Of a stretch of DNA of 64,000 bases, positions 1 to 64,000 are shown in pieces. The notes under the pieces are model-generated. The model was not told where the DNA came from and did no database searches. It worked only from the letters and a program-made list of their open reading frames with translations. The translations under genes were made by a program, and so were the position numbers. Within the stretch, counting starts at the first letter, position 1; every line of letters starts with the position of its first letter. This stretch comes from Candidatus Sulfotelmatobacter sp. (GTDB taxonomy: Bacteria > Vulcanimicrobiota > Vulcanimicrobiia > Vulcanimicrobiales > Vulcanimicrobiaceae). The stretch spans positions 124,001 through 188,000 of the forward strand of contig DATJRY010000011.1 of assembly GCA_035504415.1 (NCBI GenBank), in the 5' to 3' direction.

Positions 1-114
1 CACGGCGCGTCCGAGCGAGAGGCCCTGCGCTCCGACCCAGCCCGGCTGCGTGCGCTGCAAGATCTGCTCGTGGACGACATCCGTTTCTACGAGCGCCTGC
101 GCAGCCGGCGGTGA
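1..114 (+). CDS. C-terminal end of a possible sulfotransferase (partial)
   Basis: An open frame enters from the left edge and ends at TGA 112-114, so only the last 37 residues are visible. The tail reads as an acidic/leucine-rich helix ending in IRFYERLRSRR, the kind of ending seen in sulfotransferases. The convergent neighbour 12 bases away is a clear sulfotransferase, which makes a decorating role plausible. Too little is visible for a firm name; it could be another enzyme with a helical C-terminus. Confidence 0.4.
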   Translation, partial: HGASEREALRSDPARLRALQDLLVDDIRFYERLRSRR

Positions 115-126
115 CGTGAGACGGGG

Positions 127-849
127 CTACGGGCTGACGACGGGATAGCCGAGCAGTTCGAAGTCGTCGCGGAACAGCTCATTGATCCGGCGGATCGACG
201 CGCTGTTCATTCGTGAGGTGTACTTGTAGTCGCCCGGTCGAAGCGGAAAGGGCGCGACGTCGACGTTGGCGCTCGTCCGTTCGGGAATCGGGATGCCGAG
301 CCGGCGGCAGAGGAGCTCGAAATCAGCCTCGAACTCCTCGACCCGGCCGACGAAGTCGACGGCCTGTGCGCCCGCATAGTGCGTCCAATAGTGAGCCGGG
401 TGGAGCGGAAGACTGCTGTTGCGCCCGATCTCGTAGACTTGGTGTTCCTCGAGGCTCGCCATCCAGGCGTCGAAGTCGTAGCCGGCGGCGATCAGCTGAG
501 CGGCGTTCTCGCTCAGCTGCCGCACGACCAGCGATCGAACCCACGGTGTGCGGAACGGGACGAGCGGCTGCTGGTCGCGATCGCGCAGCAGCTGACGAAA
601 GCCGGAGTATGCACGGTCGTACGGGTTGCGCACGAAGGCCGCGGTGAAGTAGCCAAGGCTCGCCTCGGGCAACGCGCGATAATCCGCGAGGGTAAGATGG
701 CGGTGAACGACCCGCTGGAGCGCCGCATTGAAGTCATAGAACCGCTCGTGCTCGCTCTCGTCGTATGCGACCAGACGCGTCCAAACTGTACTGCTCGCGC
801 ACTTCCACGGTACCAAGAGCACGAACCGGTACCGGTGTGAGACGATCAT
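127..849 (-). CDS. Sulfotransferase (carbohydrate sulfotransferase family)
   Basis: Predicted to transfer sulfate from PAPS to a glycan. The N-terminus (residues 10-21, VLLVPWKCASST) has the 5'-phosphosulfate-binding loop P-x-K-C/A-S-S-T right after the first beta strand. Residues 72-84 (FVRNPYDRAYSGF) give the 3'-phosphate site with Arg74 and Ser82. The length of 240 aa fits Golgi-type sulfotransferase homologues of bacteria. ATG at 847-849 is the natural start because the fold begins at once. It is the last gene of the minus-strand polysaccharide operon, 45 bases after rfbD, so the substrate is probably the exported rhamnose-containing glycan (inference). Confidence 0.85.
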   Translation of the reverse strand: MIVSHRYRFVLLVPWKCASSTVWTRLVAYDESEHERFYDFNAALQRVVHRHLTLADYRALPEASLGYFTAAFVRNPYDRAYSGFRQLLRDRDQQPLVPFRTPWVRSLVVRQLSENAAQLIAAGYDFDAWMASLEEHQVYEIGRNSSLPLHPAHYWTHYAGAQAVDFVGRVEEFEADFELLCRRLGIPIPERTSANVDVAPFPLRPGDYKYTSRMNSASIRRINELFRDDFELLGYPVVSP

Positions 850-894
850 CGAGACGAGAGCGCGCCCAGCGCGGGCGAGGCTGCGGCGCTCAAC

Positions 895-1779
895 CTACCC
901 GGCGGCGATAGCGCGCGTCGCGCGAGCAGCGAGGAAATCGTCGAGCGCGTCTTCCCACGCCGGGAGCGGTGCAATTCCGGCTGCGGCGAAGGTCGTGTTC
1001 TCGAGCGGCGAGTACATCGGCCGCTGCGTCGGGTTGCCGAACGAGGCGTACGTGATCGGCTCGAGCCGCGCGTTCGCGAAACCAGCCTTGCGAAATGCGC
1101 ATTGCACGAACTCGAACCACGAGCAGGCGCCGGCGTTGGTGACGTGGTGCGTTCCGTACGCGTTCGCGTCGATGAGGTCGCGCATCGCGCGTGCGACGTG
1201 AGGCGCGTACGAGGGCGAGAAGATCATGTCGGCGACCATGCGCGTCGGCTCACCGCGCTCAGCCTGCTGCAAGACTTTCTCGATCAGCGTGTAGCCCTTG
1301 TTCGAGGTGCCCGCCGCGCCGAAGACGCCGCTCGTTCGCACGATGTAATGCCGCGGCCCGAGCCGGCGCGCCAGCAGCTCGCCGGCGAGCTTCGAGGCGC
1401 CGTAGGCCGTGCGCGGCTTGGCTGCGTCGTCCTCCCGGTATGCGCGCCCGAGCGTTCCGTCGAAGACGTAGTCGGTGCTGACCGTCGCGAACGCGATGCC
1501 CCGCTCCGCGCACGCTCGGGCCGCGGCGTCGACTGCGAGCGCGTTGATCGCGAACGCCCGCTCGGGCTCGCGTTCACAGATGTCGACGTGGTGGAATGCC
1601 GAGCAGTTGACGAGCACGTCGGGGCGCTGCTCGTCCAGAAATCGCGCGATCGCGGTCTGGTCCTCGAATGCAAGCTCGGCGTGCGCGGGCGTCACCAGCT
1701 CGCGCCCCGCAAAGGTCTCGACGAGCGCCGACCCCAGCTGTCCGGACGCGCCGACGATCGCGATTCGGCGTGCGCTCAC
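895..1779 (-). CDS. rfbD: dTDP-4-dehydrorhamnose reductase
   Basis: Last step of dTDP-L-rhamnose synthesis: NAD(P)H reduction of dTDP-4-dehydro-L-rhamnose. A Rossmann motif GASGQLG lies at residues 10-16; further on are the RmlD features STDYVFDG and YGASKLAGE (Tyr/Lys pair). The frame is open further upstream, but I choose GTG 1777-1779, which overlaps the TGA of rfbA as GTGA and puts the nucleotide-binding strand at the usual distance from the start; 294 aa is normal for RmlD. With rfbB and rfbA immediately upstream it completes part of the rhamnose pathway; the rfbC 3,5-epimerase is not in this window. Confidence 0.93.
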   Translation of the reverse strand: MSARRIAIVGASGQLGSALVETFAGRELVTPAHAELAFEDQTAIARFLDEQRPDVLVNCSAFHHVDICEREPERAFAINALAVDAAARACAERGIAFATVSTDYVFDGTLGRAYREDDAAKPRTAYGASKLAGELLARRLGPRHYIVRTSGVFGAAGTSNKGYTLIEKVLQQAERGEPTRMVADMIFSPSYAPHVARAMRDLIDANAYGTHHVTNAGACSWFEFVQCAFRKAGFANARLEPITYASFGNPTQRPMYSPLENTTFAAAGIAPLPAWEDALDDFLAARATRAIAAG

Positions 1780-2513
1780 GTCGGCGCCAGCTTCCGCTGG
1801 CGCTCCTCCGCCACCAGCTGCGCGGCACGGAACAGCGATTCGAATTGGCCGGCGTCGGTCCACCAGCCCTCCAGCTCGTCGAAGTAGCAGTCACCGGCGG
1901 CGATGTAGGCGTTGTTGACGTCGGTGATCTCGAGCTCACCGCGCTTGGACGGCTGCAGGTTGCGCGCGTAATCGAAGACGCGGTTATCGTACATGTAGAT
2001 GCCAGTCACCGCGTGGCGGCTCTTGGGTACCGCGGGCTTCTCCTCGATCCCGACGATGCGGTCGCCGGCGAACTCGGCGACGCCGAAGCGCTCCGGGTCC
2101 TCGACCTCCTTGAGCAGCAGGCGGCATCCGCTGGACTGCCGCACGAAGCGCTGCACGTGCGGCGTGATGTCGTCTTGGATGATGTTGTCGCCTAAGATCA
2201 CGATGATGCTCTCGCCGGCCGCGAAGTGCTCGCAGAGCTTGAGCGCGGCGGCGATTCCGCCCTCGCCTTCCTGGTAGGTGTAGGCGATGTGCGGCAGGCC
2301 GAAATCACGGCCGTTGCCGAGCAGCCGCAGGAAGTCGCCTGCGTTACTGCCGCCGGTGACGATCATGATCTCGCTGAGCCCGGCCTTGCATAAGGTCTCG
2401 AGCGGATAGTAGATCATCGGCTTGTCGTAGATCGGAAGCAGATGCTTGTTGGTCACCTTCGTCAGCGGGCGAAGTCGCGTGCCGAGGCCACCGGCGAGAA
2501 CGATTCCCTTCAC
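1776..2513 (-). CDS. rfbA: Glucose-1-phosphate thymidylyltransferase
   Basis: Makes dTDP-glucose from dTTP and glucose-1-phosphate, first step of dTDP-rhamnose synthesis. The nucleotidyltransferase signature GGLGTRLRPLT sits at residues 8-18, followed by the conserved P-K-P-M-I-Y-Y-P block (YDKPMIYYP). At 245 aa it belongs to the short class lacking the C-terminal allosteric extension of the ~290 aa enterobacterial RmlA. Start is GTG 2511-2513, 9 bases after the rfbB stop; its TGA overlaps the rfbD GTG. The short class may have different feedback control by dTDP-rhamnose (inference). Confidence 0.93.
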   Translation of the reverse strand: MKGIVLAGGLGTRLRPLTKVTNKHLLPIYDKPMIYYPLETLCKAGLSEIMIVTGGSNAGDFLRLLGNGRDFGLPHIAYTYQEGEGGIAAALKLCEHFAAGESIIVILGDNIIQDDITPHVQRFVRQSSGCRLLLKEVEDPERFGVAEFAGDRIVGIEEKPAVPKSRHAVTGIYMYDNRVFDYARNLQPSKRGELEITDVNNAYIAAGDCYFDELEGWWTDAGQFESLFRAAQLVAEERQRKLAPT

Positions 2514-2522
2514 GTCAATCTC

Positions 2523-3536
2523 CTAGCGGTGCGCGTACTGACGCTCGTAGTACGCCCGAAATTCACCCGACTTGATCGGTCGCCACCACGCCTCGTTGTC
2601 GCGGTACCACGCGACCGTCTGGGCCAAACCTTCTTCGAACGGCACGCGCGCGCTCCAGCCGAGCCGACGCGCCTTGGCGCTGTCGAGCGCGTAGCGGCGA
2701 TCGTGCCCGGCACGGTCGACGACATGACGCACGCTGGTTTCGAACGAGCGACCCGTCAGCTCGAGCAGCCGCTGCGTGATGGCGAGGTTCGTGCGGCTGT
2801 TTCCGCCGCCCAAATTGTAAGCGTGGCCGGGGCGCCCGTGCTCGAGCACGTGCGCGATGCCGCGCGCGTGGTCGTCGACGTGGAGCCAATCGCGCACCTG
2901 CAGGCCGTCGCCGTACACCGGGACCGTCTGATCGTCGATCAGGTTGGTGACGAACAGTGGGATCAGCTTCTCGGGGTACTGATGCGGCCCGTAGGTGTTC
3001 GAGCCACGCGTGATCAGCACGGGCAGGTCGTAGGTGGTGTGATACGCCAGCACTTGCAGGTCGCCGCCGGCTTTCGACGCGGCGTACGGGCTGCGCGGCC
3101 GGATCGGATCGTCCTCGGTCGAGGCGCCGCTGGGCACGTGCCCGTAGACTTCGTCCGTCGAGACCTGCAGGAAACGCTGAATCCGGTGACGCCTGACGGC
3201 CTCGAGCAGCACGTGCGTCCCCATCACGTCGGTGCGGATGAACGCCTCCGGATCGAGGATCGAGCGGTCGACGTGCGTCTCGGCGGCGAAGTTGACGATC
3301 GCGTCGACGCCCTCACCGATCGCTTCGTCGACTGCATGCGGATCTGCGATGTCACCGCGGACGAACCGGTACCGCGGATCATCGGCGACCACCGCGACAT
3401 TGGCGGGATTCGCGGCATACGTCATCGCATCCAGGACCGTAATCGCGACGTCCGAGCGCTCCTGTAGGCACCCTCGCACGAACGCGGAACCGATGAACCC
3501 CAAGCCTCCGGTCACCAGCCATCTACGGTACGTCAC
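2523..3536 (-). CDS. rfbB: dTDP-glucose 4,6-dehydratase
   Basis: Converts dTDP-glucose to dTDP-4-keto-6-deoxyglucose. Extended SDR with GGLGFIG at residues 10-16, the catalytic STDEVYG block and YAASK (Tyr/Lys), plus the RGSNTYGPHQYPEK segment typical of RmlB. 337 aa is the family length. Start GTG 3534-3536. It lies between the coiled-coil methyltransferase (58 bases upstream) and rfbA (9 bases downstream), so it is in the same transcription unit. The product feeds rfbD and could also feed other 6-deoxysugars. Confidence 0.95.
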   Translation of the reverse strand: MTYRRWLVTGGLGFIGSAFVRGCLQERSDVAITVLDAMTYAANPANVAVVADDPRYRFVRGDIADPHAVDEAIGEGVDAIVNFAAETHVDRSILDPEAFIRTDVMGTHVLLEAVRRHRIQRFLQVSTDEVYGHVPSGASTEDDPIRPRSPYAASKAGGDLQVLAYHTTYDLPVLITRGSNTYGPHQYPEKLIPLFVTNLIDDQTVPVYGDGLQVRDWLHVDDHARGIAHVLEHGRPGHAYNLGGGNSRTNLAITQRLLELTGRSFETSVRHVVDRAGHDRRYALDSAKARRLGWSARVPFEEGLAQTVAWYRDNEAWWRPIKSGEFRAYYERQYAHR

Positions 3537-3594
3537 GGGATTAGCCGTTCTGAGCCCGGTGCGCCATCTCCCGTTTCAGGCAAGCGTGCGCGCT

Positions 3595-5226
3595 TCAGCG
3601 GCGAATCTTCCCGACGATCTGGCGCAGCGGCGCGGTCACCTTCCAGGAGTGGGACGCGAGGACTTCGCGCAAGAACACGCCGTCGCGGCGCGCCTGGTCG
3701 AGCTCCTCGTTCAGCGCGGCGATCTGTGCCCGCGCCGCCACGCCCTCGGCCTGTGCTTGCGCGAGCCCTTCGCCCAGCGCGATCACCTCGCCCTCGCGGG
3801 CGGTAAGCCGACTCTGCGCCTGCGCGAGCGACTCACGCAACGCCGCCAACTCGTCCTCGCGTACGGCGAGGCGGCCGCGCGACTCCGCGAGCGTCGCGCG
3901 GAGCGCCGCCGATTCGTCTTCACGCGCGGCCAGGCCGGCCTGGGCGGCCACGAACGCGTCGCGGAGTGCCGTCGACTCGTCTTCGCGAGCACGCAACCCC
4001 GCCTGCGCCGCCACGAGCGCATCGCTGAGCGCCGCCGACTCCTCTTCACGCGCACGCAAACCCGCCTGCGCGGCGGCCAGCGCGTCGCGCATCCGCGTCG
4101 ATTCGTCTTCATGCGCCGCGATGTCGACCTGCGCTGCCATGAGCGCGGCACGAAGCGCGACGGCTTCCTCTTCGGCTAAGCCGCGGTCGCTCTCGGCCGT
4201 AGCGAGCACCGCGCGGACCTCATCCACCTCCGCTTCGCGTCCGGCAAGCGTGCCTTGCGTTTCCGCGAGCTCCGCCTTCACACCCTCGGCGACCGCTTCG
4301 AGCTCCGCCCAGGCTGCGGCCCGCGCCGCGATCTCCCCCTCGAGTGCCGCACAGCGCGCGGCGAGGTCCCCCGGCGCCGCGTCCTGATCGGCCGGGAGCG
4401 CCGGCAATTCGGCCGCGTCCGACGAGAGCGGCAACGCATTCGCGGTAGCCCCGTTGAGCCGCTCGTGGCGCAACGTATTGAGTTCCGTCCAGATAGCGTC
4501 GAGCAAGTCGTCGGCGGGGTCCAGATACGCCGAGCTGACGTCGACGCTCAGCCGTTCGTCCGAGCAGATGGCGACGAAATAGAGCGGGTTGGTCAGCGTC
4601 GGCAGAACGTTCGCGATGCCGTCCCGAGCGCCGCTGTGCCAGGTCGGCGACTCGCTGACGGCACCTCCCAGCGGATGCACGAGCGAGAGCGCAGCCAGCC
4701 GCTGTCCGTAGAACGCCACGTGACGGAAGCGCCGCACGAGCAAGTCACGGAACTCGTCGAAGTAGAGCTCTTTCTCGTGATACGGATTTGAATATTGCGG
4801 GAGGTCCGAGTAGGTCAGCTTATTGGGCGAGGAGATGATCAGCACGCCGCCGGGGACGAGCACGCGCCGCAGCTCGTCGAGCATGCGCTCGTGCTCGGTG
4901 AGGTGCTCGATCGTCTCAAACGACACGGCGACGTCGACGCTGTCCTCGCCGAGCGGAATCTGCGTACACGAGCCGTAGAGAAACCGCACGTTCGCGGCGT
5001 AGTAGCTGCGCCGCGCATGGTCGACCGAGCGCGGATCGACGTCGACGCCGGTTACCTCGGATGCTACCCGGGCGAGGAGCGCGGAGCCGTATCCCTCGCC
5101 CGAAGCGATGTCCAACACCCGCCGGCCCGCGCAAAAGCGCGCGGCGAGCGCGTAGCGGTGGAGATGCTCGTAGTGAATCTGTCCGCCGATGGACGGAACG
5201 TATCGTTCGCCGGTAAACTCCATCAT
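3595..5226 (-). CDS. SAM methyltransferase with long 21-residue-repeat coiled coil
   Basis: Residues 1-~250 are a class I methyltransferase: MEFTGERYVPS opening, motif I VLDIASGEGYGS, and a 'VSFETIEHL' motif. From about residue 338 to 505 come eight near-perfect 21-residue (three-heptad) repeats of the type RDALAAAQAGLRAREEESAAL, predicted as an extended coiled coil. The last 38 residues contain SHSWKVTAPLR and a basic, amphipathic tail, a C-terminus common in membrane-associated glycan enzymes. ATG 5224-5226 has GAGG 8 bases upstream and lies 10 bases after wzm. A methyltransferase plus coiled coil next to wzm/wzt resembles the chain-terminating ruler WbdD, but no kinase domain is evident. 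It might instead simply methylate a sugar. Confidence 0.85.
   Translation of the reverse strand: MMEFTGERYVPSIGGQIHYEHLHRYALAARFCAGRRVLDIASGEGYGSALLARVASEVTGVDVDPRSVDHARRSYYAANVRFLYGSCTQIPLGEDSVDVAVSFETIEHLTEHERMLDELRRVLVPGGVLIISSPNKLTYSDLPQYSNPYHEKELYFDEFRDLLVRRFRHVAFYGQRLAALSLVHPLGGAVSESPTWHSGARDGIANVLPTLTNPLYFVAICSDERLSVDVSSAYLDPADDLLDAIWTELNTLRHERLNGATANALPLSSDAAELPALPADQDAAPGDLAARCAALEGEIAARAAAWAELEAVAEGVKAELAETQGTLAGREAEVDEVRAVLATAESDRGLAEEEAVALRAALMAAQVDIAAHEDESTRMRDALAAAQAGLRAREEESAALSDALVAAQAGLRAREDESTALRDAFVAAQAGLAAREDESAALRATLAESRGRLAVREDELAALRESLAQAQSRLTAREGEVIALGEGLAQAQAEGVAARAQIAALNEELDQARRDGVFLREVLASHSWKVTAPLRQIVGKIRR
3712..4215 (-). repeat. Eight tandem 63-base (21-residue) coding repeats
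   Basis: Eight consecutive in-frame units inside the methyltransferase gene encode [RS]-x-A-L-x-A-A-Q-x-x-L-x-A-R-E-x-E-S-x-A-L-like segments. The central units are the most alike; outer ones are degenerate. The 21-residue period equals three heptads, so gain or loss of a unit would lengthen or shorten the coiled coil without breaking its register. Such arrays are prone to slippage or recombination, so copy number may vary between strains (inference). Confidence 0.85.
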
Positions 5227-5236
5227 GCCGCGGCCC

Positions 5237-6052
5237 TCAGAGCAGATCCATGAAGTCACGCCGCAGCGCGCGGAATAACGCGTGCCCGACGCATGCACAG
5301 ACGATTGCGACGGCCAGGAAGCCGCCCACCAGCGAAAAATCGATGGGACCGTGGCCCAGGGTGACCTCGCGCAGCGCTCCGATCGCCATGCCGACCGGAT
5401 TCATCGTCAGGTACGGGCGGATCCCGGCCGGTACGAGCGCGGCCGGGTAGAAGACCGGGCACGTCATCCAAATCACGAAGCTGAACACGCCCCACAGATA
5501 GAGCAGGTCACGGAAGAACACGTAGAAGGCAGCAAGCGCCAGACCGAATCCGGCGCACAGGAGCAGCACCCCCGCGAAGACGATCGGCACCAGCACCGCG
5601 CGCAGCGGATCGTGGGTGAGGACCGCCGCCAGCACGAGGACGACGGGAAAGGTCGTCGTCAGCTGCTGGAAGGCGTTGGCACTGAGTGCCGCGATGGGAA
5701 ATATCTCCGGGTCCAGCGCGATCTTGTTCAGCAGTCCGCCGTTGGCGACCACGGACGAGAGCGCTTCCGTGGTCGCCTGCGAGAAGAACACGACGACGGT
5801 GACGCCGACGAAAGCGGAAAACACATACCGCAGGATCGACCCGCCGTAGTATGACGCGAACGCGGTCCCGAAGATCGTCGTGTAGAGCGCCGTCATCAGG
5901 ATTGGGTTCGCGAACGACCACAGGACGCCGAGCGACGTGCCGCGGTAGCGCGTCTTGAGCAAGCGCAGCGCCGACATTCTCACTAGCTCGAGATGCCGGC
6001 GCCAGCCGGCCGGCACGGCCGGCATCGAGCCGCGCGCCAGTGCACCGATCAC
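5237..6052 (-). CDS. wzm: ABC-2 type polysaccharide export permease
   Basis: Membrane subunit of an ABC exporter that moves undecaprenyl-linked polysaccharide across the inner membrane. After an amphipathic N-terminus (RHLELVRMSALRLLKTRYR, the TagG/Wzm interface helix) there are about six hydrophobic segments, including the conserved RDLLYLWGVFSFVIWMTCPV region near the C-terminal half. 271 aa fits Wzm/TagG. GTG 6050-6052 overlaps the wzt stop as GTGA, so translation is coupled to the ATPase, as expected for obligate partners. Confidence 0.92.
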   Translation of the reverse strand: MIGALARGSMPAVPAGWRRHLELVRMSALRLLKTRYRGTSLGVLWSFANPILMTALYTTIFGTAFASYYGGSILRYVFSAFVGVTVVVFFSQATTEALSSVVANGGLLNKIALDPEIFPIAALSANAFQQLTTTFPVVLVLAAVLTHDPLRAVLVPIVFAGVLLLCAGFGLALAAFYVFFRDLLYLWGVFSFVIWMTCPVFYPAALVPAGIRPYLTMNPVGMAIGALREVTLGHGPIDFSLVGGFLAVAIVCACVGHALFRALRRDFMDLL

Positions 6053-7071
6053 AGCAGCGCTTCTCCTTCGACGATTTCCATGATCACCGCGTCGTCGACG
6101 ATGAGGACGTCCTGCGGGCCGTAGTGGCTCCGCAAGATCCAGTTGATCGTGATCGCGTGCCGCCGCCCGTCTTGGATCAGGTACAGCGTCTCGTCACCCG
6201 AACGCCCCTTGACGACGATCTGGCCGCGCGGATCGTGGTGCGCGAGGTCGACGAGGTCCTGACCGCGCCGGAAGCTCGCCATGGTGGGAATCGTCGCCAG
6301 GTACGCGTCGGCGGCCTCCGAAGCCGCACCGTCGAACCGCACCTTGCCGTGGTCCATCCAGATGACGCGGTCGCACGTGCGCGCGACGGTCGCCATGTCG
6401 TGGCTGACCAGCAGGATCGTGCTGTGCTCGTCCCAGTAGTGCTCGATGCGGGCCGCGCACTTGCGACGAAACCGCTCGTCTCCGACGGAGAGCACTTCGT
6501 CGACGAGCAGGATCTCGGGTCGAAACTCGGTCGCGATCGCGAAGCTCAGACGCGCAGCCATCCCGGAGGAGAGCGTCTTGGTCGGCTCGTCCCGGTGCTC
6601 GCGCAACTCCGCGAAGTCGAGGATGTCCTCGATCCGCTCACGCACGTCCCGCTCGGAGTGCCCGAGCAGGACGGCGTAATAGACGATGTTGTCGACCAGC
6701 GAGAGCTCCGCGTCGAAACCGACGCCGAGCTCGATCAGGGGTGCGACGCTCGCGGAAACGGCGACGGAGCCGCGGGTGGGCTCGAGGATGCCGGCGATCA
6801 GCTTGAGCAGCGTGGACTTACCGCTGCCGTTGGGCCCGATCAGGCCCACCTTCTCACCGCGCTTGATCTGCAGCGTGACGCGTTCCAGCACCGTCCGGCG
6901 GCGGACGCGGCGAGAGCGCCCGGAAACCAGCCGCAGGAAGCTCCGCTTGAGGTCGTAGTGGAGCTCCTCTTGCGTGCGCCGGATCAGGGTGACCCCGTCC
7001 AGGGCGATCGCCGGGGCGGCTGAGGTCTGCGGAGACACGCGCTCGGCTTGTTTGCTAAGGGTCGAGTGCAT
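6049..7071 (-). CDS. wzt: ABC polysaccharide exporter ATPase with atypical C-terminus
   Basis: ATPase partner of Wzm. Walker A GPNGSGKST at residues 79-87, signature LSSGM at 167-171, Walker B ILLVDE at 187-192, switch His224. ATG 7069-7071 is 19 bases after the upstream glycosyltransferase; the longer open frame upstream only shadows that gene. The tail after about residue 260 is only ~80 residues: it contains a LYLIQDGRRHAI...GPQDVLIVDD...GEALL pattern, not the ~150-residue Ig-like carbohydrate-binding domain of E. coli O9a Wzt. It may be another kind of reader domain or just a structural cap. Confidence 0.92.
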   Translation of the reverse strand: MHSTLSKQAERVSPQTSAAPAIALDGVTLIRRTQEELHYDLKRSFLRLVSGRSRRVRRRTVLERVTLQIKRGEKVGLIGPNGSGKSTLLKLIAGILEPTRGSVAVSASVAPLIELGVGFDAELSLVDNIVYYAVLLGHSERDVRERIEDILDFAELREHRDEPTKTLSSGMAARLSFAIATEFRPEILLVDEVLSVGDERFRRKCAARIEHYWDEHSTILLVSHDMATVARTCDRVIWMDHGKVRFDGAASEAADAYLATIPTMASFRRGQDLVDLAHHDPRGQIVVKGRSGDETLYLIQDGRRHAITINWILRSHYGPQDVLIVDDAVIMEIVEGEALL

Positions 7072-7090
7072 CGAGTTCTGACCCTGTGGT

Positions 7091-9235
7091 TTACGGCCCG
7101 AGCGCGTAATCCTCGGTGAGTCGCGTGAGGTTCCGGTTGTAGTGCGGATCGATGACCTCGGCCGTGCGCCAACGCTCGTGCATGACCAGCTGCTCTCGCA
7201 GGAAGCGCGCCATCTTCTCCGGCGTGTCTTCATGCCCGCGGCTCTTAGACTCGTAGTGGAAGAGTTCGACGTGCGGGAGGTAGACGTTGAAGTAGCCTGC
7301 CGCTCGAACGCGCAAGCAAAAGTCGACATCGTTGAAAGCGATCGCCAGCTCCTCGTCGAAGCCACCGACCTCCTCGAACACCGCGCGGCGTATCATCAAA
7401 CAAGCGGCGGTGACCGCCGAGAAGTTGTTGACCGTCTGCAGCGTCGCGAAATACCCGGGCGCGTCGCCCGGGAAGTACTTGTGCGAGTGACCGGCCACGC
7501 CGCCGAGCCCGATGATGACCCCGCCGTGCTGCACGGTCCCGTCCTCGTACAGCAGCTTCGCGCCAACGGCACCGATCGAGGGACGCTGTGCCTGCTCGAC
7601 CATCGCCTCGAGCCAGTCGCGCGTGATCACCTCGGTGTCGTTGTTCAAGAACAGCAGATACGTGCCCGAGGCCTGCGTCGCGGCGTAGTTGTTGATCTCG
7701 GAGAAATTGAACGGAACGTCGTGACGGACGAGCTTGACGCGCTCCGGCTCACGTTCGAGCCACGCGCCGAACACGCGCAAGGACTCTTCGTCCGTCGATC
7801 CGTTGTCGAGCAGAACGACTTCGATGTCGGGATACGTGGAGCGCTCGAAGATCGAGCGCAGGCAGCGGTCGACGTCGTCGCCGTGGTCGCGGGTGGGGAT
7901 GATGATACTGACCCGGTCCTTCGTCCGCAGCTCGTAGCGGACGGTATAGGTGCCGGGGACCGCGTCGCTGTGCACGATCCGGCCCGGCTCGCCACGACGC
8001 TCGAGCGCCTCGAGGATCGCAGCTTGCGCGGCGTCGTAGGCGTAATCTTTCTGCGAGCGCGAGGACGCCACCGAGCCACTGTGAACGCGCCAGTGGTAGA
8101 GCAGGCGCGGGATGTGCTCGACGCGACGCGCGAGCTCCGTTGCACGCAGCAGCAGATCGTAGTCCTGGCTCCCTTCGAAGCCCGTCCGGAATCCGCCGAT
8201 CTGCTCGACGATCGAGCGCCGATAGATGCCCAAATGCGAAACGTAGTTACGCGAGAGCAGCGAATCGGGCGACCAATCGGGCTTGAAGTACGGGTCGCTG
8301 CGCCGCCCGGCATCGTCGATCTTGTCCTCGTCGGAGTAGATCACGTCGACGTCCGGAAAGCGCGTGACGACGAGCGCGTTCTCGAACAGCGCGTCGGGTG
8401 AAAGGAGGTCGTCGTGATCGAGTAGGGCGACGAAGTCGCCGGTCGCGAGCTCCAACGCGCTGTTGCTCGCGGCCGCGATGTGCCCGTTCTGCTGGCGATA
8501 GACGATCTTCACGCGTGGATCGGCCGCGTACTCGTCGAGAACTGCACGGACGTGCGGCTGTCGCGAAGCGTCGTCAGCGATGCACAACTCCCAGTGCGGG
8601 TAGACCTGCTGCTGCACGGAGTCGATGGCCGCGCGCAGATACTTCTCCGGCGTCTCGTAGACCGGCATGATGACACTGAAGACCGGCCGCACCGGGAGCG
8701 GCGGGAGGAACTCCCGCATCCGCTCGATGTCGGACGGCCGAACGCGGTGCTCGTTCAGCCACCGTTCATAGTCGGCGTTCCGCTCGAACACCCCCTCGTC
8801 GTCGTCGACGTCGGGCAGCCAGTACGGCAGCGGGCCCGTGCCGCCGCGCATCCTCTGCTTGAGCGCGAACCAGGCGTTACGGGCCTTCCAGAATTTGCTC
8901 GTCTGTATCGACGCCAGCAGCATGCGGGCGCGCCGGAGCATCGGCTGCGTGCGCGCGATGTGCCCTTGCATGCGGGCCAGCTCGGCACGGATCCCTTGGC
9001 GTTCGCGCTCGGCAGCCCACGCGGAGATCAGCGCTTCGGTATGCCGAACGGACAACTCGCGCAGACGCTGCTCCGCGTCTTCTCGCGCGCGCTCCGCACG
9101 GGCGGCTTCGGCGCGCACGTCGTCGATTTGCGACCCGAGCTGTTCGCTCAGCAGCCGCCAGTGCTTGGTTCGTTCCCCGGCCGCGGGCGCGGCGGGGGAA
9201 CCCTCCTCTGCGCTCGACGTTTCATCAATATCCAT
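7091..9235 (-). CDS. Tandem GT2 glycosyltransferase
   Basis: 714 aa cytosolic glycosyltransferase with two family-2 domains. An N-terminal coiled segment (residues ~15-130) ends in a basic linker (FWKARNAWFALKQRMRGG). Domain 1 (~185-400) begins FSVIMPVYETPEKY and has the DHDD acceptor/metal motif; domain 2 (~440-680) begins VSIIIPTRDHGDDVDRC and has NNDTEV. The gene at 29099-32011 shares the linker and both domains. Start ATG 9233-9235; the open frame extends upstream but there overlaps the divergent gene. It is the first gene of the Wzm/Wzt operon and probably builds the exported chain (inference). Confidence 0.9.
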   Translation of the reverse strand: MDIDETSSAEEGSPAAPAAGERTKHWRLLSEQLGSQIDDVRAEAARAERAREDAEQRLRELSVRHTEALISAWAAERERQGIRAELARMQGHIARTQPMLRRARMLLASIQTSKFWKARNAWFALKQRMRGGTGPLPYWLPDVDDDEGVFERNADYERWLNEHRVRPSDIERMREFLPPLPVRPVFSVIMPVYETPEKYLRAAIDSVQQQVYPHWELCIADDASRQPHVRAVLDEYAADPRVKIVYRQQNGHIAAASNSALELATGDFVALLDHDDLLSPDALFENALVVTRFPDVDVIYSDEDKIDDAGRRSDPYFKPDWSPDSLLSRNYVSHLGIYRRSIVEQIGGFRTGFEGSQDYDLLLRATELARRVEHIPRLLYHWRVHSGSVASSRSQKDYAYDAAQAAILEALERRGEPGRIVHSDAVPGTYTVRYELRTKDRVSIIIPTRDHGDDVDRCLRSIFERSTYPDIEVVLLDNGSTDEESLRVFGAWLEREPERVKLVRHDVPFNFSEINNYAATQASGTYLLFLNNDTEVITRDWLEAMVEQAQRPSIGAVGAKLLYEDGTVQHGGVIIGLGGVAGHSHKYFPGDAPGYFATLQTVNNFSAVTAACLMIRRAVFEEVGGFDEELAIAFNDVDFCLRVRAAGYFNVYLPHVELFHYESKSRGHEDTPEKMARFLREQLVMHERWRTAEVIDPHYNRNLTRLTEDYALGP

Positions 9236-9269
9236 GAACACCGCACCGGGAGGCCAGCCATTGCGTAGG

Positions 9270-10601
9270 GTGAAACAAGCGCACCGGCCTTCTCGCAACC
9301 GCAGAGGAATTCCCGTCACTATCGCAGAGCTCGATCCACATGTCCTCGTCCTGCCGACGGAGGGGGCATTCGACCGCTTCAGCTGGATCGACGGCGTGTG
9401 CGACCTGATGCCGCACATCGGATTCGCGCGCGTGCCGCAGGGTGCGCCGCTCGTGGTGTCCGGATGGGCGGTCGACCCGTCCTCCGCCGATCCGCCCCAG
9501 GCGGTGGCGATCGTCGTCGACCGTGCGCGCGTGCACCACGCCGAAGCCGGGCTCGACCGTACCGACGTGCGCGCTTTGCTCGGACCTGAGACCGCGCGAG
9601 ACATCGGTTTCCGCGCGACGGTGCGCATCGACGACCTCCTGCCGGGCAACCACGAGCTGCGCGCGTACGTCCTGGGCGCCGACGGCACGTGGTACGAAGC
9701 CGCGTACACGCCGTTCTCCGTGTACGCGAGCGTGCAGCCCGCGCTGGACGTCGCGAGCGGACGCTCTCGCATCGTGGTGGACTCCGTCAGCGACGTGTCG
9801 CTCGACGGCAAGGGGCGCGGGCCGTCCGACGGGATCGTCGCGCGCGGTCACCTCGCACTTCTCGCGGGCTGGGCACTGAACCTCGAGACGAAGACAGCGC
9901 CCGTCGGCGTGTGCGCCATGGACGGGGACGGGAACGCGTGGAGCGCGTCGTGTGACCTCGCGCGCCCCGACGTGCGCGCCTCCGCCGGCGCCGCCGCCGA
10001 ATACCTCGGCTTCGAGCTCCTCGTCCTCACCGAGCAGATGCGCCTTGGGTCGCAAGTTCTCAGCCTGCACGCGTTCGACGCGAACGGACGCCGCTACGGA
10101 AGCGCGCTGGAGGTCGAGCTCGACGTCAGCGCGCCGATGGAGGCATTTCCGGGCTTCGCCCCACTGGTGGACGGCACCGTCACCGCGAGCGTCGTGGCCG
10201 AGCGTGGCTCGCGCGTCGAGGAGCTGGACGGCACCCGCGCGCTGACGCGCGCCGTCGGGGACTTCGTCCCGATCGAAGGCTGGGCGTTCGGCAACCCGAC
10301 GGTCGGCTGGCGCGGCGAGCAATTGTACCTCGAGCTGCAGCCCGAGGACCTCGTCATGCCGCCGATGCGCTACCAGCCGCGGTACGGCTACACCGTCAAG
10401 CGGCCGCGAAAAGAGTTGCGCACGCCGCCGCACGCGAACGGCTGGTTCGCGTACCGACTCGACACCGCCAATCTCGTGCCCGGCTCGTACGCGATGCGCT
10501 TGGCCCTCGTTGCTCGAGACCGCTGCTCCTACCGCACGATTCCGCTCGGAACGCTTCGGATGACGCAGCCGTCTTCGTCCGGCACGCGTGCGGGCGCCTG
10601 A
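9270..10601 (+). CDS. Protein built only of Ig-like GWA/RPD modules
   Basis: I do not recognise a named family. No signal peptide or membrane helix is visible, so it is probably cytoplasmic. Three beta-rich modules follow each other: residues ~40-150 (VVSGWAVD ... RTDVRALL ... GNHELRAYVL), ~165-285 (LLAGWALN ... RPDVRAS ... GFEL) and ~290-430 (PIEGWAFG ... GWFAYRLD ... GSYAMRLALV). The same module occurs in five other genes of this window, attached to enzymes. The layout resembles bacterial Ig-like (Big_7-type) domains. Start is uncertain: GTG 9270-9272 is used; GTG 9396 or ATG 9408 are possible. Divergent from the glycosyltransferase with only 34 bases between. Confidence 0.7.
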   Translation: MKQAHRPSRNRRGIPVTIAELDPHVLVLPTEGAFDRFSWIDGVCDLMPHIGFARVPQGAPLVVSGWAVDPSSADPPQAVAIVVDRARVHHAEAGLDRTDVRALLGPETARDIGFRATVRIDDLLPGNHELRAYVLGADGTWYEAAYTPFSVYASVQPALDVASGRSRIVVDSVSDVSLDGKGRGPSDGIVARGHLALLAGWALNLETKTAPVGVCAMDGDGNAWSASCDLARPDVRASAGAAAEYLGFELLVLTEQMRLGSQVLSLHAFDANGRRYGSALEVELDVSAPMEAFPGFAPLVDGTVTASVVAERGSRVEELDGTRALTRAVGDFVPIEGWAFGNPTVGWRGEQLYLELQPEDLVMPPMRYQPRYGYTVKRPRKELRTPPHANGWFAYRLDTANLVPGSYAMRLALVARDRCSYRTIPLGTLRMTQPSSSGTRAGA

Positions 10602-10691
10602 GGGACGCCGTCCGCGCTCGTGTTCCACGTCTCATTCCTCGAACGGGGAGCGGGTGCCGTGCATTCGCACTAAGAAGTCGTCGCCAGGGCT

Positions 10692-11852
10692 ATGGTAGAA
10701 CCGCATGCGCAACCCGCGATCGTCCACGTGGACGTGCCTTTCGGCGGGCTGATCAAGTCGCCGTCGTCGCTGATACGCGGCTGGATTTCGCTGGAGGGCG
10801 ATCGACCGATCGAGCGGCTCTGGTTGGCGAACCCCGCCGGGCGGGTCGTCCCGCTCGCGTTCGTCGACCGGCCGGACGTGCGGCAAGCGTTGCCGGACCG
10901 CACCTCGACCGGCTTCTCGGCCTGGATCGACGCCCGGACGATGGCGAACGGCCCGTGGTCCGTCGGCTTTCGGCGCGCGGGCGAAGACGCGGCGGCGCCG
11001 GTGCCGTTGCGCGTCGACACGACGATCACCAGCGAGTTCAGCGACGCGAAAGCGCGTAAGCTCGCACGCATTCGTCCGCTCTTACGCTGTCCGAAGTGCG
11101 GCGGAAAGCTGACCGACGACGAGCAGGCCATCGAGTGCGCGAACGGACATCGCTTCGGCGTCGGCACGAACGCGTACGACTTCCTGGACGACGCGACGCG
11201 CGAACGCGTCGGCGCGGTTCCGACCTCGAATGTCTCCGCGCACGGATACGACGAGGTGCTGCGCAAGCTGATCTCCGAAACGAGCGGACCGATCCTCGAC
11301 GCCGGCGCCGGCTTGCGTCCCGATTATCGCGAGGAAGTCGTCAACCTCGAGATCGTCGCCTACCCGACCACCGACGTCGTCGCCGCCGTCGAGCTGCTGC
11401 CGTTCGCCGACGACTCGTTCGATCTCGTCATCAGCGTCGCGGTGCTCGAGCACGTTCGCGACCCGTTCGCGGCGGCTCGCGAGCTCGAACGGGTCGTGCG
11501 CCCGGGCGGTCGCATCTTCGCCGCCGTCCCGTTCCTGCAGCCGTATCACGGCTATCCCGACCACTATTACAACATGACCTCGGGTGGTTTGCGGAACTTA
11601 TTCCGCAACTGCGAGGTCGAGTCGCTGTTCGTGCCGCGCTCGGGCAGCCCGATCTTCGTGCTCACCTGGCTCTTGCAGTCGTGGCGGAACGCGCTGCCGC
11701 CGGAAACACTGCAGACCTTCGACACCTTGCGTGTCTCCGACTTGGCCGTCGATCCGCTCACGCTCATCGACGAGCCGTTCGTCACCCAGCTGCCCGAGCA
11801 CGCGAACGTCGAGCTCGCGGCGCTCAACGTGCTGATCGGCAAGAAGCGCTAG
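10692..11852 (+). CDS. Ig-like module + zinc ribbon + SAM methyltransferase
   Basis: Three parts: residues ~10-110 carry one GW module (LIRGWISLEG ... VDRPDVRQAL ... GFSAWID); residues 130-155 are a Trm112-like zinc ribbon with Cys133, Cys136, Cys149 and His153; residues ~175-386 are a class I methyltransferase (GPILDAGAG motif I, DSFDLVISVAVLEHV motif IV, VVRPGGRIFAAVPF). A target on a glycan or lipid-linked sugar is likely from context, but not shown. ATG 10692 follows an 90-base non-coding gap after the pure module protein; the next gene is convergent, 3 bases away. Confidence 0.85.
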   Translation: MVEPHAQPAIVHVDVPFGGLIKSPSSLIRGWISLEGDRPIERLWLANPAGRVVPLAFVDRPDVRQALPDRTSTGFSAWIDARTMANGPWSVGFRRAGEDAAAPVPLRVDTTITSEFSDAKARKLARIRPLLRCPKCGGKLTDDEQAIECANGHRFGVGTNAYDFLDDATRERVGAVPTSNVSAHGYDEVLRKLISETSGPILDAGAGLRPDYREEVVNLEIVAYPTTDVVAAVELLPFADDSFDLVISVAVLEHVRDPFAAARELERVVRPGGRIFAAVPFLQPYHGYPDHYYNMTSGGLRNLFRNCEVESLFVPRSGSPIFVLTWLLQSWRNALPPETLQTFDTLRVSDLAVDPLTLIDEPFVTQLPEHANVELAALNVLIGKKR

Positions 11853-11855
11853 GCG

Positions 11856-13253
11856 CTACTCGGTCACGGTGAAGCGCACCGGTGAACCCTCCGTGAAGTA
11901 GCCTTTGTCGTCGTGCGCGACGACGAGGATGGCGACGGAGTGGACGCCGGGGCTGAGCGTCTTGGCCGGAATCGTACCGATGTAGCCGACGTAGCGAGCC
12001 TTGGGGGCGTTCAGCACGCGGGCGACGTCGGGCCGATCGACACCGTAGAGCGCGGCGATGCGACGCGACCCGTCGATCAGGAGGTACACGCCCGCCGAGG
12101 GCTGACCGTCATCGAACGCCCAACCGGTGAACGAGAGCGGCTGCGACGCGGAGAAACCGAGGTTGACCGGCTGGTGCTTGCCGATGACGACGACGCTCGA
12201 CGAGCCTTGCACCGCGGAGTCGAGCGAGAACGGGGCCTTCCCCCAGTGCTCGTGCAGGCCGGCGAGCGACGGCGGCCCGTGCAGCGCGACCGCCGCCGCT
12301 TGCGGACCGGCCGCCGGCGGGGCAGCCGCGGGTGCTGCGGGCACCGACCCTCGGAGCTGCGGATACACGACGGCACCGCACAGCAGCACGACGAAGACGG
12401 CGGCGATCGCGGTCTCGATCGGGTACTTGCGCAGGAACGTGGCTAAGGTCATGGGTCCCTTCTTGGGCGGAGTCGCGCGCACGGCGGCCGGCGGAGCCGC
12501 CGGGGCCGCCGGCACGTCGAGCGGAAGCCGGCGGCGATAGTCGCCGCGCGAGAGCCATTTCTCGAGCAGCGCGTAAAGGACGATGAAGAGGTACCGGCTC
12601 CCCATCTCCTTGATCTTGAACTTCGAAACGCCGCCTTTGCGGTTATACCAACTGGTCGGAACGACCGTCCAGGAGTAGCCGCGCACGATCGCCTTGAGCG
12701 GCAGCTCGACGGTGATGTTGAAATGATGCGCGAGGATCGGCCGCACGCCGTCGATGACCTCGCGCCGATAGCACTTGAACGCATTGGTGACGTCGTTGTA
12801 CGAGATCCCCATCAGCGCGGCGACGAACAGATTGGCGATCCGGTTGAGCGCGAGCTTGAGCCAAGGATATTCGACGACGTTCGCGCCGCGCATGAAGCGC
12901 GACCCGAACGCGCAGTCGAAGCCCGCCTCGATCGCCCGCCAGTATGCGACGACGTCGCCCGGATCGTCCGAAGCGTCGGCCATCACGATGCAGACGGCCT
13001 CGCCGGCGAACGCGTCCAACCCGCTGTGGATCGCGTTTCCGAAGCCGTTGGCGCGCGGGTTGTCGATGCAACGCACCTGCGGCCAGCGCTTGCCCACCCG
13101 CGAGACGACCGCAGCCGTCGCATCGGTGGAGTGATCGTTGACGACGATGATCTCGAACGGAATCCGCTCCGCGTCGAGTCGTTCAGCCAGCTCCGTCAGG
13201 GTCGGCTCGACGGTCGCCTCCTCGTTGCGGGCGGGGATGACGACGGAGAGCAT
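11856..13253 (-). CDS. GT2 glycosyltransferase fused to membrane-anchored Ig-like module
   Basis: Residues 1-~240 are a DPM1/GtrB-like GT2 domain (LSVVIPARNEEATV, VNDHSTD, MADASDDP). A Pro/Ala linker (245-265) leads to a second unit starting at Met268: basic stretch, one membrane helix (~281-298), a second Pro/Ala linker and an Ig-like module (SFTGWAFD ... VDRPDVARVL ... GVHSVAILV). The second unit is homologous over its whole length to the stand-alone gene 21154-21726. An internal ATG at 12450-12452 with an AAGGGA-like site just before it could make the second unit alone. Start ATG 13251-13253 shares one base with the upstream TGA. Confidence 0.88.
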   Translation of the reverse strand: MLSVVIPARNEEATVEPTLTELAERLDAERIPFEIIVVNDHSTDATAAVVSRVGKRWPQVRCIDNPRANGFGNAIHSGLDAFAGEAVCIVMADASDDPGDVVAYWRAIEAGFDCAFGSRFMRGANVVEYPWLKLALNRIANLFVAALMGISYNDVTNAFKCYRREVIDGVRPILAHHFNITVELPLKAIVRGYSWTVVPTSWYNRKGGVSKFKIKEMGSRYLFIVLYALLEKWLSRGDYRRRLPLDVPAAPAAPPAAVRATPPKKGPMTLATFLRKYPIETAIAAVFVVLLCGAVVYPQLRGSVPAAPAAAPPAAGPQAAAVALHGPPSLAGLHEHWGKAPFSLDSAVQGSSSVVVIGKHQPVNLGFSASQPLSFTGWAFDDGQPSAGVYLLIDGSRRIAALYGVDRPDVARVLNAPKARYVGYIGTIPAKTLSPGVHSVAILVVAHDDKGYFTEGSPVRFTVTE

Positions 13254-14347
13254 CAGACGCCGGTGCGCTCCTTCTCGGCGTCGCTCAGCCAGCGGTCGAC
13301 GTTCTTGTCGTACATCTCCCTGACGAGCGAGCGCAGGTCGTACTCCTGCCGCCAGTCGGGATAGTGCGCCCGGAACTTCGCCATGTCGCTGATGTACCAG
13401 ATGTGGTCGCCGATCCGATTCGTTTCGGTGTACGCCCAGTCGAGCTTGCGGCCGGAAATCTCCTCGCACAGCCCGATCGCCTCGAGCATCGAGCAGTTGC
13501 TGAAGCGCGTGCCGCCCGCGTTATAGACCTCGCCGCAGCGCGGGCTGCGAAAGACGTGATCGAAGGCAGACACGAGATCGTGCGAATGGATGTTGTCGCG
13601 AACCTGCTTACCTTTGTAGCCGAAAACCTGATACGGAGCGCCGACGACGGTACACTTGAGCAGATACGCCAAGAAGCCGTGAAGCTTCGTCCCCGAGTGG
13701 TTCGGGCCGGTCAGACAGCCGCCGCGGAAGACGGCGGTCGGCATCGAGAAGTAGCGCCCATATTCTTGAACCAGCACGTCGGCGGCGACTTTCGAGGCGC
13801 CGAACACGGAATGCGTCGATTGATCGATGCGCAGGTTTTCGTCGATGCCTTCCCAGTACGGGTGATTGCGCGCGATCTCCCAACGCGTCTCGAGCTCTTC
13901 GAGCGGTAGCTCGTTCGGCGCGTCGCCGTAGACCTTGTTGGTCGAGGTGAAGATGAAGGCGGCCTTCGGCGCGTGCTTGCGGGTCGCTTCGAGCATGGTC
14001 AGCGTCCCGTTCGCGTTGACCGTGAAGTCGGTCGGTGGATCGCCGGCGGCCCAGTCGTGCGAGGGCTGCGCGGCGGTATGGATCACCAGCGCGATCCGTG
14101 CACCGTGCCGCCCGAAGATCTCGTCGATCGCGGCGGCGTCGCGGATGTCGGCGGCGACGTGCGTGTACTGCTTGGGAAAGCGCGACTCGAGCGAGAGCCG
14201 GTTCCATTCGGTGGACGCGTCCGGACCGAAGAACCGCTGGCGGAAGTTGTTGTCGATGCCGACGATCTCGTAGCCGCGCTCCGCGAAGTACGCGACGGCT
14301 TCCGAGCCGATGAGACCGGCAGAGCCGGTGACGATGACGACGGACAT
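13253..14347 (-). CDS. CDP-paratose 2-epimerase-like SDR enzyme
   Basis: Extended SDR of 364 aa. The start [15 protein letters not shown], the [12 protein letters not shown] segment, [12 protein letters not shown] and [10 protein letters not shown] are hallmarks of the RfbE (CDP-tyvelose/CDP-paratose 2-epimerase) family, which inverts C2 of a dideoxysugar. [11 protein letters not shown] gives a Ser/Lys site where most SDRs have Tyr-x-x-x-Lys (F in the Tyr place), so catalysis may differ. ATG 14345-14347; ends in a one-base overlap with the GT2-module gene. No CDP-hexose pathway genes are in the window, so the true substrate is open. Confidence 0.85.
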
Positions 14348-14376
14348 GCGGTCCTCGGGTTCTCCTCGCTGGGCGA

Positions 14377-15453
14377 TCAGGACCACAGCGGAGCGACCAT
14401 GCGCTCGTGCTCGCGGATCCAATCGTAGATCTGCTGAAGGGTCTCTCGCGGCGACTTGCGCGGCGCCCAGCCGAGATCGGCGTGAACGCGCGCGTTGTCC
14501 GTCACGTACAGACGGACGTCCGCAGCGCGATTCTCCGCGATCCGGCGCATTTCCACCTGGTTTCCGGTGATCTGCTCACACAACTGGGTCAGTTCGAGCA
14601 GCGAGAGGCTCGAGGCGAGGCCGCCCCCGACGTTGTACGTGCGCCGGGGCAGGTCGTCCATCCGGTCGATCTGCGAGAGGATGAGATCGCCCAGCTCGTC
14701 GACGGCGAGGAAGTCGCGCACCTGCTTGCCGGTGCCGCCGTATCCGATGAAACTGAGCGGGCGCTTGAAGTAATGCTTGCCCATCCAGAGCGCAAAGACG
14801 CCCTGGTCGACTTTGCCCATTTGCCACGGACCGGTGATGACGCCGCAGCGGTCGATCACGTAGCGCAAGCCGTACATGTCGCCATATTCGGCGAGGATCA
14901 GCTCGCACGCGAGCTTGGTGGTTCCGTAGAGCGAACGCGCCCCCTCCAGCGTGAAAGCCTCCGAGATTCCCGCCGCGCTGACGCCCGGCAGCGTCTGCCG
15001 TTGGGCGATCCTGAAACGCGTCGCTTCCTCTTCGTACGCGATCATCTCGATGGCCGCGACCGGATAGACGCGGCTGGTCGAGAGAAAGACGACGTCGGCC
15101 CCGTCGCGCCGCGCGACTTCGAGCAAGTTGACGGTGCCGACGAGATTGGTGTCGATCACGTACGACGGCCCCTGCTCGTACGCCGCGAGAACGGCGGGCT
15201 CCGCCGAGCAGTCGACAACCAGCTCAAACCGCGTCTTCGGAAACGTCAGATCGTCGGGACGCCGGACGTCACCGTGGGCGAACTCGACGTTCGCCGCCGC
15301 CAGCCGCGGCAGGTTCCACTCCGACCCGCGTCGCTTGAGGTTGTCGACGACGACCACACGGGCGTCGGGATAGCGCGAGCGCAGTCGCAGCGCGAGGTTC
15401 GATCCGACGAAACCCGCGCCGCCGGCGACGAGGATGCTGCTATATGATCCCAC
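14377..15453 (-). CDS. NAD-dependent epimerase, CDP-paratose-2-epimerase-like
   Basis: Extended SDR, ~358 aa. Rossmann motif [11 protein letters not shown] at the N-terminus, FLSTSRVYP, and YGTTKLACE (Tyr/Lys pair). The segment [13 protein letters not shown]...[13 protein letters not shown] closely matches RfbE-type epimerases, so this and the next gene are probably paralogs that act in one sugar pathway. Start is GTG 15451-15453, chosen because the Rossmann strand follows it directly; no good Shine-Dalgarno is seen, and an upstream start is possible. First gene of a three-gene minus operon, divergent from the sulfotransferase operon. Confidence 0.85.
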
Positions 15454-15499
15454 CTCTATGCCCGCTCCCGGTCCAGGTAAAAAGAGGATTCCCCTCCTC

Positions 15500-15513
15500 G
15501 CGAGCAAGCTCGC
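15500..15513. promoter_or_regulatory. Inverted repeat GCGAGC-AA-GCTCGC in divergent spacer
   Basis: A perfect 6-base palindrome with a 2-base centre lies in the 163-base spacer between the two divergent operons. Just left of it (15484-15499) is another small inverted repeat, GAGGA-TTCCCC-TCCTC. The position fits an operator or a hairpin in the 5' leader of the minus operon. No convincing -35/-10 pair could be assigned by eye. Confidence 0.35.
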
Positions 15514-15616
15514 AAGGGTTTCGCGTTCAGCGCGACAATGAGAGGGCCTGCCATTACAGCCGCGTGCGCACTCATCACTCGTCAGCGCGCGTTCGATGCC
15601 GCGAGGAGCATACTAC

Positions 15617-16540
15617 GTGAACCCGAGATTCCGCCTGCTGATGATTGGTGCGATGTACGAGAACGGCGGAAACACGACACATCGTTTTCTCGACGGGCAC
15701 CCGCAGATGTTCGTGTACCCGTTCGAATCCCAGATCGGCACGGCGCTGGTGCACGACTACCTGAACTCGATGTTCCCGCTGAAGTACCGCTGGCCGGCGT
15801 TCTCGCTGCACGCCACCCCGCACCAGGACTATAAAGCGATCATCGACGAGGAAGGCAAGGTCCGCTCGCGCACGCCGAACGTGAGCAAGTTCCGGCACGA
15901 GCCGTTCGACATGAACGACGACGAGCGCTGCGCGATCTACGAGCGGATCATCGGTGAGATCGGCCGCTCGCGGCCGAACAACGTCGAAGCGTTCTTCCGC
16001 GCGACCTTCGAGGCGTGGAAGGACTATCGCCGGACCGGTCGCGAGCAGGTCTACGTCGGCTACAATCCGATCATCGGCGTCGACGCGGACAAGATCTTGA
16101 CCGACATGCCGGACGCGCACTTCCTGCACATCGTGCGTAACCCGTGGTCGGCCTACGCGGATACGAAGAAGCGTCCCGTTCCGCTCTCGCTCGAGCATTA
16201 CATGCTCGGGTGGACGCTGAACCAATACTACGCGCTGCTGTTCCAAAAGAAGTTCCCGGACCGCATGCACGTGATCCGCATCGAAGACGTCCTGGCGGAT
16301 CCCAAGAAGACGCTCGGGGCGCTGTGCGAGAAGCTCGGGCTCGAGGCTGCGGACTCGCTTCTGCACCCATCGTGGAACGGCAAAGTGCTCGAGGAAGTGT
16401 ATCCGTGGGGGACGATACGCAAGGCGACACCCGACGCGAATCGCGCCACGGCCGCCGAACTCGGCAAGGCCGAGGTCGAGGAGATCCGGCTGCGCACCGC
16501 CCAGTACCTCGACCACTTCGGATACACGGACTTCCTCTAG
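15617..16540 (+). CDS. Sulfotransferase
   Basis: PAPS-dependent sulfotransferase fold. Near the N-terminus IGAMYENGGNTTH is the 5'-phosphosulfate loop in a divergent form; HIVRNPWSAYADTKKR mid-protein is the 3'-phosphate site (Arg, Ser). 307 aa. I prefer GTG 15617-15619 because a strong GAGGAG lies at 15603-15608, 8 bases upstream; ATG 15596 would add seven residues and has no such site. First gene of the plus-strand operon running to 21128. The acceptor is probably a sugar of the same locus (inference). Confidence 0.85.
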   Translation: MNPRFRLLMIGAMYENGGNTTHRFLDGHPQMFVYPFESQIGTALVHDYLNSMFPLKYRWPAFSLHATPHQDYKAIIDEEGKVRSRTPNVSKFRHEPFDMNDDERCAIYERIIGEIGRSRPNNVEAFFRATFEAWKDYRRTGREQVYVGYNPIIGVDADKILTDMPDAHFLHIVRNPWSAYADTKKRPVPLSLEHYMLGWTLNQYYALLFQKKFPDRMHVIRIEDVLADPKKTLGALCEKLGLEAADSLLHPSWNGKVLEEVYPWGTIRKATPDANRATAAELGKAEVEEIRLRTAQYLDHFGYTDFL

Positions 16541-16553
16541 CCGATCGCGAGCG

Positions 16554-17522
16554 ATGTCGGCGCGGCGCGTCCTCATCACGGGCACGAGCGGTTTCGTCGG
16601 CGCGAACGTCGCGCGAGGGATGCTGCGGCGCGGACACGAGGTGCACTGCCTGGTCCGCGCCGACTACCGACCGTGGCGGCTCGAGGAGATCGCCGGCGAC
16701 GTGCGCCTGCACGTCGCCGACATGCTCGACCGGGCCGGTATCGGTGCGCTGTTCGACAGCGTCCGACCGCACTGGGTGTTGCACCTGGCCGCGTACGGCG
16801 CCTACGAGACGCAGGCGGACGTGACGCGCTGCGTGCGCACGAACGTCGAAGCGTCGGTGAACATGCTCGACGCCGCGGCCGAACGCGGCGTCGAGCGCTT
16901 CGTCAATACAGGCAGCTCGTCCGAATACGGCTTCAAGGACCATCCGCCCGACGAGAGTGAGCAGCTCGAGCCGAACAGCTTGTACGCGGTGACCAAGGCG
17001 GCGGCGACGGCGTACGCACAGCATTTGGGCCGGTCCGGAAAGCTGTCGGCGACGACGCTGCGCCTCTACTCGGTCTACGGGCCGTACGAGGAGCCGACGC
17101 GGCTGATCCCGACCGTCGTGCTGCGCGGGCTCGGGGGCGCGTATCCGCCGCTGGTGTCCCCGGACACGGCACGCGACTTCGTCTACGTCGACGACGTCGT
17201 CGCCGCGTACGACGCGGTGCTGCACGCCGACGTGCCGCCCGGAGCGGTCTACAACGTCGGGACCGGGACGCAAACGACGCTGCGTGACGTCGTCGCGGCA
17301 AGCCGTGCTTACTTCGGCATCGGCGCCGAACCCGGCTGGGGCACCATGGCGCAGCGGAAGTGGGATACCCGCACGTGGATCGCCAATACCGGCCGTATTG
17401 CGAGTGAAGTGGGTTGGAGAGCATCGACTCCCTTTGAGGCCGGGTTCGGGCGCACGGCGGCCTGGATGTCCGAGCCTGCTCGTCGCGCGTTTTACGAGTC
17501 ACACCGCCGGCCGCCCGAGTGA
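16554..17522 (+). CDS. NAD-dependent epimerase/dehydratase (sugar nucleotide)
   Basis: Extended SDR, 322 aa. VLITGTSGFVGANV is the nucleotide-binding turn, NTGSSSEYG the Ser/Thr site and YAVTKAAA the Tyr/Lys pair; RDFVYVDDVVAAY is the usual substrate-side block. Closest in style to CDP-/dTDP-sugar 4-epimerases or reductases, but the exact reaction cannot be read from sequence. ATG 16554, 13 bases after the sulfotransferase; the transketolase pair follows after 6 bases. Confidence 0.87.
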   Translation: MSARRVLITGTSGFVGANVARGMLRRGHEVHCLVRADYRPWRLEEIAGDVRLHVADMLDRAGIGALFDSVRPHWVLHLAAYGAYETQADVTRCVRTNVEASVNMLDAAAERGVERFVNTGSSSEYGFKDHPPDESEQLEPNSLYAVTKAAATAYAQHLGRSGKLSATTLRLYSVYGPYEEPTRLIPTVVLRGLGGAYPPLVSPDTARDFVYVDDVVAAYDAVLHADVPPGAVYNVGTGTQTTLRDVVAASRAYFGIGAEPGWGTMAQRKWDTRTWIANTGRIASEVGWRASTPFEAGFGRTAAWMSEPARRAFYESHRRPPE

Positions 17523-17528
17523 GAGCCG

Positions 17529-18338
17529 ATGAGCAGCACCGTCGAGAGTGAGCGCATGGTCACCGGTCGCCGCATCCGCGAACACGTCTTGCGGCAGTCG
17601 CGGCGCGCGAACGTTGGCCACATCGGCTCCGCGCTTTCGATCGCCGACATCCTCGCCGCACTCTACGGCAGCATCCTGCGCATCCCCGCACCGAGCGATC
17701 CCGACCGCGACCGTTTCGTCCTCTCGAAGGGCCACGCGGCGCTCGCACTCTACGCGGCGCTGCAGCTGCGCGGGTGGCTGAGCGAAGAGGAGCTCGCGAC
17801 GTACTGCGGCGAGGAGAGCCTCCTGGGCGTGCATCCGGAAGCCGAGCTGCGCGGGGTCGACTTCTGCACCGGCTCGCTCGGACAGGGGCTCGCGATGGCC
17901 GCCGGCAGCGCGCTCGCGGCGCGCAAGTCCGGGTCGGCGCGCCGCACGTTCGTGCTCCTGAGCGATGCGGAGCTGAACGAAGGCTCGACCTGGGAAGCCG
18001 TCATGTTCGCGGCACAGCACCGCCTGAGCAACCTGTACGCGTTCGTCGACGTGAACGGACAGCAAGCGCTGGGCTATACGAAGGACGTCATCGCGATCGA
18101 AAACCCGACCGAGCGGTTCGCGGCGTTCGGCTGGGACGCCCGTGAGGTCGACGGTCATGACGTCGGCGCGATGCGGGCGGCTGTCGACGGTGCCTCCGCG
18201 GACCGCCCGCACGTCTTCGTCGCGCGCACCGTCTTCGGGCGCGGCGTCTCCTACATGCAGAGCCAGATCAAGTGGCATTACTGGCCGATGTCCGCGGAGG
18301 AGTTCGAGCAGGCGATGACCGAGGTCGCGCGCACGTGA
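17529..18338 (+). CDS. Transketolase, N-terminal (TPP-binding) subunit
   Basis: Carries the TPP/pyrophosphate half of a split transketolase. RANVGHIGSALSIADI (the substrate His), LSKGHAALALY and CTGSLGQGLAMAAG are classic; the Mg-TPP motif is SDAELNEGS...DVN, with Ser-Asp in place of the usual Gly-Asp. 269 aa is right for a split N-terminal subunit. Its TGA overlaps the start of the C-terminal subunit (GTGA), so the split is genuine and not a frameshift. In this glycan locus it likely makes or moves a two-carbon ketol unit for an unusual sugar rather than serving the pentose phosphate pathway (inference). Confidence 0.9.
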   Translation: MSSTVESERMVTGRRIREHVLRQSRRANVGHIGSALSIADILAALYGSILRIPAPSDPDRDRFVLSKGHAALALYAALQLRGWLSEEELATYCGEESLLGVHPEAELRGVDFCTGSLGQGLAMAAGSALAARKSGSARRTFVLLSDAELNEGSTWEAVMFAAQHRLSNLYAFVDVNGQQALGYTKDVIAIENPTERFAAFGWDAREVDGHDVGAMRAAVDGASADRPHVFVARTVFGRGVSYMQSQIKWHYWPMSAEEFEQAMTEVART

Positions 18339-19264
18339 GAACGACCTTTGCCAACACGCTGACCGAGATCGCGCGCGCCGACCGGCGCGTGCTGCTGCTT
18401 ACGGCTGACCTGGGCTACATGGCGCTCGAGCCGTTCGCCGAGGCGAATCCCGATCAGTTCATCAACGTCGGTGTCGCCGAGCAGAACATGCTCGGGATCG
18501 CGACGGGCTTGTCCGACGGCGGCTACCTCCCGTTTGCCTACTCGATCGCGCCGTTTGCCTCCCTGCGTCCGTACGAGTTCATTCGCAACGGGCCGGTGCT
18601 CCATCATCTGCCCGTACGCATCGTCGGTGTCGGCGCCGGCTTCGAGTACGGCACGGCCGGCCCGACGCACCACGGGATCGACGATGCCGCCGCGCTGCGC
18701 CCGCAGGCGGGCTTGTTGATCGTCTCGCCGGCGGACGCGCAGCAGATGCGCACCGCGCTGCTGGCGACGTGGGACTACGACGGTCCGATCTACTATCGCA
18801 TCGGCAAGGACGAGAAGACGTTCGTGCCCGGCCTCGACGGCCGCTTTCGCGTCGGTCGCGCCGAGACCGTGCGCGAAGGTAACGATCTCGCCTTCGTCGT
18901 GATGGGCGCGCTCGCGGCCGACGTCTGCGCCGCCGCGGACGCGTTGGCGGCGCACGGCCTGTCGGCGAGCGTCGCGGTCGTCTCGACCTTCAACCCCGCG
19001 CCGGTCGCGGACGTCGCCCGACTCGCCGAGGAACACCGCTTGCTGGTGAGCGTCGAGGCGCAGTACGTGAACGGCGGCTTGGGGTCGTTCGTCGCCGAGA
19101 CGATCGCCGAAGCCGGCAGCGGCGCACGGTTGCTGCGTATCGGCGTCGAACGGCCCGCGCAGGGCCGCAGCGGAAGCCAGGGCTACTATCATCGGCTGCA
19201 CGGCCTCGATCGCGAGGCGATCGTCCGGCGCGTTCTCGCCGTGACGGCGGGAGAGCCCGTTTGA
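18335..19264 (+). CDS. Transketolase, C-terminal (pyrimidine-binding) subunit
   Basis: Partner of the preceding gene. VGVAEQNMLGIATGLS holds the catalytic Glu that activates TPP; PFASLRPYEFIRN and GTAGPTHHGIDD follow; the last ~110 residues are the transketolase C-terminal domain. Start GTG 18335-18337 within GTGA gives 309 aa; the longer open frame upstream overlaps the other subunit and is not real. Pairs of this type form alpha2-beta2 enzymes with an active site at the interface. Confidence 0.9.
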   Translation: MRTTFANTLTEIARADRRVLLLTADLGYMALEPFAEANPDQFINVGVAEQNMLGIATGLSDGGYLPFAYSIAPFASLRPYEFIRNGPVLHHLPVRIVGVGAGFEYGTAGPTHHGIDDAAALRPQAGLLIVSPADAQQMRTALLATWDYDGPIYYRIGKDEKTFVPGLDGRFRVGRAETVREGNDLAFVVMGALAADVCAAADALAAHGLSASVAVVSTFNPAPVADVARLAEEHRLLVSVEAQYVNGGLGSFVAETIAEAGSGARLLRIGVERPAQGRSGSQGYYHRLHGLDREAIVRRVLAVTAGEPV

Positions 19265-19959
19265 CCGATCCCGCGTTCTCGATCATCCTGCCGGTCTACA
19301 ATCAAGCGGATCACATCGAGGCAATCGTCGCCGGCTACGAGCGCGCGCTGGCCGGAGCGGGCATCGACCACGAGTTGCTGCTGATCGTCAACGGGACGCA
19401 GCGCGACGCCTCGCTCGAGGTCTGCGGGGCGCTCGAGGAGCGCTACCCGGCGGTTCGCGCCGTGCACGAGCCGCACGGCGGGTGGGGCCGCGCCGTCAAG
19501 CGCGGTATCCGCGAGGCTCGCGGTACGTCGATCTGCTACACGAACTCGGCCCGCACCACCGATCAGGACCTCACGCTGTTGCTGCTCTACGCGCGGGCTT
19601 TTCCGGCGGTCGTCGTCAAGGCGAACCGCAAGATCCGCGAGGGCGCGCAGCGGCGAATCGGCTCGTTGCTCTACAACATCGAGTGCCGCACGCTGTTCGA
19701 TCTCTCGTGCTGGGACATCAACGGTACGCCGAAGATCTTCCCACGCGCGTGTGACGCGCTGCTGGCGCTGCAGTCCGATGACGATCTGATCGACGCGGAG
19801 TTCAACGCGATCTGCCGGCGCCGGGACTACCCGATGATCGAGGTCCCGATCTTCTCGAGCCGCCGGCACGGCGGGACGTCGACGACCAACTACGGATCGG
19901 CGCTTGCGATGTACGTTGGCGCGTATAGGCTTTATCGCAAGCTCGGCCGTCCGACGTGA
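19261..19959 (+). CDS. Small GT2 family glycosyltransferase
   Basis: 232 aa GT2 enzyme: FSIILPVYNQADHIEAIV at the start, then a GGWGRAVKRGIREARG segment as in dolichol/polyprenyl-phosphate sugar synthases. The metal site where DAD/DxD is expected reads NSARTTDQD, so the usual acidic pair is altered. Starts at TTG 19261 (TTGA overlap). No membrane helices, so it works in the cytosol, probably on a polyprenyl-linked or nucleotide sugar made by the neighbouring transketolase and epimerase genes (inference). Confidence 0.82.
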   Translation: MTDPAFSIILPVYNQADHIEAIVAGYERALAGAGIDHELLLIVNGTQRDASLEVCGALEERYPAVRAVHEPHGGWGRAVKRGIREARGTSICYTNSARTTDQDLTLLLLYARAFPAVVVKANRKIREGAQRRIGSLLYNIECRTLFDLSCWDINGTPKIFPRACDALLALQSDDDLIDAEFNAICRRRDYPMIEVPIFSSRRHGGTSTTNYGSALAMYVGAYRLYRKLGRPT

Positions 19960-21128
19960 GCGACGCTCTCGCCGACCGCTTCGAGTCGCAGGGCCGGGAG
20001 TGGCGCGATCCGCTGCAGATCGTCTCGCAGTGGTCGGACGTAGCGGCGGCGGACGCCGGCGATTTGCAGGCCGAGGCGACCGGCGCTTGGTGGGACGTGC
20101 TGGCGGCGACCGGAACGACGCTGATCGTCTCGCGCGAGTACGAGCATCTGCTGCTGGCGCTGAACGCGACGCGTCGACCGCGTGTATCGTACCTGCGCTT
20201 GCCCCATCCCTCCGGCGTCGCCTTCGCACCGGACGAAGACCGCCTGTACGTCGCCTCGACGCGCAACCCCAACCAGCTCTATGCCTTTTCGCCGCTGGCC
20301 GGGATGCTCGAACGTGCGGACGTGGCGGAACACGCCGCGCCGATCCGCGCGCTGTTACCCGAGCGGACGTGGTACCTGCCGGGCTGCTCGTACATCCACG
20401 ATCTGGCCGTGATCGGCGGCACCTTGCACGCCAACGCGGTCGGCCAGAACGTCGTGCTCGCGATCGCCGACGGGCGGGCGCGTCCCGTCTGGTGGCCGGC
20501 CGCGCTCGAGCGCGACGGACGCCCGCGGACCGAGTGCAACTACATCCAACTCAACTCGATCGCCGCCGGCGCCGATCTGGCCGGCTCGTACTTCTCGGCC
20601 TCCGGTGAACGGCCGGGCGAGTTGCGGCCGGGCCACGAGCGGTATCCGGTGGACGGACGCGGCGTGATCTACAGCGGTGCGACGCGCGAGCCGGTGGTAC
20701 GCGGCCTGACGCGCCCGCACTCGGCGCGGTTGCACCAAGGCAGCGTCTGGGTCGACAACAGCGGCTACGGCGAGGTCGGCGTCGCCCGGGACGGCCACTT
20801 CGACGTGGTCACGCGGCTGCCGGGGTGGACCCGCGGACTCGGCTTCGCGGGCGGCATCGCGTTCGTCGGGACGTCGCGCGTCATTCCGCGCTTCCGTCAG
20901 TACGCGCCCGGACTCGACGTCGATCGCAGCGTCTGCGGCGTCCACGCGGTCGACCTCGCCGGCGGTCAGGTGCTGGGCTCACTGCTGTTCCCGGCCGGGA
21001 ATCAAATCTTCGCGATCGAACCGGTCCCGGCGAGCTGGACGCCGGGGTTTCCGTTCGACGAGACATCGACGAGCGAGCTGGGGCCCGCGCTCTTCTACGC
21101 CTATCGCCTCGCCGGGGATACGTCGTAG
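19956..21128 (+). CDS. TIGR03032/DUF4915-like beta-propeller protein
   Basis: 390 aa, no signal peptide. The order SREYEHLLLAL, LPHPSGVAF, RGLTRPHSARLHQGSVWVDNSGYGEVG and LPGWTRGLGFAGGIAFVGTSRV matches the conserved family TIGR03032/DUF4915, predicted to be a beta-propeller and often next to glycosyltransferases and sulfotransferases. Function unknown; a sugar- or lipid-binding accessory role is possible. GTG 19956 overlaps the GT2 stop (GTGA), so it belongs to the same operon, of which it is the last gene. Confidence 0.75.
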   Translation: MSDALADRFESQGREWRDPLQIVSQWSDVAAADAGDLQAEATGAWWDVLAATGTTLIVSREYEHLLLALNATRRPRVSYLRLPHPSGVAFAPDEDRLYVASTRNPNQLYAFSPLAGMLERADVAEHAAPIRALLPERTWYLPGCSYIHDLAVIGGTLHANAVGQNVVLAIADGRARPVWWPAALERDGRPRTECNYIQLNSIAAGADLAGSYFSASGERPGELRPGHERYPVDGRGVIYSGATREPVVRGLTRPHSARLHQGSVWVDNSGYGEVGVARDGHFDVVTRLPGWTRGLGFAGGIAFVGTSRVIPRFRQYAPGLDVDRSVCGVHAVDLAGGQVLGSLLFPAGNQIFAIEPVPASWTPGFPFDETSTSELGPALFYAYRLAGDTS

Positions 21129-21153
21129 CGCAGGCGAAAGCGCAGCGTCGCGA

Positions 21154-21726
21154 CTACTGCGCGAACGTCACCGTCCCGTGCGCGCCTTCACGGTAGTAAC
21201 CGGAACCGCCGCTGCTGACGACGAGGACGCCGATCGTGTGCGATCCCGCGGTGCGGAAGGTGTTCGAGGGCAGCGTGGCAGTGAAGCCGACGTACCGCGC
21301 ATCCGGAGCGCCAAGAACGCGCGCGACGTCGGGCCGATCGACGCCGTAGTAGGCCGGGATTCGCGTGGTGCCGTCGATCAGCACGTAGACGCCGCCGGCT
21401 TCCTTCGAGCCGTCCACCGCCCAGCCGTTGACCTGCATGGGCTGCGCGCGCGAGAACGTAACCGCTAGCCGGCCGTTCTTCGCGGTCCCGAAGAGCGCCG
21501 AAGTGGAGCCCTGCGCGATCGAGTCGAGCGAGAACCGCGTCTGTCCCGGATACCTCTGCAGCTGCGAGAACGGCGGCGGCTCACGCAGCTGCGCTTGGAC
21601 CGATCCGGCCGGTTGCTGGCCGTGACTCAGGAGCGGGTAGATGAGCGCCCCGAGCAAGACCACGACGAACGTGATCGTAATCGCAGACTCGATCGGATAC
21701 TTCTTGAGCAGTGCGGCCATCGGCAT
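21154..21726 (-). CDS. Membrane-anchored Ig-like module protein
   Basis: 190 aa. Residues 1-10 are basic/hydrophilic, ~12-33 one membrane helix (IESAITITFVVVLLGALIYPLL), then a Gln/Pro linker and one Ig-like module facing the periplasm: VNGWAVDG ... YGVDRPDVARVL ... YVGFTATL ... HTIGVLVV. It is homologous from end to end to the C-terminal half (from Met268) of the GT2 fusion at 11856-13253. It stands alone, convergent with the TIGR03032 gene. Possible roles are binding of a surface glycan or recruiting a partner; none is shown. Confidence 0.85.
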   Translation of the reverse strand: MPMAALLKKYPIESAITITFVVVLLGALIYPLLSHGQQPAGSVQAQLREPPPFSQLQRYPGQTRFSLDSIAQGSTSALFGTAKNGRLAVTFSRAQPMQVNGWAVDGSKEAGGVYVLIDGTTRIPAYYGVDRPDVARVLGAPDARYVGFTATLPSNTFRTAGSHTIGVLVVSSGGSGYYREGAHGTVTFAQ

Positions 21727-21835
21727 CCCGTTCGGCGTCCTCTCTGGGCAGGCGGGTCAACGATAGTCCTAAGGGGGAAAGCGGCTCGATTCCTTCAGCG
21801 GAACGGTGCCCGCGCAGCGCGAAGCCGGTCCGAAG

Positions 21836-23758
21836 ATGCAGGCTTCTCCCCTCCCCGTGGAAGACGAATCGCGTTCCGCGGTTCGTCCGCTTCACATGTT
21901 GGGGGCGATCCTCGGCGCGCTGGCCGCCGCCGCCTGGTTCGTTTACCTGGTTCGCCCGCGACCGGCACTCGGTGTGGGCCTGGACGCCTCGTGGCAACAC
22001 GCGCTCACGCTTGCCCTGCACGACCATTTGCGCTTCGGACACGACATCGTCTTCACGTACGGGCCGCTGGGTTTCGTCCTCGCCGGTCCGGCGGACGCGA
22101 CGCTGGCGATCCCGCAGCTCATCGTCAGCTCCGTCGTCGCGTTCGTCGTAGCGGCCGCGGCGTTGTTCGCACTCGGCGGACGATCGAGCGTCCTGCAGAA
22201 GACGGTCGCGGCGTTGGCGCTGCTGGTCTACAGCAGCAATGCCGGGCTCGACTACGTCTCGTTGGCGGGCGCGCTCGCGCTGCTCGTGCGCGCCTCACGC
22301 TTCCCCCGCTGCGCGGTCGCGACCGGTGCGGGCATCGGCTTGTTGTCGCTGTTCGGCTTCCTCTCGAAGTACACGGTCGCGATGGACGTGTTGGGGGCAG
22401 CGGCGGCGGTGTGGATCGTCGATCTCGCCACCGGGCCGGCGGAGCGGCGTCGTGCCGCGCTCACCGCGGGCGCCATCGCCCTCGCGACGGTGCTGGTCGG
22501 ATCCTTGGTCGCACTGCGCAGCCCGGCCGCGCTCGTCGAGTATGCACGTGGTGCGCTCGCGATCACCGACGGCTACTCGGCGGCGATGGCCCTGCCCGGA
22601 TCGTGGACGCAGGTCCTGTTGGCCGGCGCGGTCGCGCTCGCGCTTCTCCTGGTCGGCGTCCGGGCCGCGCGCGAGCGCCAGCCCACGCTGCTCGCGATGT
22701 CGGCCGTCACGCTCTTCCTGGCGTGGAAGCACGGCTACGTCCGTCAGGACGGGCACTTCGTCATCTACTTCGGCGCCGCGTTCGCCCTGGCTGCGATTCT
22801 CGTCGTCGCCGTTCGACGGCGCGGCACCGTCGTGATCGCGCTGGCTGCGTTCGCCGTCGCGACGTTCGCGTACGTAGTCAGCTTTCAAAGCGCGACCAAC
22901 GAGCTGCCGCATTTCTTCGTCGTCGAGCGCTGGCGGGATGCCGCCCGCTTTCTGGTCTCCCCCCGCCAGGTGACGGCCGAGAATGCGGCACAGGAACCGA
23001 CGATGCTGGCCGATGACGATTTGCCGCCGGCGTTCCGCGCGCGGCTCGGCAACGGAACGGTCGACGTGCTGCCGGTCGAAACGGCCATCGTGGCAGCCAA
23101 CGACCTGCACTGGGATCCACTGCCGGTGTTTCAGTCCTACAGCGCCTATACGCCTTACCTGGACGAACTCAACCGAACCGCGCTCGACGAGCACGGCGCC
23201 GACACGATCCTCTACCAATACATCGCGATCGACGGCCGGCTGCCGTTCGGTGAAGCGCCGGCGACGACGGTCGCACTGCTGTGCCGGTACCGCGGCGAAC
23301 CGGTCCCGCTCGGGGTCGGAACGAACGCGTTTCTGGTTCTCCACCGCGCCCCGAACGCAACCTGCGCGTCGGCCGACGCGGGAACAGTCGACGCATCGAT
23401 CGGGACACCGGTCGCCGTTCCGGCGCCGCACGGGCCGCGCGAGATGATCGTCGCCTCGATCGATCTGCGGCCGACGCTGCTGTGCCGCGTCGCCAACGCG
23501 CTGTGGCGGGCGCCGTTCGTCTTTCTGGACGTCACGTACGGCGACGGCTCCACCGCGCGTTTTCGAGCGGTGGTCGCGACCCTGCGGGACGGCATCGTGA
23601 TCGCACCCGCGCCGCGGAGCCAGGACGAGGCTGAAGCGTTCATCACCGAGCGGTCACAAACGCCGGTGAAGAGCGTGACGGTCGTCGCGCCGGCCGCCTT
23701 CTACAGCCTCTCCCACGTCACGTTCACGCGCGAGGTACGCTCCCGCGCCAAGTCGTAG
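21836..23758 (+). CDS. Polytopic membrane protein, GT-C-like
   Basis: 640 aa with roughly nine or ten hydrophobic segments in the first ~380 residues and a soluble C-terminal domain. The first loop has LDASWQHALTLALHD followed by DIVFTYGPLGF, a motif seen in uncharacterised bacterial membrane proteins that resemble GT-C glycosyltransferases using polyprenyl-phosphate sugars. No specific substrate can be given. ATG 21836 is chosen; GTG 21806 in the same frame would add ten residues. The next gene starts 9 bases downstream and is of the same general class. Confidence 0.75.
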   Translation: MQASPLPVEDESRSAVRPLHMLGAILGALAAAAWFVYLVRPRPALGVGLDASWQHALTLALHDHLRFGHDIVFTYGPLGFVLAGPADATLAIPQLIVSSVVAFVVAAAALFALGGRSSVLQKTVAALALLVYSSNAGLDYVSLAGALALLVRASRFPRCAVATGAGIGLLSLFGFLSKYTVAMDVLGAAAAVWIVDLATGPAERRRAALTAGAIALATVLVGSLVALRSPAALVEYARGALAITDGYSAAMALPGSWTQVLLAGAVALALLLVGVRAARERQPTLLAMSAVTLFLAWKHGYVRQDGHFVIYFGAAFALAAILVVAVRRRGTVVIALAAFAVATFAYVVSFQSATNELPHFFVVERWRDAARFLVSPRQVTAENAAQEPTMLADDDLPPAFRARLGNGTVDVLPVETAIVAANDLHWDPLPVFQSYSAYTPYLDELNRTALDEHGADTILYQYIAIDGRLPFGEAPATTVALLCRYRGEPVPLGVGTNAFLVLHRAPNATCASADAGTVDASIGTPVAVPAPHGPREMIVASIDLRPTLLCRVANALWRAPFVFLDVTYGDGSTARFRAVVATLRDGIVIAPAPRSQDEAEAFITERSQTPVKSVTVVAPAAFYSLSHVTFTREVRSRAKS

Positions 23759-23767
23759 CTTCGCCCG

Positions 23768-25435
23768 ATGACGCTCACGCCGCCGCTGCTGTGGATCAGC
23801 CAACATAGTGCGGCCTACACCATCACGGCAACGCTGGTGCTCGTCGTCTTTCTGATTTTCGCGCTCTGGCCGGAGCGCACGCTCCCGCTCTCGCCGGTCG
23901 TGCGCGAGCGCCTCGTCGTGCTCGGCATCCCGGCGGTGCTGTTCGCCTGGCGTTGGCCGGTCTTCATTCCGACGTACGCCTTGAACCCCGACGAGGCACA
24001 GATGCTCGCCAACGCGCTCAAGGCGACGGTCGACATCGTGCCGTGGCACGGCTTCGACCCCGCCAGCAGCGGACCGCTGAACTCCGACGTGCTGACGCTG
24101 CCGGCGCTGGTGGGTGCGCACATCGACTTCTTCTCGGCACGCGTGGTCGGACTGCTGCTGGTGGCCGGTGCGCTCATCGCGCTCTATTTCGCCGTACGGT
24201 GGACCTACGGCGCCGCCCTCGCGCGCGTCGCGGTCGTTCCGCCGCTGCTGCTGTTCGCGTTCGTGCGCGACGCTGACTTCGTGCATTACTCGAGCGAACA
24301 TCTCCCGCTGTTCCTCAACGCGGTCGCACTGGCCGCAGCGATGTACTTGGGTCTGGCCGAGGGTTCGGCGCGCAAGCGCGTCGCAGCCGCCCTGGTCGCC
24401 GGACTGTGCGCCGGCTGCGCGCTCTTCGCGAAGCTCCAGGACGTGCCGATCGCGGCCGTCCTCGCGCTCTGTGCAATGGCCGCCATACTCACCGCGCCCG
24501 TGCGCACGCGAACGCGCGAGCTCGTCGTGCTCGCCGAGGGAATCGGGTTTCCGGTCGCGCTCATTCTCGGCGCCGTCGTGGTGAGCGGCGTGTGGCGCGA
24601 CTTCGTGATTTCCTATATCCTGGGCGCCACGGTCTACGTCCAGAGCCCAATCAGCGTCGGGCCCGACTTTTTCTTCCACTCGGTCGCCGTATACGCGAAG
24701 TTCTTGGCGGTGTCGGCCGCGGTCTGCGGCGCTTCCCTGGCCGTGCTGATCGTCATGCGCCGACGAATCACGCTGCCGCCGGCGATCGCGCCCGCATCGG
24801 CCGTGTTGATGGTGCTCGCCGCGCTCTTCGCCGTTTACGAGCCGCACCATCCGTTCCCTCACTACCTCCTGCTCACCGTCATCCCACTCGCTTGGCTGAC
24901 CACGAACTCGTTCGCGCTCGCACTCTCCGCCTGGCGCACGCCGGCTCTGCGCGAAGCGGCTGCGTTCGCTTTCGTGCTGGCCTTCGGCATCCCGCTGGCG
25001 CCGCACATGCCCACCACGGACGATCCCTTCGTTCAGGCGCTTGCGTCAGAGGCGACGTTTCCGCTCGGGCCCGTCGACATCGCGATCGAGAAGCTCATCC
25101 CGCGCGGAGGCCGGATGCTCGTCTGGGGCTGGATGCCGCAGTACTACGTCGACACGGCGACGCTGATGGCGACGCGGGACGCGAACGCCTATTTTCAGAT
25201 CGAGCTGCTTCCCTATCGAGACTACTTCCGCGCGCGGATGATGCGCGAGCTCGAGGCCGCGCCGCCGCCCGTCGTCGTCGACGCCGTCGCGCCGGGCCAG
25301 TTCGGCTTCACCGACAACGTCACGCAAGGCATCGACAGTTTCCCCGCGCTCAGCGCGTTCGTGCGCGAGCGGTACGTGCTCGCAAACGACATCGGCGGCG
25401 TTCGCATCTATCGGCTGCGCGAAGGGCACCTGTAA
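23768..25435 (+). CDS. GT39/ArnT-like membrane glycosyltransferase
   Basis: 555 aa with about ten membrane helices and a short C-terminal soluble part. The first periplasmic loop holds NPDEAQMLANALK, where the Asp-Glu pair matches the catalytic acid position of GT-C enzymes such as ArnT and protein mannosyltransferases. It would transfer a sugar from a polyprenyl-phosphate donor on the periplasmic face. ATG 23768 follows the previous membrane protein by 9 bases, so the two are probably co-transcribed. Acceptor unknown. Confidence 0.75.
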   Translation: MTLTPPLLWISQHSAAYTITATLVLVVFLIFALWPERTLPLSPVVRERLVVLGIPAVLFAWRWPVFIPTYALNPDEAQMLANALKATVDIVPWHGFDPASSGPLNSDVLTLPALVGAHIDFFSARVVGLLLVAGALIALYFAVRWTYGAALARVAVVPPLLLFAFVRDADFVHYSSEHLPLFLNAVALAAAMYLGLAEGSARKRVAAALVAGLCAGCALFAKLQDVPIAAVLALCAMAAILTAPVRTRTRELVVLAEGIGFPVALILGAVVVSGVWRDFVISYILGATVYVQSPISVGPDFFFHSVAVYAKFLAVSAAVCGASLAVLIVMRRRITLPPAIAPASAVLMVLAALFAVYEPHHPFPHYLLLTVIPLAWLTTNSFALALSAWRTPALREAAAFAFVLAFGIPLAPHMPTTDDPFVQALASEATFPLGPVDIAIEKLIPRGGRMLVWGWMPQYYVDTATLMATRDANAYFQIELLPYRDYFRARMMRELEAAPPPVVVDAVAPGQFGFTDNVTQGIDSFPALSAFVRERYVLANDIGGVRIYRLREGHL

Positions 25436-25456
25436 CCGCGCCCCGAACGGCGTCGC

Positions 25457-26422
25457 GTGCTCGCGCTCCTCACCGGTGCCGCCGGATTCATCGGCTCGCA
25501 CCTCGTCGAACGTCTCCTTCGCGAGGGCTGGAACGTCGTCGGCGTCGACAACCTCGCGACCGGTGACGAGCGCAACTTGCAGGGCGTGCGCGGCCACGAG
25601 CGGTTCACGTTCGTGCGCGCCGACGTCAGCGCGCCGTGGGACGCTTGGGTAGCGGCACTGCCGCCCGCGCTGCGCCGGCCGAAGCTGGTCTTGCACTTCG
25701 CCTCGCCGGCGAGCCCGGTTCACTACGAGCGACTCGCGCTCGAGACGCTGGCCGTCAACGCGCTGGGGACGATGCATGCCGTCGCACTCGCCGCACGAAT
25801 GTCGGCGACGCTCTTGTATGCCTCGACCAGCGAGACCTACGGCGATCCGCTGCAGCACCCGCAAAGCGAGACGTACTGGGGGAACGTCAACCCGATCGGG
25901 CAGCGCTCGTGCTACGATGAAGGCAAGCGGTACGGCGAGGCGTACGTCACGACGGCGGTACGCAAGGGCGAGGTCGACGCGCGCGTCGTGAGAATCTTCA
26001 ACACTTACGGGCCGCGCATGCAGTCCGGCGACGGCCGCGTCATCCCGAACTTCTGCGTCTCGGCTCTGCGCGGCGAGCCGCTGACCGTCTACGGCAACGG
26101 CAGTCAGACGCGCAGTTTCTGCTACGTCGACGATCTGGTCGAAGGCATCCTCCGGCTGGCGACGGGCCGCGGCCTGACCGGCCGGGTGGTGAACCTCGGC
26201 AACCCCGACGAGTACACGATTCGCGAGCTGGCCGCGACGATCGCGCGGCTCGCGGGCGTTCCGCTGCAGGTCGAGGACCGCCCGCTGCCGCCCGACGACC
26301 CGACCCGGCGCCGTCCCGACATCACGCTCGCGCGCACGCTGCTCGGTTGGCAACCGGCCGTCCCGCTCGAGGACGGCCTGCTGCGCACGCTCGAGTACTT
26401 CCGCGCTGCGACGCCCGTCTAG
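25457..26422 (+). CDS. UDP-glucuronate decarboxylase (UDP-xylose synthase)
   Basis: Decarboxylates UDP-glucuronate to UDP-xylose. GAAGFIG at residues 7-13; TSETYGDPLQHPQ; and the family-specific block YWGNVNPIGQRSCYDEGKRYGE with the Tyr/Lys pair. 321 aa is the normal UXS length. Start GTG 25457. Its stop TAG 26420-26422 overlaps the TAG of the convergent UDP-glucose dehydrogenase in a shared CTAG. The two enzymes are consecutive steps: UDP-Glc to UDP-GlcA to UDP-Xyl. Confidence 0.93.
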   Translation: MLALLTGAAGFIGSHLVERLLREGWNVVGVDNLATGDERNLQGVRGHERFTFVRADVSAPWDAWVAALPPALRRPKLVLHFASPASPVHYERLALETLAVNALGTMHAVALAARMSATLLYASTSETYGDPLQHPQSETYWGNVNPIGQRSCYDEGKRYGEAYVTTAVRKGEVDARVVRIFNTYGPRMQSGDGRVIPNFCVSALRGEPLTVYGNGSQTRSFCYVDDLVEGILRLATGRGLTGRVVNLGNPDEYTIRELAATIARLAGVPLQVEDRPLPPDDPTRRRPDITLARTLLGWQPAVPLEDGLLRTLEYFRAATPV

Positions 26423-27783
26423 TCGCTTTCGCGTGCGCGCACGAGGTTGCCGTGCGTCGCCGGCGCGCTCGTCGTGCGCTGCAGCTTGATCCGGCCCACG
26501 CCCAGGTAGCGCAGGCCCGCCGCGCGCACCTTTTCCGGCTCGTAGATGTTGCGGCCGTCGACGAGCAGGTCGCCGCGCATCGTCCGCGCACAGCGCGCGA
26601 GGTCGAGACTGCGGAACTCGTTCCACTCGGTCGCCAACAGCACGGCGTCGGCACCTTCCAGCGTCGCGTACACATCTTCGCAGAACGTCACGTGCTCACC
26701 GAGTGCGCGGCGCGCGAAGTCGTTGGCGATCGGATCGTGAGCGCGCACGACGGCATCACGGTCGAGCAGCCGCTGAATGATGGCGAGCGCCGGCGCCTCA
26801 CGGATGTCGTCGGTATTCGGCTTGAACGCCAGGCCGAGCACCGCGACGACACGGCCGTGCAGACCGCCCAGCTCGCGTTCGAACTTCATGACCGTGCGCT
26901 CGACCTGGCGACGGTTGACCAGCTCAACGGCGTGCAGCAGCGGCGCCTGATAGTCGCGCTCGACCGCCAGCTGCTCGAGGGCGCGCACGTCCTTGGGAAA
27001 ACACGAGCCGCCGTAGCCAATGCCTGGATTGAGGAACTTCGTTCCGATCCGCTGGTCGTAGCCGATCCCGTTGCAGACGGCACGCACGTCGACGTCGAGC
27101 AGCTCGCAGATGTTCGCGATCTCGTTGATGAACGAGATCTTCGTCGCCAGGAAGGCGTTCGCGGCGTACTTGATCATCTCGGAGGTGCGCACGTCCGTGA
27201 CGACCACCGGCGCCTCGAGCGGCGCGTAGAGATCACGCATCACGCGTTCGGTCTCGGCGTCGGCGACGCCGATCACGACGCGGTCGGGCTTGAGGAAGTC
27301 CGCGACCGCCGAGCCTTCGCGCAGGAACTCCGGGTTGCTGACGACGCTGACGGGGTACTCGACCGGCGCGTGCTCGCGAATGATCGAGCTGATCATTTCA
27401 CCCGTCTCGACCGGAACGGTGGACTTCGAGACGACGATCTTGGGGCCATTGAGCGCCAGACCGATCTCGCGCGCGACCGCGCGTACCGCGCTCAAGTCGG
27501 CGTGGCCGTCGGGTCGCATCGGGGTGCCGACCGCGATGAAGATGACCTCGGCGCACCGGATCGCCGCGGCGAGGTCGGTGGTGAACGAGAGTCGGCCCGC
27601 CTCGATGTTGCGCGCGACCATCTCCCCGAGCGAGGGCTCGTAGAACGGAATGTTCCCCACTTCGAGCTGGGTGATCTTCGCTGCGTCGTTATCGACGCCG
27701 ACGACGCTGTTGCCCAGCTCGGCGAGGCACGTCGCCGTGACTAGCCCCACGTACCCGGCGCCGACGATCGCTATCGATCTCAT
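26419..27783 (-). CDS. ugd: UDP-glucose 6-dehydrogenase
   Basis: Oxidises UDP-glucose to UDP-glucuronate with two NAD+. GAGYVG at residues 8-13, the STVPVETG motif near 121, and the catalytic Cys261 in GYGGSCFPKD; KPNTDDIREAPA in the C-terminal domain. 454 aa. Start ATG 27781-27783 overlaps the Wzx stop (ATGA); the much longer open frame upstream is a shadow of Wzx. It is the last gene of the nine-gene operon that begins with kamD. Confidence 0.95.
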   Translation of the reverse strand: MRSIAIVGAGYVGLVTATCLAELGNSVVGVDNDAAKITQLEVGNIPFYEPSLGEMVARNIEAGRLSFTTDLAAAIRCAEVIFIAVGTPMRPDGHADLSAVRAVAREIGLALNGPKIVVSKSTVPVETGEMISSIIREHAPVEYPVSVVSNPEFLREGSAVADFLKPDRVVIGVADAETERVMRDLYAPLEAPVVVTDVRTSEMIKYAANAFLATKISFINEIANICELLDVDVRAVCNGIGYDQRIGTKFLNPGIGYGGSCFPKDVRALEQLAVERDYQAPLLHAVELVNRRQVERTVMKFERELGGLHGRVVAVLGLAFKPNTDDIREAPALAIIQRLLDRDAVVRAHDPIANDFARRALGEHVTFCEDVYATLEGADAVLLATEWNEFRSLDLARCARTMRGDLLVDGRNIYEPEKVRAAGLRYLGVGRIKLQRTTSAPATHGNLVRARESD

Positions 27784-29102
27784 CGCCCGCTTACTTCGCC
27801 TCGGGCGCCGGCGCTTTCCTCGGCCGGCCGGGTGGGCGCGCCGCGGCGCCGGCCGGCGAAGGCAAGTGCGCACACGACCAGCGCGCAGGTGTGTCCGACG
27901 GCGATCGTCTGGAGGAGATCGGCGGCCGAACGATGGCGCAGCACGACCGCGGTCACCTCCCCGAGCACCACGCAGCACAGCGGGACCACGAAGCCCAGCC
28001 GCCCGCGCGCGATCGCGTAGGTCGCTGCGATATTGGCCATCGACATCGCGCCGATCGCATACACGTAGGTCGTCAGAAACGGTGCGCCGGCGGCGAAGGA
28101 ACGTCCGGCGATCGTGGTGATGACGAACCGTGGCAAAAACGCGTAGAAGGCGATCGCGGCTACGACGATGAGTCCGCCGGCACCGACCGCCTGCAGATAA
28201 AGGTCGCGCGTGCGCTCGCCGCGCGCCGACCGGGCCGACGCCTGCGGCAAGAGCACGGTCGGGATGAACGCGGTCACCGCGAACAGCGCGCGACTCGCCA
28301 ACGCCGCCGCACCGTACAGTCCGGCGGTGTACGCGTCGAGGTACCGCTTCGCCAACACGACGTCGTAGAGCAGCAGGACGTAAATGCAGAACATCGCCAG
28401 CGCAACGCCACCGGACGTGCGTGCGACCGTGCGCAGCGAGAAGCGCACCGCGACGCCGCGCCGATGCGGGAGCGCGGCGACGAACGTGTACGCGGTCGCG
28501 AGGCCGTAGCCGATAACGACGCCCGAGAGCGCGCCGCGCAGCCCCAGCGTCGCGCCGAGCAACGGCGCCGCGACCGCCTTGCCGAGGTTCTCGGCGACGT
28601 TCGAGAGCGAGAAGGCGCGGAACGCCGAGAGCCCTTGCAGCAAACCGCGCAGGAACGGCAGCGGGATCGCGGCCGCGAGTGCGCAGCCCGCCGCCGCGAC
28701 CAGCAGCGGATCGCCGACGTGCAAGAACGCGGCCAGTGGAACAGAAGCGCAGATCAGCACCAACCCGGCGAAGCCCGCGACGACGAAGGCGACGCGGTCG
28801 ACCGCTCGCGCAAGCCCGGCGAGCCGGTCGGGATCGAGCGTCAAATCGCTGGCCAGCTTCGCGACCACCATTTGCGCGATCAGCGCCGGCGCTTGTACGA
28901 TCAGGACGACCGCCAGCAGCGCCGAGAACGTGCCGTACGCCTCGACCCCGAGCGTCCGGCTGACCAGGGTGTAGAAGACGTAGCCCAGGACGTTGGCGAC
29001 CATCAAGCCGCCGAAGGTGATCCCGGCGTGCGCCGCGACTTGGCGACGTACGCTCGGCACTCGCGCCTCGGCGACGGTTTCGGCAGTAGTGGATTCGATC
29101 AC
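27780..29102 (-). CDS. Wzx-type polysaccharide flippase
   Basis: 440 aa with about twelve to fourteen membrane helices, in the MATE/Wzx superfamily. The start GITFGGLMVANVLGYVFYTLVSRTLGVEAYG is the typical flippase opening (helix, Arg, L-G-x-x-x-Y-G). It would flip undecaprenyl-linked repeat units to the periplasm for the polymerase/ligase two genes upstream in the operon. Starts at GTG 29102 (GTGA overlap) and overlaps ugd by four bases (ATGA). Confidence 0.87.
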   Translation of the reverse strand: MIESTTAETVAEARVPSVRRQVAAHAGITFGGLMVANVLGYVFYTLVSRTLGVEAYGTFSALLAVVLIVQAPALIAQMVVAKLASDLTLDPDRLAGLARAVDRVAFVVAGFAGLVLICASVPLAAFLHVGDPLLVAAAGCALAAAIPLPFLRGLLQGLSAFRAFSLSNVAENLGKAVAAPLLGATLGLRGALSGVVIGYGLATAYTFVAALPHRRGVAVRFSLRTVARTSGGVALAMFCIYVLLLYDVVLAKRYLDAYTAGLYGAAALASRALFAVTAFIPTVLLPQASARSARGERTRDLYLQAVGAGGLIVVAAIAFYAFLPRFVITTIAGRSFAAGAPFLTTYVYAIGAMSMANIAATYAIARGRLGFVVPLCCVVLGEVTAVVLRHRSAADLLQTIAVGHTCALVVCALAFAGRRRGAPTRPAEESAGARGEVSGR

Positions 29103-32011
29103 AAGCGCAGTCCGAAGTCCTCGGCGTCGACGGTGAGGTTGGGGTTATAGTAGGGGTCGTGCGCCGCCCATTGCGGCCAGCGCCTGCGAATAGCCTCCAC
29201 TTCTTCCATCGCTCGAGCAACCTTTGCCAGCGTGTCGTCGGTGCCACGGCTCTTCGACTCGTAGTGATGCAGGCGGGCGGCCGGCACGAAGACGTTGCGG
29301 TACCCGGCCCGGCGCAGCTTGAGGCAGAGATCGACGTCGTTGTACGAGACCGCGAGCGCCTCGTCGAGGCCGCCGACCTCCCAATACTTGCGCCGCTCGA
29401 TCATCAGACAGGCACCCGTCACCGCGAGATAGTTCGTGTCGAAGCGCAGGCCGCCATGATAGCCCGGTGCGCCGGCCGGCAGGAAGCGGTGCGCGTGTCC
29501 GGCGAGCCCCAGGATCCCGAGCACGACGCCGGCGTGCTGCACCGTCTCGTCTTCGTAGAGCAGGTACGCGCCGACCGCGCCGATCGCCGCGCGACGCGCC
29601 TGGCCGAGCATCGCTTCCATCCATTCCGGCGAGAGCACTTCGGTGTCGTTGTTGAGGAGCAGCACGAAGGGCGCCGCCGTCGTGCCGATCGCCTCGTTGT
29701 TGAGCCGCGAGTAGTTGAACGGCGCCGCGTCGCGCAGCACGCGGAAACGCCCGGGACGCTCGCGTTCCCAGCGCGCGAGCAGCGCCAGCGTCGCCTCCTC
29801 GCGGCTGCCGTTGTCGATTACCACGACCTCGAAGTTCGGGTACGCGGTTCGCTCGAACACCGAGGCAATGCACGGTCCGAGCAGATCGGCGCGATCGCGC
29901 GTGGGGATCACGACGCAGACGCGCTCCCCGGCGGTCGCGAAGCGCACCTCGAGCCCCCCCTCGGCCGGCGTGAGGGCGGCCGTCTCACCGCGTCGGCGCA
30001 GCGCACTTTCGACCGCGATCTTCTGATCGGCCGGCGCGACGAGGCTGCCCGGGCCGCGATGGACGAGCACCTGCGGGACGTGAACGACCCGATCACTCGC
30101 CTCGGTCGCGCGCAGCAGCGCGTCGTACCACGCCGCGGTCTCGAACACGTCGCGCACGCCGCCGACCTTCTCGAGCAGCTCGTGCCGCACGACGCAGAGA
30201 GCGCCGACGTAGTCGCGCGTGAGCAGCGTCTCGGGCGACCAATCCGGCTTGAACCAGGGGTCGCGCGGGACGCCGCGCTCGTCGAGCCGATCCTCGTCGC
30301 AGTAGACGACGTCGACCTCGTCCTGCAGCGCCAAGGCGAACTCGAACAGCGCGTGCGGTTCGAGGCGATCCTTGCCGTGGAGGCCGCCCAAGACGTCGGC
30401 ATCACCGAACCGCTCGCCGCCCGGCGCGACCAGGACGATGCGTGGATCCTCGGCTGCGAGCGCCTGCAGCTCTTCGAGCTCGCCGACGTCGGGCTGCTCC
30501 GCGACCTGAACGCGCGCGATCCAATGCGGATAGACTTGCTCGCGCAGCGAGCGCACGACCGGAAGCGCACTGCCGCCGTCGCGCGCGTCGATCACGAGCC
30601 CGAAACGGGTCTGGCGCGGCAGGAAGCGCACCATCCGGCGCATCCGCTCGACGTCCTCGCGTCGCAGGCGATGGTTCTCACGAAAGAGCTGATACGGATC
30701 GCCGAGCGCGGCCAGCTCGGCCCCACGGTCTTCGCCTTGGGGCCGCGCAACCGGATCGACGGTGGGTCCGATGCCGAGGCGACGCTTGGTGGCGAACCAG
30801 CCGTCGCGCAGCCGCCAGAAGCGGCTCGCGCGCATCGCTTCGATCGTGCGGCGCTGCCGCTGCACCAGGGGGTAGAGGTACGCGACTTGCGCGACCAGTG
30901 CCGCGCGCGAACGGTCGTCCTCGAGTGCGGCGAGCGCATCAACTGCCTCGGCCGTCCGTGCCGCGATCCGCCGCCAATCGCCGGTGGCTTCGAGATATGC
31001 GGCGCCGCGGCGCGCCAACAGCGCCAGCGCGTCATCGAGCGGGAGCGCCGAGACAGCGGCCGTCCAACCGCCGGGGGGAACGACGATCCCGCCGCCGGTC
31101 TCACGCACGAGCGCGGCCGCGCCCGGCGCGTCTTCCGCCGCCAGCACCGCCTTCCCGTACGCCCACGCCTCAGCCACCTCGGGGACGAAGCCGCGCCCCG
31201 TCCCCGTCACCGCGACGGCCCGCGCGGCGGCGAAGAACGCCGGCCGATCGCGCTCCTCGACGGCGTCGAGCGCGACCGCGAACGCTCCGCCGGCCACGAT
31301 CTCGCCGTGCGCCGCCACGTCGTCACCCGTCACCAACACGTACGGCTCGCCGCGGGTCACCCGCCGCACGCGCTGCGCGTGCAGCTCCTCGAGCGGTACC
31401 CGATCGACGCCCAGGCCGAGCACGCGCGTGCGGGCGCGCGCCAGCGAGCCGAACAGCTCGCCGATCAGCGCCGCCTCCGCCTCGGTGGTACACAGGATCA
31501 TCCGGCTGCGGGCGACGGTCTCGACGACGTCGGGCAAGCGCGCCGCCGGAGCGTCGTCGAGCAGCGGGACCAGGATCGCGCGCTCCGCGACGTCGGGCAA
31601 CGCGTGCACGGTCGTCGGCACGCTGACGTCGACGAAGAGGAACGCGTCGTAGCGAGCCGCGGCCGCGCGGACGTGCGCGCGCAGGTCGGGGCTGCGCAAG
31701 CGCTCGTCGAGCAGCGCGGCGCGACGCTCGCCGCCGTTGCGCGCCGCCAGGACGGCCTCTTCGTACGCCACCCGGTCGGGTGCGTTGACGCGAAAGCGTA
31801 GCACCGGGAACGGCTCGGTGCGGTCGACGCCGGCGGTGAAGAAGTTGGCGTCCGGTGCGTCCTCGCGCGCCGTCGTCGTGAGGACCTCGAGATCCATCCC
31901 TTCGAGCGCGAGGTGGGTCGCGAAGGCGTACGCGAAACGCTCTTTGCGCGCGCGCAAGTCGCCGCCGAAGAACGGCGCGACCAGCGCGACGCGCTGGCGC
32001 GTGGCGCTCAC
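29099..32011 (-). CDS. Large multi-domain glycosyltransferase (GT-B-like + two GT2)
   Basis: 970 aa. The N-terminal ~370 residues look like a GT4-type GT-B domain (VALVAPFFGGDLRARKERFAYAFA; EVAEAWAYGKAVLA). A basic linker (ASRFWRLRDGWFATKRRLG) matches the one in the gene at 7091-9235. It leads to a degenerate GT2 domain (~490-720) and a well-kept one (~725-950: VCVVIPTRDRADLLGPC, NNDTEV, ESKSRGTDDT). The enzyme may add two or more sugars in a row. GTG 32011 overlaps the polymerase stop (GTGA). The open frame upstream of it is a shadow. Confidence 0.9.
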   Translation of the reverse strand: MSATRQRVALVAPFFGGDLRARKERFAYAFATHLALEGMDLEVLTTTAREDAPDANFFTAGVDRTEPFPVLRFRVNAPDRVAYEEAVLAARNGGERRAALLDERLRSPDLRAHVRAAAARYDAFLFVDVSVPTTVHALPDVAERAILVPLLDDAPAARLPDVVETVARSRMILCTTEAEAALIGELFGSLARARTRVLGLGVDRVPLEELHAQRVRRVTRGEPYVLVTGDDVAAHGEIVAGGAFAVALDAVEERDRPAFFAAARAVAVTGTGRGFVPEVAEAWAYGKAVLAAEDAPGAAALVRETGGGIVVPPGGWTAAVSALPLDDALALLARRGAAYLEATGDWRRIAARTAEAVDALAALEDDRSRAALVAQVAYLYPLVQRQRRTIEAMRASRFWRLRDGWFATKRRLGIGPTVDPVARPQGEDRGAELAALGDPYQLFRENHRLRREDVERMRRMVRFLPRQTRFGLVIDARDGGSALPVVRSLREQVYPHWIARVQVAEQPDVGELEELQALAAEDPRIVLVAPGGERFGDADVLGGLHGKDRLEPHALFEFALALQDEVDVVYCDEDRLDERGVPRDPWFKPDWSPETLLTRDYVGALCVVRHELLEKVGGVRDVFETAAWYDALLRATEASDRVVHVPQVLVHRGPGSLVAPADQKIAVESALRRRGETAALTPAEGGLEVRFATAGERVCVVIPTRDRADLLGPCIASVFERTAYPNFEVVVIDNGSREEATLALLARWERERPGRFRVLRDAAPFNYSRLNNEAIGTTAAPFVLLLNNDTEVLSPEWMEAMLGQARRAAIGAVGAYLLYEDETVQHAGVVLGILGLAGHAHRFLPAGAPGYHGGLRFDTNYLAVTGACLMIERRKYWEVGGLDEALAVSYNDVDLCLKLRRAGYRNVFVPAARLHHYESKSRGTDDTLAKVARAMEEVEAIRRRWPQWAAHDPYYNPNLTVDAEDFGLRL

Positions 32012-33351
32012 CGGGCCGCGGCGGCGGCCGCGGGATACGTGGCGACGCGCCGGCGTTCGAACAGGCGCCGGGCGGCGATCTCCGCGACCGCGACGCCGGT
32101 CACCAGCCAGTACGCGGTGGCGACCTTCGGAAAGAAGAACACGTCGTCGCCGACCTGGTGCACGGCCAGCGCGACGGTCGCGCCGAGCGCGCCGACGATC
32201 AGCGGCCGCCGCACGGCACTGCGCGCCAGCGTCCAGATCGTCGTCGCGAACAGGCCGATCGTCGCCAGCAGGCCGACGATGCCGGTCTCGGCCAAAGCCT
32301 GGAGGTAGATGCTGTTGGCGTGCGTGCGTACGCCGACCAGCCCGACTTGCGCCAGGTCGAGCTCGTAGTTGCCCGCGCCGACGCCGACGATCGGCGAGGT
32401 GCGCCAGAGCGCGATCGCCGCGTGCCACAGCTGCGCGCGGTTGGCGAGATGATCGAGCGTCTGCGTCTGCTGGTCGAGCGAGAAATACCCCGGCGGCACG
32501 CCCGCGCGCAGCGCCCACGCGCCGCCCAGCACGACGACGGCGACGACGAGCAGCGCGAAGCGGCGCACGACCGAGCGCGGCGGACGCAGCACGATCAGCA
32601 CCACCGCGACGCCCACGGCGACGCCCGCGATCCCGGCGCGCGAGAGCGTCAAGAGATCGGTGATCGTCGCCAAGGCGATCACGCCCGCCAGCACGCGATC
32701 GCGGTGCGTGAGCGCGCGCGCCACCAGCACCGGCAGCGCGATGCCGAGATAGCCGGCCAGCTGGTTGGGGCCTTCGAGCGCGCCGGCGATGCGTGGGAAG
32801 ACCGTGCCGTGCAAGAAGATCCCGCTGTGCGCGCCGACCACGTACTCGGCCAGCGCGGAGAGGCAGACCAGCGTCACGGCGGCTTCCAGCGTGCGCCAGA
32901 ACGGACGGTCGTCGGGATCAGCGGCGAAGGCCGCGATCGCGCCGGCGAACAGCAGCAGGTACTCGCCGTCCTTGAACGCTTCGCGCGCGACGTTGCCCAG
33001 ATGCTGCGCGTGCAGCGCGGACAAGCCGATCGCCACCAGCGTGGCGGCGAACGCCCACAGCATCGCGCGCACCGGTACGGTGCGGAACGCGGACAGATCG
33101 GGACGCGAGAACGCCAGCACGACGAGCAGCCCGACGAGGCCGGCCTTGAGCGTCGTGATCGTCGTCGGCCCGACGTAGCGGGCCAGGTCGAACGGCGCCA
33201 ACACCAGCAGCGCCGCGACGCCGAGGGCGGGCCGGCGCCGCGTCAACAAGCCGACGGCGATCGCGCAGAAGAGGTAGACGACCGCACTGGCCGGATCGAC
33301 CAGCGGGTGCTCCTCCACGCGCAGCGTGACCGTCAGCGGATGGAAGATCAC
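32008..33351 (-). CDS. O-antigen polymerase/ligase family membrane protein
   Basis: 447 aa with about twelve membrane helices, in the Wzy/WaaL (Wzy_C) superfamily. A large periplasmic loop after ~residue 270 contains QTLDHLANRAQLWHAAIA and VGVGAGNYELDLAQVG followed by RTHANSIYLQ, the usual Arg/His-rich active loop pattern. It polymerises repeat units or joins glycan to an acceptor. Start GTG 33349-33351, 25 bases after the glycosidase-like gene. A second protein of the same type lies at 58168-59448. Confidence 0.87.
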   Translation of the reverse strand: MIFHPLTVTLRVEEHPLVDPASAVVYLFCAIAVGLLTRRRPALGVAALLVLAPFDLARYVGPTTITTLKAGLVGLLVVLAFSRPDLSAFRTVPVRAMLWAFAATLVAIGLSALHAQHLGNVAREAFKDGEYLLLFAGAIAAFAADPDDRPFWRTLEAAVTLVCLSALAEYVVGAHSGIFLHGTVFPRIAGALEGPNQLAGYLGIALPVLVARALTHRDRVLAGVIALATITDLLTLSRAGIAGVAVGVAVVLIVLRPPRSVVRRFALLVVAVVVLGGAWALRAGVPPGYFSLDQQTQTLDHLANRAQLWHAAIALWRTSPIVGVGAGNYELDLAQVGLVGVRTHANSIYLQALAETGIVGLLATIGLFATTIWTLARSAVRRPLIVGALGATVALAVHQVGDDVFFFPKVATAYWLVTGVAVAEIAARRLFERRRVATYPAAAAAAR

Positions 33352-33376
33352 CGGGCACGCGCGGGGGGCATCCGGA

Positions 33377-34948
33377 CTACGGTTGGCGTTCGACCGGACG
33401 AACTCCCGGCCCCGATCCCGAGCCGCGCGCGGCGTCGCGCGCGAGCACCTCCCATTGCGCCGGCGCCGTCCCCGACCAGTCGTAAAACGCGACGCCCAGC
33501 GCGCCGCCGGCGTGCGCGGCGCTCAACGCCGCCGCCAGCTCGGCCGGGCTCGGCGCACCGTGCGGGCCCAGCGGCGCGGTCTGCAGACCGACGTCGACCG
33601 GCACGCCGGGAGCCAACGCGCGCAACGCGCGCAACGAGCCGGCCACGGCCCGCCGCGCGCGGGCCGGATCACCGCCGCCGAACGCGTGCCAGTACACCAT
33701 CGGCTGCAGAACGTCGGCGGCCCGCGCGATCGCCGGGTACGGGAACGTCGCGGCCGTCAGGCGATCGAGGTAGGGATCCTCGACGGTCGCGAGCAGCAGC
33801 ACGTGCGGTCCGACCGCGCGCCGCAGCACCGCCAGATAATCGCGCAACGCGGCATAACCGCTCGCCCCGGTGCCCAGGAACTCCGGACCCCGCTCGAGGT
33901 CGACGGCCAGCCCGCTGATCCCGTTGCCGGCCGGCGTGCGGTACGCGGCGACGGCGCACGCCTCGGTTAGATCGTCGGCGTCGAGCGTGCGCGGTACCGT
34001 CCAGCCGATCACGCGCACGCCGTGCGTCACCAACCCGTCGATCAGCGCGTCGACCGTCGGCTTCGCGTCGGGCGTCGTCTCGTCGAAGGCACCGTAGGCC
34101 AATCGCAGCTCGACCGCGCGCAGGTGCGCGCGGACGGCCACGTCGACGATCTGCGCGACGTCGAGCGCCGCGTAGCGCTCGTCGTCGAGCGGGTCGCCCG
34201 AGAACGCGAGCCAGGTCGCGGTGCCGCGCACGGCCTGCGCATCGGTGCGCGGCAGCTCGGGTGGAACCAGCGCGTGCGCCGCGTGCGTCCCGCCCGGCAG
34301 CGCGACGAGGTAGCGCGCGACCGCGCCCGGCCGCACCGTGCCGTCGTCCCACGACGAGGCCGGTGCGCGCACCACGGCGGTCGGCACGCTCGCGCGGATG
34401 CCGCGCTCGTCGACGCGGTAGACGCGCACGACGCCGCGGCGGACGCGCGGAAACCAGCCGACGCGCACCAGGTGCGGTCCGATCGCACCCGCGACGACCG
34501 TCGGCGCGATCGCGCGCGCGTCGAACCGTGCGTGCGCGCTGCCGAGGCCGGCCGGCTCGTTGGCGTGCGCGCGAATCGTCACCGCCACGGCGTCGCGCAC
34601 CGCGACGACCGCGGCCGGTCCGCGATAGCGCAAGCGCGTCTGCCACTGGACGCTGCCGCGGTCGACGCTGAAGTCGAAGTCGCCGCCGCGCCGCAGCCGC
34701 GTCGGCGCGTCGCTCGCGTCGCGCAGATCGGCGCGCACGACCGCGCGCGCGGAGCCGTCGGGCGAGACGCCGAGCGGCTCGACGGTCAGGGTGAACGAGG
34801 ACGCCGGTGCGCCGGACCAGACCTGCGTCGGCAGCGGTGCGGGCGTGCTGCGCGCCAGCGGCGTCGGCCACGCCGTCGGCTGCGCGCGCACGGCCAGCAC
34901 GCAGCCGACCAGTAGCAGCGGCGTGAGCGCGAGCGCCGCACCCCTCAC
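33377..34948 (-). CDS. Lipoprotein with glycoside-hydrolase-like barrel domain
   Basis: 523 aa. The N-terminus has a hydrophobic stretch ending LLLVGC, a lipobox, so it is probably a lipoprotein or secreted. Residues ~40-220 look like two beta-sandwich domains. Residues ~250-510 resemble a TIM-barrel glycosidase-like fold: strands ending in VIGWTVP, GLAVDLERGPEFLG, LLLATVEDPYLD, LQPMVYWHAF and GVAFYDWSG. Acidic residues in DLERG and VEDP could be catalytic. I do not recognise the exact family. GTG 34946-34948 overlaps the SIS-gene stop; it may trim or process the glycan in the periplasm (inference). Confidence 0.65.
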   Translation of the reverse strand: MRGAALALTPLLLVGCVLAVRAQPTAWPTPLARSTPAPLPTQVWSGAPASSFTLTVEPLGVSPDGSARAVVRADLRDASDAPTRLRRGGDFDFSVDRGSVQWQTRLRYRGPAAVVAVRDAVAVTIRAHANEPAGLGSAHARFDARAIAPTVVAGAIGPHLVRVGWFPRVRRGVVRVYRVDERGIRASVPTAVVRAPASSWDDGTVRPGAVARYLVALPGGTHAAHALVPPELPRTDAQAVRGTATWLAFSGDPLDDERYAALDVAQIVDVAVRAHLRAVELRLAYGAFDETTPDAKPTVDALIDGLVTHGVRVIGWTVPRTLDADDLTEACAVAAYRTPAGNGISGLAVDLERGPEFLGTGASGYAALRDYLAVLRRAVGPHVLLLATVEDPYLDRLTAATFPYPAIARAADVLQPMVYWHAFGGGDPARARRAVAGSLRALRALAPGVPVDVGLQTAPLGPHGAPSPAELAAALSAAHAGGALGVAFYDWSGTAPAQWEVLARDAARGSGSGPGVRPVERQP

Positions 34949-35940
34949 AGAACGAACTTGCGCAACCCGCGCGGCGCGTCGGAATCGACGCCGTTGGCGC
35001 GCCCGACCTGCAGCGCGAGCACTTGGCCGGTCACCAGCCACGCCAGCGTGTTGAACGGTTCGGGCGTGCGCGCCCCGAGCAGGGTGACCTCGCCGCACGG
35101 TTCGCCGATCGCATAGCGCGCCGCGCCGTTGGCGACCGCTTCGTCGAGCGGCCGCGCGACGACCGCTCGCGAGGCGTCGTCGACGATCCCGACGATGGCG
35201 CTGGACGCGTCGAGCATCGCGGAGCTGCCGTGGCGAAACTCGCCGGCCGGGAAACCCTCGGCGTGCACGTAGCTCGACTCCTTGATCTTCAGCGCCAGCT
35301 CGAAGGCGACCGGGACGCCGTAGCCGGCGCCCACGACCGCGACCGAACGGCGGCCGGCCAGATCGTCGGCCGCGCGTTCGACGTCCGCGACGCCCGGGCT
35401 CGCGAGCCACGCCTCGACGTCGTCGGCGGTGCGCCGCAGCGCGGCCGCGTCGCGGTGCGCGGCGCCGCCGGCCAGCGCCGCCGCCCACAGCACGATCGCC
35501 GCGGTCGTCGTCACGCTCTTGCTGGCCGGCACGGCGTGCTCGGGGCCGGCCAGGACGTCGATCGCGAGCTGCGCGCGCGCACCCAGCGGCGAGCCGGGAT
35601 CGTTGGTCAGCGCGACGACCCGGTCGGCCGGCAGCACGTCGAGCGCGGCGAGCAGATCGGTCGAACGGCCGCTTTGCGAGAGCGCGACCACGCAGGCGTC
35701 GCGATACGCGGTGTGGTCGAACTGCGCTTCGGTCGCGGCCAGCGCCCACGCGCGCACGCCGCGCCGGCGAAACGCCAGCGCGCCCAGCAGGCCGACGCAC
35801 AGCGAGCTGCCGCTGCCCAGGAACAGCACGTCGCGGCCGGCGACCGCGTCGGCCAGCCGGCGCGCCGCGTCGGACGCCGCAACCCGGCGCCACGCCGCGG
35901 GCTGCTCACGAATCTCGGCTTCGAAGCGCTCGCCGAGCAC
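34945..35940 (-). CDS. SIS-domain sugar isomerase (GlmS isomerase-like)
   Basis: 331 aa made of two SIS domains: first FLGSGSSLCVGLLGAL with SQSGRSTDLLAAL, second VVGAGYGVPVAFELALKIKESSYVHAEGFPAGEFRHG. The second block copies the isomerase half of GlmS, but the N-terminal glutaminase domain is absent, as in AgaS/FrlB-like deaminating or isomerising enzymes. It would act on an amino-sugar phosphate. Start GTG 35938-35940, 5 bases after dacB; stop overlaps the next gene. It ties amino-sugar metabolism to the PBP4 gene beside it. Confidence 0.87.
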   Translation of the reverse strand: MLGERFEAEIREQPAAWRRVAASDAARRLADAVAGRDVLFLGSGSSLCVGLLGALAFRRRGVRAWALAATEAQFDHTAYRDACVVALSQSGRSTDLLAALDVLPADRVVALTNDPGSPLGARAQLAIDVLAGPEHAVPASKSVTTTAAIVLWAAALAGGAAHRDAAALRRTADDVEAWLASPGVADVERAADDLAGRRSVAVVGAGYGVPVAFELALKIKESSYVHAEGFPAGEFRHGSSAMLDASSAIVGIVDDASRAVVARPLDEAVANGAARYAIGEPCGEVTLLGARTPEPFNTLAWLVTGQVLALQVGRANGVDSDAPRGLRKFVL

Positions 35941-35945
35941 GGTGG

Positions 35946-37445
35946 TCAGTCGGTGACGAAGTGCGCGAGGACGTGCGCGCGCACGTCGGCGAGCGCGGCC
36001 GGATCGCCGACCCAGTCGTCGACGTCGAACGCGAAGATGACGGTCCCGTGCTTGGCGTTGACGGCGTAGCCCGCCATGGTGCGGACGTGCGAGAGCGAGC
36101 CGCTCTTGGCGAACAGGTGACCGGCCGTCGGGCTGTCGCTCGGGAAGTCGTCCTTGAGCGTGCCGCGCACCGCGGCGATCGGCAAGTCGTCGAGCACCAG
36201 GTCGCGATCGGCGCCGTTCCAATCGTGCTGCAGGATCGCGACGACGTCGTGCGGGGTGATGCGGTCGTAGACCGAGAGGCCGCTGCCGTCGACCAGGGTG
36301 ATCGCGTTCACGTCGACACCCATACCCGCCAGCCACGTCTTCTCGAACGCGATGCCGTTGACGGCGCTCCCGGGCGGCCCGTCGACCGCGACCGCCAGCT
36401 CCCGCAGCAGCATCTCGGCGACCAGGTTGTCGCTGGGGAACCACATGTCGGCCAGCACGTCGCTCAGCGGCTCGGAGTCGTGCGACCACACCACCTTCGC
36501 GTCGGGTCGCTGCGGCGGGACGGGCTGCGTGGCGGGAGCGAAGGTCGTGGCGACCGGAATGCCGTGGTGCGAGAGCGCGGTGTCGAGCGCGGTCAGCGCG
36601 TAGGCGGCCGGACTCGACACGGCCGCGTCGACGTGGTCGGGCGCGCCGCCGAGCGGAATCACGCCGGTGACCGCGATGCAGCCCGACGGCGTGCGCGCGA
36701 CGTCGATCGTGTCGCTCGTCCCCGCCGCGACGGTGCTGGCCGCGTCGACGATCGCACACGGGGCAACCGGCGCGGCGCTGACCGCGGGCGGATCGCCGCC
36801 TTTCGCGCCCGGCGTCACCGTCAGGTGCACGACGTTCTCCTCGAACGCCAGCGCACCGACGACCGGCGCGTAATAGTAGGCGAAATCGTCCCACGTCCAT
36901 CCCGGCGGATAGCCGGGCGGCGTGTCGCGGCCTTCGTCGATGACCACCGACATGACGCCGCGAATGCCCGCCGCGGCGACCGCGCTCGCGGCCGCTTCGA
37001 AATCGGCCTGGTCGAGGAACGGATCGTTGCCCGCGCGCAGGATCAGCTGCCCCTGCAGTATGCCGTCCTTGACCGGCCCGTTGGCCACCAGCGTGGTGCG
37101 GAACCGGTAGTCGGGACCCAGCCGCTCGAGCGCCGCGCTCCCGACCAGCAGCTTGAGCGAGGAGGCCGGCTGGAACGCGTCGTCGGCGTTGCGCTCGTAG
37201 AGGACGCGGCCGTCGCGCGCGTCGACCGCGTACAAGCCGACGTGCGCGCCGTGCAGCGTCGTCGCGCCGCTGAGCGTGACGTCGACGTTGGCCGCCAGCG
37301 CGGCGATCTGCTGATCGGTCCACGGCTCGCCGCTGGCGACGGGCTTGGGGACGTTGGCGCCCAGGGCGCGGTCGACGGCCAGCGCGGGCGCGCTCGCCGC
37401 CAGCGCCACGCCGATCGCGAGCAGCGCGAGCGCGGCGCGCGTCAC
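35946..37445 (-). CDS. dacB: D-Ala-D-Ala carboxypeptidase/endopeptidase (PBP4 family)
   Basis: Class C penicillin-binding protein that trims or opens peptidoglycan cross-links. A signal peptide (residues 1-~23, ending ALA) is followed by the active-site motif S95-S-L-K98, then SDN (in FPSDNLVAEML) and KSG (in LFAKSGSLSHV). 499 aa and the insert between motifs match DacB/PBP4. GTG 37445 overlaps the kamE stop (GTGA). Its coupling to a D-lysine aminomutase and a SIS isomerase suggests a link to wall recycling or wall chemistry (inference). Confidence 0.92.
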   Translation of the reverse strand: MTRAALALLAIGVALAASAPALAVDRALGANVPKPVASGEPWTDQQIAALAANVDVTLSGATTLHGAHVGLYAVDARDGRVLYERNADDAFQPASSLKLLVGSAALERLGPDYRFRTTLVANGPVKDGILQGQLILRAGNDPFLDQADFEAAASAVAAAGIRGVMSVVIDEGRDTPPGYPPGWTWDDFAYYYAPVVGALAFEENVVHLTVTPGAKGGDPPAVSAAPVAPCAIVDAASTVAAGTSDTIDVARTPSGCIAVTGVIPLGGAPDHVDAAVSSPAAYALTALDTALSHHGIPVATTFAPATQPVPPQRPDAKVVWSHDSEPLSDVLADMWFPSDNLVAEMLLRELAVAVDGPPGSAVNGIAFEKTWLAGMGVDVNAITLVDGSGLSVYDRITPHDVVAILQHDWNGADRDLVLDDLPIAAVRGTLKDDFPSDSPTAGHLFAKSGSLSHVRTMAGYAVNAKHGTVIFAFDVDDWVGDPAALADVRAHVLAHFVTD

Positions 37446-38176
37446 GCCGGGACGCGCTCGGCGACGCGACGCGCGATGAAGGTCGCGACCTCGCTGGGGA
37501 GCGTCCCGCGTCCGAAGCCGGCGTCGTAGCCGAGCTCGGCCGCCAGCAGGTTGGTCACCCGCGGGCCGCCGGCGATCAGCACCACGCGCTCGCGCAGGTG
37601 CTCGGCCTCGAGCAGCTCGCCCAGCGCGGTGAAGTTCGCGATGTCGCTGCCCTTCTGGGTGACGACCTGCGAGGCGAGGATCGCGTCGACCTCGCGCTCC
37701 TTGGCGAAGCGGACGAGATCCTCGACGGCGATCTGGCTTCCGAGATTGTACACGTCGAAGCCGTGGTACCGCTCCAGACCGTAATCGCCCTTGTAGCCCT
37801 TCATGTTGAGGATCGCGTCGATCCCGACCGTGTGCGCGTCGGTCCCGATGCAGGCGCCCACGACCTTGAGCTTGCGCCCGACCCGCTGCGCGATCAGCGC
37901 GTCGACCTGGTCCATCGCCAGCGCGTCGCGCGCGGCCGCCGGGACGGCGACCGTCGAGACGTCGATCGCGACCGGCGTGCGCGCGTACACGACGAAGAAC
38001 GAGAAACCGGCGGCGATGGCGCGGCCTTCGACGACCGCGACGTCGGTGAAGCCCATCTTGGCGACGAGCTGCCGCGCCGCTTCGTCGGCGGCTTCGCTCC
38101 ACGCGATCGGCAGCGTGAACGAGAGCTGGACGGCGCCGTCGTCGAGCGTGTCGCCGTACGGCTTGACCAGGCTCAC
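37442..38176 (-). CDS. kamE: D-lysine 5,6-aminomutase, beta (B12-binding) subunit
   Basis: Small subunit of the adenosylcobalamin/PLP radical enzyme that moves the terminal amino group of D-lysine (or beta-lysine) from C6 to C5. The start VKPYGDTLDDGAVQLSFTLP is characteristic. GTDAHTVGID holds the base-off cobalamin His115; eleven residues on, NMK126 is the Lys that binds PLP, the same spacing as His133/Lys144 of the clostridial enzyme. 244 aa against ~262. GTG 38174-38176 overlaps the kamD stop. D-ornithine aminomutase is less likely because its OraE is a ~750 aa fusion. Confidence 0.93.
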   Translation of the reverse strand: MSLVKPYGDTLDDGAVQLSFTLPIAWSEAADEAARQLVAKMGFTDVAVVEGRAIAAGFSFFVVYARTPVAIDVSTVAVPAAARDALAMDQVDALIAQRVGRKLKVVGACIGTDAHTVGIDAILNMKGYKGDYGLERYHGFDVYNLGSQIAVEDLVRFAKEREVDAILASQVVTQKGSDIANFTALGELLEAEHLRERVVLIAGGPRVTNLLAAELGYDAGFGRGTLPSEVATFIARRVAERVPA

Positions 38177-39720
38177 GGCGCGGCCGCCAGCTCGCCGGCC
38201 AGCGCGTCGGCGAACGGGTTCCAGTACGTGGGCGCCTTGGCGAAGACGCCCTCGAAGCCGCGGCCGCCCTCGCGCGGGCGGCGCACGTCGGCGAAGCTGC
38301 CGTCTTCGATGGCGGCCATCAGGCCGCGCTCTTCGACGCGTTCGAGCAGGCGCAGCGCGCCGGTCAGGACGTCCTGCGCGCGCCGTTCGATGCGCCCGCC
38401 GGACTTGAACTCGATCTCCTCGCCGAAGTGGCGCGCGGTGCCCATCACGTAGCGCGCGTTCTCCAGCGCCAGCGCGCGATCGCCCAAGAACGGCGTATGG
38501 ATCGCCTCGGTCAGCATCCCGCACAGGTGGATCGTCTGGTTCGTGATGACCGAGGTCAGGTTGAAGAGCGCGTCGATCAAGTGGCCCTTGAAGATGTCGC
38601 CCGTCATGTGCTTGGTCGGCGGCATGTACTTGAGCGGCGCGTGCGGGAAGATCTGACGCGCCAACTGCGCCTGCGCGACTTGGAACAAGAAACCGTCTTC
38701 GAGATCGGGGTCGATCTCGTACGCGTCGCCCAGCCCGATCTGCGCGTCCGGCAGACCGGCGCGATGCGCGAACGCCTCGTTGACGAACTGCGAGGCCAGC
38801 ACCGCGGGCGCCTGTTCGACCGCGTCCGCGGTCGTCAGATAGTTGTCCTCGCCGGTGTTGATGATGATCCCGCTGCGCGCGTTGAGCTGGCGCGAGAAGT
38901 GCTGGTCGACGAAGGTGCGCTGCATGTTGATGTCGCGGAACAGGATGCCGTACATCGAGTCGTTGAGCAGCATGTCGAGCCGCTCGAGCGCCGCGGTCGC
39001 CGCGATCTCCGGCATGCACAGACCGCTGGCGTAGTTGGTCAGCATCACATAGCGGCCCAGGCGCTCGGAGACCTCGTCGAGCGCGACGCGCATGATGCGG
39101 AAGTTCTCCTGCGTCGCGTAGGTGCCGCCGAAGCCTTCGGTGGTGGCGCCGTAGGGGACGTAGTCGAGCAGCGACTGCGCGGTCGAGCGGATGACCGCGA
39201 TGATCTGCGCGCCGGCCTCGGCGGCGGCCACCGCGGCGGTGCGATCTTCGTAGATGTTGCCGCTCGCGACGATGACGTAGAGCAGCGGCGGCGGCGCTTG
39301 CGGGAGGCGCGCCAACCGCGCGGCGCGCTCCACGCGGGTCGCGTCGATCCGCGCCATGCCGCGCTCGACGTACGGCGCGAGCGCGGCCCGCAGCGCCGCC
39401 TCGGGCGTCGCGGCCGGGTCGGGCAGCGGCTCGCCGGCGGCGACCGCCTCGGCGATCTGCTGCGGCGTGCGGCCCGTTTCGGCGAGCGCCGCGCCGAGCG
39501 CGCGGGCGACGCCCTGCTCGCGCGCCGCCAGGGCGTCGACGAGCCGGTTCGCCAGCGGGACGCCGTCGGCGTCGACCCCGTCGATTCCGCACAGACGAGC
39601 GACCGCCCGCTCGACGCTCAGCGTCGAGTGGGTGGCGATGAAGGCGGCGATCGGGTCGACGATGGCGCGAGCCAGACGGCGCGCTTCCGCGACCTGACCG
39701 GCATCAATACGGAGCTCCAT
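38173..39720 (-). CDS. kamD: D-lysine 5,6-aminomutase, alpha subunit
   Basis: Catalytic TIM-barrel subunit, 515 aa, almost exactly the size of clostridial KamD (516). Typical stretches are STLSVERAVARLCGIDGVD, VIRSTAQSLLDYVPYGAT, TNYASGLCMPEIA, INTGEDNYLTTADAV, and PPTKHMTGDIFKGH. Start ATG 39718-39720. It opens a nine-gene operon of wall and glycan genes; no other lysine-fermentation gene (kamA, kdd, kce, kal) is visible. Divergent from the PhyH gene across 104 bases. Confidence 0.93.
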   Translation of the reverse strand: MELRIDAGQVAEARRLARAIVDPIAAFIATHSTLSVERAVARLCGIDGVDADGVPLANRLVDALAAREQGVARALGAALAETGRTPQQIAEAVAAGEPLPDPAATPEAALRAALAPYVERGMARIDATRVERAARLARLPQAPPPLLYVIVASGNIYEDRTAAVAAAEAGAQIIAVIRSTAQSLLDYVPYGATTEGFGGTYATQENFRIMRVALDEVSERLGRYVMLTNYASGLCMPEIAATAALERLDMLLNDSMYGILFRDINMQRTFVDQHFSRQLNARSGIIINTGEDNYLTTADAVEQAPAVLASQFVNEAFAHRAGLPDAQIGLGDAYEIDPDLEDGFLFQVAQAQLARQIFPHAPLKYMPPTKHMTGDIFKGHLIDALFNLTSVITNQTIHLCGMLTEAIHTPFLGDRALALENARYVMGTARHFGEEIEFKSGGRIERRAQDVLTGALRLLERVEERGLMAAIEDGSFADVRRPREGGRGFEGVFAKAPTYWNPFADALAGELAAAP

Positions 39721-39764
39721 GGCGCTTTGCCCAACGTTCCGGGCCCCCCATCCGGTTTCCGCCC

Positions 39765-39784
39765 CCGATCGCTTCGTCGATCGG
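39765..39784. promoter_or_regulatory. Inverted repeat CCGATCG-N6-CGATCGG between kamD and phyH
   Basis: A perfect 7-base inverted repeat with a 6-base centre (CTTCGT) lies mid-way in the 104-base divergent spacer. It could be a dimeric repressor site for one or both operons, or a small hairpin. No riboswitch-sized structure and no cobalamin-box-like sequence is seen near it. No clear -35/-10 pair could be placed by eye. Confidence 0.4.
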
Positions 39785-39824
39785 TCGCCGAGGGTCGCTG
39801 TCCGATCCAACGAATCGGTGCGCA

Positions 39825-41012
39825 ATGGTGACGCTGGACACGCTGACGGCCGAACAGCACGCGTTCTGGAACGAGCGCGGCTTCCTGCACCTGCCCGGCT
39901 TCTACAGCCCGGCGCAGATCGACGACCTCGACGCCGTCACCGACTGGATGTGGCGGGAGAAACCGCGCGACGTCACCGTCGACGATACGGCAACCGCTCG
40001 GCGCGTCCAGCTCTGCGCCTGTGAGGGTCCGGAGCGCACCCGGTACCGGCTCAACGATCTGTACCTGCTCTCGGACACCGTCCGGCGCACTGCCCTGGAT
40101 CCGCGCATGGTGCCGATCCTCTGCTCGCTGCTCGGCGATTCCCCCGTGCTGTGCAACACGCGCACCCTCGAGACGGGAACGGCGCAGCCGATGCACGTCG
40201 ACACGTTGTTCATGACGCCGCAGACCGACGACGCGCTCATTGCGACCTGGATCGCCGTCGAGGACGTGCTGCCCGAAAATGGCCCGCTGTTTTACGTTCC
40301 CGCCAGCCACGCGTTGCCGCCGTACCGCTTTTCCACCGGCTCGCAGCACTGCGTGCCGGAAGAGATGTCGCTCTGGACCAACGCGATCGAAGCGGGGATC
40401 GCCGAGCGCGGGCTGCGCCGCGAGCAGCTCCTCGCGCGCCGCGGCGACGCGTTCATCTGGCACGCGCGCCTGGTCCACGGCGGCGCGCCGATCATCAATC
40501 CGGTCGGCACACGCAAGAGCCTGGTCTCACACTTCTACTCGCGCGGCGATTGTGAGTGGATGGGCGCCTCCGTCTTGCGCGCGGGGGCGGGCCTTTGGCT
40601 CAACCGCCCGCCGCAAGCCGTCGCGGAGGCGGGCATCCCGCCCGCGCGCCGTGGCAGCATCGACGACTGGCCGGCCTCGTCCGGCAAGGTCACGGGATCG
40701 ATCGACGGCGTGCAGGTCGAGCGGAACGCGCTGATCGTGCGGGGATGGGCCTACGAGCTTCGCTCCCCGGGCCGCGTCCTCGCCGTGGCGGCGCGGGCCG
40801 ACGGCTTACGGTACGACGCGCGCATCGGCTTGGCGCGTCCCGACTTGCCCGCGGTGCTGCACGAGCCGGGGACGGCCGTCGCCGGCTTCGAGCTGCGGAT
40901 CGGCCTGGACAACCTCGACCGCAGCCGCAACCACCTCACCGTCGACGCAAAGCTTGACGACGGACGCGTGCTCACGGTCGGCGTCGCCCAGCTACCGCCG
41001 CGCCCTCAGTAG
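39825..41012 (+). CDS. Phytanoyl-CoA dioxygenase-like enzyme with C-terminal Ig-like module
   Basis: Residues 1-~280 are a PhyH-type Fe(II)/2-oxoglutarate oxygenase: His124-x-Asp126 (MHVDTLFM), distal His218 (RLVHGG) and Arg230 for 2-oxoglutarate (GTRKSLVSHF). Residues ~288-390 are an Ig-like module (IVRGWAYE ... LARPDLPAVL ... GFELRIGL). The enzyme would hydroxylate a small molecule, lipid or sugar; no substrate can be read. ATG 39825. Its stop overlaps the convergent epimerase gene by seven bases. The module links it to the five other module proteins here. Confidence 0.87.
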   Translation: MVTLDTLTAEQHAFWNERGFLHLPGFYSPAQIDDLDAVTDWMWREKPRDVTVDDTATARRVQLCACEGPERTRYRLNDLYLLSDTVRRTALDPRMVPILCSLLGDSPVLCNTRTLETGTAQPMHVDTLFMTPQTDDALIATWIAVEDVLPENGPLFYVPASHALPPYRFSTGSQHCVPEEMSLWTNAIEAGIAERGLRREQLLARRGDAFIWHARLVHGGAPIINPVGTRKSLVSHFYSRGDCEWMGASVLRAGAGLWLNRPPQAVAEAGIPPARRGSIDDWPASSGKVTGSIDGVQVERNALIVRGWAYELRSPGRVLAVAARADGLRYDARIGLARPDLPAVLHEPGTAVAGFELRIGLDNLDRSRNHLTVDAKLDDGRVLTVGVAQLPPRPQ

Positions 41013-42037
41013 ATCGAAGCGAAGGGCCGCTGCGAGGCGTGCGCCTCTTCGAGGATCGTCATCCAGGCGATGTTGTACCAGCGCGGGTTCGTCAGCCAGC
41101 CGACGTTGTCCAGGGGCAGTCTCGCCAGCATGTCGTCGATCGACTCGAGCACGGTGACGGCCGGCGTGAAGCCCAGCGCCTGCGTCATCTTGAGGTTGGC
41201 CATGCGGTAGTCGCGCACCAGCTTCGGCAACGGCGCCTCTTCGAGCGTGACGTGGCGCCCGCGCAGCGAGAGCGAACCGGCGACCAGCATCGCCAGCTGG
41301 CGCACCTGATAGTTCTCCTGCATCACGTTGAAGATCTGGCCGCGCACCAACTCCAGCGGGGCGTTGAGGCAGACGACGTGGGCGCGCGCGACGTCGCTGA
41401 CGTCGACCAGCGGACGCCACTGCCAACCGCCGCCGTGCAGGTACAGCTTGCCGACCGTGACGGCGTCCTTGAGGAAGGTGTTGACGACCAGGTCGAAGCG
41501 CATCCGCGGCGACCAGCCGTAGACGGTTCCCTGGCGCAGGATCGTCGGCCCGAAGCGCTCGTCGGCCAGCGCCAGCAGCGCGTCCTCACCGTACTTCTTC
41601 GAGATCGAGTACGCGCCGCGCGGCTCGACCGGGGTCCGCTCGTCGAACATCCCCGGCCCGATCCCGTCGTACAGCGACGCCGAGGAGCCGAACACCAGCC
41701 GCCGGATCCCGCGCCGGCGACACGCCTCGCCCAGCCGCTCGGTCGCGATCGCGTTCATCTGCCAGTTGGCGTCGGGGTTGTACTCCGCGGTCGGGTCGTT
41801 GGAGAGGCCGGCCAAATGCGAGACGCCGTCGATCCCCTCGAGCCAGCCGTCGTCCCAGTCGCGCAGGTCGCCGGCGATCGCCGTCAGGCGGCCGTCCGAG
41901 CGCTCGGCCAGCTCGTCCAGGGCACTCGACCCGAAGAAGAACCGGTCGACGACCCGGACCGAGTCGCCGCGCTCGAGCAGTTGGCGGCACAGCTCGAGGC
42001 CGATGTAGCCTCCGCCGCCGGTGACCAGGACGTGCAT
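41006..42037 (-). CDS. NAD-dependent epimerase/dehydratase (sugar nucleotide)
   Basis: Extended SDR, 343 aa: VTGGGGYIGLELC, FGSSASLYDG, YSISKKYGED (Tyr/Lys pair), then TVYGWSPRMRFDLVVN. The FFFG after the first loop and the MRFDLVVN block recall GDP-/dTDP-sugar epimerases that act in exopolysaccharide loci. ATG 42035-42037 with a 101-base divergent spacer to the sigma-factor gene. Single-gene unit. The reaction is not fixed by sequence alone. Confidence 0.86.
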   Translation of the reverse strand: MHVLVTGGGGYIGLELCRQLLERGDSVRVVDRFFFGSSALDELAERSDGRLTAIAGDLRDWDDGWLEGIDGVSHLAGLSNDPTAEYNPDANWQMNAIATERLGEACRRRGIRRLVFGSSASLYDGIGPGMFDERTPVEPRGAYSISKKYGEDALLALADERFGPTILRQGTVYGWSPRMRFDLVVNTFLKDAVTVGKLYLHGGGWQWRPLVDVSDVARAHVVCLNAPLELVRGQIFNVMQENYQVRQLAMLVAGSLSLRGRHVTLEEAPLPKLVRDYRMANLKMTQALGFTPAVTVLESIDDMLARLPLDNVGWLTNPRWYNIAWMTILEEAHASQRPFASIY

Positions 42038-42098
42038 GCGAGCGACCCACTACGGCCGCGCGGCGGCGGAGTCCCCCGCCCGCGCCTGGTGCCGGGCT

Positions 42099-42128
42099 GG
42101 GAAACTTCCCGACCGGCGGGCGAGTATT
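42099..42128 (+). promoter_or_regulatory. Candidate ECF-type promoter upstream of the sigma-factor gene
   Basis: GGGAAACTT at 42099-42107 resembles the GGAAC-type -35 of ECF sigma factors, and an AT-rich GAGTATT follows about 17 bases later at 42122-42128 in otherwise very GC-rich DNA. Autoregulation is common for ECF sigma genes. The start codon at 42139 is so close that the transcript would be almost leaderless, which weakens the call. Confidence 0.25.
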
Positions 42129-42138
42129 CGAGAGTAGG

Positions 42139-42798
42139 ATGGCTGTGCAGTCAGTCCCCGAGCTCGCGGACGAAGGTCTCGTCCAGGCGGTTTTGGATGG
42201 TGAGCGCGACGCGTTCGGCGTCCTCGTCGAGCGCTACAAGCGTGGCATCGCGTCGTTCATCGGCGCCTCGGTCCGCTCGAGTTCGGACGTCGCCGACTTG
42301 ACCCAAGAGACGTTCCTGCGCGCGTACGCGCACCTGGGCACGTTCAACCCCGACCTGGGCCGCTTCTCGACCTGGCTCTATCACATCGCGCGCAACGTCG
42401 TGCGCACGTTCCTGGGCCGCTCGCTGCGCCGCCCCGCGCTGGCCGAGCTGGGCGAGGACCAGACGATCGAGAACACGCTGGCCGACGTCTCCCACGAGGC
42501 CGATCCGGCCGGCGGCGTGCTGCGCGCGGAGGCCGAAGCCGAGGTGCGCGCCGCCCTCGCCGAGCTGCCGGAGCGCACGCGCACGATCCTTGCGCTGCGC
42601 TTCTACGACAACATGGACTATCAGACGATCGCGACCACGATGGGGCTCTCGCTGGGCAACGTCAAGACGCTGATCCATCGCGGCAAGCTGGCGCTGGCGC
42701 ACAAGCTGCGCGAACGCGAAGCCGCCGCGCGCGGGCTCTCGCCGACGCAGGCGCTGCGCTCGACCCTCGGAGGCTATGGTGAACTGCAGCTCGTCTGA
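42139..42798 (+). CDS. ECF-type RNA polymerase sigma factor
   Basis: 219 aa sigma-70 family factor of group 4. Region 2: LVERYKRGIASFIGASVRSS and DLTQETFLRAYAHLGTF...FSTWLYHIARNV; region 4: ALAELPERTRTILALRFYDNMDYQTIATTMGLSLGNVKTLIHRGK (helix-turn-helix). ATG 42139. The next gene, overlapping by 23 bases, is its zinc anti-sigma factor, so activity is likely controlled by release from the membrane protein. Probable targets are envelope genes, perhaps those in this window (inference). Confidence 0.94.
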   Translation: MAVQSVPELADEGLVQAVLDGERDAFGVLVERYKRGIASFIGASVRSSSDVADLTQETFLRAYAHLGTFNPDLGRFSTWLYHIARNVVRTFLGRSLRRPALAELGEDQTIENTLADVSHEADPAGGVLRAEAEAEVRAALAELPERTRTILALRFYDNMDYQTIATTMGLSLGNVKTLIHRGKLALAHKLREREAAARGLSPTQALRSTLGGYGELQLV

Positions 42799-43318
42799 GC
42801 TTCTGTTCGAAGCCTATCTCGACGACACGCTGCCGCCGCGCAAGCGGGTGGGCGTGCGCGCGCATTTGCGTTCCTGCGGCCGCTGCGCCGGCCTGTTCGA
42901 GGAGCTGCGCGTCGTCGACGCGCTGCTGGCCGGTCCCGCCGAGCCGGAGCTGCCGGCGAACTTCACCTTCGCGACGATGGCCGAGGTGCGCTCGCTGCCG
43001 CGTCCGCACGTGTGCGCGCCGCCCCTGGCCGCGTACCTGGTCTGCTATCTCGTCGCGGCCTGGCTGCTGATCGGCGCCGCGTTCCTGGTCGAGACGGCGG
43101 CGATGCGCGTGCTCGGCACGACGGCGCTGGCGCTCAGCCGCGCGCTGCTGCGCTCGCTGGGATCGGCGGGCGTGGTCCTCTCGCGCGTGCTCGACACCTT
43201 CGGCTCGCTCGGAACGCTGGCCACCTTCGCGTTCATGGTCTGCGTGGCACTGGCGAGCGCGCTGGCGGTCGGGATCATCGTCGTACGGCCGCGGCTGACC
43301 GCGCGCTTGCGCTCGTGA
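42776..43318 (+). CDS. Zinc-finger membrane anti-sigma factor
   Basis: 180 aa. N-terminal ZAS domain with His30-x3-Cys34-x2-Cys37 (AHLRSCGRC), then two or three membrane helices (~75-100 and ~145-170). It would hold the overlapping sigma factor at the membrane until an envelope or redox signal. ATG 42776 lies inside the sigma gene. Its TGA overlaps the next start as GTGA, so the third gene is part of the same response unit. Confidence 0.9.
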   Translation: MVNCSSSELLFEAYLDDTLPPRKRVGVRAHLRSCGRCAGLFEELRVVDALLAGPAEPELPANFTFATMAEVRSLPRPHVCAPPLAAYLVCYLVAAWLLIGAAFLVETAAMRVLGTTALALSRALLRSLGSAGVVLSRVLDTFGSLGTLATFAFMVCVALASALAVGIIVVRPRLTARLRS

Positions 43319-44166
43319 AGACGGTCCTGTTCGCGCTGCTCGTGGCGTTCGTCGCGCTGACGGGCCTGGCGCAAGCGCAGACCGACGACGTCCGCGGCCA
43401 GAGCGGCAGCGTCACGCGCGTCTTCCGCGACGTCTACGTCCCGCCGGGCGAGGTCGTCGACGGCGACGTCGACGTCGTGTTCGGCAACGCGCAGATCGCC
43501 GGCATCGTGACCGGCAACTGCAGCGCGGTGTTCGGCAACTGCATGGTGGTCGACGGCGGCGAGATCGGCGGACACCTCTCGACCATCGGGCCGGGCGGTT
43601 TCGTGCCGATTCCCTGGGTCAACGGCGAGCACGCCGGCTACGGCTTCGCCGAGCAAGATCGCGCGCTGCTGTGGCGGTTCGCCTCGAGCGCGGTCGTGCT
43701 GCTGATGTTCTTGCTTTTCCCGCTACGCATGCGGCTCGCGCTCGATCGCGTCGAGCGGCATCCGGCGCTGGCCGCCGCGACCGGCGTGTTCGCGTTCTTG
43801 GCCGTCATCCCGATCGCGATCGTCCTGTGCATCAGCGTGATCGGCATCCCGCTCTTGCCGGTCGAGATCTTGGCGGTGCTGGCCGGCTTGTGGCTGGGCA
43901 CCGGAGCGATCGCGCTGGTGATCGGGCGCCGGCTGTGCGAGCTGGTGATGCCCAGCACGACGCCCTCGCCGCTGTTGGCGCTGATCCTCGGCCTGGTCGT
44001 CGTCTCGGCCGCCGAGACGGTGCCCGGCGTCGGTTTGCTCGTCACCGCGCTGGTTTGGCTGGTCGGCCTGGGCGCCGCGATCCTGACCTGCGTGCGCTCG
44101 ACGCAGATCGAGACGGCGGTCCACCGGGCGCCGATCGGTGGTCCTCCGATGCAAGGCTGGCGCTGA
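43315..44166 (+). CDS. Membrane protein with bactofilin/polymer-forming-like domain
   Basis: 283 aa. A signal peptide (VKTVLFALLVAFVALTGLAQAQ) precedes a short beta-helix-like part with repeated valine/glycine turns (GDVDVVFGNAQIAG, GNCSAVFGNCMVVDG, GEIGGHLSTIG), like polymer-forming cytoskeletal proteins. The C-terminal ~150 residues form four or so membrane helices. It overlaps the anti-sigma gene (GTGA), so it may sense or mend envelope stress. Family assignment is tentative. Confidence 0.72.
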   Translation: MKTVLFALLVAFVALTGLAQAQTDDVRGQSGSVTRVFRDVYVPPGEVVDGDVDVVFGNAQIAGIVTGNCSAVFGNCMVVDGGEIGGHLSTIGPGGFVPIPWVNGEHAGYGFAEQDRALLWRFASSAVVLLMFLLFPLRMRLALDRVERHPALAAATGVFAFLAVIPIAIVLCISVIGIPLLPVEILAVLAGLWLGTGAIALVIGRRLCELVMPSTTPSPLLALILGLVVVSAAETVPGVGLLVTALVWLVGLGAAILTCVRSTQIETAVHRAPIGGPPMQGWR

Positions 44167-44180
44167 AGAGGCACCTCGTC

Positions 44181-44219
44181 CGGGGAAGCGAAACCGGGGG
44201 CTCCTGACTCCCTTCCCCG
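44181..44219 (+). other. 8-base hairpin in the leader of the 44237 gene
   Basis: CGGGGAAG (44181-44188) pairs with CTTCCCCG (44212-44219) around a 23-base, G-rich loop, just upstream of the ribosome-binding site AAGAGG at 44225-44230. No run of T follows, so it is not a normal terminator. It could stabilise the mRNA or affect translation of the next gene; I could not match it to a known riboswitch. Confidence 0.4.
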
Positions 44220-44236
44220 CGAGCAAGAGGTACGTT

Positions 44237-44674
44237 GTGGGCCTGGTCGTGACCGGCATCTCTCAGAACGGCGACATCACGAAGTTGGAGGGCGCGCTCA
44301 AGGCGGCTGGACTGCCGCTCGATCCGCTCCAACTGATCGGCCCCGACGATTCGACGCAAGGCGCGGGCAACGCGTCGCGCGGCGTCGTCAATCCCGGGCT
44401 CATCACCGGCGACACCGGACAGGGTACCGGCGTCCCCGGCATCACCACCGGGCAGGGCACCGCGATCGGCGGCTACGGCACGCAGTACTTCCGCAACGAG
44501 TCGCTCAGCGACCGCCTCGACGACTTCGAGATTCCGGACGACGAGGTCGAGAACTACGTCGAGGCGCTGCAGGACGGCCGCAGCGTCGTCGGTTACTTCG
44601 CCAAGGACACCAACATCGATCAGGTCGAGCAGATCTTCCGCGCCAGCGATCTGGCCAAGGTCAAGCGCTTCTAA
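44237..44674 (+). CDS. Small hypothetical protein, general-stress-like
   Basis: 145 aa, no signal peptide. An N-terminal beta-alpha unit (VGLVVTGISQNGDITKLEGALKAAG) and a C-terminal one (VENYVEALQDGRSVVGYFAKDTNIDQVEQIFRASDL) flank a Gly/Thr-rich linker (GDTGQGTGVPG). The halves recall GSP17M/YflT-like stress proteins split by a flexible insert. GTG 44237 has AAGAGG six bases upstream; the open frame further upstream is not supported. Placed after the sigma/anti-sigma operon. Function unknown. Confidence 0.7.
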   Translation: MGLVVTGISQNGDITKLEGALKAAGLPLDPLQLIGPDDSTQGAGNASRGVVNPGLITGDTGQGTGVPGITTGQGTAIGGYGTQYFRNESLSDRLDDFEIPDDEVENYVEALQDGRSVVGYFAKDTNIDQVEQIFRASDLAKVKRF

Positions 44675-44678
44675 CGGC

Positions 44679-46010
44679 TCAGCGGCGGCGCAGCACCGCG
44701 AGGTCCTGATTGAAGACGGCGCCCGGGATCACGTCGAGTACCTCGAAATAGCGCGACCACTCTTCGAAGACGTAGCGCCGGCTGACGAAGGTGTTGTAGT
44801 ACAGGCTCGCGTCGGCGCCGGAATCGTCGAGATCGCTGTTCTTTCCGGCGACGTAATAGCCGCGCATACGCCACCGCGCGTATTGCTCGAGCGGAAGCTG
44901 GCCTTCGAGCCACGCCATCTCGCCGTGGATCGTCAACAGCACGGCGGCGCCCGGCGCCGTGACCCGCTGCAGCTCGGCGAGCCACTCGTGGTGGTTCTCC
45001 TCGGTCAGGTGGGTCATCACCGAGATGCCGAAGGCGACGTCGAAGGTGTCGGAAGGCAGTCCGGTCGGCGGCCGCAACGGAACCAGCTCGAAACGCGCCC
45101 CCGGAATGTTCTCGCGGCACCACGCGACGTTGTCGGCGTCGATGTCGATGCCGGTGACTGCCTGCAGCGCCGGAACGTAGCGCAGCACGCGGCCGCAACC
45201 CGAGCCCCAGTCGAGGATCGCGGTCGCATCGGCGAACGAACGGCCGAAGTACTGTTGCAGCGCGCGGTCCAGGCGTGCGTACGTCGTCCCGCCGATCCGC
45301 CGGAACATGTCGCGGTCCGGCGTGCCGGCGACGCGCCGGCGGCGCCCCTCATCCGGCATTACGAGTCGCTCGCGCCAATAGTGGATGCCCTGATAGCCAC
45401 CGAACGGCGCGCTCGTGTGCAGGCTCACGAAGCGATACGCATGGTCGCCGTCTTCATCGTCGACGCTGGCGAAGGTCGCTTCGAAGCCGAAGCGCGTGTT
45501 CAGCGTCTCCAACCCGAAGAACGCGGCGACGTCCGGGCGATCGACCGACGCGAACGAGAGCGGCAGGACGCCGTCGCGCAGCAGCGAGACCGGCATCGCG
45601 ACGCCGTAGGGCGGCACGCCCCAGCCGCTGAGCACCGTCACGTCGCCGGAGCTGCGCAGGCTGTCGATGCGCCAGACCCCGTTCGCGAGCGCGCTCTGGA
45701 ACAGTTCCGCCTTGGCGAGCTGTACGCCGCCCACCAACCGTTCGCCGCCGATCAACAGCGAGCCGGTGGACGTGAATCGCGCGGTCACGACGAACGGCCG
45801 CTCACGGAGCCGGCGCGGGAGCCGAAACGCAAAACCGCAGCGGCCGTCACCGAGTCCGGCGTCCGCGAGATCGGGCCGATAGTCGCGACCGCGGACCTCG
45901 CCGACGAGTTGCCCGTCAACGGCGATGCGAACGCGAGCGCTCACGCGCTGATCGACGTCGTAGGCCCAGCCGCGCACGAAACTTCCGTCGGCGACGTCGA
46001 CCGCACCCAC
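44679..46010 (-). CDS. Two Ig-like modules + SAM methyltransferase
   Basis: 443 aa. Residues ~1-100 and ~105-225 are two modules (VRGWAYDV ... YRPDLADAG ... CGFAFRL; LSGWGVPP ... VDRPDVAAFF ... RFGFEA). Residues ~245-440 are a class I methyltransferase (ILDWGSGCGRVLRY, TGIDIDADNV, FDVAFGISVMTHL). Start GTG 46008-46010 has GAGG nine bases upstream; TTG 46055, overlapping murJ by eight bases, is possible. Last gene of the deoB operon. It is likely to methylate a glycan unit (inference). Confidence 0.87.
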   Translation of the reverse strand: MGAVDVADGSFVRGWAYDVDQRVSARVRIAVDGQLVGEVRGRDYRPDLADAGLGDGRCGFAFRLPRRLRERPFVVTARFTSTGSLLIGGERLVGGVQLAKAELFQSALANGVWRIDSLRSSGDVTVLSGWGVPPYGVAMPVSLLRDGVLPLSFASVDRPDVAAFFGLETLNTRFGFEATFASVDDEDGDHAYRFVSLHTSAPFGGYQGIHYWRERLVMPDEGRRRRVAGTPDRDMFRRIGGTTYARLDRALQQYFGRSFADATAILDWGSGCGRVLRYVPALQAVTGIDIDADNVAWCRENIPGARFELVPLRPPTGLPSDTFDVAFGISVMTHLTEENHHEWLAELQRVTAPGAAVLLTIHGEMAWLEGQLPLEQYARWRMRGYYVAGKNSDLDDSGADASLYYNTFVSRRYVFEEWSRYFEVLDVIPGAVFNQDLAVLRRR

Positions 46011-46047
46011 CGTGCTCGACCTCGCACCCGCGCGGCGTACGCGGAAA

Positions 46048-47676
46048 CTAGGCAATGGGGGCGTCGCGGCTTTCCGGAGCGCTGGGGATACGGCGTTCGA
46101 ACTTCTTCACGATCAGCCCCACCACCAGCGAGACCTCGTCGAGCTTGAGCAGACGCGCGACGGCGAGGAACGCCAGCGCCCCGATGCAGAGCTGACCCAA
46201 CAGGTACAGCGCTTCCGCGGCGAACGGGTGCACCGGGTCGGTCGAGAACGTCGCCAGCCACTGCAGCGCGGCCACCATCGCCGCCGAGCACAGCAGTGCG
46301 CCGCCCACCGTTCGCGCCAACAGCCGCACGTCGAACCCGCCCAGCAGACGCCACACCAGCATGCCCAGCAGCACGGCCTGCAGCGACTGGCTGACGGCGT
46401 TGGCGCCCAGCAGTCCGCGCGCGCCGAACGGGCCCAGCCACAGCATCGAGAGCACGATGTTGACCACGACCGTCAGCACCGAGATGACGACGGTCAGCCG
46501 CACCTCCCCGCACGCGAAGCAGCACCGGCTGAGCACGACGTTGGCGGCGGTCGCCACCAGGCCGGCCGCCGCGATCGGCAGCAGGTAGGCGGTCAGGATC
46601 GTCGAGGCGTTGCCGAACTGTCCGCGCTCGAACAGGGTGCGCACGATCGGCGTCGCCAGCACCGCCAGCCCCAGCGAGGCCGGGATCGCGATGAAGGTCA
46701 CCAGCCGCAGCCCGGTGACGATGCTGCGCCGCACCTCGGCGTGGTTCTCGCGCGCGAACTGCGAGGCCAGCAGCGGGAAGATCACGGTCGCGATCGCGGC
46801 GGCGAAGATCTGCTGCGGGAAGCCGACCAGCTTGGTCGCGTAGTTGATCCCCGAGATGTAGCCCGGCGGCAGTGTCGAGGCGAAGAAGCGGTCGAAGAAC
46901 AGCGCGATCTGGCCGGCCGCCGAGCCGACCACGATCGGGCCCAGCATCTCGAGCATGTGGCGCAAGCCGGGGTGGCGCAGGTCGATGGTCGGCCGATAGC
47001 GGCCCAGCCGCAAGAACGAGGGCAGCTGCACGAGCAGCTGCGCGCACAGCCCGAGCGTCGTCCCGAGCACCAGCGCGTAGATCCCGATGCGCGAGAACAG
47101 CGTGACCACGGTCGCGATCGTGACCAGGTTGATCGCGATCCCCTGCAGCGCGGTCCAGCCGAAGCGGTGATGCGCGTTGAGCGCGGCGGCGACCACGCCG
47201 GCCAACGAGGTCCCGATGATGCTCGGCATCATCCAGCGCGTCATGCGGACCGCCAGCCACATCTGCGGCGGCGGGAAGCCGTGCGCGATCAGCGGGACGT
47301 ACCACGGCGCCAGCACCCAGCCGACCGCGCAGCTGATCACCAGCACGATCGCGAGCACGTTGACGATCGTGTTCGCGAGCCGCCAGCCTTCCTCGTCGCG
47401 CCCGGTGGCCAGGTAGTGGCTGAAGACGGGGACGAGCGCGCTCACCAGCGCGCCGTTGAACAAGCCGAACAGGATGGTCGGCACCGTCGCCGCGGCGAGA
47501 AAGGTGTCGAGCTCCCAGCGCGTCCCGAAGTAGCGCGCGCTGACGAGCTCGCGGCCGAACCCGAGCAGCGTCGAGGCGAGGGTGGCGACCATGACCAGGA
47601 CGGTCGAGCGGGCGACGGCCGTCGGCGTGGGCGGAGGGACGGCGTGGAGGTGGCGCTCAGTGCGCGCCGGTTCCAC
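46048..47676 (-). CDS. murJ: MurJ-family lipid II / polyprenyl-glycan flippase
   Basis: 542 aa, about fourteen membrane helices. The opening STVLVMVATLASTLLGFGRELVSARYFGT and the RMTRWMMPSIIGTSLAGVVAAALNAHHRF block with FFDRFFASTLPPGYISGINYATKL are MurJ (MviN) hallmarks. It flips lipid-linked intermediates. Its neighbour, a sugar-phosphate transferase that makes the first lipid-linked sugar, suggests it may serve a surface polymer and not only peptidoglycan. GTG 47674-47676 starts within the previous gene (20-base overlap). Confidence 0.9.
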   Translation of the reverse strand: MEPARTERHLHAVPPPTPTAVARSTVLVMVATLASTLLGFGRELVSARYFGTRWELDTFLAAATVPTILFGLFNGALVSALVPVFSHYLATGRDEEGWRLANTIVNVLAIVLVISCAVGWVLAPWYVPLIAHGFPPPQMWLAVRMTRWMMPSIIGTSLAGVVAAALNAHHRFGWTALQGIAINLVTIATVVTLFSRIGIYALVLGTTLGLCAQLLVQLPSFLRLGRYRPTIDLRHPGLRHMLEMLGPIVVGSAAGQIALFFDRFFASTLPPGYISGINYATKLVGFPQQIFAAAIATVIFPLLASQFARENHAEVRRSIVTGLRLVTFIAIPASLGLAVLATPIVRTLFERGQFGNASTILTAYLLPIAAAGLVATAANVVLSRCCFACGEVRLTVVISVLTVVVNIVLSMLWLGPFGARGLLGANAVSQSLQAVLLGMLVWRLLGGFDVRLLARTVGGALLCSAAMVAALQWLATFSTDPVHPFAAEALYLLGQLCIGALAFLAVARLLKLDEVSLVVGLIVKKFERRIPSAPESRDAPIA

Positions 47677-48349
47677 CCAAGACCTCCGGGATCGTGCGCA
47701 AGACGATGCGCAGATCGCCGCCGATGGTCCAGCTGTCGATGTAGCGGTTGTCCAGCTCCATCCACTCGTCGAACGAGAGCGCCGAACGGCCCGAGATCTG
47801 CCACAGGCAGGTTACCCCCGGGCGCATGCACAGGCGGCGCATCGCGACCGCGTCGTAGTGCGCGACCTCCTCGGGCAGCGGTGGCCGCGGCCCGACGACC
47901 GACATGTCGCCGAGCAGCACGTTGACGAAGTTGGGCAGCTCGTCGATGCTGGTGCGCCGCAGCAGCGCGCCGACGGCGTGCACGCGCGGATCGCGACGGA
48001 TCTTGAAGACCGGACCATCGACCTCGTTGAGGTGCGCGACCTCTTCGCGCCGCGCGTGCGCGTCGCGAATCATCGTGCGCAGCTTGAACAGACGGAAGCG
48101 GCGCCCGTTCATACCGACCCGCTCCTGCACGTACCACGGCGAGCCGCCGGTGGCGGCGACGATCGCCAATGCGGCCACCAGCATGACCGGCGCCGTGATC
48201 ACCAGGACGCCGGCCGCCACGACGACGTCGAAGCCGCGCTTGAGCGCGTACTGCCAGGCCGGCCGCGGCGGCGCGGCCGGCACCGGGTAGGGCAGCGCGC
48301 CGGCATCGCGCCGGCGCGCCGGCGGGGGCAGCGTCTGGACGGCGCTCAC
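47657..48349 (-). CDS. Undecaprenyl-phosphate sugar-1-phosphate transferase
   Basis: Initiating enzyme of a lipid-linked glycan: moves a sugar-1-phosphate to undecaprenyl phosphate. 230 aa, the short catalytic form (like WcaJ/RfbP C-terminus): one membrane segment (DVVVAAGVLVITAPVMLVAALAIV), then GMNGRRFRLFKLRTM, LRRTSIDELPNFVNVL and GPRPPLPEEV. Start GTG 48347-48349 overlaps deoB (GTGA). The lack of the four-helix N-terminal domain is common in short homologues. Confidence 0.92.
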   Translation of the reverse strand: MSAVQTLPPPARRRDAGALPYPVPAAPPRPAWQYALKRGFDVVVAAGVLVITAPVMLVAALAIVAATGGSPWYVQERVGMNGRRFRLFKLRTMIRDAHARREEVAHLNEVDGPVFKIRRDPRVHAVGALLRRTSIDELPNFVNVLLGDMSVVGPRPPLPEEVAHYDAVAMRRLCMRPGVTCLWQISGRSALSFDEWMELDNRYIDSWTIGGDLRIVLRTIPEVLGGTGAH

Positions 48350-49464
48350 GACGGACCCAGCACGGCTTCGAACCGTTCGCCGACGTGGCCCAGCCCGTCG
48401 ATGACCTCGAGCAGCGCGCCCCCGCCGCCGTACTCGACGTACGGGACGTACTCGCGGGTGTGGTCCGTGCCGGGCTGGGTAGGATCGCACCCGTGGTCGG
48501 CTGTGAACATCAGGCGGTCGCCGGGGCGAATCCGCTCCAGCAGCTCGGGAATCCGCGCATCCAAACGCATCAACGCGTCGCCGTACCCACGCACGTCGCG
48601 CCGATGGCCGAACTTCGTGTCGAAGTCGTTCAGGTTGACGAACACCAGCCCGTGCTCTGTGGCATCGGCCAGGGCCAGCGCGCGGTCCACGGCCTCCGTG
48701 TTGTCGGCGACGCGGACTGACGAGCGGATCCCGTGACCGCTGTAGATATCGCAAATCTTCCCGACCGCGTGCACGGCTACACCCGCCCGTTCCAATCGGT
48801 CCAAAACGGTCTCGGGCGGCGGGATCGCATAGTCGCGGCGGTTGGGGGTGCGCACGTAGGCGCCGGGGCTGCCGGTGAACGGCCGGGCGATGACGCGGTT
48901 GACCTCGTGCGGGGGAACCAGCATGGCCCGCGCCTTCTCGCACCAGTCGTAGAGGGTCGCCAGCGGGACCGTCTCCTCGTGGGCCGCGACCTGGAAGACG
49001 GAGTCGGCCGAGGTGTACAGGATGGGGCGGCCCGTCCGCTGGTGCTCCTCGCCCAGCTCGGCGATGATCTCGGTGCCCGAGGCCGGGATGTTCCCCAACG
49101 GCGGCTTGCCGACGATCGCGGTGAACGCCTCGACGACCTCTGCCGGGAAGCCGCTCGGATAGGTGGGGAAGGGGACTTCCGTCACGACACCGGCCATTTC
49201 CCAATGGCCGGTAATGGTGTCCTTCCCTTTTGAGCGTTCCCTCATCTTACCGACCGCGGCGAGCGGGGGGGCGTCGCCGGATATACCTCGGATGGGGGTG
49301 ATGTGACCGAGTCCCAAACGCTCGAAATTAGGCATGCGCAGCCCCCCCAGGCGGGCGGCGACGTTCCCGATCGTGTTCGCGTTGGAAGCGTCGTGGTAGG
49401 CCTGAGCATCTGGGAGGGCACCGACGCCGGCGGAGTCGAGAACGAAGGCGAGAATGCGCGGCAT
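48346..49464 (-). CDS. deoB: Phosphopentomutase
   Basis: Interconverts ribose/deoxyribose 1- and 5-phosphates. FVLDSAGVGALPDA at the start (metal-binding Asp), DTITGHWEMAGV (phospho-Thr site), SADSVFQVAAHEETVPL, and TADHGCDPT near the end. 372 aa is normal. ATG 49462-49464. It opens an envelope operon, and the phosphorylase that would feed it lies 11 kb away (60412-61728), so nucleoside salvage genes are scattered among glycan genes. Confidence 0.96.
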   Translation of the reverse strand: MPRILAFVLDSAGVGALPDAQAYHDASNANTIGNVAARLGGLRMPNFERLGLGHITPIRGISGDAPPLAAVGKMRERSKGKDTITGHWEMAGVVTEVPFPTYPSGFPAEVVEAFTAIVGKPPLGNIPASGTEIIAELGEEHQRTGRPILYTSADSVFQVAAHEETVPLATLYDWCEKARAMLVPPHEVNRVIARPFTGSPGAYVRTPNRRDYAIPPPETVLDRLERAGVAVHAVGKICDIYSGHGIRSSVRVADNTEAVDRALALADATEHGLVFVNLNDFDTKFGHRRDVRGYGDALMRLDARIPELLERIRPGDRLMFTADHGCDPTQPGTDHTREYVPYVEYGGGGALLEVIDGLGHVGERFEAVLGPS

Positions 49465-49508
49465 GGCGTTCGGCGCCGTTCCATCCAGCGCAGGATCGCG
49501 CCTCCCGT

Positions 49509-51320
49509 GTGGCTGAACGCGTGAATCTGCTCATGCGCCTTACGGTAGCCTGCATGCTCGCGTGCGCGCTCGCGGTCGGTCTTCCATCGCTCGCGGCGGC
49601 CACGCCGACGAGGAGCCTCGACGTGCGCGGCCGGCAGGTCGACTTCTTCTACGACCGCTACGAGATGACGGCGGACGGCGACGTGCGGGTCCAGCTCTCC
49701 GACGGGACCGTGATCCGCGGCGACACCTTCGCCATGGACCTCAAGCTCAATCGCTACATCGTCGCCGGCAACGTCCACGTCGACGGCAAGACCGTCCACC
49801 TGACGGGGGCCGCGCTGGCCGGCTACCTGGACCTGGACAAGACCTACTTCTTGCCCGAGACGACCGGAGCGCCGCAACGCTGGACGTTCTTCGGCAGCGA
49901 TTGGACCGACGAGCACCCCGGTCGCGCACAGCCGGGCGACACGTTCTACCTGCCCGACCTGACCGGACTACGCCCCTACATCCGCGCGCAACGGGTGCTG
50001 ATCGTCCCGCGCGACGTCGCAACCTTCACCAACTTGAGCATCGCGCCGCTGGGCCTCTCGGTGCCGCTGCCGCGCTACGTGTTCGTCTTCTCAGCCAACT
50101 CGCACTATTTCGAGAACGCGTTCGCGGGCGGGCGCTTCGACGTCGGCATCCCGCTGCTCGGCGGCGAGCACAGCCTGAGCGCGCTGCACGTGCGCAACGA
50201 CCCGATCGACGGCACGTATCTGGCCTTCGACCAGCACTTCGTGTGGGACAAAGACTACGTCGTCTTCGCCATCGACCCGCTCACGCAGCCGCAGAAGCAG
50301 ATCAACCTGATCGGCTACAAGCGCTGGTCTCCCAAGTTCGAGAGCCGCATCTTCGCGCAAGAGACGATCGACGCGCAAGAGCCGTCGGTCACGCACGACC
50401 TAGGCCTGTTCGGTGAGCCCGCGAACGCCGCGGCGTTCGGCGAGCTCGACCTCAACGCCGGCCTGCGCCATTCCGGTCTCTCGTTCGTGCGCGACAACTA
50501 TTACGGCTATCTGCTGGGGTACTACCACCCGCCCGACGACGCGGCGTTCGACCCGGACCCGCCGTACGACCCGCGCTGGCGCGAGCACCCGACGACCACC
50601 ACGCTGAGCTGGACGGAGGCCGAGACGCGCGCCTTCGGCCGCTACGCGCCGCTGCTCTTCCGGCTGCGCAGCGGCGTCGGCGACGCGCACGACGTCTACG
50701 GCGAAGGCGGCTTCCCCAACGAGCAGCCGGGGCCCGAGGACGCCTTCTATCACTATCTGGGCGGCACGTTCTACACCTCGCCGATCAAGGTCGGCCGGTA
50801 CTCGTTCAGCACCAGCTACGACCGTCAGCTCGAGTGGTTCAATACGCCGCACTTGCTCGACGAAGGCGACCTGCGCTTCGCGCTGGGGCGTCCGTTCGAC
50901 AAGCAGCACATCAACGCGTTCCTCTCCTACGACGTCCAGACGCTCGACGACAAGTGGGGCGCGCTGCAGGACGAAGCCTACCCCGCGCCCTTCGGGAACA
51001 CGATCTGCAACCCGGGCTACGGCTGCTACTCCGGCCAAGACGCGTTCGTCGGCCTGGCGACGATGCGCACCTGGTCGATCTCGGGCGTGTGGTCGCCCAG
51101 CAGCGCCTTCACGCTCAACGTGATCGCGCAGCGGCGCTACGACTTCCCGGCACCGGTGCCGGGTCCGCCGTACGGCTACGGCCGCTCGCCCGAGGACGTC
51201 ACGGCAGATGTCCGCATTCGGCTGGCGCCGAACATCCTGCTCGACCTGAGCCGCACGTACTCGTTCGGGTTCGGCGGCAATCGCTGGAACCCGGGAGGGA
51301 CGTTCGCACTCCTGCCATGA
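49509..51320 (+). CDS. LptD/OstA-like outer-membrane beta-barrel protein (copy 1)
   Basis: 603 aa. Signal peptide (hydrophobic to ~residue 32, SLAAA), then an OstA/LptA-like N-terminal domain (VDFFYDRYEMTADGDVRV ... GDTFAMDLKLNRYIVAGNVHVDG). The rest is a long aromatic-rich beta-barrel with alternating strands and a C-terminal LSRTYSFGFGGNRWNPGGTF strand. Shares this plan and the final motif with the gene at 52174-53793. Start GTG 49509 is used; ATG 49533 also gives a signal peptide. It may carry a lipid or glycan to the outer surface (inference). Confidence 0.8.
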   Translation: MAERVNLLMRLTVACMLACALAVGLPSLAAATPTRSLDVRGRQVDFFYDRYEMTADGDVRVQLSDGTVIRGDTFAMDLKLNRYIVAGNVHVDGKTVHLTGAALAGYLDLDKTYFLPETTGAPQRWTFFGSDWTDEHPGRAQPGDTFYLPDLTGLRPYIRAQRVLIVPRDVATFTNLSIAPLGLSVPLPRYVFVFSANSHYFENAFAGGRFDVGIPLLGGEHSLSALHVRNDPIDGTYLAFDQHFVWDKDYVVFAIDPLTQPQKQINLIGYKRWSPKFESRIFAQETIDAQEPSVTHDLGLFGEPANAAAFGELDLNAGLRHSGLSFVRDNYYGYLLGYYHPPDDAAFDPDPPYDPRWREHPTTTTLSWTEAETRAFGRYAPLLFRLRSGVGDAHDVYGEGGFPNEQPGPEDAFYHYLGGTFYTSPIKVGRYSFSTSYDRQLEWFNTPHLLDEGDLRFALGRPFDKQHINAFLSYDVQTLDDKWGALQDEAYPAPFGNTICNPGYGCYSGQDAFVGLATMRTWSISGVWSPSSAFTLNVIAQRRYDFPAPVPGPPYGYGRSPEDVTADVRIRLAPNILLDLSRTYSFGFGGNRWNPGGTFALLP

Positions 51321-52177
51321 CGACACGACGCATCTTCACGCTGCTTGCGATCCTCGCGCTGTGCGCGCTGGCGCTGCCCACGCTCGCGCAAGGCGGCCTC
51401 GTGCGCTTCACCGGCCAGCTGCTCGATGTGCGCGACGGCTACGTCTACTTCAGCACCGGCGATGCGTTCAAGCTCGCGCCCGACGTCAAGCTGCTCGACT
51501 ACGTCACCGGCAAGCCGACGACGCTGCAGCCGCACGTCAAGCTCTACGCGCGCGCCGTGCTCGACCCCGCGACCAAACAGGTCACCGAGCTGGATCTGAC
51601 GCCGAAGAAGGTGCCGTTCCAAACCGTCTTCGCGCCCGACGTGACGGCGGCCGCCGCCAACACCGCCACCGTCGTCGCACCCGAGCTGATCGGCGGCAAG
51701 CGCATCACCGGCAAGCAGGTGCCGGTGGAGTTCCTGGTCACCGTGCCGCCGACGACCGCGATCACCGACGTCGTCTACCTCGCGACCGACGTGAGCAACT
51801 GGAACCCGCAAGCGGTCCGGCTCGACCGCGTCGACGGCGAGCGCTACCGCACCGTGCTGCATCTGGCGTCGGGGACGAAGTTCACCTTCCGCGTCACGCG
51901 CGGCTCGTGGAACTCCGTCGCCGTCGGCCCCGACGGCCTCGAGGAAGATCCGATCACGTTCTTCGTCCCCGAGACCGACGCGTACTCGCGCAAGGTCACC
52001 GTGGCGGCGTGGTCCGACGACCGGACCGGAGCGCCGCAGGAGGCGCAGCCCGGCGCGGTGCCCACGCCCTTCAACCCGAACCCGTTCAACAACGGGAGCG
52101 GACTCTTCCCGCGCTCGCGCGCGACGCCGCCCGGCGGACTCCCGCCGACGCGGCCGGGACCGCAGAATCCCCCGTGA
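51317..52177 (+). CDS. Secreted protein with CBM20/48-like domain (copy 1)
   Basis: 286 aa. Signal peptide to about residue 25 (LPTLAQG); a beta-rich N-terminal part (VRFTGQLLDVRDGYVYFSTGD); residues ~130-225 a starch-binding-like sandwich (DVVYLATDVSNWNP ... GTKFTFRVTRGSWNSV) with the 'WNP' and 'RGSW' motifs seen in CBM20/48-like domains; a Pro-rich tail. ATG 51317 overlaps the barrel stop (ATGA). The sandwich is repeated in the gene at 53790. It could bind the polymer passing the barrel (inference). Confidence 0.75.
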   Translation: MTTRRIFTLLAILALCALALPTLAQGGLVRFTGQLLDVRDGYVYFSTGDAFKLAPDVKLLDYVTGKPTTLQPHVKLYARAVLDPATKQVTELDLTPKKVPFQTVFAPDVTAAAANTATVVAPELIGGKRITGKQVPVEFLVTVPPTTAITDVVYLATDVSNWNPQAVRLDRVDGERYRTVLHLASGTKFTFRVTRGSWNSVAVGPDGLEEDPITFFVPETDAYSRKVTVAAWSDDRTGAPQEAQPGAVPTPFNPNPFNNGSGLFPRSRATPPGGLPPTRPGPQNPP

Positions 52178-53793
52178 CCGGCCGGCGCGCGGTGGCCGCG
52201 CTGGCCGCGGTGGCCGGTTTGGCCGGCCTTCCGGCGACCGCGTGGGCCCGGCCCAGCGCCGGCCTCGACGGTGGTACGATCCTCTTCTTCGCCGACACGT
52301 TGGCGCTGGTCGCGCGTAACGGCGCGACGCTGCGGCTCGACGGCGGCATCCGGGCCGGTGCCGACGCGATCGCGGTCGATTTGAAGACCGATCGCGTCGT
52401 GCTGGCCGGTCATGCCTTCATCCAGCGTGGCAGCCTGCGCGCGGACGCGGACGCGATCGCGCTCGACCTGGACGACCAGCGGATCGACCTGCTCGACCTC
52501 GCCAGCGGCGACCACCGCACGACGCGCGCGCTCGGCGAGGCCGTCCAAGCGCCGATCGATCCGGCGCGCTTCGCCTTCCCCGACGTCGTCGACCGCTACG
52601 CGTACATCCGGGCCAAGCACGCCGCGATCACGCCGCACGCCAACGTGCGCTTTCGCCCGGCGGCGTTCCCCACGTCGGTGGGGGCGGTGCCGGTCCCCTC
52701 GTACCTCTACACGTTCGCGACCTCGGCCGGCTTCGGCGCCAGCGCGCTGCCGGCGGCCGACTTCGATCAGCCCTACGGGCTGTGGGGAACGCCGTACGCG
52801 CTGACGACCGTGCACGGGCGCTGGATCGACGGACCGCCGGCCGGCCCCGACATCGGCCTGCAGGAGCAGCTCGCGAACGGCGACGTCGAGTACGCCACCG
52901 CGGCGGTCGATCAGCCGTTGCGCGGCCAGATGTCGACCGGCTTCGACGCCTACCGGCGCATGAGCCCGATCTACACGATCAGCGCGCAGGGCACCGATGC
53001 GCTGGGCATCTGGGCGGCGCAGACCAGCTTGGGCGCGGCCTTCGGCCAGGCCGGTGGACGCGTCACGCTGGTCGCCGGCTCGTTCGGAACCTCGTCGTTC
53101 GACACCAGCTTGCGGACGCCGGACCTGCCGCTCGTGGGCGGCACGACGCTGCGTCTGACCGGCGACGTCGGCTACGACGCGCGGCGCGGCGGCCTGCTGA
53201 CGGTCCTGCCCGATGCCGCCCACTACGCGACCGTGTGGCGGCACAGCCTGGACGCGTTCCTGGCCACGCCGGTCGTGCGCGCGCCGCTGGGCACCCGCCT
53301 GAGCGCCACGCTGGAAGGAACGCGCACCTGGTACGCGTTCCCGCACCGCTACGACCAGCTGACGGGCACCGTCACCGCGTCCAAGCAGTTCAGCCGGGCG
53401 TTCACGATGCTGGGGACGTACCAGAACGCCTGGAGCGCCGAGGTCTATCCGTACGCGCAGGCGCTGTTCTATCCGCCCCCCAACCCGCCGCTGTTGGCAC
53501 CGGACGGCACGCCGTGGTACGGCTACGACGCGTTCGCCGGCGTCGCGGTCGCGCGTTCCACGACGGTGACGGCGCAGCTGACGCCGAACGTCAACACGTC
53601 CGCGCAGCTGGCGGTGACGCGTAGCGACGACTTCTTGCAATTCGACGGGATCGGACCGCCGCCGTGGACCGTCACCGGGACGCTGCGCATGCGTCCCTTC
53701 CCGAACTTCGGGATCCAGCTCTCGCGCAGCTACGCCTTCGACTGGGGCGGCGTGCGTTGGGTCCCCCGTTGGAGCATCTCGATCACCCCGTGA
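52174..53793 (+). CDS. LptD/OstA-like outer-membrane beta-barrel protein (copy 2)
   Basis: 539 aa. Twin-like signal (VTGRRAVAALAAVAGLAGLPATAWA), OstA-like part (ADAIAVDLKTDRVVLAGHAF; ADAIALDLDDQRIDLLD), then barrel strands ending in LSRSYAFDWGGVRWVPRWSI, closely like LSRTYSFGFGGNRWNP of copy 1. Shorter and more degenerate than copy 1. GTG 52174 overlaps the CBM stop (GTGA). The order barrel-CBM-barrel-CBM shows duplication of a two-gene unit. Confidence 0.8.
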   Translation: MTGRRAVAALAAVAGLAGLPATAWARPSAGLDGGTILFFADTLALVARNGATLRLDGGIRAGADAIAVDLKTDRVVLAGHAFIQRGSLRADADAIALDLDDQRIDLLDLASGDHRTTRALGEAVQAPIDPARFAFPDVVDRYAYIRAKHAAITPHANVRFRPAAFPTSVGAVPVPSYLYTFATSAGFGASALPAADFDQPYGLWGTPYALTTVHGRWIDGPPAGPDIGLQEQLANGDVEYATAAVDQPLRGQMSTGFDAYRRMSPIYTISAQGTDALGIWAAQTSLGAAFGQAGGRVTLVAGSFGTSSFDTSLRTPDLPLVGGTTLRLTGDVGYDARRGGLLTVLPDAAHYATVWRHSLDAFLATPVVRAPLGTRLSATLEGTRTWYAFPHRYDQLTGTVTASKQFSRAFTMLGTYQNAWSAEVYPYAQALFYPPPNPPLLAPDGTPWYGYDAFAGVAVARSTTVTAQLTPNVNTSAQLAVTRSDDFLQFDGIGPPPWTVTGTLRMRPFPNFGIQLSRSYAFDWGGVRWVPRWSISITP

Positions 53794-54389
53794 CCCATCC
53801 GCTGTTGATCGCCGCCGCGGCGGCCTCGCTCTTCCGTGTCGTGCCGCTCGCGTGCAGCGACGATCGCCTCGCGATCGCCGGCGGCGGCGTCGTGCGGCTC
53901 GCGGCCGGTGCCTCGTGCGCGGGGATCGTGCCCGGCAAGGCGATCGCGATCGAGCTCGACGCCGACGGCCGCGCCACCCCGCGCGCGCTCGATCCGGCCG
54001 CACATCCGGCCTCGGCCGCGGACGTGCCGAAGGCGGCGTACGTGCTGGCGCCGGTCGCGCCGGCGGACGCCGACACCGCCGACCAAGTGGTGGTCACGAT
54101 CGACGTGTTCGTCCCGCCGCGCACGCCGGCCACCGACGACATCTACCTGAGCACCGATCGCAGCGACTGGAATCCGGCCGAGATCCGCATGGACCGCGTC
54201 GACCCGCGCCACTACCGGCTGGGCATCCCGCTGCGCCGCGGCGCGCGGCTCGCGTTTCGCGTCACGCGCGGCAGCTTCGGGACGACCGAGCGCGACGCGG
54301 CCCGCGCGCTGCCGCCGGCGCACGTGGTGATCGGCGCGCCGAACGTCGACGTACGGGTCACGGTCGCGGCCTGGGCGGACATCGATTGA
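53790..54389 (+). CDS. Secreted protein with CBM20/48-like domain (copy 2)
   Basis: 199 aa. A short hydrophobic N-terminus (VTHPLLIAAAAASLFRVVPLA) may be a signal. Residues ~100-195 match the sandwich of the gene at 51317-52177 (DDIYLSTDRSDWNPAEIRMDRVD; LAFRVTRGSFGTTE; RVTVAAWADID). The Pro-rich tail of copy 1 is missing. GTG 53790 overlaps the barrel stop (GTGA); TGA overlaps the next start (TTGA). Confidence 0.75.
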   Translation: MTHPLLIAAAAASLFRVVPLACSDDRLAIAGGGVVRLAAGASCAGIVPGKAIAIELDADGRATPRALDPAAHPASAADVPKAAYVLAPVAPADADTADQVVVTIDVFVPPRTPATDDIYLSTDRSDWNPAEIRMDRVDPRHYRLGIPLRRGARLAFRVTRGSFGTTERDAARALPPAHVVIGAPNVDVRVTVAAWADID

Positions 54390-56773
54390 GCGGCGACTCC
54401 CTGCGGGCGGCGCCGGCACCGCGCTTCGCGGTGCGCGACAACGCCGCCGTCAACGCGCTCTGGCTGGGGATCCAGTTCCAGGACGCGGCGATCCTGGCCA
54501 TCATCGTCCCCGCGATCCTCCTGCAGCTCGACCGGCAGCACGGCACCAACGTGCACACCGACGTGCTGGCGCTGTACGCGACGCTGGCGGCGATCGCGGC
54601 GACGTTCGTGCCGATGGTCGCCGGCGCGCTCTCGGACCGTGCGCGCCGGCGCGGCGGCGACCGCCGTCGCGAGACGGCGATCGCGCTGGCCGTCGACGTG
54701 TTGGCGCTGGGCGCGATGGCGATCTCGCACACCATCGGCTTGCTCGGGCTCGAGGTCGTCGCGGCCAGCATCGCGATCGCGGCCGCGTCGACGATCTATC
54801 AGGCGCTGCTGCCCGACGTCGTCCCCAAGAGCGCATGGGGCGCGGCCGCCGGGATGCGCGGCGCGATGACGCTGCTCGGCACGGTGCTCGGCCTGGCCGC
54901 GGCCGCGCGGTTGACGCCGCACGTCGCACTGCTGGTGATGGCGCTGTTCATCGTGCTTTCGGCGACCTCGCTGTTGGCGATCCGGCACGAGCGGCGCGAC
55001 GAGCCGGTCCGCTCGCACGCGGTCGTGCGCGACTGGCACGACCTGGGCATCACGCTGGTCGCGCGCGGCTGGATCGTGCTGGGCATGACGCTGCTGCAGA
55101 CCTACATCTTGTACTTCTTCAGCGACGTGCTGCGCGTCCGCGACGCGTCGCTGGGGACGGGCCTGGTCGCCGGTGCCGCGCTGGTCGGCGCGATCGGCTC
55201 GAGCATCACGACCGGCGTGCTCTCCGACCGCGTCGACCGGCGCTACGTGGTCGCGCTCTCGGGCATCCCGATGACGCTGGCCGCGCTCGGCTTCGCGCTG
55301 GCGCCGCAGGCGAACCTGATCTTCTTGTACGCGGCGCTGTTCGGTCTAGGCTACGGCGGCGTGTTCTCGGTGGGCTGGGCGCTGGCGCTCGACGCGATCC
55401 CCGAGCTGGGCGACGCCGCGCGCGACCTGGGCATTTGGGGAACGCTCTCCAACATGCCGGGGATCGCGGCGCCGGCGCTGGGCGCGTGGATCATCGCGCA
55501 CGGTGCGACGCCCCGCGACGGCTATCGCGCGCTGTTCGCGTTGGCCGGCGGCTGCTTCTTCGTCGGCTCGCTGATCGTGCTGCGGGTCGGCCGTAACCCG
55601 GTCGCGTCGATCTGGTCGGCGCTGTTCGTCGCGCTCACGTGCGTCTTCCGGCAACCGTATCTGCGGCTGTTCCGCCTGCGCGTGCGCTCGTGGGGGCGGC
55701 TGCCGTTCCGCCGCGGTCCGACCGTCTTGATCGCCAACCACCAGCACGAAGACGAATCCGAAACGGTCATGCAGCGCACGTTCCTGCAAGGGCCGTGGCG
55801 CGCTCCCATCCTCACCGCCTCGACGCGGCGCATGTACGAGCCGGGCTTCTTCGCCTGGCGCATGCCGTGGCTGGCGCCGTTCGCGCGCGAGCTCAACGCG
55901 GGCGGGATGTTCTACGCGCTCGGCATGCTGCCGATCGAGAACCAGCTCAACGCGCAGCCCCTGCGCAGTCTCGCGCGCGCGGTGCGCGCTGCCCACGGCA
56001 ACCTGCCGGTGAACGCCGTCTTCCGCGACGCGGCGCTGGCGCTGCTGCCGCCCGGCGCGGCGACCCTCGACGACGTCCTCGCGCCGCGCAACTTCAACGC
56101 CGGCGAGCGCGCGGTGAAGATCGCCTACCTGCACGAACCCTATCGCCGCGAGACGCTCGAACGCATCCGCGCCTCGATCGACGAGGACGTCGCGCGCATC
56201 GTCGACGTGACGCGGCGCGGAGCGACCTTCTTCGTCACCCCGGAAGGCAACTACAGCACCGACGGCCGGATGCGGCCGCTGCGCGGCATCGTCGACCATC
56301 TGTTGGCGGTCGCCGATCCGTGGCTGCTGGCGATCTCGTTCGATCCGTTCCGCGGCCGCCGGCTCTCGTTCATGTACCGCATCGTGCGGCCCGCCCGCCG
56401 CGACGCGATCGACACCTCGCTCGCCGCCGCGCGCCCGTTCACGACCAGCGGTCTGCTGGCGCGTTGGCTGCTCGCGGTCGATCTGCCGTTCGAGGCCGAA
56501 GAAGCGCGCGCGGGCGTCGCGCGCGCGCTGGCCGCGCTGCCGCCCGGCGCGTTCGTCGACCCGGAGCTGCGCCGCGATCCCGCGCGCGTCGTCGACGAAG
56601 CGCTGGCGACGATGGCCCGCCGCGGCTGGCTGATCGCCGAGGGCGCACGCTGGCGGCTGGCGGACGTACGCGTCGACCCGCGCTTTCGCGGCGTCGCCGA
56701 CATCGTCGCCTATCAGGCGACGTTCGCGAACGAGACGCTCGCCGCGCTCGAACGGCTGGCGGCGGCGGCTTAG
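54386..56773 (+). CDS. MFS transporter fused to a PlsC-like acyltransferase
   Basis: 795 aa. Residues ~20-420 form about twelve membrane helices of MFS type (ARRRGGDRRR loop; LSDRVDRRYVVALSGIP). Residues ~430-690 are an acyltransferase: NHQHEDE at ~451 in place of canonical NH-x4-D (Asp shifted/Glu), and FVTPEGNYS at ~617 matching the F-x-E-G block. About 100 residues follow. Like LplT plus a lysophospholipid acyltransferase in one chain, it could import or flip a lysolipid and re-acylate it. Starts at TTG 54386. Ends the barrel/CBM operon. Confidence 0.82.
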   Translation: MSGDSLRAAPAPRFAVRDNAAVNALWLGIQFQDAAILAIIVPAILLQLDRQHGTNVHTDVLALYATLAAIAATFVPMVAGALSDRARRRGGDRRRETAIALAVDVLALGAMAISHTIGLLGLEVVAASIAIAAASTIYQALLPDVVPKSAWGAAAGMRGAMTLLGTVLGLAAAARLTPHVALLVMALFIVLSATSLLAIRHERRDEPVRSHAVVRDWHDLGITLVARGWIVLGMTLLQTYILYFFSDVLRVRDASLGTGLVAGAALVGAIGSSITTGVLSDRVDRRYVVALSGIPMTLAALGFALAPQANLIFLYAALFGLGYGGVFSVGWALALDAIPELGDAARDLGIWGTLSNMPGIAAPALGAWIIAHGATPRDGYRALFALAGGCFFVGSLIVLRVGRNPVASIWSALFVALTCVFRQPYLRLFRLRVRSWGRLPFRRGPTVLIANHQHEDESETVMQRTFLQGPWRAPILTASTRRMYEPGFFAWRMPWLAPFARELNAGGMFYALGMLPIENQLNAQPLRSLARAVRAAHGNLPVNAVFRDAALALLPPGAATLDDVLAPRNFNAGERAVKIAYLHEPYRRETLERIRASIDEDVARIVDVTRRGATFFVTPEGNYSTDGRMRPLRGIVDHLLAVADPWLLAISFDPFRGRRLSFMYRIVRPARRDAIDTSLAAARPFTTSGLLARWLLAVDLPFEAEEARAGVARALAALPPGAFVDPELRRDPARVVDEALATMARRGWLIAEGARWRLADVRVDPRFRGVADIVAYQATFANETLAALERLAAAA

Positions 56774-57189
56774 CGCACGACGACGTTGGCGGCGGCCTGC
56801 GTCATGCGGCCGCGCGCGTCGTGCGCGCGAAACGTCACCGCGTACGCGCCGCTGAACGGCGGGATGTAGAACGGCACCCGCGCGTCACAGGCGAACTCGC
56901 CGGGTCCGATCTGCGCCACGCGGATCGTCCGCCCGGCGGCGATCGCGACGACCGAGACCACCTGCGTGGTCGTGTGGACCTCGGCGTGCACCAGCGTGCC
57001 GCGATGGACGACGGTCGGCGAGAGCCGAATCTCGAGGATCTGCGGCATCCCGTCGGGGGTCGCGAGCGGGCTCGGCTCCTGGGCGGCGGGACCGGCCGCG
57101 AGCATCGCGGGCTGCTGGGCCCGCACCCCGGCGGTCGCCGCCGCCAGGGCGGCGGAAAGGGCCAACCCGAGGCGAATGGCACGGCCCAT
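56770..57189 (-). CDS. Small secreted beta-domain protein (copy 1)
   Basis: 139 aa. Signal peptide ending GVRAQ (around residue 24), a Pro-rich linker, then one beta-sandwich: IRLSPTVVHRGTLVHAEVHTTTQVVSV ... PFSGAYAVTFRAHDARGRMTQA. The gene at 61773-62279 has the same order and motif spacing. ATG 57187-57189 shares a CATG with the start region of the divergent gene; its stop overlaps that of the convergent MFS fusion. Unknown role. Confidence 0.7.
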   Translation of the reverse strand: MGRAIRLGLALSAALAAATAGVRAQQPAMLAAGPAAQEPSPLATPDGMPQILEIRLSPTVVHRGTLVHAEVHTTTQVVSVVAIAAGRTIRVAQIGPGEFACDARVPFYIPPFSGAYAVTFRAHDARGRMTQAAANVVVR

Positions 57190-58171
57190 GGCCGGGACCC
57201 TGAGCATTGTCGCGCCCTTGTACAACGAAGAAGGGAACGTCACCGAACTGGTGCGCCGCCTGAGCGCGGTCGCGGCGTCCATCGACGTGGACGGGTACGA
57301 GATCGTGCTGGTGAACGACGGCAGCAAGGACCGGACACTCGCACTTCTTCGGGAGCACGCGGCACGCGACCCGCACCTGGTGATCGTCGACCTCTCGCGC
57401 AACTTCGGTCATCAGCTCGCGGCGACCGCCGGCTTGGACACGGCGCGCGGCGACGCGGTCGTGCTGATCGACGCCGACCTGCAAGACCCGCCCGAGCTGA
57501 TCCCCGAGATGGTCGCCCGCTGGCGCGACGGCTACGACGTCGTCTTCGCCGTGCGCCGCAATCGCAAGGGCGAGAGCGCGTTCAAGCTGTTCACCGCGCG
57601 GATGTTCTACCGCGTCATCCGCCGGCTCACCAACGTCGACATCCCGGTCGACTCGGGTGACTTCCGGCTCTTCTCGCGCCGCGTGCTGACCGCCCTGAGC
57701 TCGATTCGCGAGCGGCACCGCTTCATCCGCGGACTGGTCTCCTGGGTCGGCTACAAGCAAGTCGCGGTCTTCTACGACCGCGACGAACGTTTCTCGGGCG
57801 CGACCAAGTACCCGCTCTCGAAGATGCTGCGCTTCGCGATCGACGGCATCACCTCGTTCAGCGACATCCCGCTGCGCCTGGTGACCTGGTTCGGCTTCAT
57901 CGTCTCGGCGATCGCGTTCCTGGTCGCGCTGGTCGAGATCGGCGTGCGCATCTTCACCGGCTACAACTTGCCCGGTTACACCTCGACCATCTTCGCCATC
58001 CTGTTCTTGGGCGGCGTGCAGCTGATCGGCATGGGGATCTTGGGCGAGTACGTCGGCCGCATCTACGACGAGATCAAAGGCCGTCCGCTCTACTTGTTGG
58101 CCAGCGTCGAGCGCGGCGAGACGGCGCCGGTTCGCGGCGAGGACCGCGGGGAGATCGTACGGACGTCGTGA
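57176..58171 (+). CDS. GtrB/DPM1-like GT2 polyprenyl-phosphate glycosyltransferase
   Basis: 331 aa. GT2 domain with SIVAPLYNEEGNVTELV, VNDGSKDRT, the DxD in LIDADLQDPPE; then two membrane helices (~240-300) as in GtrB/ArnC. It makes undecaprenyl-phosphate sugar for a GT-C or ligase step in the periplasm. ATG 57176-57178 has GAGG only three bases away; ATG 57188, inside CCATGG, is the alternative. Its TGA overlaps the ligase start (GTGA). Confidence 0.87.
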   Translation: MARPMAGTLSIVAPLYNEEGNVTELVRRLSAVAASIDVDGYEIVLVNDGSKDRTLALLREHAARDPHLVIVDLSRNFGHQLAATAGLDTARGDAVVLIDADLQDPPELIPEMVARWRDGYDVVFAVRRNRKGESAFKLFTARMFYRVIRRLTNVDIPVDSGDFRLFSRRVLTALSSIRERHRFIRGLVSWVGYKQVAVFYDRDERFSGATKYPLSKMLRFAIDGITSFSDIPLRLVTWFGFIVSAIAFLVALVEIGVRIFTGYNLPGYTSTIFAILFLGGVQLIGMGILGEYVGRIYDEIKGRPLYLLASVERGETAPVRGEDRGEIVRTS

Positions 58172-59448
58172 TCGGCGCGCCGCCGCTGGACGCGGTGGCG
58201 ACGGCATGGTTCGTGCTGCTGGCGCTCGCGACGGCGCTGCTGGGTTGGCGCCGTCCGGCCGGCGTGCCGTGCGTGCTGGTCCTGGTCGACCCGTTCGCGC
58301 TCACGCGGTATGTCGGCCACACCACGCTGACGTCGTTCAAAGCGGCGTTGGTCGGCGGACTGGTGGGGCTGCTGGCGCACGGCGCGCTGCGCTGGCCGCG
58401 CGAGCGGACCGCACGCGCGACGCTGCTGGTGCTGCTGGTGCTCGTGGCGGCGACGGCGGCGACCATTCCCCACGCCGCGCTGCGCGCGCCGGCGGTGCGC
58501 GAAACGCTCAAGGCGTTCGAGTACCTGGTCGTGTTCGCCGTCGCCTGGGCGGCGGCGCGCGGGAGCGCCGACGCGTCGCGGCTGTTCGGCCTGGCGTGCG
58601 GTGCCGCCGTCGTGCTGGTCGGCGTCGACGCCCTGCGCGACTACCTGCACCCGCAATCGGGCCTGTACGTGCGCAACGTTCCGATCGTGCGGCTGGCCGG
58701 TCATCTCGAGGGTCCCAATCAGCTGGCGGCCTGGCTCGGCCTCGCGCTGCCGGCCGCGATCGCCGAGATCGCGGCGTGGCCGCTGATGGTGGCCGTGCTG
58801 ATCGTCGGCGGCGTGGTCTGCGCGCTCACGCTCTCGCGCGGCGGGATCGCGCAGACGGCGATCGCGCTGGGCGGCGCGGTCTGGAGCCGCGGCGCGAACC
58901 GCCGCGTGACGGTCGCCGTCGCGTCGCTGGCGGTGGCGCTGGCGCTCGGCACGCTGGCCTTCTCGACCCACACCAAGGGCACCATCACGCACGTCGGCTC
59001 GCTGCGCGGCAGCGTCGACTACGGCGGCACCGGCACGCGCGCGATCCTCTGGCGCGCCGCGGTGGCGATGGCCCGCGCGCACCCGCTGCTCGGCGTGGGC
59101 GCGGGCAACTTCGAGCTCGAGCTGCCCGACTACGGTGCGCCGCCGGGAGTCCGCACGCAGGCCAACTCGCTCTACCTCGAAGCCGCGGCCGACGGCGGCC
59201 TGGTGCTGCTGATTCCGACGCTGCTGGCCGCGCTGCTGCCGCCGGTGCTGCTGCTGCGCGCGGGCACCGCGCGTCGCTTGGCGTTCGTCGCCGGCGTCGC
59301 GGGGTTGGCCCTCGCGGCGCACGGCGTCATCGACGACGTGACCTTCTACACCAAGGTCGGTCAGCTGTGGTGGGTGCTGGCCGGCGTCGCGGCCGCCAGC
59401 GCCGGCGGCTCCTCTTCGTCGCCGAGCGAGACCCCCGGCACCAAGTAG
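58168..59448 (+). CDS. O-antigen ligase/polymerase family membrane protein (second copy)
   Basis: 426 aa, about twelve membrane helices. It is a clear relative of 32008-33351: GHTTLTSFKAALVGGLVGLL against GPTTITTLKAGLVGLLVVLA, LEGPNQLAAWLG against LEGPNQLAGYLG, and VGAGNFELEL...GVRTQANSLYLEAAAD. Starts GTG 58168 (GTGA). Its last 88 bases overlap the 3' end of the convergent hldD gene. Paired with the GtrB-like gene, it probably serves a second surface polymer. Confidence 0.85.
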   Translation: MIGAPPLDAVATAWFVLLALATALLGWRRPAGVPCVLVLVDPFALTRYVGHTTLTSFKAALVGGLVGLLAHGALRWPRERTARATLLVLLVLVAATAATIPHAALRAPAVRETLKAFEYLVVFAVAWAAARGSADASRLFGLACGAAVVLVGVDALRDYLHPQSGLYVRNVPIVRLAGHLEGPNQLAAWLGLALPAAIAEIAAWPLMVAVLIVGGVVCALTLSRGGIAQTAIALGGAVWSRGANRRVTVAVASLAVALALGTLAFSTHTKGTITHVGSLRGSVDYGGTGTRAILWRAAVAMARAHPLLGVGAGNFELELPDYGAPPGVRTQANSLYLEAAADGGLVLLIPTLLAALLPPVLLLRAGTARRLAFVAGVAGLALAAHGVIDDVTFYTKVGQLWWVLAGVAAASAGGSSSSPSETPGTK

Positions 59449-60404
59449 CGCCGCACGTAATCGGCGACCGCGTCCTCGAGCGAGGTCGCCGGCCGCGTCC
59501 AGCCCGCTTCGCGCAGCCGATCGATGGTCGCGACGGTGCGGTACTGATACTTCCCGCGCAGCACCGCCGGCATCTCGACGTAGCTGATGCGCGGCGGCAG
59601 CTCGAGCGCCGCGAAGACCGCCTGCGCGAGCGCGTTCCACGAACGGTCGCGTCCGGCGCCGACGTTGTACAGGCCGCTCGCGCTGGGCGTGAAGCCCAAG
59701 TAGGCGGTGATCGCGGCGGCGTCCTTGACGTAGAGGAAGTCGCGCGTCTGCTCGCCGTCGGCGATGCCGGGCCGGTAGCTCTGGAACAGCTCGATCGTGC
59801 CGCGCGCGCGGATCTGTTCGTACGCCTTGGCGACCACGCTGCGCATCTCGCCCTTGTGGTCCTCGTTGGGGCCGAAGACGTTGAAATATTTCAACCCGAC
59901 GGCGCGCTCGAGCAGCCCCTCGCGGCGCAGCCACAGATCGAAGAGGTGCTTGGAGTACCCGTACATGTTGAGCGGCCGCAGCGCGTGCGGATCGAGATCT
60001 TCGCGCAGGTTCGTCTCGCGCGCGCCGTAGGTGGCCGCCGACGAGGCGTAGACGAAGCGCGCGCCGCGGGCGAACGCCCAGCGCGCGACCTCTTGCGAGC
60101 GGCGCACGTTGTTGGCGACCAGGTACGACGCGTCGCGCTCGGTGGTGGCCGAGCACGCACCCAGATGGAAGACGGCTTCGATCGTGCCGAACGCTTCCGG
60201 ATCGGCGACGATGCGCGGGTAGAACTCCTCGGCGTCGAGGTACTCGGCGAAGCGGAGCGGGACCAGGTGCCGCCACTTCTCGCTCGTCCCGAGCCGGTCG
60301 ACGACGACGAGGTTCTCGCGCCCGTCGAGGTTGAGCTGACGGACCAACGCGGAGCCGATCAAGCCGGCTCCGCCCGTGACGACGACTCGCGCGCCTGGGT
60401 TCAC
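59361..60404 (-). CDS. hldD: ADP-L-glycero-D-manno-heptose-6-epimerase-like
   Basis: 347 aa extended SDR. VVVTGGAGLIGSALV, the GTSEKWRHL segment, HLGACSATTERD, ASSAATYG, YGYSKHLFDL and KYFNVFGPNEDHKGEMRSV are HldD hallmarks; it inverts C6 of ADP-heptose for LPS inner core. The usual length is ~310; the extra C-terminal tail (GDEEEPPAL...) overlaps the neighbouring gene. GTG 60402-60404. The presence of heptose synthesis supports an LPS-bearing outer membrane. Confidence 0.9.
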   Translation of the reverse strand: MNPGARVVVTGGAGLIGSALVRQLNLDGRENLVVVDRLGTSEKWRHLVPLRFAEYLDAEEFYPRIVADPEAFGTIEAVFHLGACSATTERDASYLVANNVRRSQEVARWAFARGARFVYASSAATYGARETNLREDLDPHALRPLNMYGYSKHLFDLWLRREGLLERAVGLKYFNVFGPNEDHKGEMRSVVAKAYEQIRARGTIELFQSYRPGIADGEQTRDFLYVKDAAAITAYLGFTPSASGLYNVGAGRDRSWNALAQAVFAALELPPRISYVEMPAVLRGKYQYRTVATIDRLREAGWTRPATSLEDAVADYVRRYLVPGVSLGDEEEPPALAAATPASTHHS

Positions 60405-60411
60405 GCCGGCC

Positions 60412-61728
60412 TCACTTCGCCGAGCCGATGAGGTCCGCATCCCGAATGACGGCCGCGATCAGCGGACGCGGGGCGGGCGGTGCCGGCGCGATCGTGAACG
60501 CCGCCGCGACGCGGCGCGGATCGAGCGACGGGCCGAGCACCTCGGCCAGGACGTCGCCCGGGCGGACCGGCGTGCCGACCCGGCCGACGATGCGCAGTCC
60601 GGCGAACGGCCCGTCGGCCAGAACCGATTCGCGCGCCAACCGGCCGATCGCGACGGCGTCGATCGCGGCGACGAAGCCGGCTTCGGTCGCGAGCGCGCTG
60701 ACGCGGTGCGGGTGCGGGGCGATCGTCTCGATCGCGCCGGGCACCGCGCCCTGCGCTTCGAGCAGCTCGACGAACTTCGCGTAGGCCGCGCCCGAGTGCA
60801 GCGCGTCCAGCGCGCGCGGCGTCAGCTCGCGTTCCGGGACGCCGCCGACCCGCAGCATCTCGTGGGCGATCGAGAGCACGCCGTCGGCCAGCCGCGGGTC
60901 GCGCTCGTCGCCGCGCAGGAAGTCGCGCGCCTCGACGGCTTCGATCCCGGTCCCCACCGCGGCACCCAGCGGTTCGTCCATGTCGCCGACCAGCGCGCTG
61001 GCGCGCCGCCCGAAGCGCGCCGCGAGCGCGACCAAGGTGCGGGCCAGCTCAGCCGCCTCGCCGGTGTCGCGCATGAACGCGCCGCGCCCGGTCTTGACGT
61101 CGAACACGATCGCCCCGGCGCCGCCGGCGATCTTCTTGGAGACCATCGAGGCCGCGATCAAGCCGATCGAGCGCACGGTGGCGGTGCGATCGCGCAGCGC
61201 GTAGAGTTTCTTGTCGGCCGGCGCCAGCCGGTCCGTCGCGGCCGCGATCGCGCAACCGATCCGCTCGACTTGCGTCACGAACCGCTCCGCCGAGAGATCG
61301 GTGTGCACGCCGGGGATCGCTTCGAGCTTGTCCAGGGTGCCGCCGGTGTGTCCGAGCGCGCGCCCGGACAGCTTCGCGACCGGCACGCCGCAGGCCGCGA
61401 CCAACGGGACCGCGATCAGCGAGACCGTGTCGCCGACCCCGCCCGAGGAGTGCTTGTCGACGACCGCCGCCCCGTGGAACTCGAGCACGTCGCCCGACCG
61501 GACCATGGCGTCGGTCAGAGCGACGATCTCGGCGTCGGTCATCCCGTGCCAGTTGACGGCCATCGCCAGGGCGGCCATCGAGGCCTCGTCGACGCTGCCC
61601 TCGACGTAGCCGGCGATGAGCCGGTGCCAGGTGGCGTCCTGCAACGCTCCGCCGTCGCGCTTCGTTTCCAGGGCCAGCCGGACCCAATCGTCGGCCGGGA
61701 TGGCCGCCTCCGCGCGATCGATCACCAT
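60412..61728 (-). CDS. Pyrimidine-nucleoside/thymidine phosphorylase
   Basis: 438 aa. Splits pyrimidine nucleosides with phosphate. VDKHSSGGVGDTVSL (phosphate loop), the signature SGRALGHTGGTLDKLEAIPG, and SKKIAGGAGAIVFDVKTGRGAFM are clear. ATG 61726-61728. Feeds deoxyribose-1-phosphate to phosphopentomutase (deoB). Seven bases from hldD, likely in the same transcript. Confidence 0.95.
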   Translation of the reverse strand: MVIDRAEAAIPADDWVRLALETKRDGGALQDATWHRLIAGYVEGSVDEASMAALAMAVNWHGMTDAEIVALTDAMVRSGDVLEFHGAAVVDKHSSGGVGDTVSLIAVPLVAACGVPVAKLSGRALGHTGGTLDKLEAIPGVHTDLSAERFVTQVERIGCAIAAATDRLAPADKKLYALRDRTATVRSIGLIAASMVSKKIAGGAGAIVFDVKTGRGAFMRDTGEAAELARTLVALAARFGRRASALVGDMDEPLGAAVGTGIEAVEARDFLRGDERDPRLADGVLSIAHEMLRVGGVPERELTPRALDALHSGAAYAKFVELLEAQGAVPGAIETIAPHPHRVSALATEAGFVAAIDAVAIGRLARESVLADGPFAGLRIVGRVGTPVRPGDVLAEVLGPSLDPRRVAAAFTIAPAPPAPRPLIAAVIRDADLIGSAK

Positions 61729-61772
61729 GATCCGGCTCGGATTCGTCTCTCCCGGGCAGAAAGACCTCGGAG

Positions 61773-62279
61773 ATGTTGTCCCTCGTCGTGCTCCCGCTGC
61801 TGATCGCGCTGGCCCAGCCCGCGCCCACGCCGCAGCCCGTCCCGACTGCGCCGGTCCCGAGCGTCCAGACGCCGAGCCCGGTCCCGGTCCCCTCGCCCAG
61901 CCCGGTCGCGACGCCGACGCCGACCCCGGCGCCGAGCCCGACCCCGGTGCTCTTCGGCTACGTCGTCGACCCCTCGCCGGCGCCGTCCGGCGCGCCGCAG
62001 ATCGTCGAGGTCTCGCTCAACGACAAGGTGCTGCACGCCGGCGGGATGCTGCTGGTCAAGGTCACCACCAGCGCCGACGTCACCACGCTTTTTGCGCGCA
62101 CGATGGGCCACCAAATCGGGATACCCTTGATCTCGCCGGGCATCTTCGCCGGTCAGACGCAGCTGCCGGACCAGATCCCGTTCTTCTTCCTCAACCGCAC
62201 CTACGCGATCGACTTCGTCGGCACGACCGCCGACGGCCGCAGCACCACGGCTTCGCTGCCCGTCCGGCTCGAGCGCTAG
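61773..62279 (+). CDS. Secreted proline-rich beta-domain protein (copy 2)
   Basis: 168 aa. Signal peptide (LVVLPLLIALAQPAP), a ~45-residue Pro/Thr/Val/Ser tract of P-x-P type (~16-60), then a beta-sandwich: VEVSLNDKVLHAGGMLLVKVTTSADVTTL ... TYAIDFVGTTADGRSTT. The order is the same as in 56770-57189, so the two are paralogs. The Pro tract would give an extended stalk. ATG 61773, divergent from the phosphorylase. Function unknown. Confidence 0.7.
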   Translation: MLSLVVLPLLIALAQPAPTPQPVPTAPVPSVQTPSPVPVPSPSPVATPTPTPAPSPTPVLFGYVVDPSPAPSGAPQIVEVSLNDKVLHAGGMLLVKVTTSADVTTLFARTMGHQIGIPLISPGIFAGQTQLPDQIPFFFLNRTYAIDFVGTTADGRSTTASLPVRLER

Positions 62280-62288
62280 CAAACAAAG

Positions 62289-62316
62289 AGACCGCGCGCC
62301 GTCGGGCACGCGGTCT
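62289..62316 (-). terminator. Rho-independent terminator for hsp20
   Basis: AGACCGCG (62289-62296) and CGCGGTCT (62309-62316) make a perfect 8-bp stem with a 12-base loop. On the minus strand the stem is followed by a T-rich run (CTTTGTTTG), as expected 3' of hsp20. On the plus strand the following bases are not T-rich, so it is mainly one-way. Confidence 0.7.
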
Positions 62317-62354
62317 ACCGTTGCAATCACGCGGCGGCCGCAGCCGCTCGGACG

Positions 62355-62741
62355 TTACTGAACGACCTTGACGTCGATCTTGCGAGGCTGCGCCTTGGGG
62401 TGCAGGTGCAGTCCGAGCGCGAGCAGGCCGTGCTCGACCTTGGCGTCGATCGTCTCGGGATCGACCTCCTCCGGAAGGAGGATGGAGCGCTGGAACGAGC
62501 GCCGCTCGCTCTTGCCCGTCACCGTGAGGACGCGATCCTCGACCGTGACCTCGATCTGATCGGGCTTGAAGCCCGGGACCGGGATCTCGACCGTCCAGCC
62601 GTTCTCGGTCTTCTGCACGTCCACGCCCAGACCGTAGCCGGCGCCGTTCGCGCCGATGAACGCACGCACCGGGTCGAACCCGAACAACTCACTCACCAGC
62701 CCGCGGTTGTTGCCGCTCGGACGGGTTGCCAGACCAGCCAT
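62355..62741 (-). CDS. Small heat-shock protein (Hsp20/alpha-crystallin)
   Basis: 128 aa ATP-independent holdase. Alpha-crystallin domain from about residue 38: VDVQKTENGWTVEIPVPGFKPDQIEVTVEDRVLTVTG ... RSILLPEEVDPETIDAKVEHGLLALGL. ATG 62739-62741 with GGAGG (62755-62759) 13 bases upstream. Own promoter and terminator, so it is a single-gene unit and not part of the envelope operons. Confidence 0.95.
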   Translation of the reverse strand: MAGLATRPSGNNRGLVSELFGFDPVRAFIGANGAGYGLGVDVQKTENGWTVEIPVPGFKPDQIEVTVEDRVLTVTGKSERRSFQRSILLPEEVDPETIDAKVEHGLLALGLHLHPKAQPRKIDVKVVQ

Positions 62742-62808
62742 CTTCTCTGCCTTGCCTCCGACGTTTACCGCCGCCCCGACGAGGGACGGCCAAATTTATG
62801 ACACCCCT

Positions 62809-62837
62809 ATTGTACGAGCGACTGGCAATCCTGTCAA
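62809..62837 (-). promoter_or_regulatory. Sigma-70-type promoter of hsp20
   Basis: On the minus strand TTGACA (62832-62837) is followed 17 bases later by TACAAT (62809-62814): a perfect -35 and a -10 with one mismatch at ideal spacing. Predicted start near 62802 gives a leader of about 60 bases. It is the only textbook promoter I could see in this GC-rich window. Confidence 0.85.
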
Positions 62838-62889
62838 TAGACTGCTAACACCGCCAGAATTGGGCCCGCGGTGGTATGATGGAGGACCC

Positions 62890-64000
62890 GTGCCGCCCGA
62901 CGTCCTCGCCCCATCCCTGGTCCGCGCCCTTCCCGCCTCCTCGCGCCCGCTCGCCGAGCTGATCGAGCGCTTGCGCGCACCCATCGACGAGCGTGGGCAC
63001 GCTTTCTCGCTGCACGAGACGACGCCGACGGCGCGGCCGTACTTGCTGGCGGCGCTGCACGGCGCGTTGGGCGGCCAGATCCTGGTCGTCGTGCCGACCT
63101 CCGACATCGCCGAGCGCACGTTCACCGACCTGACGTACTACTTCGGCGAGAAAGAGCCGGAGCGGGTCGCGCTGCTGCGTCCGCGCGACGAGACGCTGGG
63201 CGCCATCGAGTCGCCGTCCGAGCGCAGCGCGCGCATGACGCTGCTGGCCGACCTGTGCGCCCGCAAGCCGCAGGTCATCGTCGCGCCGGTCGGCGCGCTG
63301 CGCCAGTACGTCATCCCGCGCGGCGTGTTCGAAGGCGCGGCGCGCACGCTGCGCGTCGGTGCCACCGCCGATTGGGAAGAGACGCTGGCCTGGCTCTACC
63401 GGCTCGGCTACGCGCGCGTCGACGTCGTCAGCGCGGCCGGCGAGTTCGCCGTGCGCGGCGGCATCCTCGACGTCTTCCCCACCACCGCCGAGTGCCCGGT
63501 CCGGATCGAGTTCTTCGGCGACGAGATCGAGTCGATGCGACCGTTCGCGGTGCAGTCGCAGCGCTCGAGCGGCGCGCTCGACGCGGTGCACGTCACGCCC
63601 TGGCTCGAGGTGCTGCGCGACGAGACGCTGCGCGCCAACGTACTGGCGCGCGCGCAGGGCGAAGCCGGCGTCATCTCGGCGCTGCGCGCGTACGTGGGCG
63701 GCGGCGCCGACGTCCCCGAGCCGTGGCTGGCACTGGCCTACGACGAGCGCGCGACCGTGCTCGACTATCTCGACCCGCGCGCGCTGATCGTGCTCGAAGA
63801 GCCCGGTCTGCTCGAGACCGTCGAGCGCGGCCTCGAAGAGGAACGCAGCCGCGGCGCGCAAGCGCTGATGGCCGGCGTCGACTCCGGCGAGCTCGACGTG
63901 CGCGACGACGAAGTCGGCGAAGCGCTGCTGGCCGAGGTCGTCGCACCGTATCCGACGCTGCGCGATCAGACCGCGCGCTTGGCGGCGCGGCGCGTGCTGA
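62890..64000 (+). CDS. mfd: Transcription-repair coupling factor Mfd, N-terminal part
   Basis: Open frame from GTG 62890 to the right edge, 370 residues visible of a protein normally ~1150. UvrB-like domain 1: LVVVPTSDIAERTFTDL and VIVAPVGALRQYVIP; and the signature LGYARVDVVSAAGEFAVRGGILDVFPTTAECPVRIEFFGDEIESMRPF. Mfd removes stalled RNA polymerase and recruits UvrA. GGAGGA at 62881-62886 precedes the GTG by three bases. The helicase part lies outside the window. Confidence 0.95.
   Translation, partial: MPPDVLAPSLVRALPASSRPLAELIERLRAPIDERGHAFSLHETTPTARPYLLAALHGALGGQILVVVPTSDIAERTFTDLTYYFGEKEPERVALLRPRDETLGAIESPSERSARMTLLADLCARKPQVIVAPVGALRQYVIPRGVFEGAARTLRVGATADWEETLAWLYRLGYARVDVVSAAGEFAVRGGILDVFPTTAECPVRIEFFGDEIESMRPFAVQSQRSSGALDAVHVTPWLEVLRDETLRANVLARAQGEAGVISALRAYVGGGADVPEPWLALAYDERATVLDYLDPRALIVLEEPGLLETVERGLEEERSRGAQALMAGVDSGELDVRDDEVGEALLAEVVAPYPTLRDQTARLAARRVL

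Follow-up and report, generated by a model that had tools for sequence, protein, structure and literature searches.

Coiled-coil chain terminators in known systems

E. coli O8 has a methyl-only WbdD that works without a kinase (PMC3482155), whereas the O9a form is a kinase-methyltransferase, with its kinase domain placed between methyltransferase and coil. Methyl caps have also been described in K. pneumoniae O5 (PMC11231755), in Aquifex (PMC9445017) and in Geobacillus, where the enzyme is WsaE (PMC2943079). The extended coiled coil has been described as the hallmark of this way of ending chains (PMC11231755). In WbdD, insertions into the coil and truncations of it alter the chain length, and the length of the coil was published as about 20 nm (review PMC5082667). 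The length estimate applied below gives 19.6 nm for WbdD residues 460-591, a stretch that contains four prolines, in agreement with the published value. The link between coil length and chain length has so far been examined in few systems, all of them enterobacterial.

Gene order and the likely polymer

The window, meaning the whole stretch of 64,000 nucleotides that was analysed, belongs to a genome of 4.17 Mb in 21 contigs from the candidate phylum Eremiobacterota. On its reverse strand lies a tight series of genes in the order wzt, wzm, a methyltransferase-coiled-coil gene, rmlB, rmlA, rmlD and a sulfotransferase gene (Table 1). The domains and the coil of the protein, the gene order, the family relationships and the exchange of the Wzt_C domain described below are all established by the sequence and the models. 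Wzt, Wzm and the methyltransferase-coil gene are separated by an overlap or by a few bases: wzt and wzm overlap at their junction (Wzt stop at 6049, Wzm start at 6052), Wzm ends at 5237, and the methyltransferase-coil gene starts with ATG at 5223 (or 5226) and has its stop codon at 3595-3597, with the rmlB start following at 3536. The best NCBIfam match of Wzt is Wzt/RfbE at 185 bits, which is under the curated cut-off of that model. The neighbouring two-module GT2 protein is a candidate for the polymerase. In total, two sulfotransferases are found in the window, and a second methyltransferase is located at 10692-11852.

The cluster carries rmlBAD, and rmlC candidates were found in the host genome away from it, so that the dTDP-rhamnose pathway is likely complete. 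LpxC was also found in the host genome, from which it is likely that lipid A is made, and a cultured member of the Eremiobacterota has an outer membrane covered by LPS (PMC9758169). Taken together, these observations make it likely that the polymer of the cluster is O-antigen-like and contains rhamnose.

Table 1. Features of the wzm-wzt locus, with coordinates counted from the first letter of the window
Feature	Coordinates	Strand	Evidence
Cluster sulfotransferase	127..849	-	PF03567, E 8e-14
rmlD-like reductase	895..1776	-	PF04321, E 1.8e-76
rmlA-like nucleotidyltransferase	1776..2513	-	PF00483, E 1.7e-55
rmlB-like dTDP-glucose 4,6-dehydratase	2523..3536	-	Pfam GDP_Man_Dehyd/Epimerase
Protein of 542 aa with methyltransferase and coiled coil, proposed to terminate chains by a methyl cap	3598..5223	-	Pfam, AlphaFold, relatives
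Short basic tail at the C terminus, SHSWKVTAPLRQIVGKIRR, which may act as an anchor to a membrane or complex	3598..3654	-	S-x-S-W-[RK]-x-T motif in relatives and WbdD
Stalk of coiled coil, roughly residues 287-523; length about 35 nm if helical throughout	3655..4365	-	AlphaFold helix, heptad signal
Eight 21-residue units of three heptads each, residues 326-493	3745..4248	-	Lag-21 self-identity, TRF period 63
SAM methyltransferase domain of class I (residues 15-235) with the motif VLDIASGEGYG	4519..5181	-	Pfam Methyltransf_11, relatives, AlphaFold
Wzm, ABC-2 permease	5237..6052	-	PF01061, E 5e-10
Wzt, ATPase subunit, 340 aa	6049..7071	-	PF00005, E 1e-21
Wzt C-terminal domain, about 75 residues, in place of Wzt_C	6052..6276	-	Conserved in relatives; AlphaFold
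Two-module GT2 glycosyltransferase, N-terminal helical segment followed by SKFWKARN	7091..9241	-	PF00535, E 5e-48, two stretches

Architecture of the methyltransferase-coiled-coil protein

A sequence-only reading of the locus had placed a methyltransferase, eight 21-residue coiled-coil repeats (168 residues) and a basic tail directly after wzm/wzt, and Pfam, AlphaFold and the gene calls agree with it in coordinates and content. The Methyltransf_11 match covers residues 37-130 (E 2.3e-21), and the methyltransferase core is modelled by AlphaFold with pLDDT mostly about 90 or more. The stalk is predicted as two helices, 287-409 and 415-523, with one small break between them, and its heptad a/d positions carry a hydrophobic excess of z = 8 over shuffles. 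The eight units were likewise recovered: self-identity at lag 21 is 0.47 as compared with 0.14 in 500 composition-preserving shuffles (largest shuffle 0.22; z = 14), harmonics appear at 42 and 63, and a 63-nt period is visible in the DNA by TRF. The count needs only refinement, in that the repeats make up just a part of the coil, which has about 235 residues, and the units have diverged. Adjacent units share 51-81% nucleotide identity and their identical residues often come from different codons, so that the array is not fresh.

The absence of a kinase, also noted from the sequence, holds in the Pfam search of the protein; the interval between methyltransferase and coil offers only about 50 residues, mostly of low confidence in AlphaFold. 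With no kinase in that place a phosphate cap is rejected, and a methyl cap is indicated, which is the type known from Geobacillus and Aquifex as well as from K. pneumoniae O5 and E. coli O8. The sequence-only reading had gone further and proposed a ruler system with a different cap and a different reader, evolved apart or strongly changed. The terminator and ruler part of that proposal is, as a probable reading, well supported by the architecture, the gene order and the relatives, and the different reader is retained as well; the different cap is an overstatement, since E. coli O8 is established to have a kinase-free, methyl-only WbdD (PMC3482155) and other systems are known to use methyl caps, so that the main ground for a separate system falls away. 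Evolution apart, as it was worded, is rejected because the methyltransferase family adjoins wzm-wzt in many phyla.

The likeness to WbdD consists of the N-terminal methyltransferase, the long coiled coil and the position of the gene beside wzm-wzt, and the O8 form is kinase-free too. Furthermore, WbdD of E. coli HS (O9-type) has SRSWRMT at residue 592, right after its coil, and the SHSWKVT of the window protein aligns with it, both sequences following the pattern S-x-S-W-[RK]-x-T. In AlphaFold the basic tail forms a separate helix (527-541) of low confidence, and the helical amphipathicity (hydrophobic moment) of these 19 residues shows no excess over shuffles. The two proteins differ in their methyltransferases, which share no more than a remote similarity (26% over 94 aa), in the stalk, with about 35 nm of 21-residue repeats versus about 20 nm, and at the C terminus, where a polymerase recruitment region of WbdD length is absent: 19 residues follow the coil, as opposed to 117 from the SRSW motif of WbdD to its end. 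A shorter, unrecognised recruitment site is possible.

Two further systems are comparable by their descriptions. ORF6 of K. pneumoniae O7 also has a methyltransferase followed by a coil, and rhamnose genes are part of its wzm-wzt cluster too; it differs in that its coil is preceded by a kinase and a carbohydrate-binding domain and followed by glycosyltransferases, whereas nothing but the short tail follows the coil of the window protein. In Geobacillus stearothermophilus, whose S-layer rhamnan is capped by 2-O-methylation, wzm, wzt and the methyltransferase gene wsaE are consecutive and rml genes are present, and the difference lies in the two glycosyltransferase domains of WsaE.

Relatives of the methyltransferase in other phyla and within the genus

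A scan of species genomes yielded 80 outside loci, which are the best-scoring ones, some of them on short contigs, so that the following counts are no census. Among the 68 of these with a good methyltransferase score, 34 have a Wzt, directly upstream in 31. Many of the relatives in other phyla are large fused forms like the known methyltransferase-coil-glycosyltransferase terminators. All 33 large multidomain versions contain coil-like stretches totalling at least 70 residues by a composition-based estimate, and 12 of the 33 bear a motif of the S-x-S-W-[RK]-x-T type; 14 of the 68 consist of the methyltransferase only. Because many phyla have related methyltransferases after wzm-wzt, often fused to coils and additional domains, the window protein, on these comparisons, fits a free-standing version of the known coiled-coil terminator strategy.

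Within the order, the methyltransferase-coil protein was found above threshold in 7 of 103 genomes, 6 of them in the genus of the host, and in G091, G093, G094 and G099 the terminator gene is likewise held in the wzm-wzt cluster. Several genomes of the relatives are incomplete; in G098 the head and the coil lie on two contig ends, with the whole coil on one contig, and the two parts are taken to form a single gene. Identity between the window protein and four same-genus relatives is 54-68% in the methyltransferase, 40-65% in the tail and 30-35% in the coil, and the S-x-S-W-[RK]-x-T tail is kept in all five same-genus relatives. The coil period is 21 residues in the window, 14/28 in G093 and 11 in G099, with no clear period in G094 and G091. 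Coil lengths in the six genus members are 209, 235, 241, 263, 342 and 365 residues, or about 31-54 nm if straight, and a heptad signal over shuffles is present in all six (z 3.6-9). As far as sequence comparison can tell, the coil is evolving by other rules than the methyltransferase and the tail. With similar heads and tails but coils that range between about 31 and 54 nm, these six proteins form a natural test series for coil length versus chain length.

Probable chain termination and its alternatives

By analogy with the known systems, the protein is probably a coiled-coil chain terminator and ruler of ABC transporter-dependent polysaccharide assembly, similar to WbdD of O8 and O9a; capping, membrane anchoring, ruler action and reading of the cap are all carried over from those systems. 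In such a mechanism a parallel coiled coil would carry the methyltransferase head at its far end, while the basic SWKVT tail would hold the terminator close to the membrane and the growing chain. A polyprenol-linked, probably rhamnose-containing chain would be O-methylated at its non-reducing end only once it is long enough to meet the head, and the methylation would halt chain extension. The Wzt tail domain, in place of the Wzt_C jelly roll, would then recognise the finished chain and lead it to export. If true, the capping-and-ruler strategy reaches into a deep, mostly uncultured phylum. Counted against this reading were the remote similarity of the methyltransferase to that of WbdD, the missing recruitment region, the short tail, a Wzt without the cap-reading domain of the studied systems, the presence of the Wzt tail domain in genomes without the terminator, and the second methyltransferase in the window.

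The coil could serve as a scaffold instead of a ruler, oligomerising the methyltransferase and docking it onto glycosyltransferases, in which case methylation would be internal or would terminate the chain without length measuring. The neighbouring GT2 protein likewise combines a helical segment at its N terminus with an aromatic-basic motif, methylation by Geobacillus WsaE in vitro is independent of chain length (PMC2943079), and both the wide variation of coil length among relatives, as expected of a free spacer, and the family members without a long coil point the same way. However, tested rulers are built in this way, with the methyltransferase far out on a long coil and the gene next to wzm-wzt (PMC11231755), and heptads are retained in all six genus members despite the turnover of the sequence. 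A scaffold is considered unlikely.

It is improbable that the cap is the work of the second methyltransferase, of a sulfotransferase of the cluster or of some other enzyme, with the methyltransferase-coil protein modifying something else. In favour of this, G097 and G100, two of the genomes that have the Wzt tail domain but lack the methyltransferase-coil protein, carry the second methyltransferase between wzt and wzm, and sulfotransferases occur both in the window and, as a sulfotransferase-like segment seen by eye after the methyltransferase, in G071. Against it, the second methyltransferase is present in only 3 of the 11 genus genomes as against 6 with the methyltransferase-coil protein, and in G093, G094 and G099, where the latter lies in the wzm-wzt cluster, a search for close relatives of that second enzyme found none.

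The C-terminal domain of Wzt

Kinase-free, methyl-only terminators and the coiled-coil terminator strategy are already known, and the less ordinary part of the locus is its Wzt. Like Wzt of O9a and Aquifex, this ATPase subunit continues past its nucleotide-binding domain into an additional C-terminal one. This C-terminal domain had been called short and different, and it is so: the tail is an alpha/beta domain of about 75 residues, predicted to be EccB-repeat-like (Z 5-7) and weakly PlyCB-like (about 3.5), in contrast to the carbohydrate-binding Wzt_C domain (PF14524) of those proteins. PF14524 was searched in 28 Wzts, of which five are Eremiobacterota proteins and 23 belong to family loci of other phyla. 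It was found in 21, all from other phyla; the other two outside Wzts (L023, L057) have only about 35 residues past the H-loop and no tail. No match was obtained in the Wzt of the window, in that of G091 or in three more with the window-type tail, whose tails were scanned alone. The window Wzt has 115 residues after the H-loop versus 181-260 in the Wzts with Wzt_C. On this sequence evidence, the usual Wzt_C is replaced by another domain in the window Wzt.

The tail domain has no match in Pfam and no sequence match in the PDB, and it was not found in the 80 outside loci. In the phylum, at a threshold of E 0.001, it occurs in Wzts across the genus and in some neighbours in the family, in 15 of 149 genomes, one of them by way of a different protein. 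Its AlphaFold model has a mean pLDDT of 85, and a plain reader-less Wzt of the galactan type is rejected in view of this confidently predicted domain and its conservation in relatives. The best Foldseek matches are EccB proteins of mycobacterial ESX systems, with E about 0.1 or worse. VIA-align gives Z up to 6.7 against EccB1 (rmsd 2.2 over 69 residues) and Z 3.5-3.6 against PlyCB (rmsd about 4), values that a common arrangement can also give. The EccB1 repeats were previously compared to PlyCB (PMC4769845), which is a polyrhamnose binder (PMC10604209, PMC13059722). The likeness in the models is thus a suggestive but weak pointer to a tail that may read the rhamnose chain. Independent support for a reader role comes from G071, where one protein combines the methyltransferase of the terminator, at its start, with the tail domain of Wzt, at its end. 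A non-reading role of the domain is also possible.

A more far-reaching proposal is that the export checkpoint was rebuilt in the Eremiobacterota, an EccB/PlyCB-like domain having replaced the jelly roll to recognise the methyl-capped rhamnose chain, together with a terminator whose ruler length shifts between species by rapid tandem turnover of coil units. We hold this to be tentative and, as a whole, rather doubtful; if true, an unrelated domain can perform the cap-reading step. A strict pairing of tail and terminator was not found within the 11 genomes of the genus, where the window-type Wzt tail occurs with the terminator in five and without it in five, and where G091 has the terminator and a different Wzt tail, which resembles a domain elsewhere in the window.

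In the related genome G071, a single protein joins a methyltransferase of the window type, then a sulfotransferase-like segment, which was recognised by eye and for which Pfam gives no match, and the Wzt tail domain. The window cluster holds two sulfotransferase-family genes, which suggest that its polymer may additionally be sulfated. The Wzt tail of the window type was found twice in one cluster of another relative, G094 (L012:15982-19701), where two Wzt genes both carry it against one Wzm, and twice on one short contig of G096.

In the relative G092, a methyltransferase that differs from the window enzyme, and whose coil-like region is very long, lies some 8 kb away from a Wzt carrying the window-type tail and is perhaps an independent terminator. 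A domain with the pattern GWA.D...RPDV...GF...L.PG.H, without a Pfam match, is shared by an uncharacterised protein and a GT2 enzyme, which has it at its C-terminus; the Wzt tail of the same-genus relative G091 shows a weaker resemblance to it. The domain is a possible glycan-binding module.

Coordinates of the loci, in the window and in relatives, that carry these features
Feature	Location	Strand
Sulfotransferase-family gene	window 127-849	-
Sulfotransferase-family gene	window 15596-16537	+
GWA.D domain	window 9150-10601	+
GWA.D domain	window 11859-13256	-
GWA.D domain	L125:4283-5668	
G092 coil-bearing methyltransferase	L117:17806-19680	+
G071 fusion	L016:14391-16073	-
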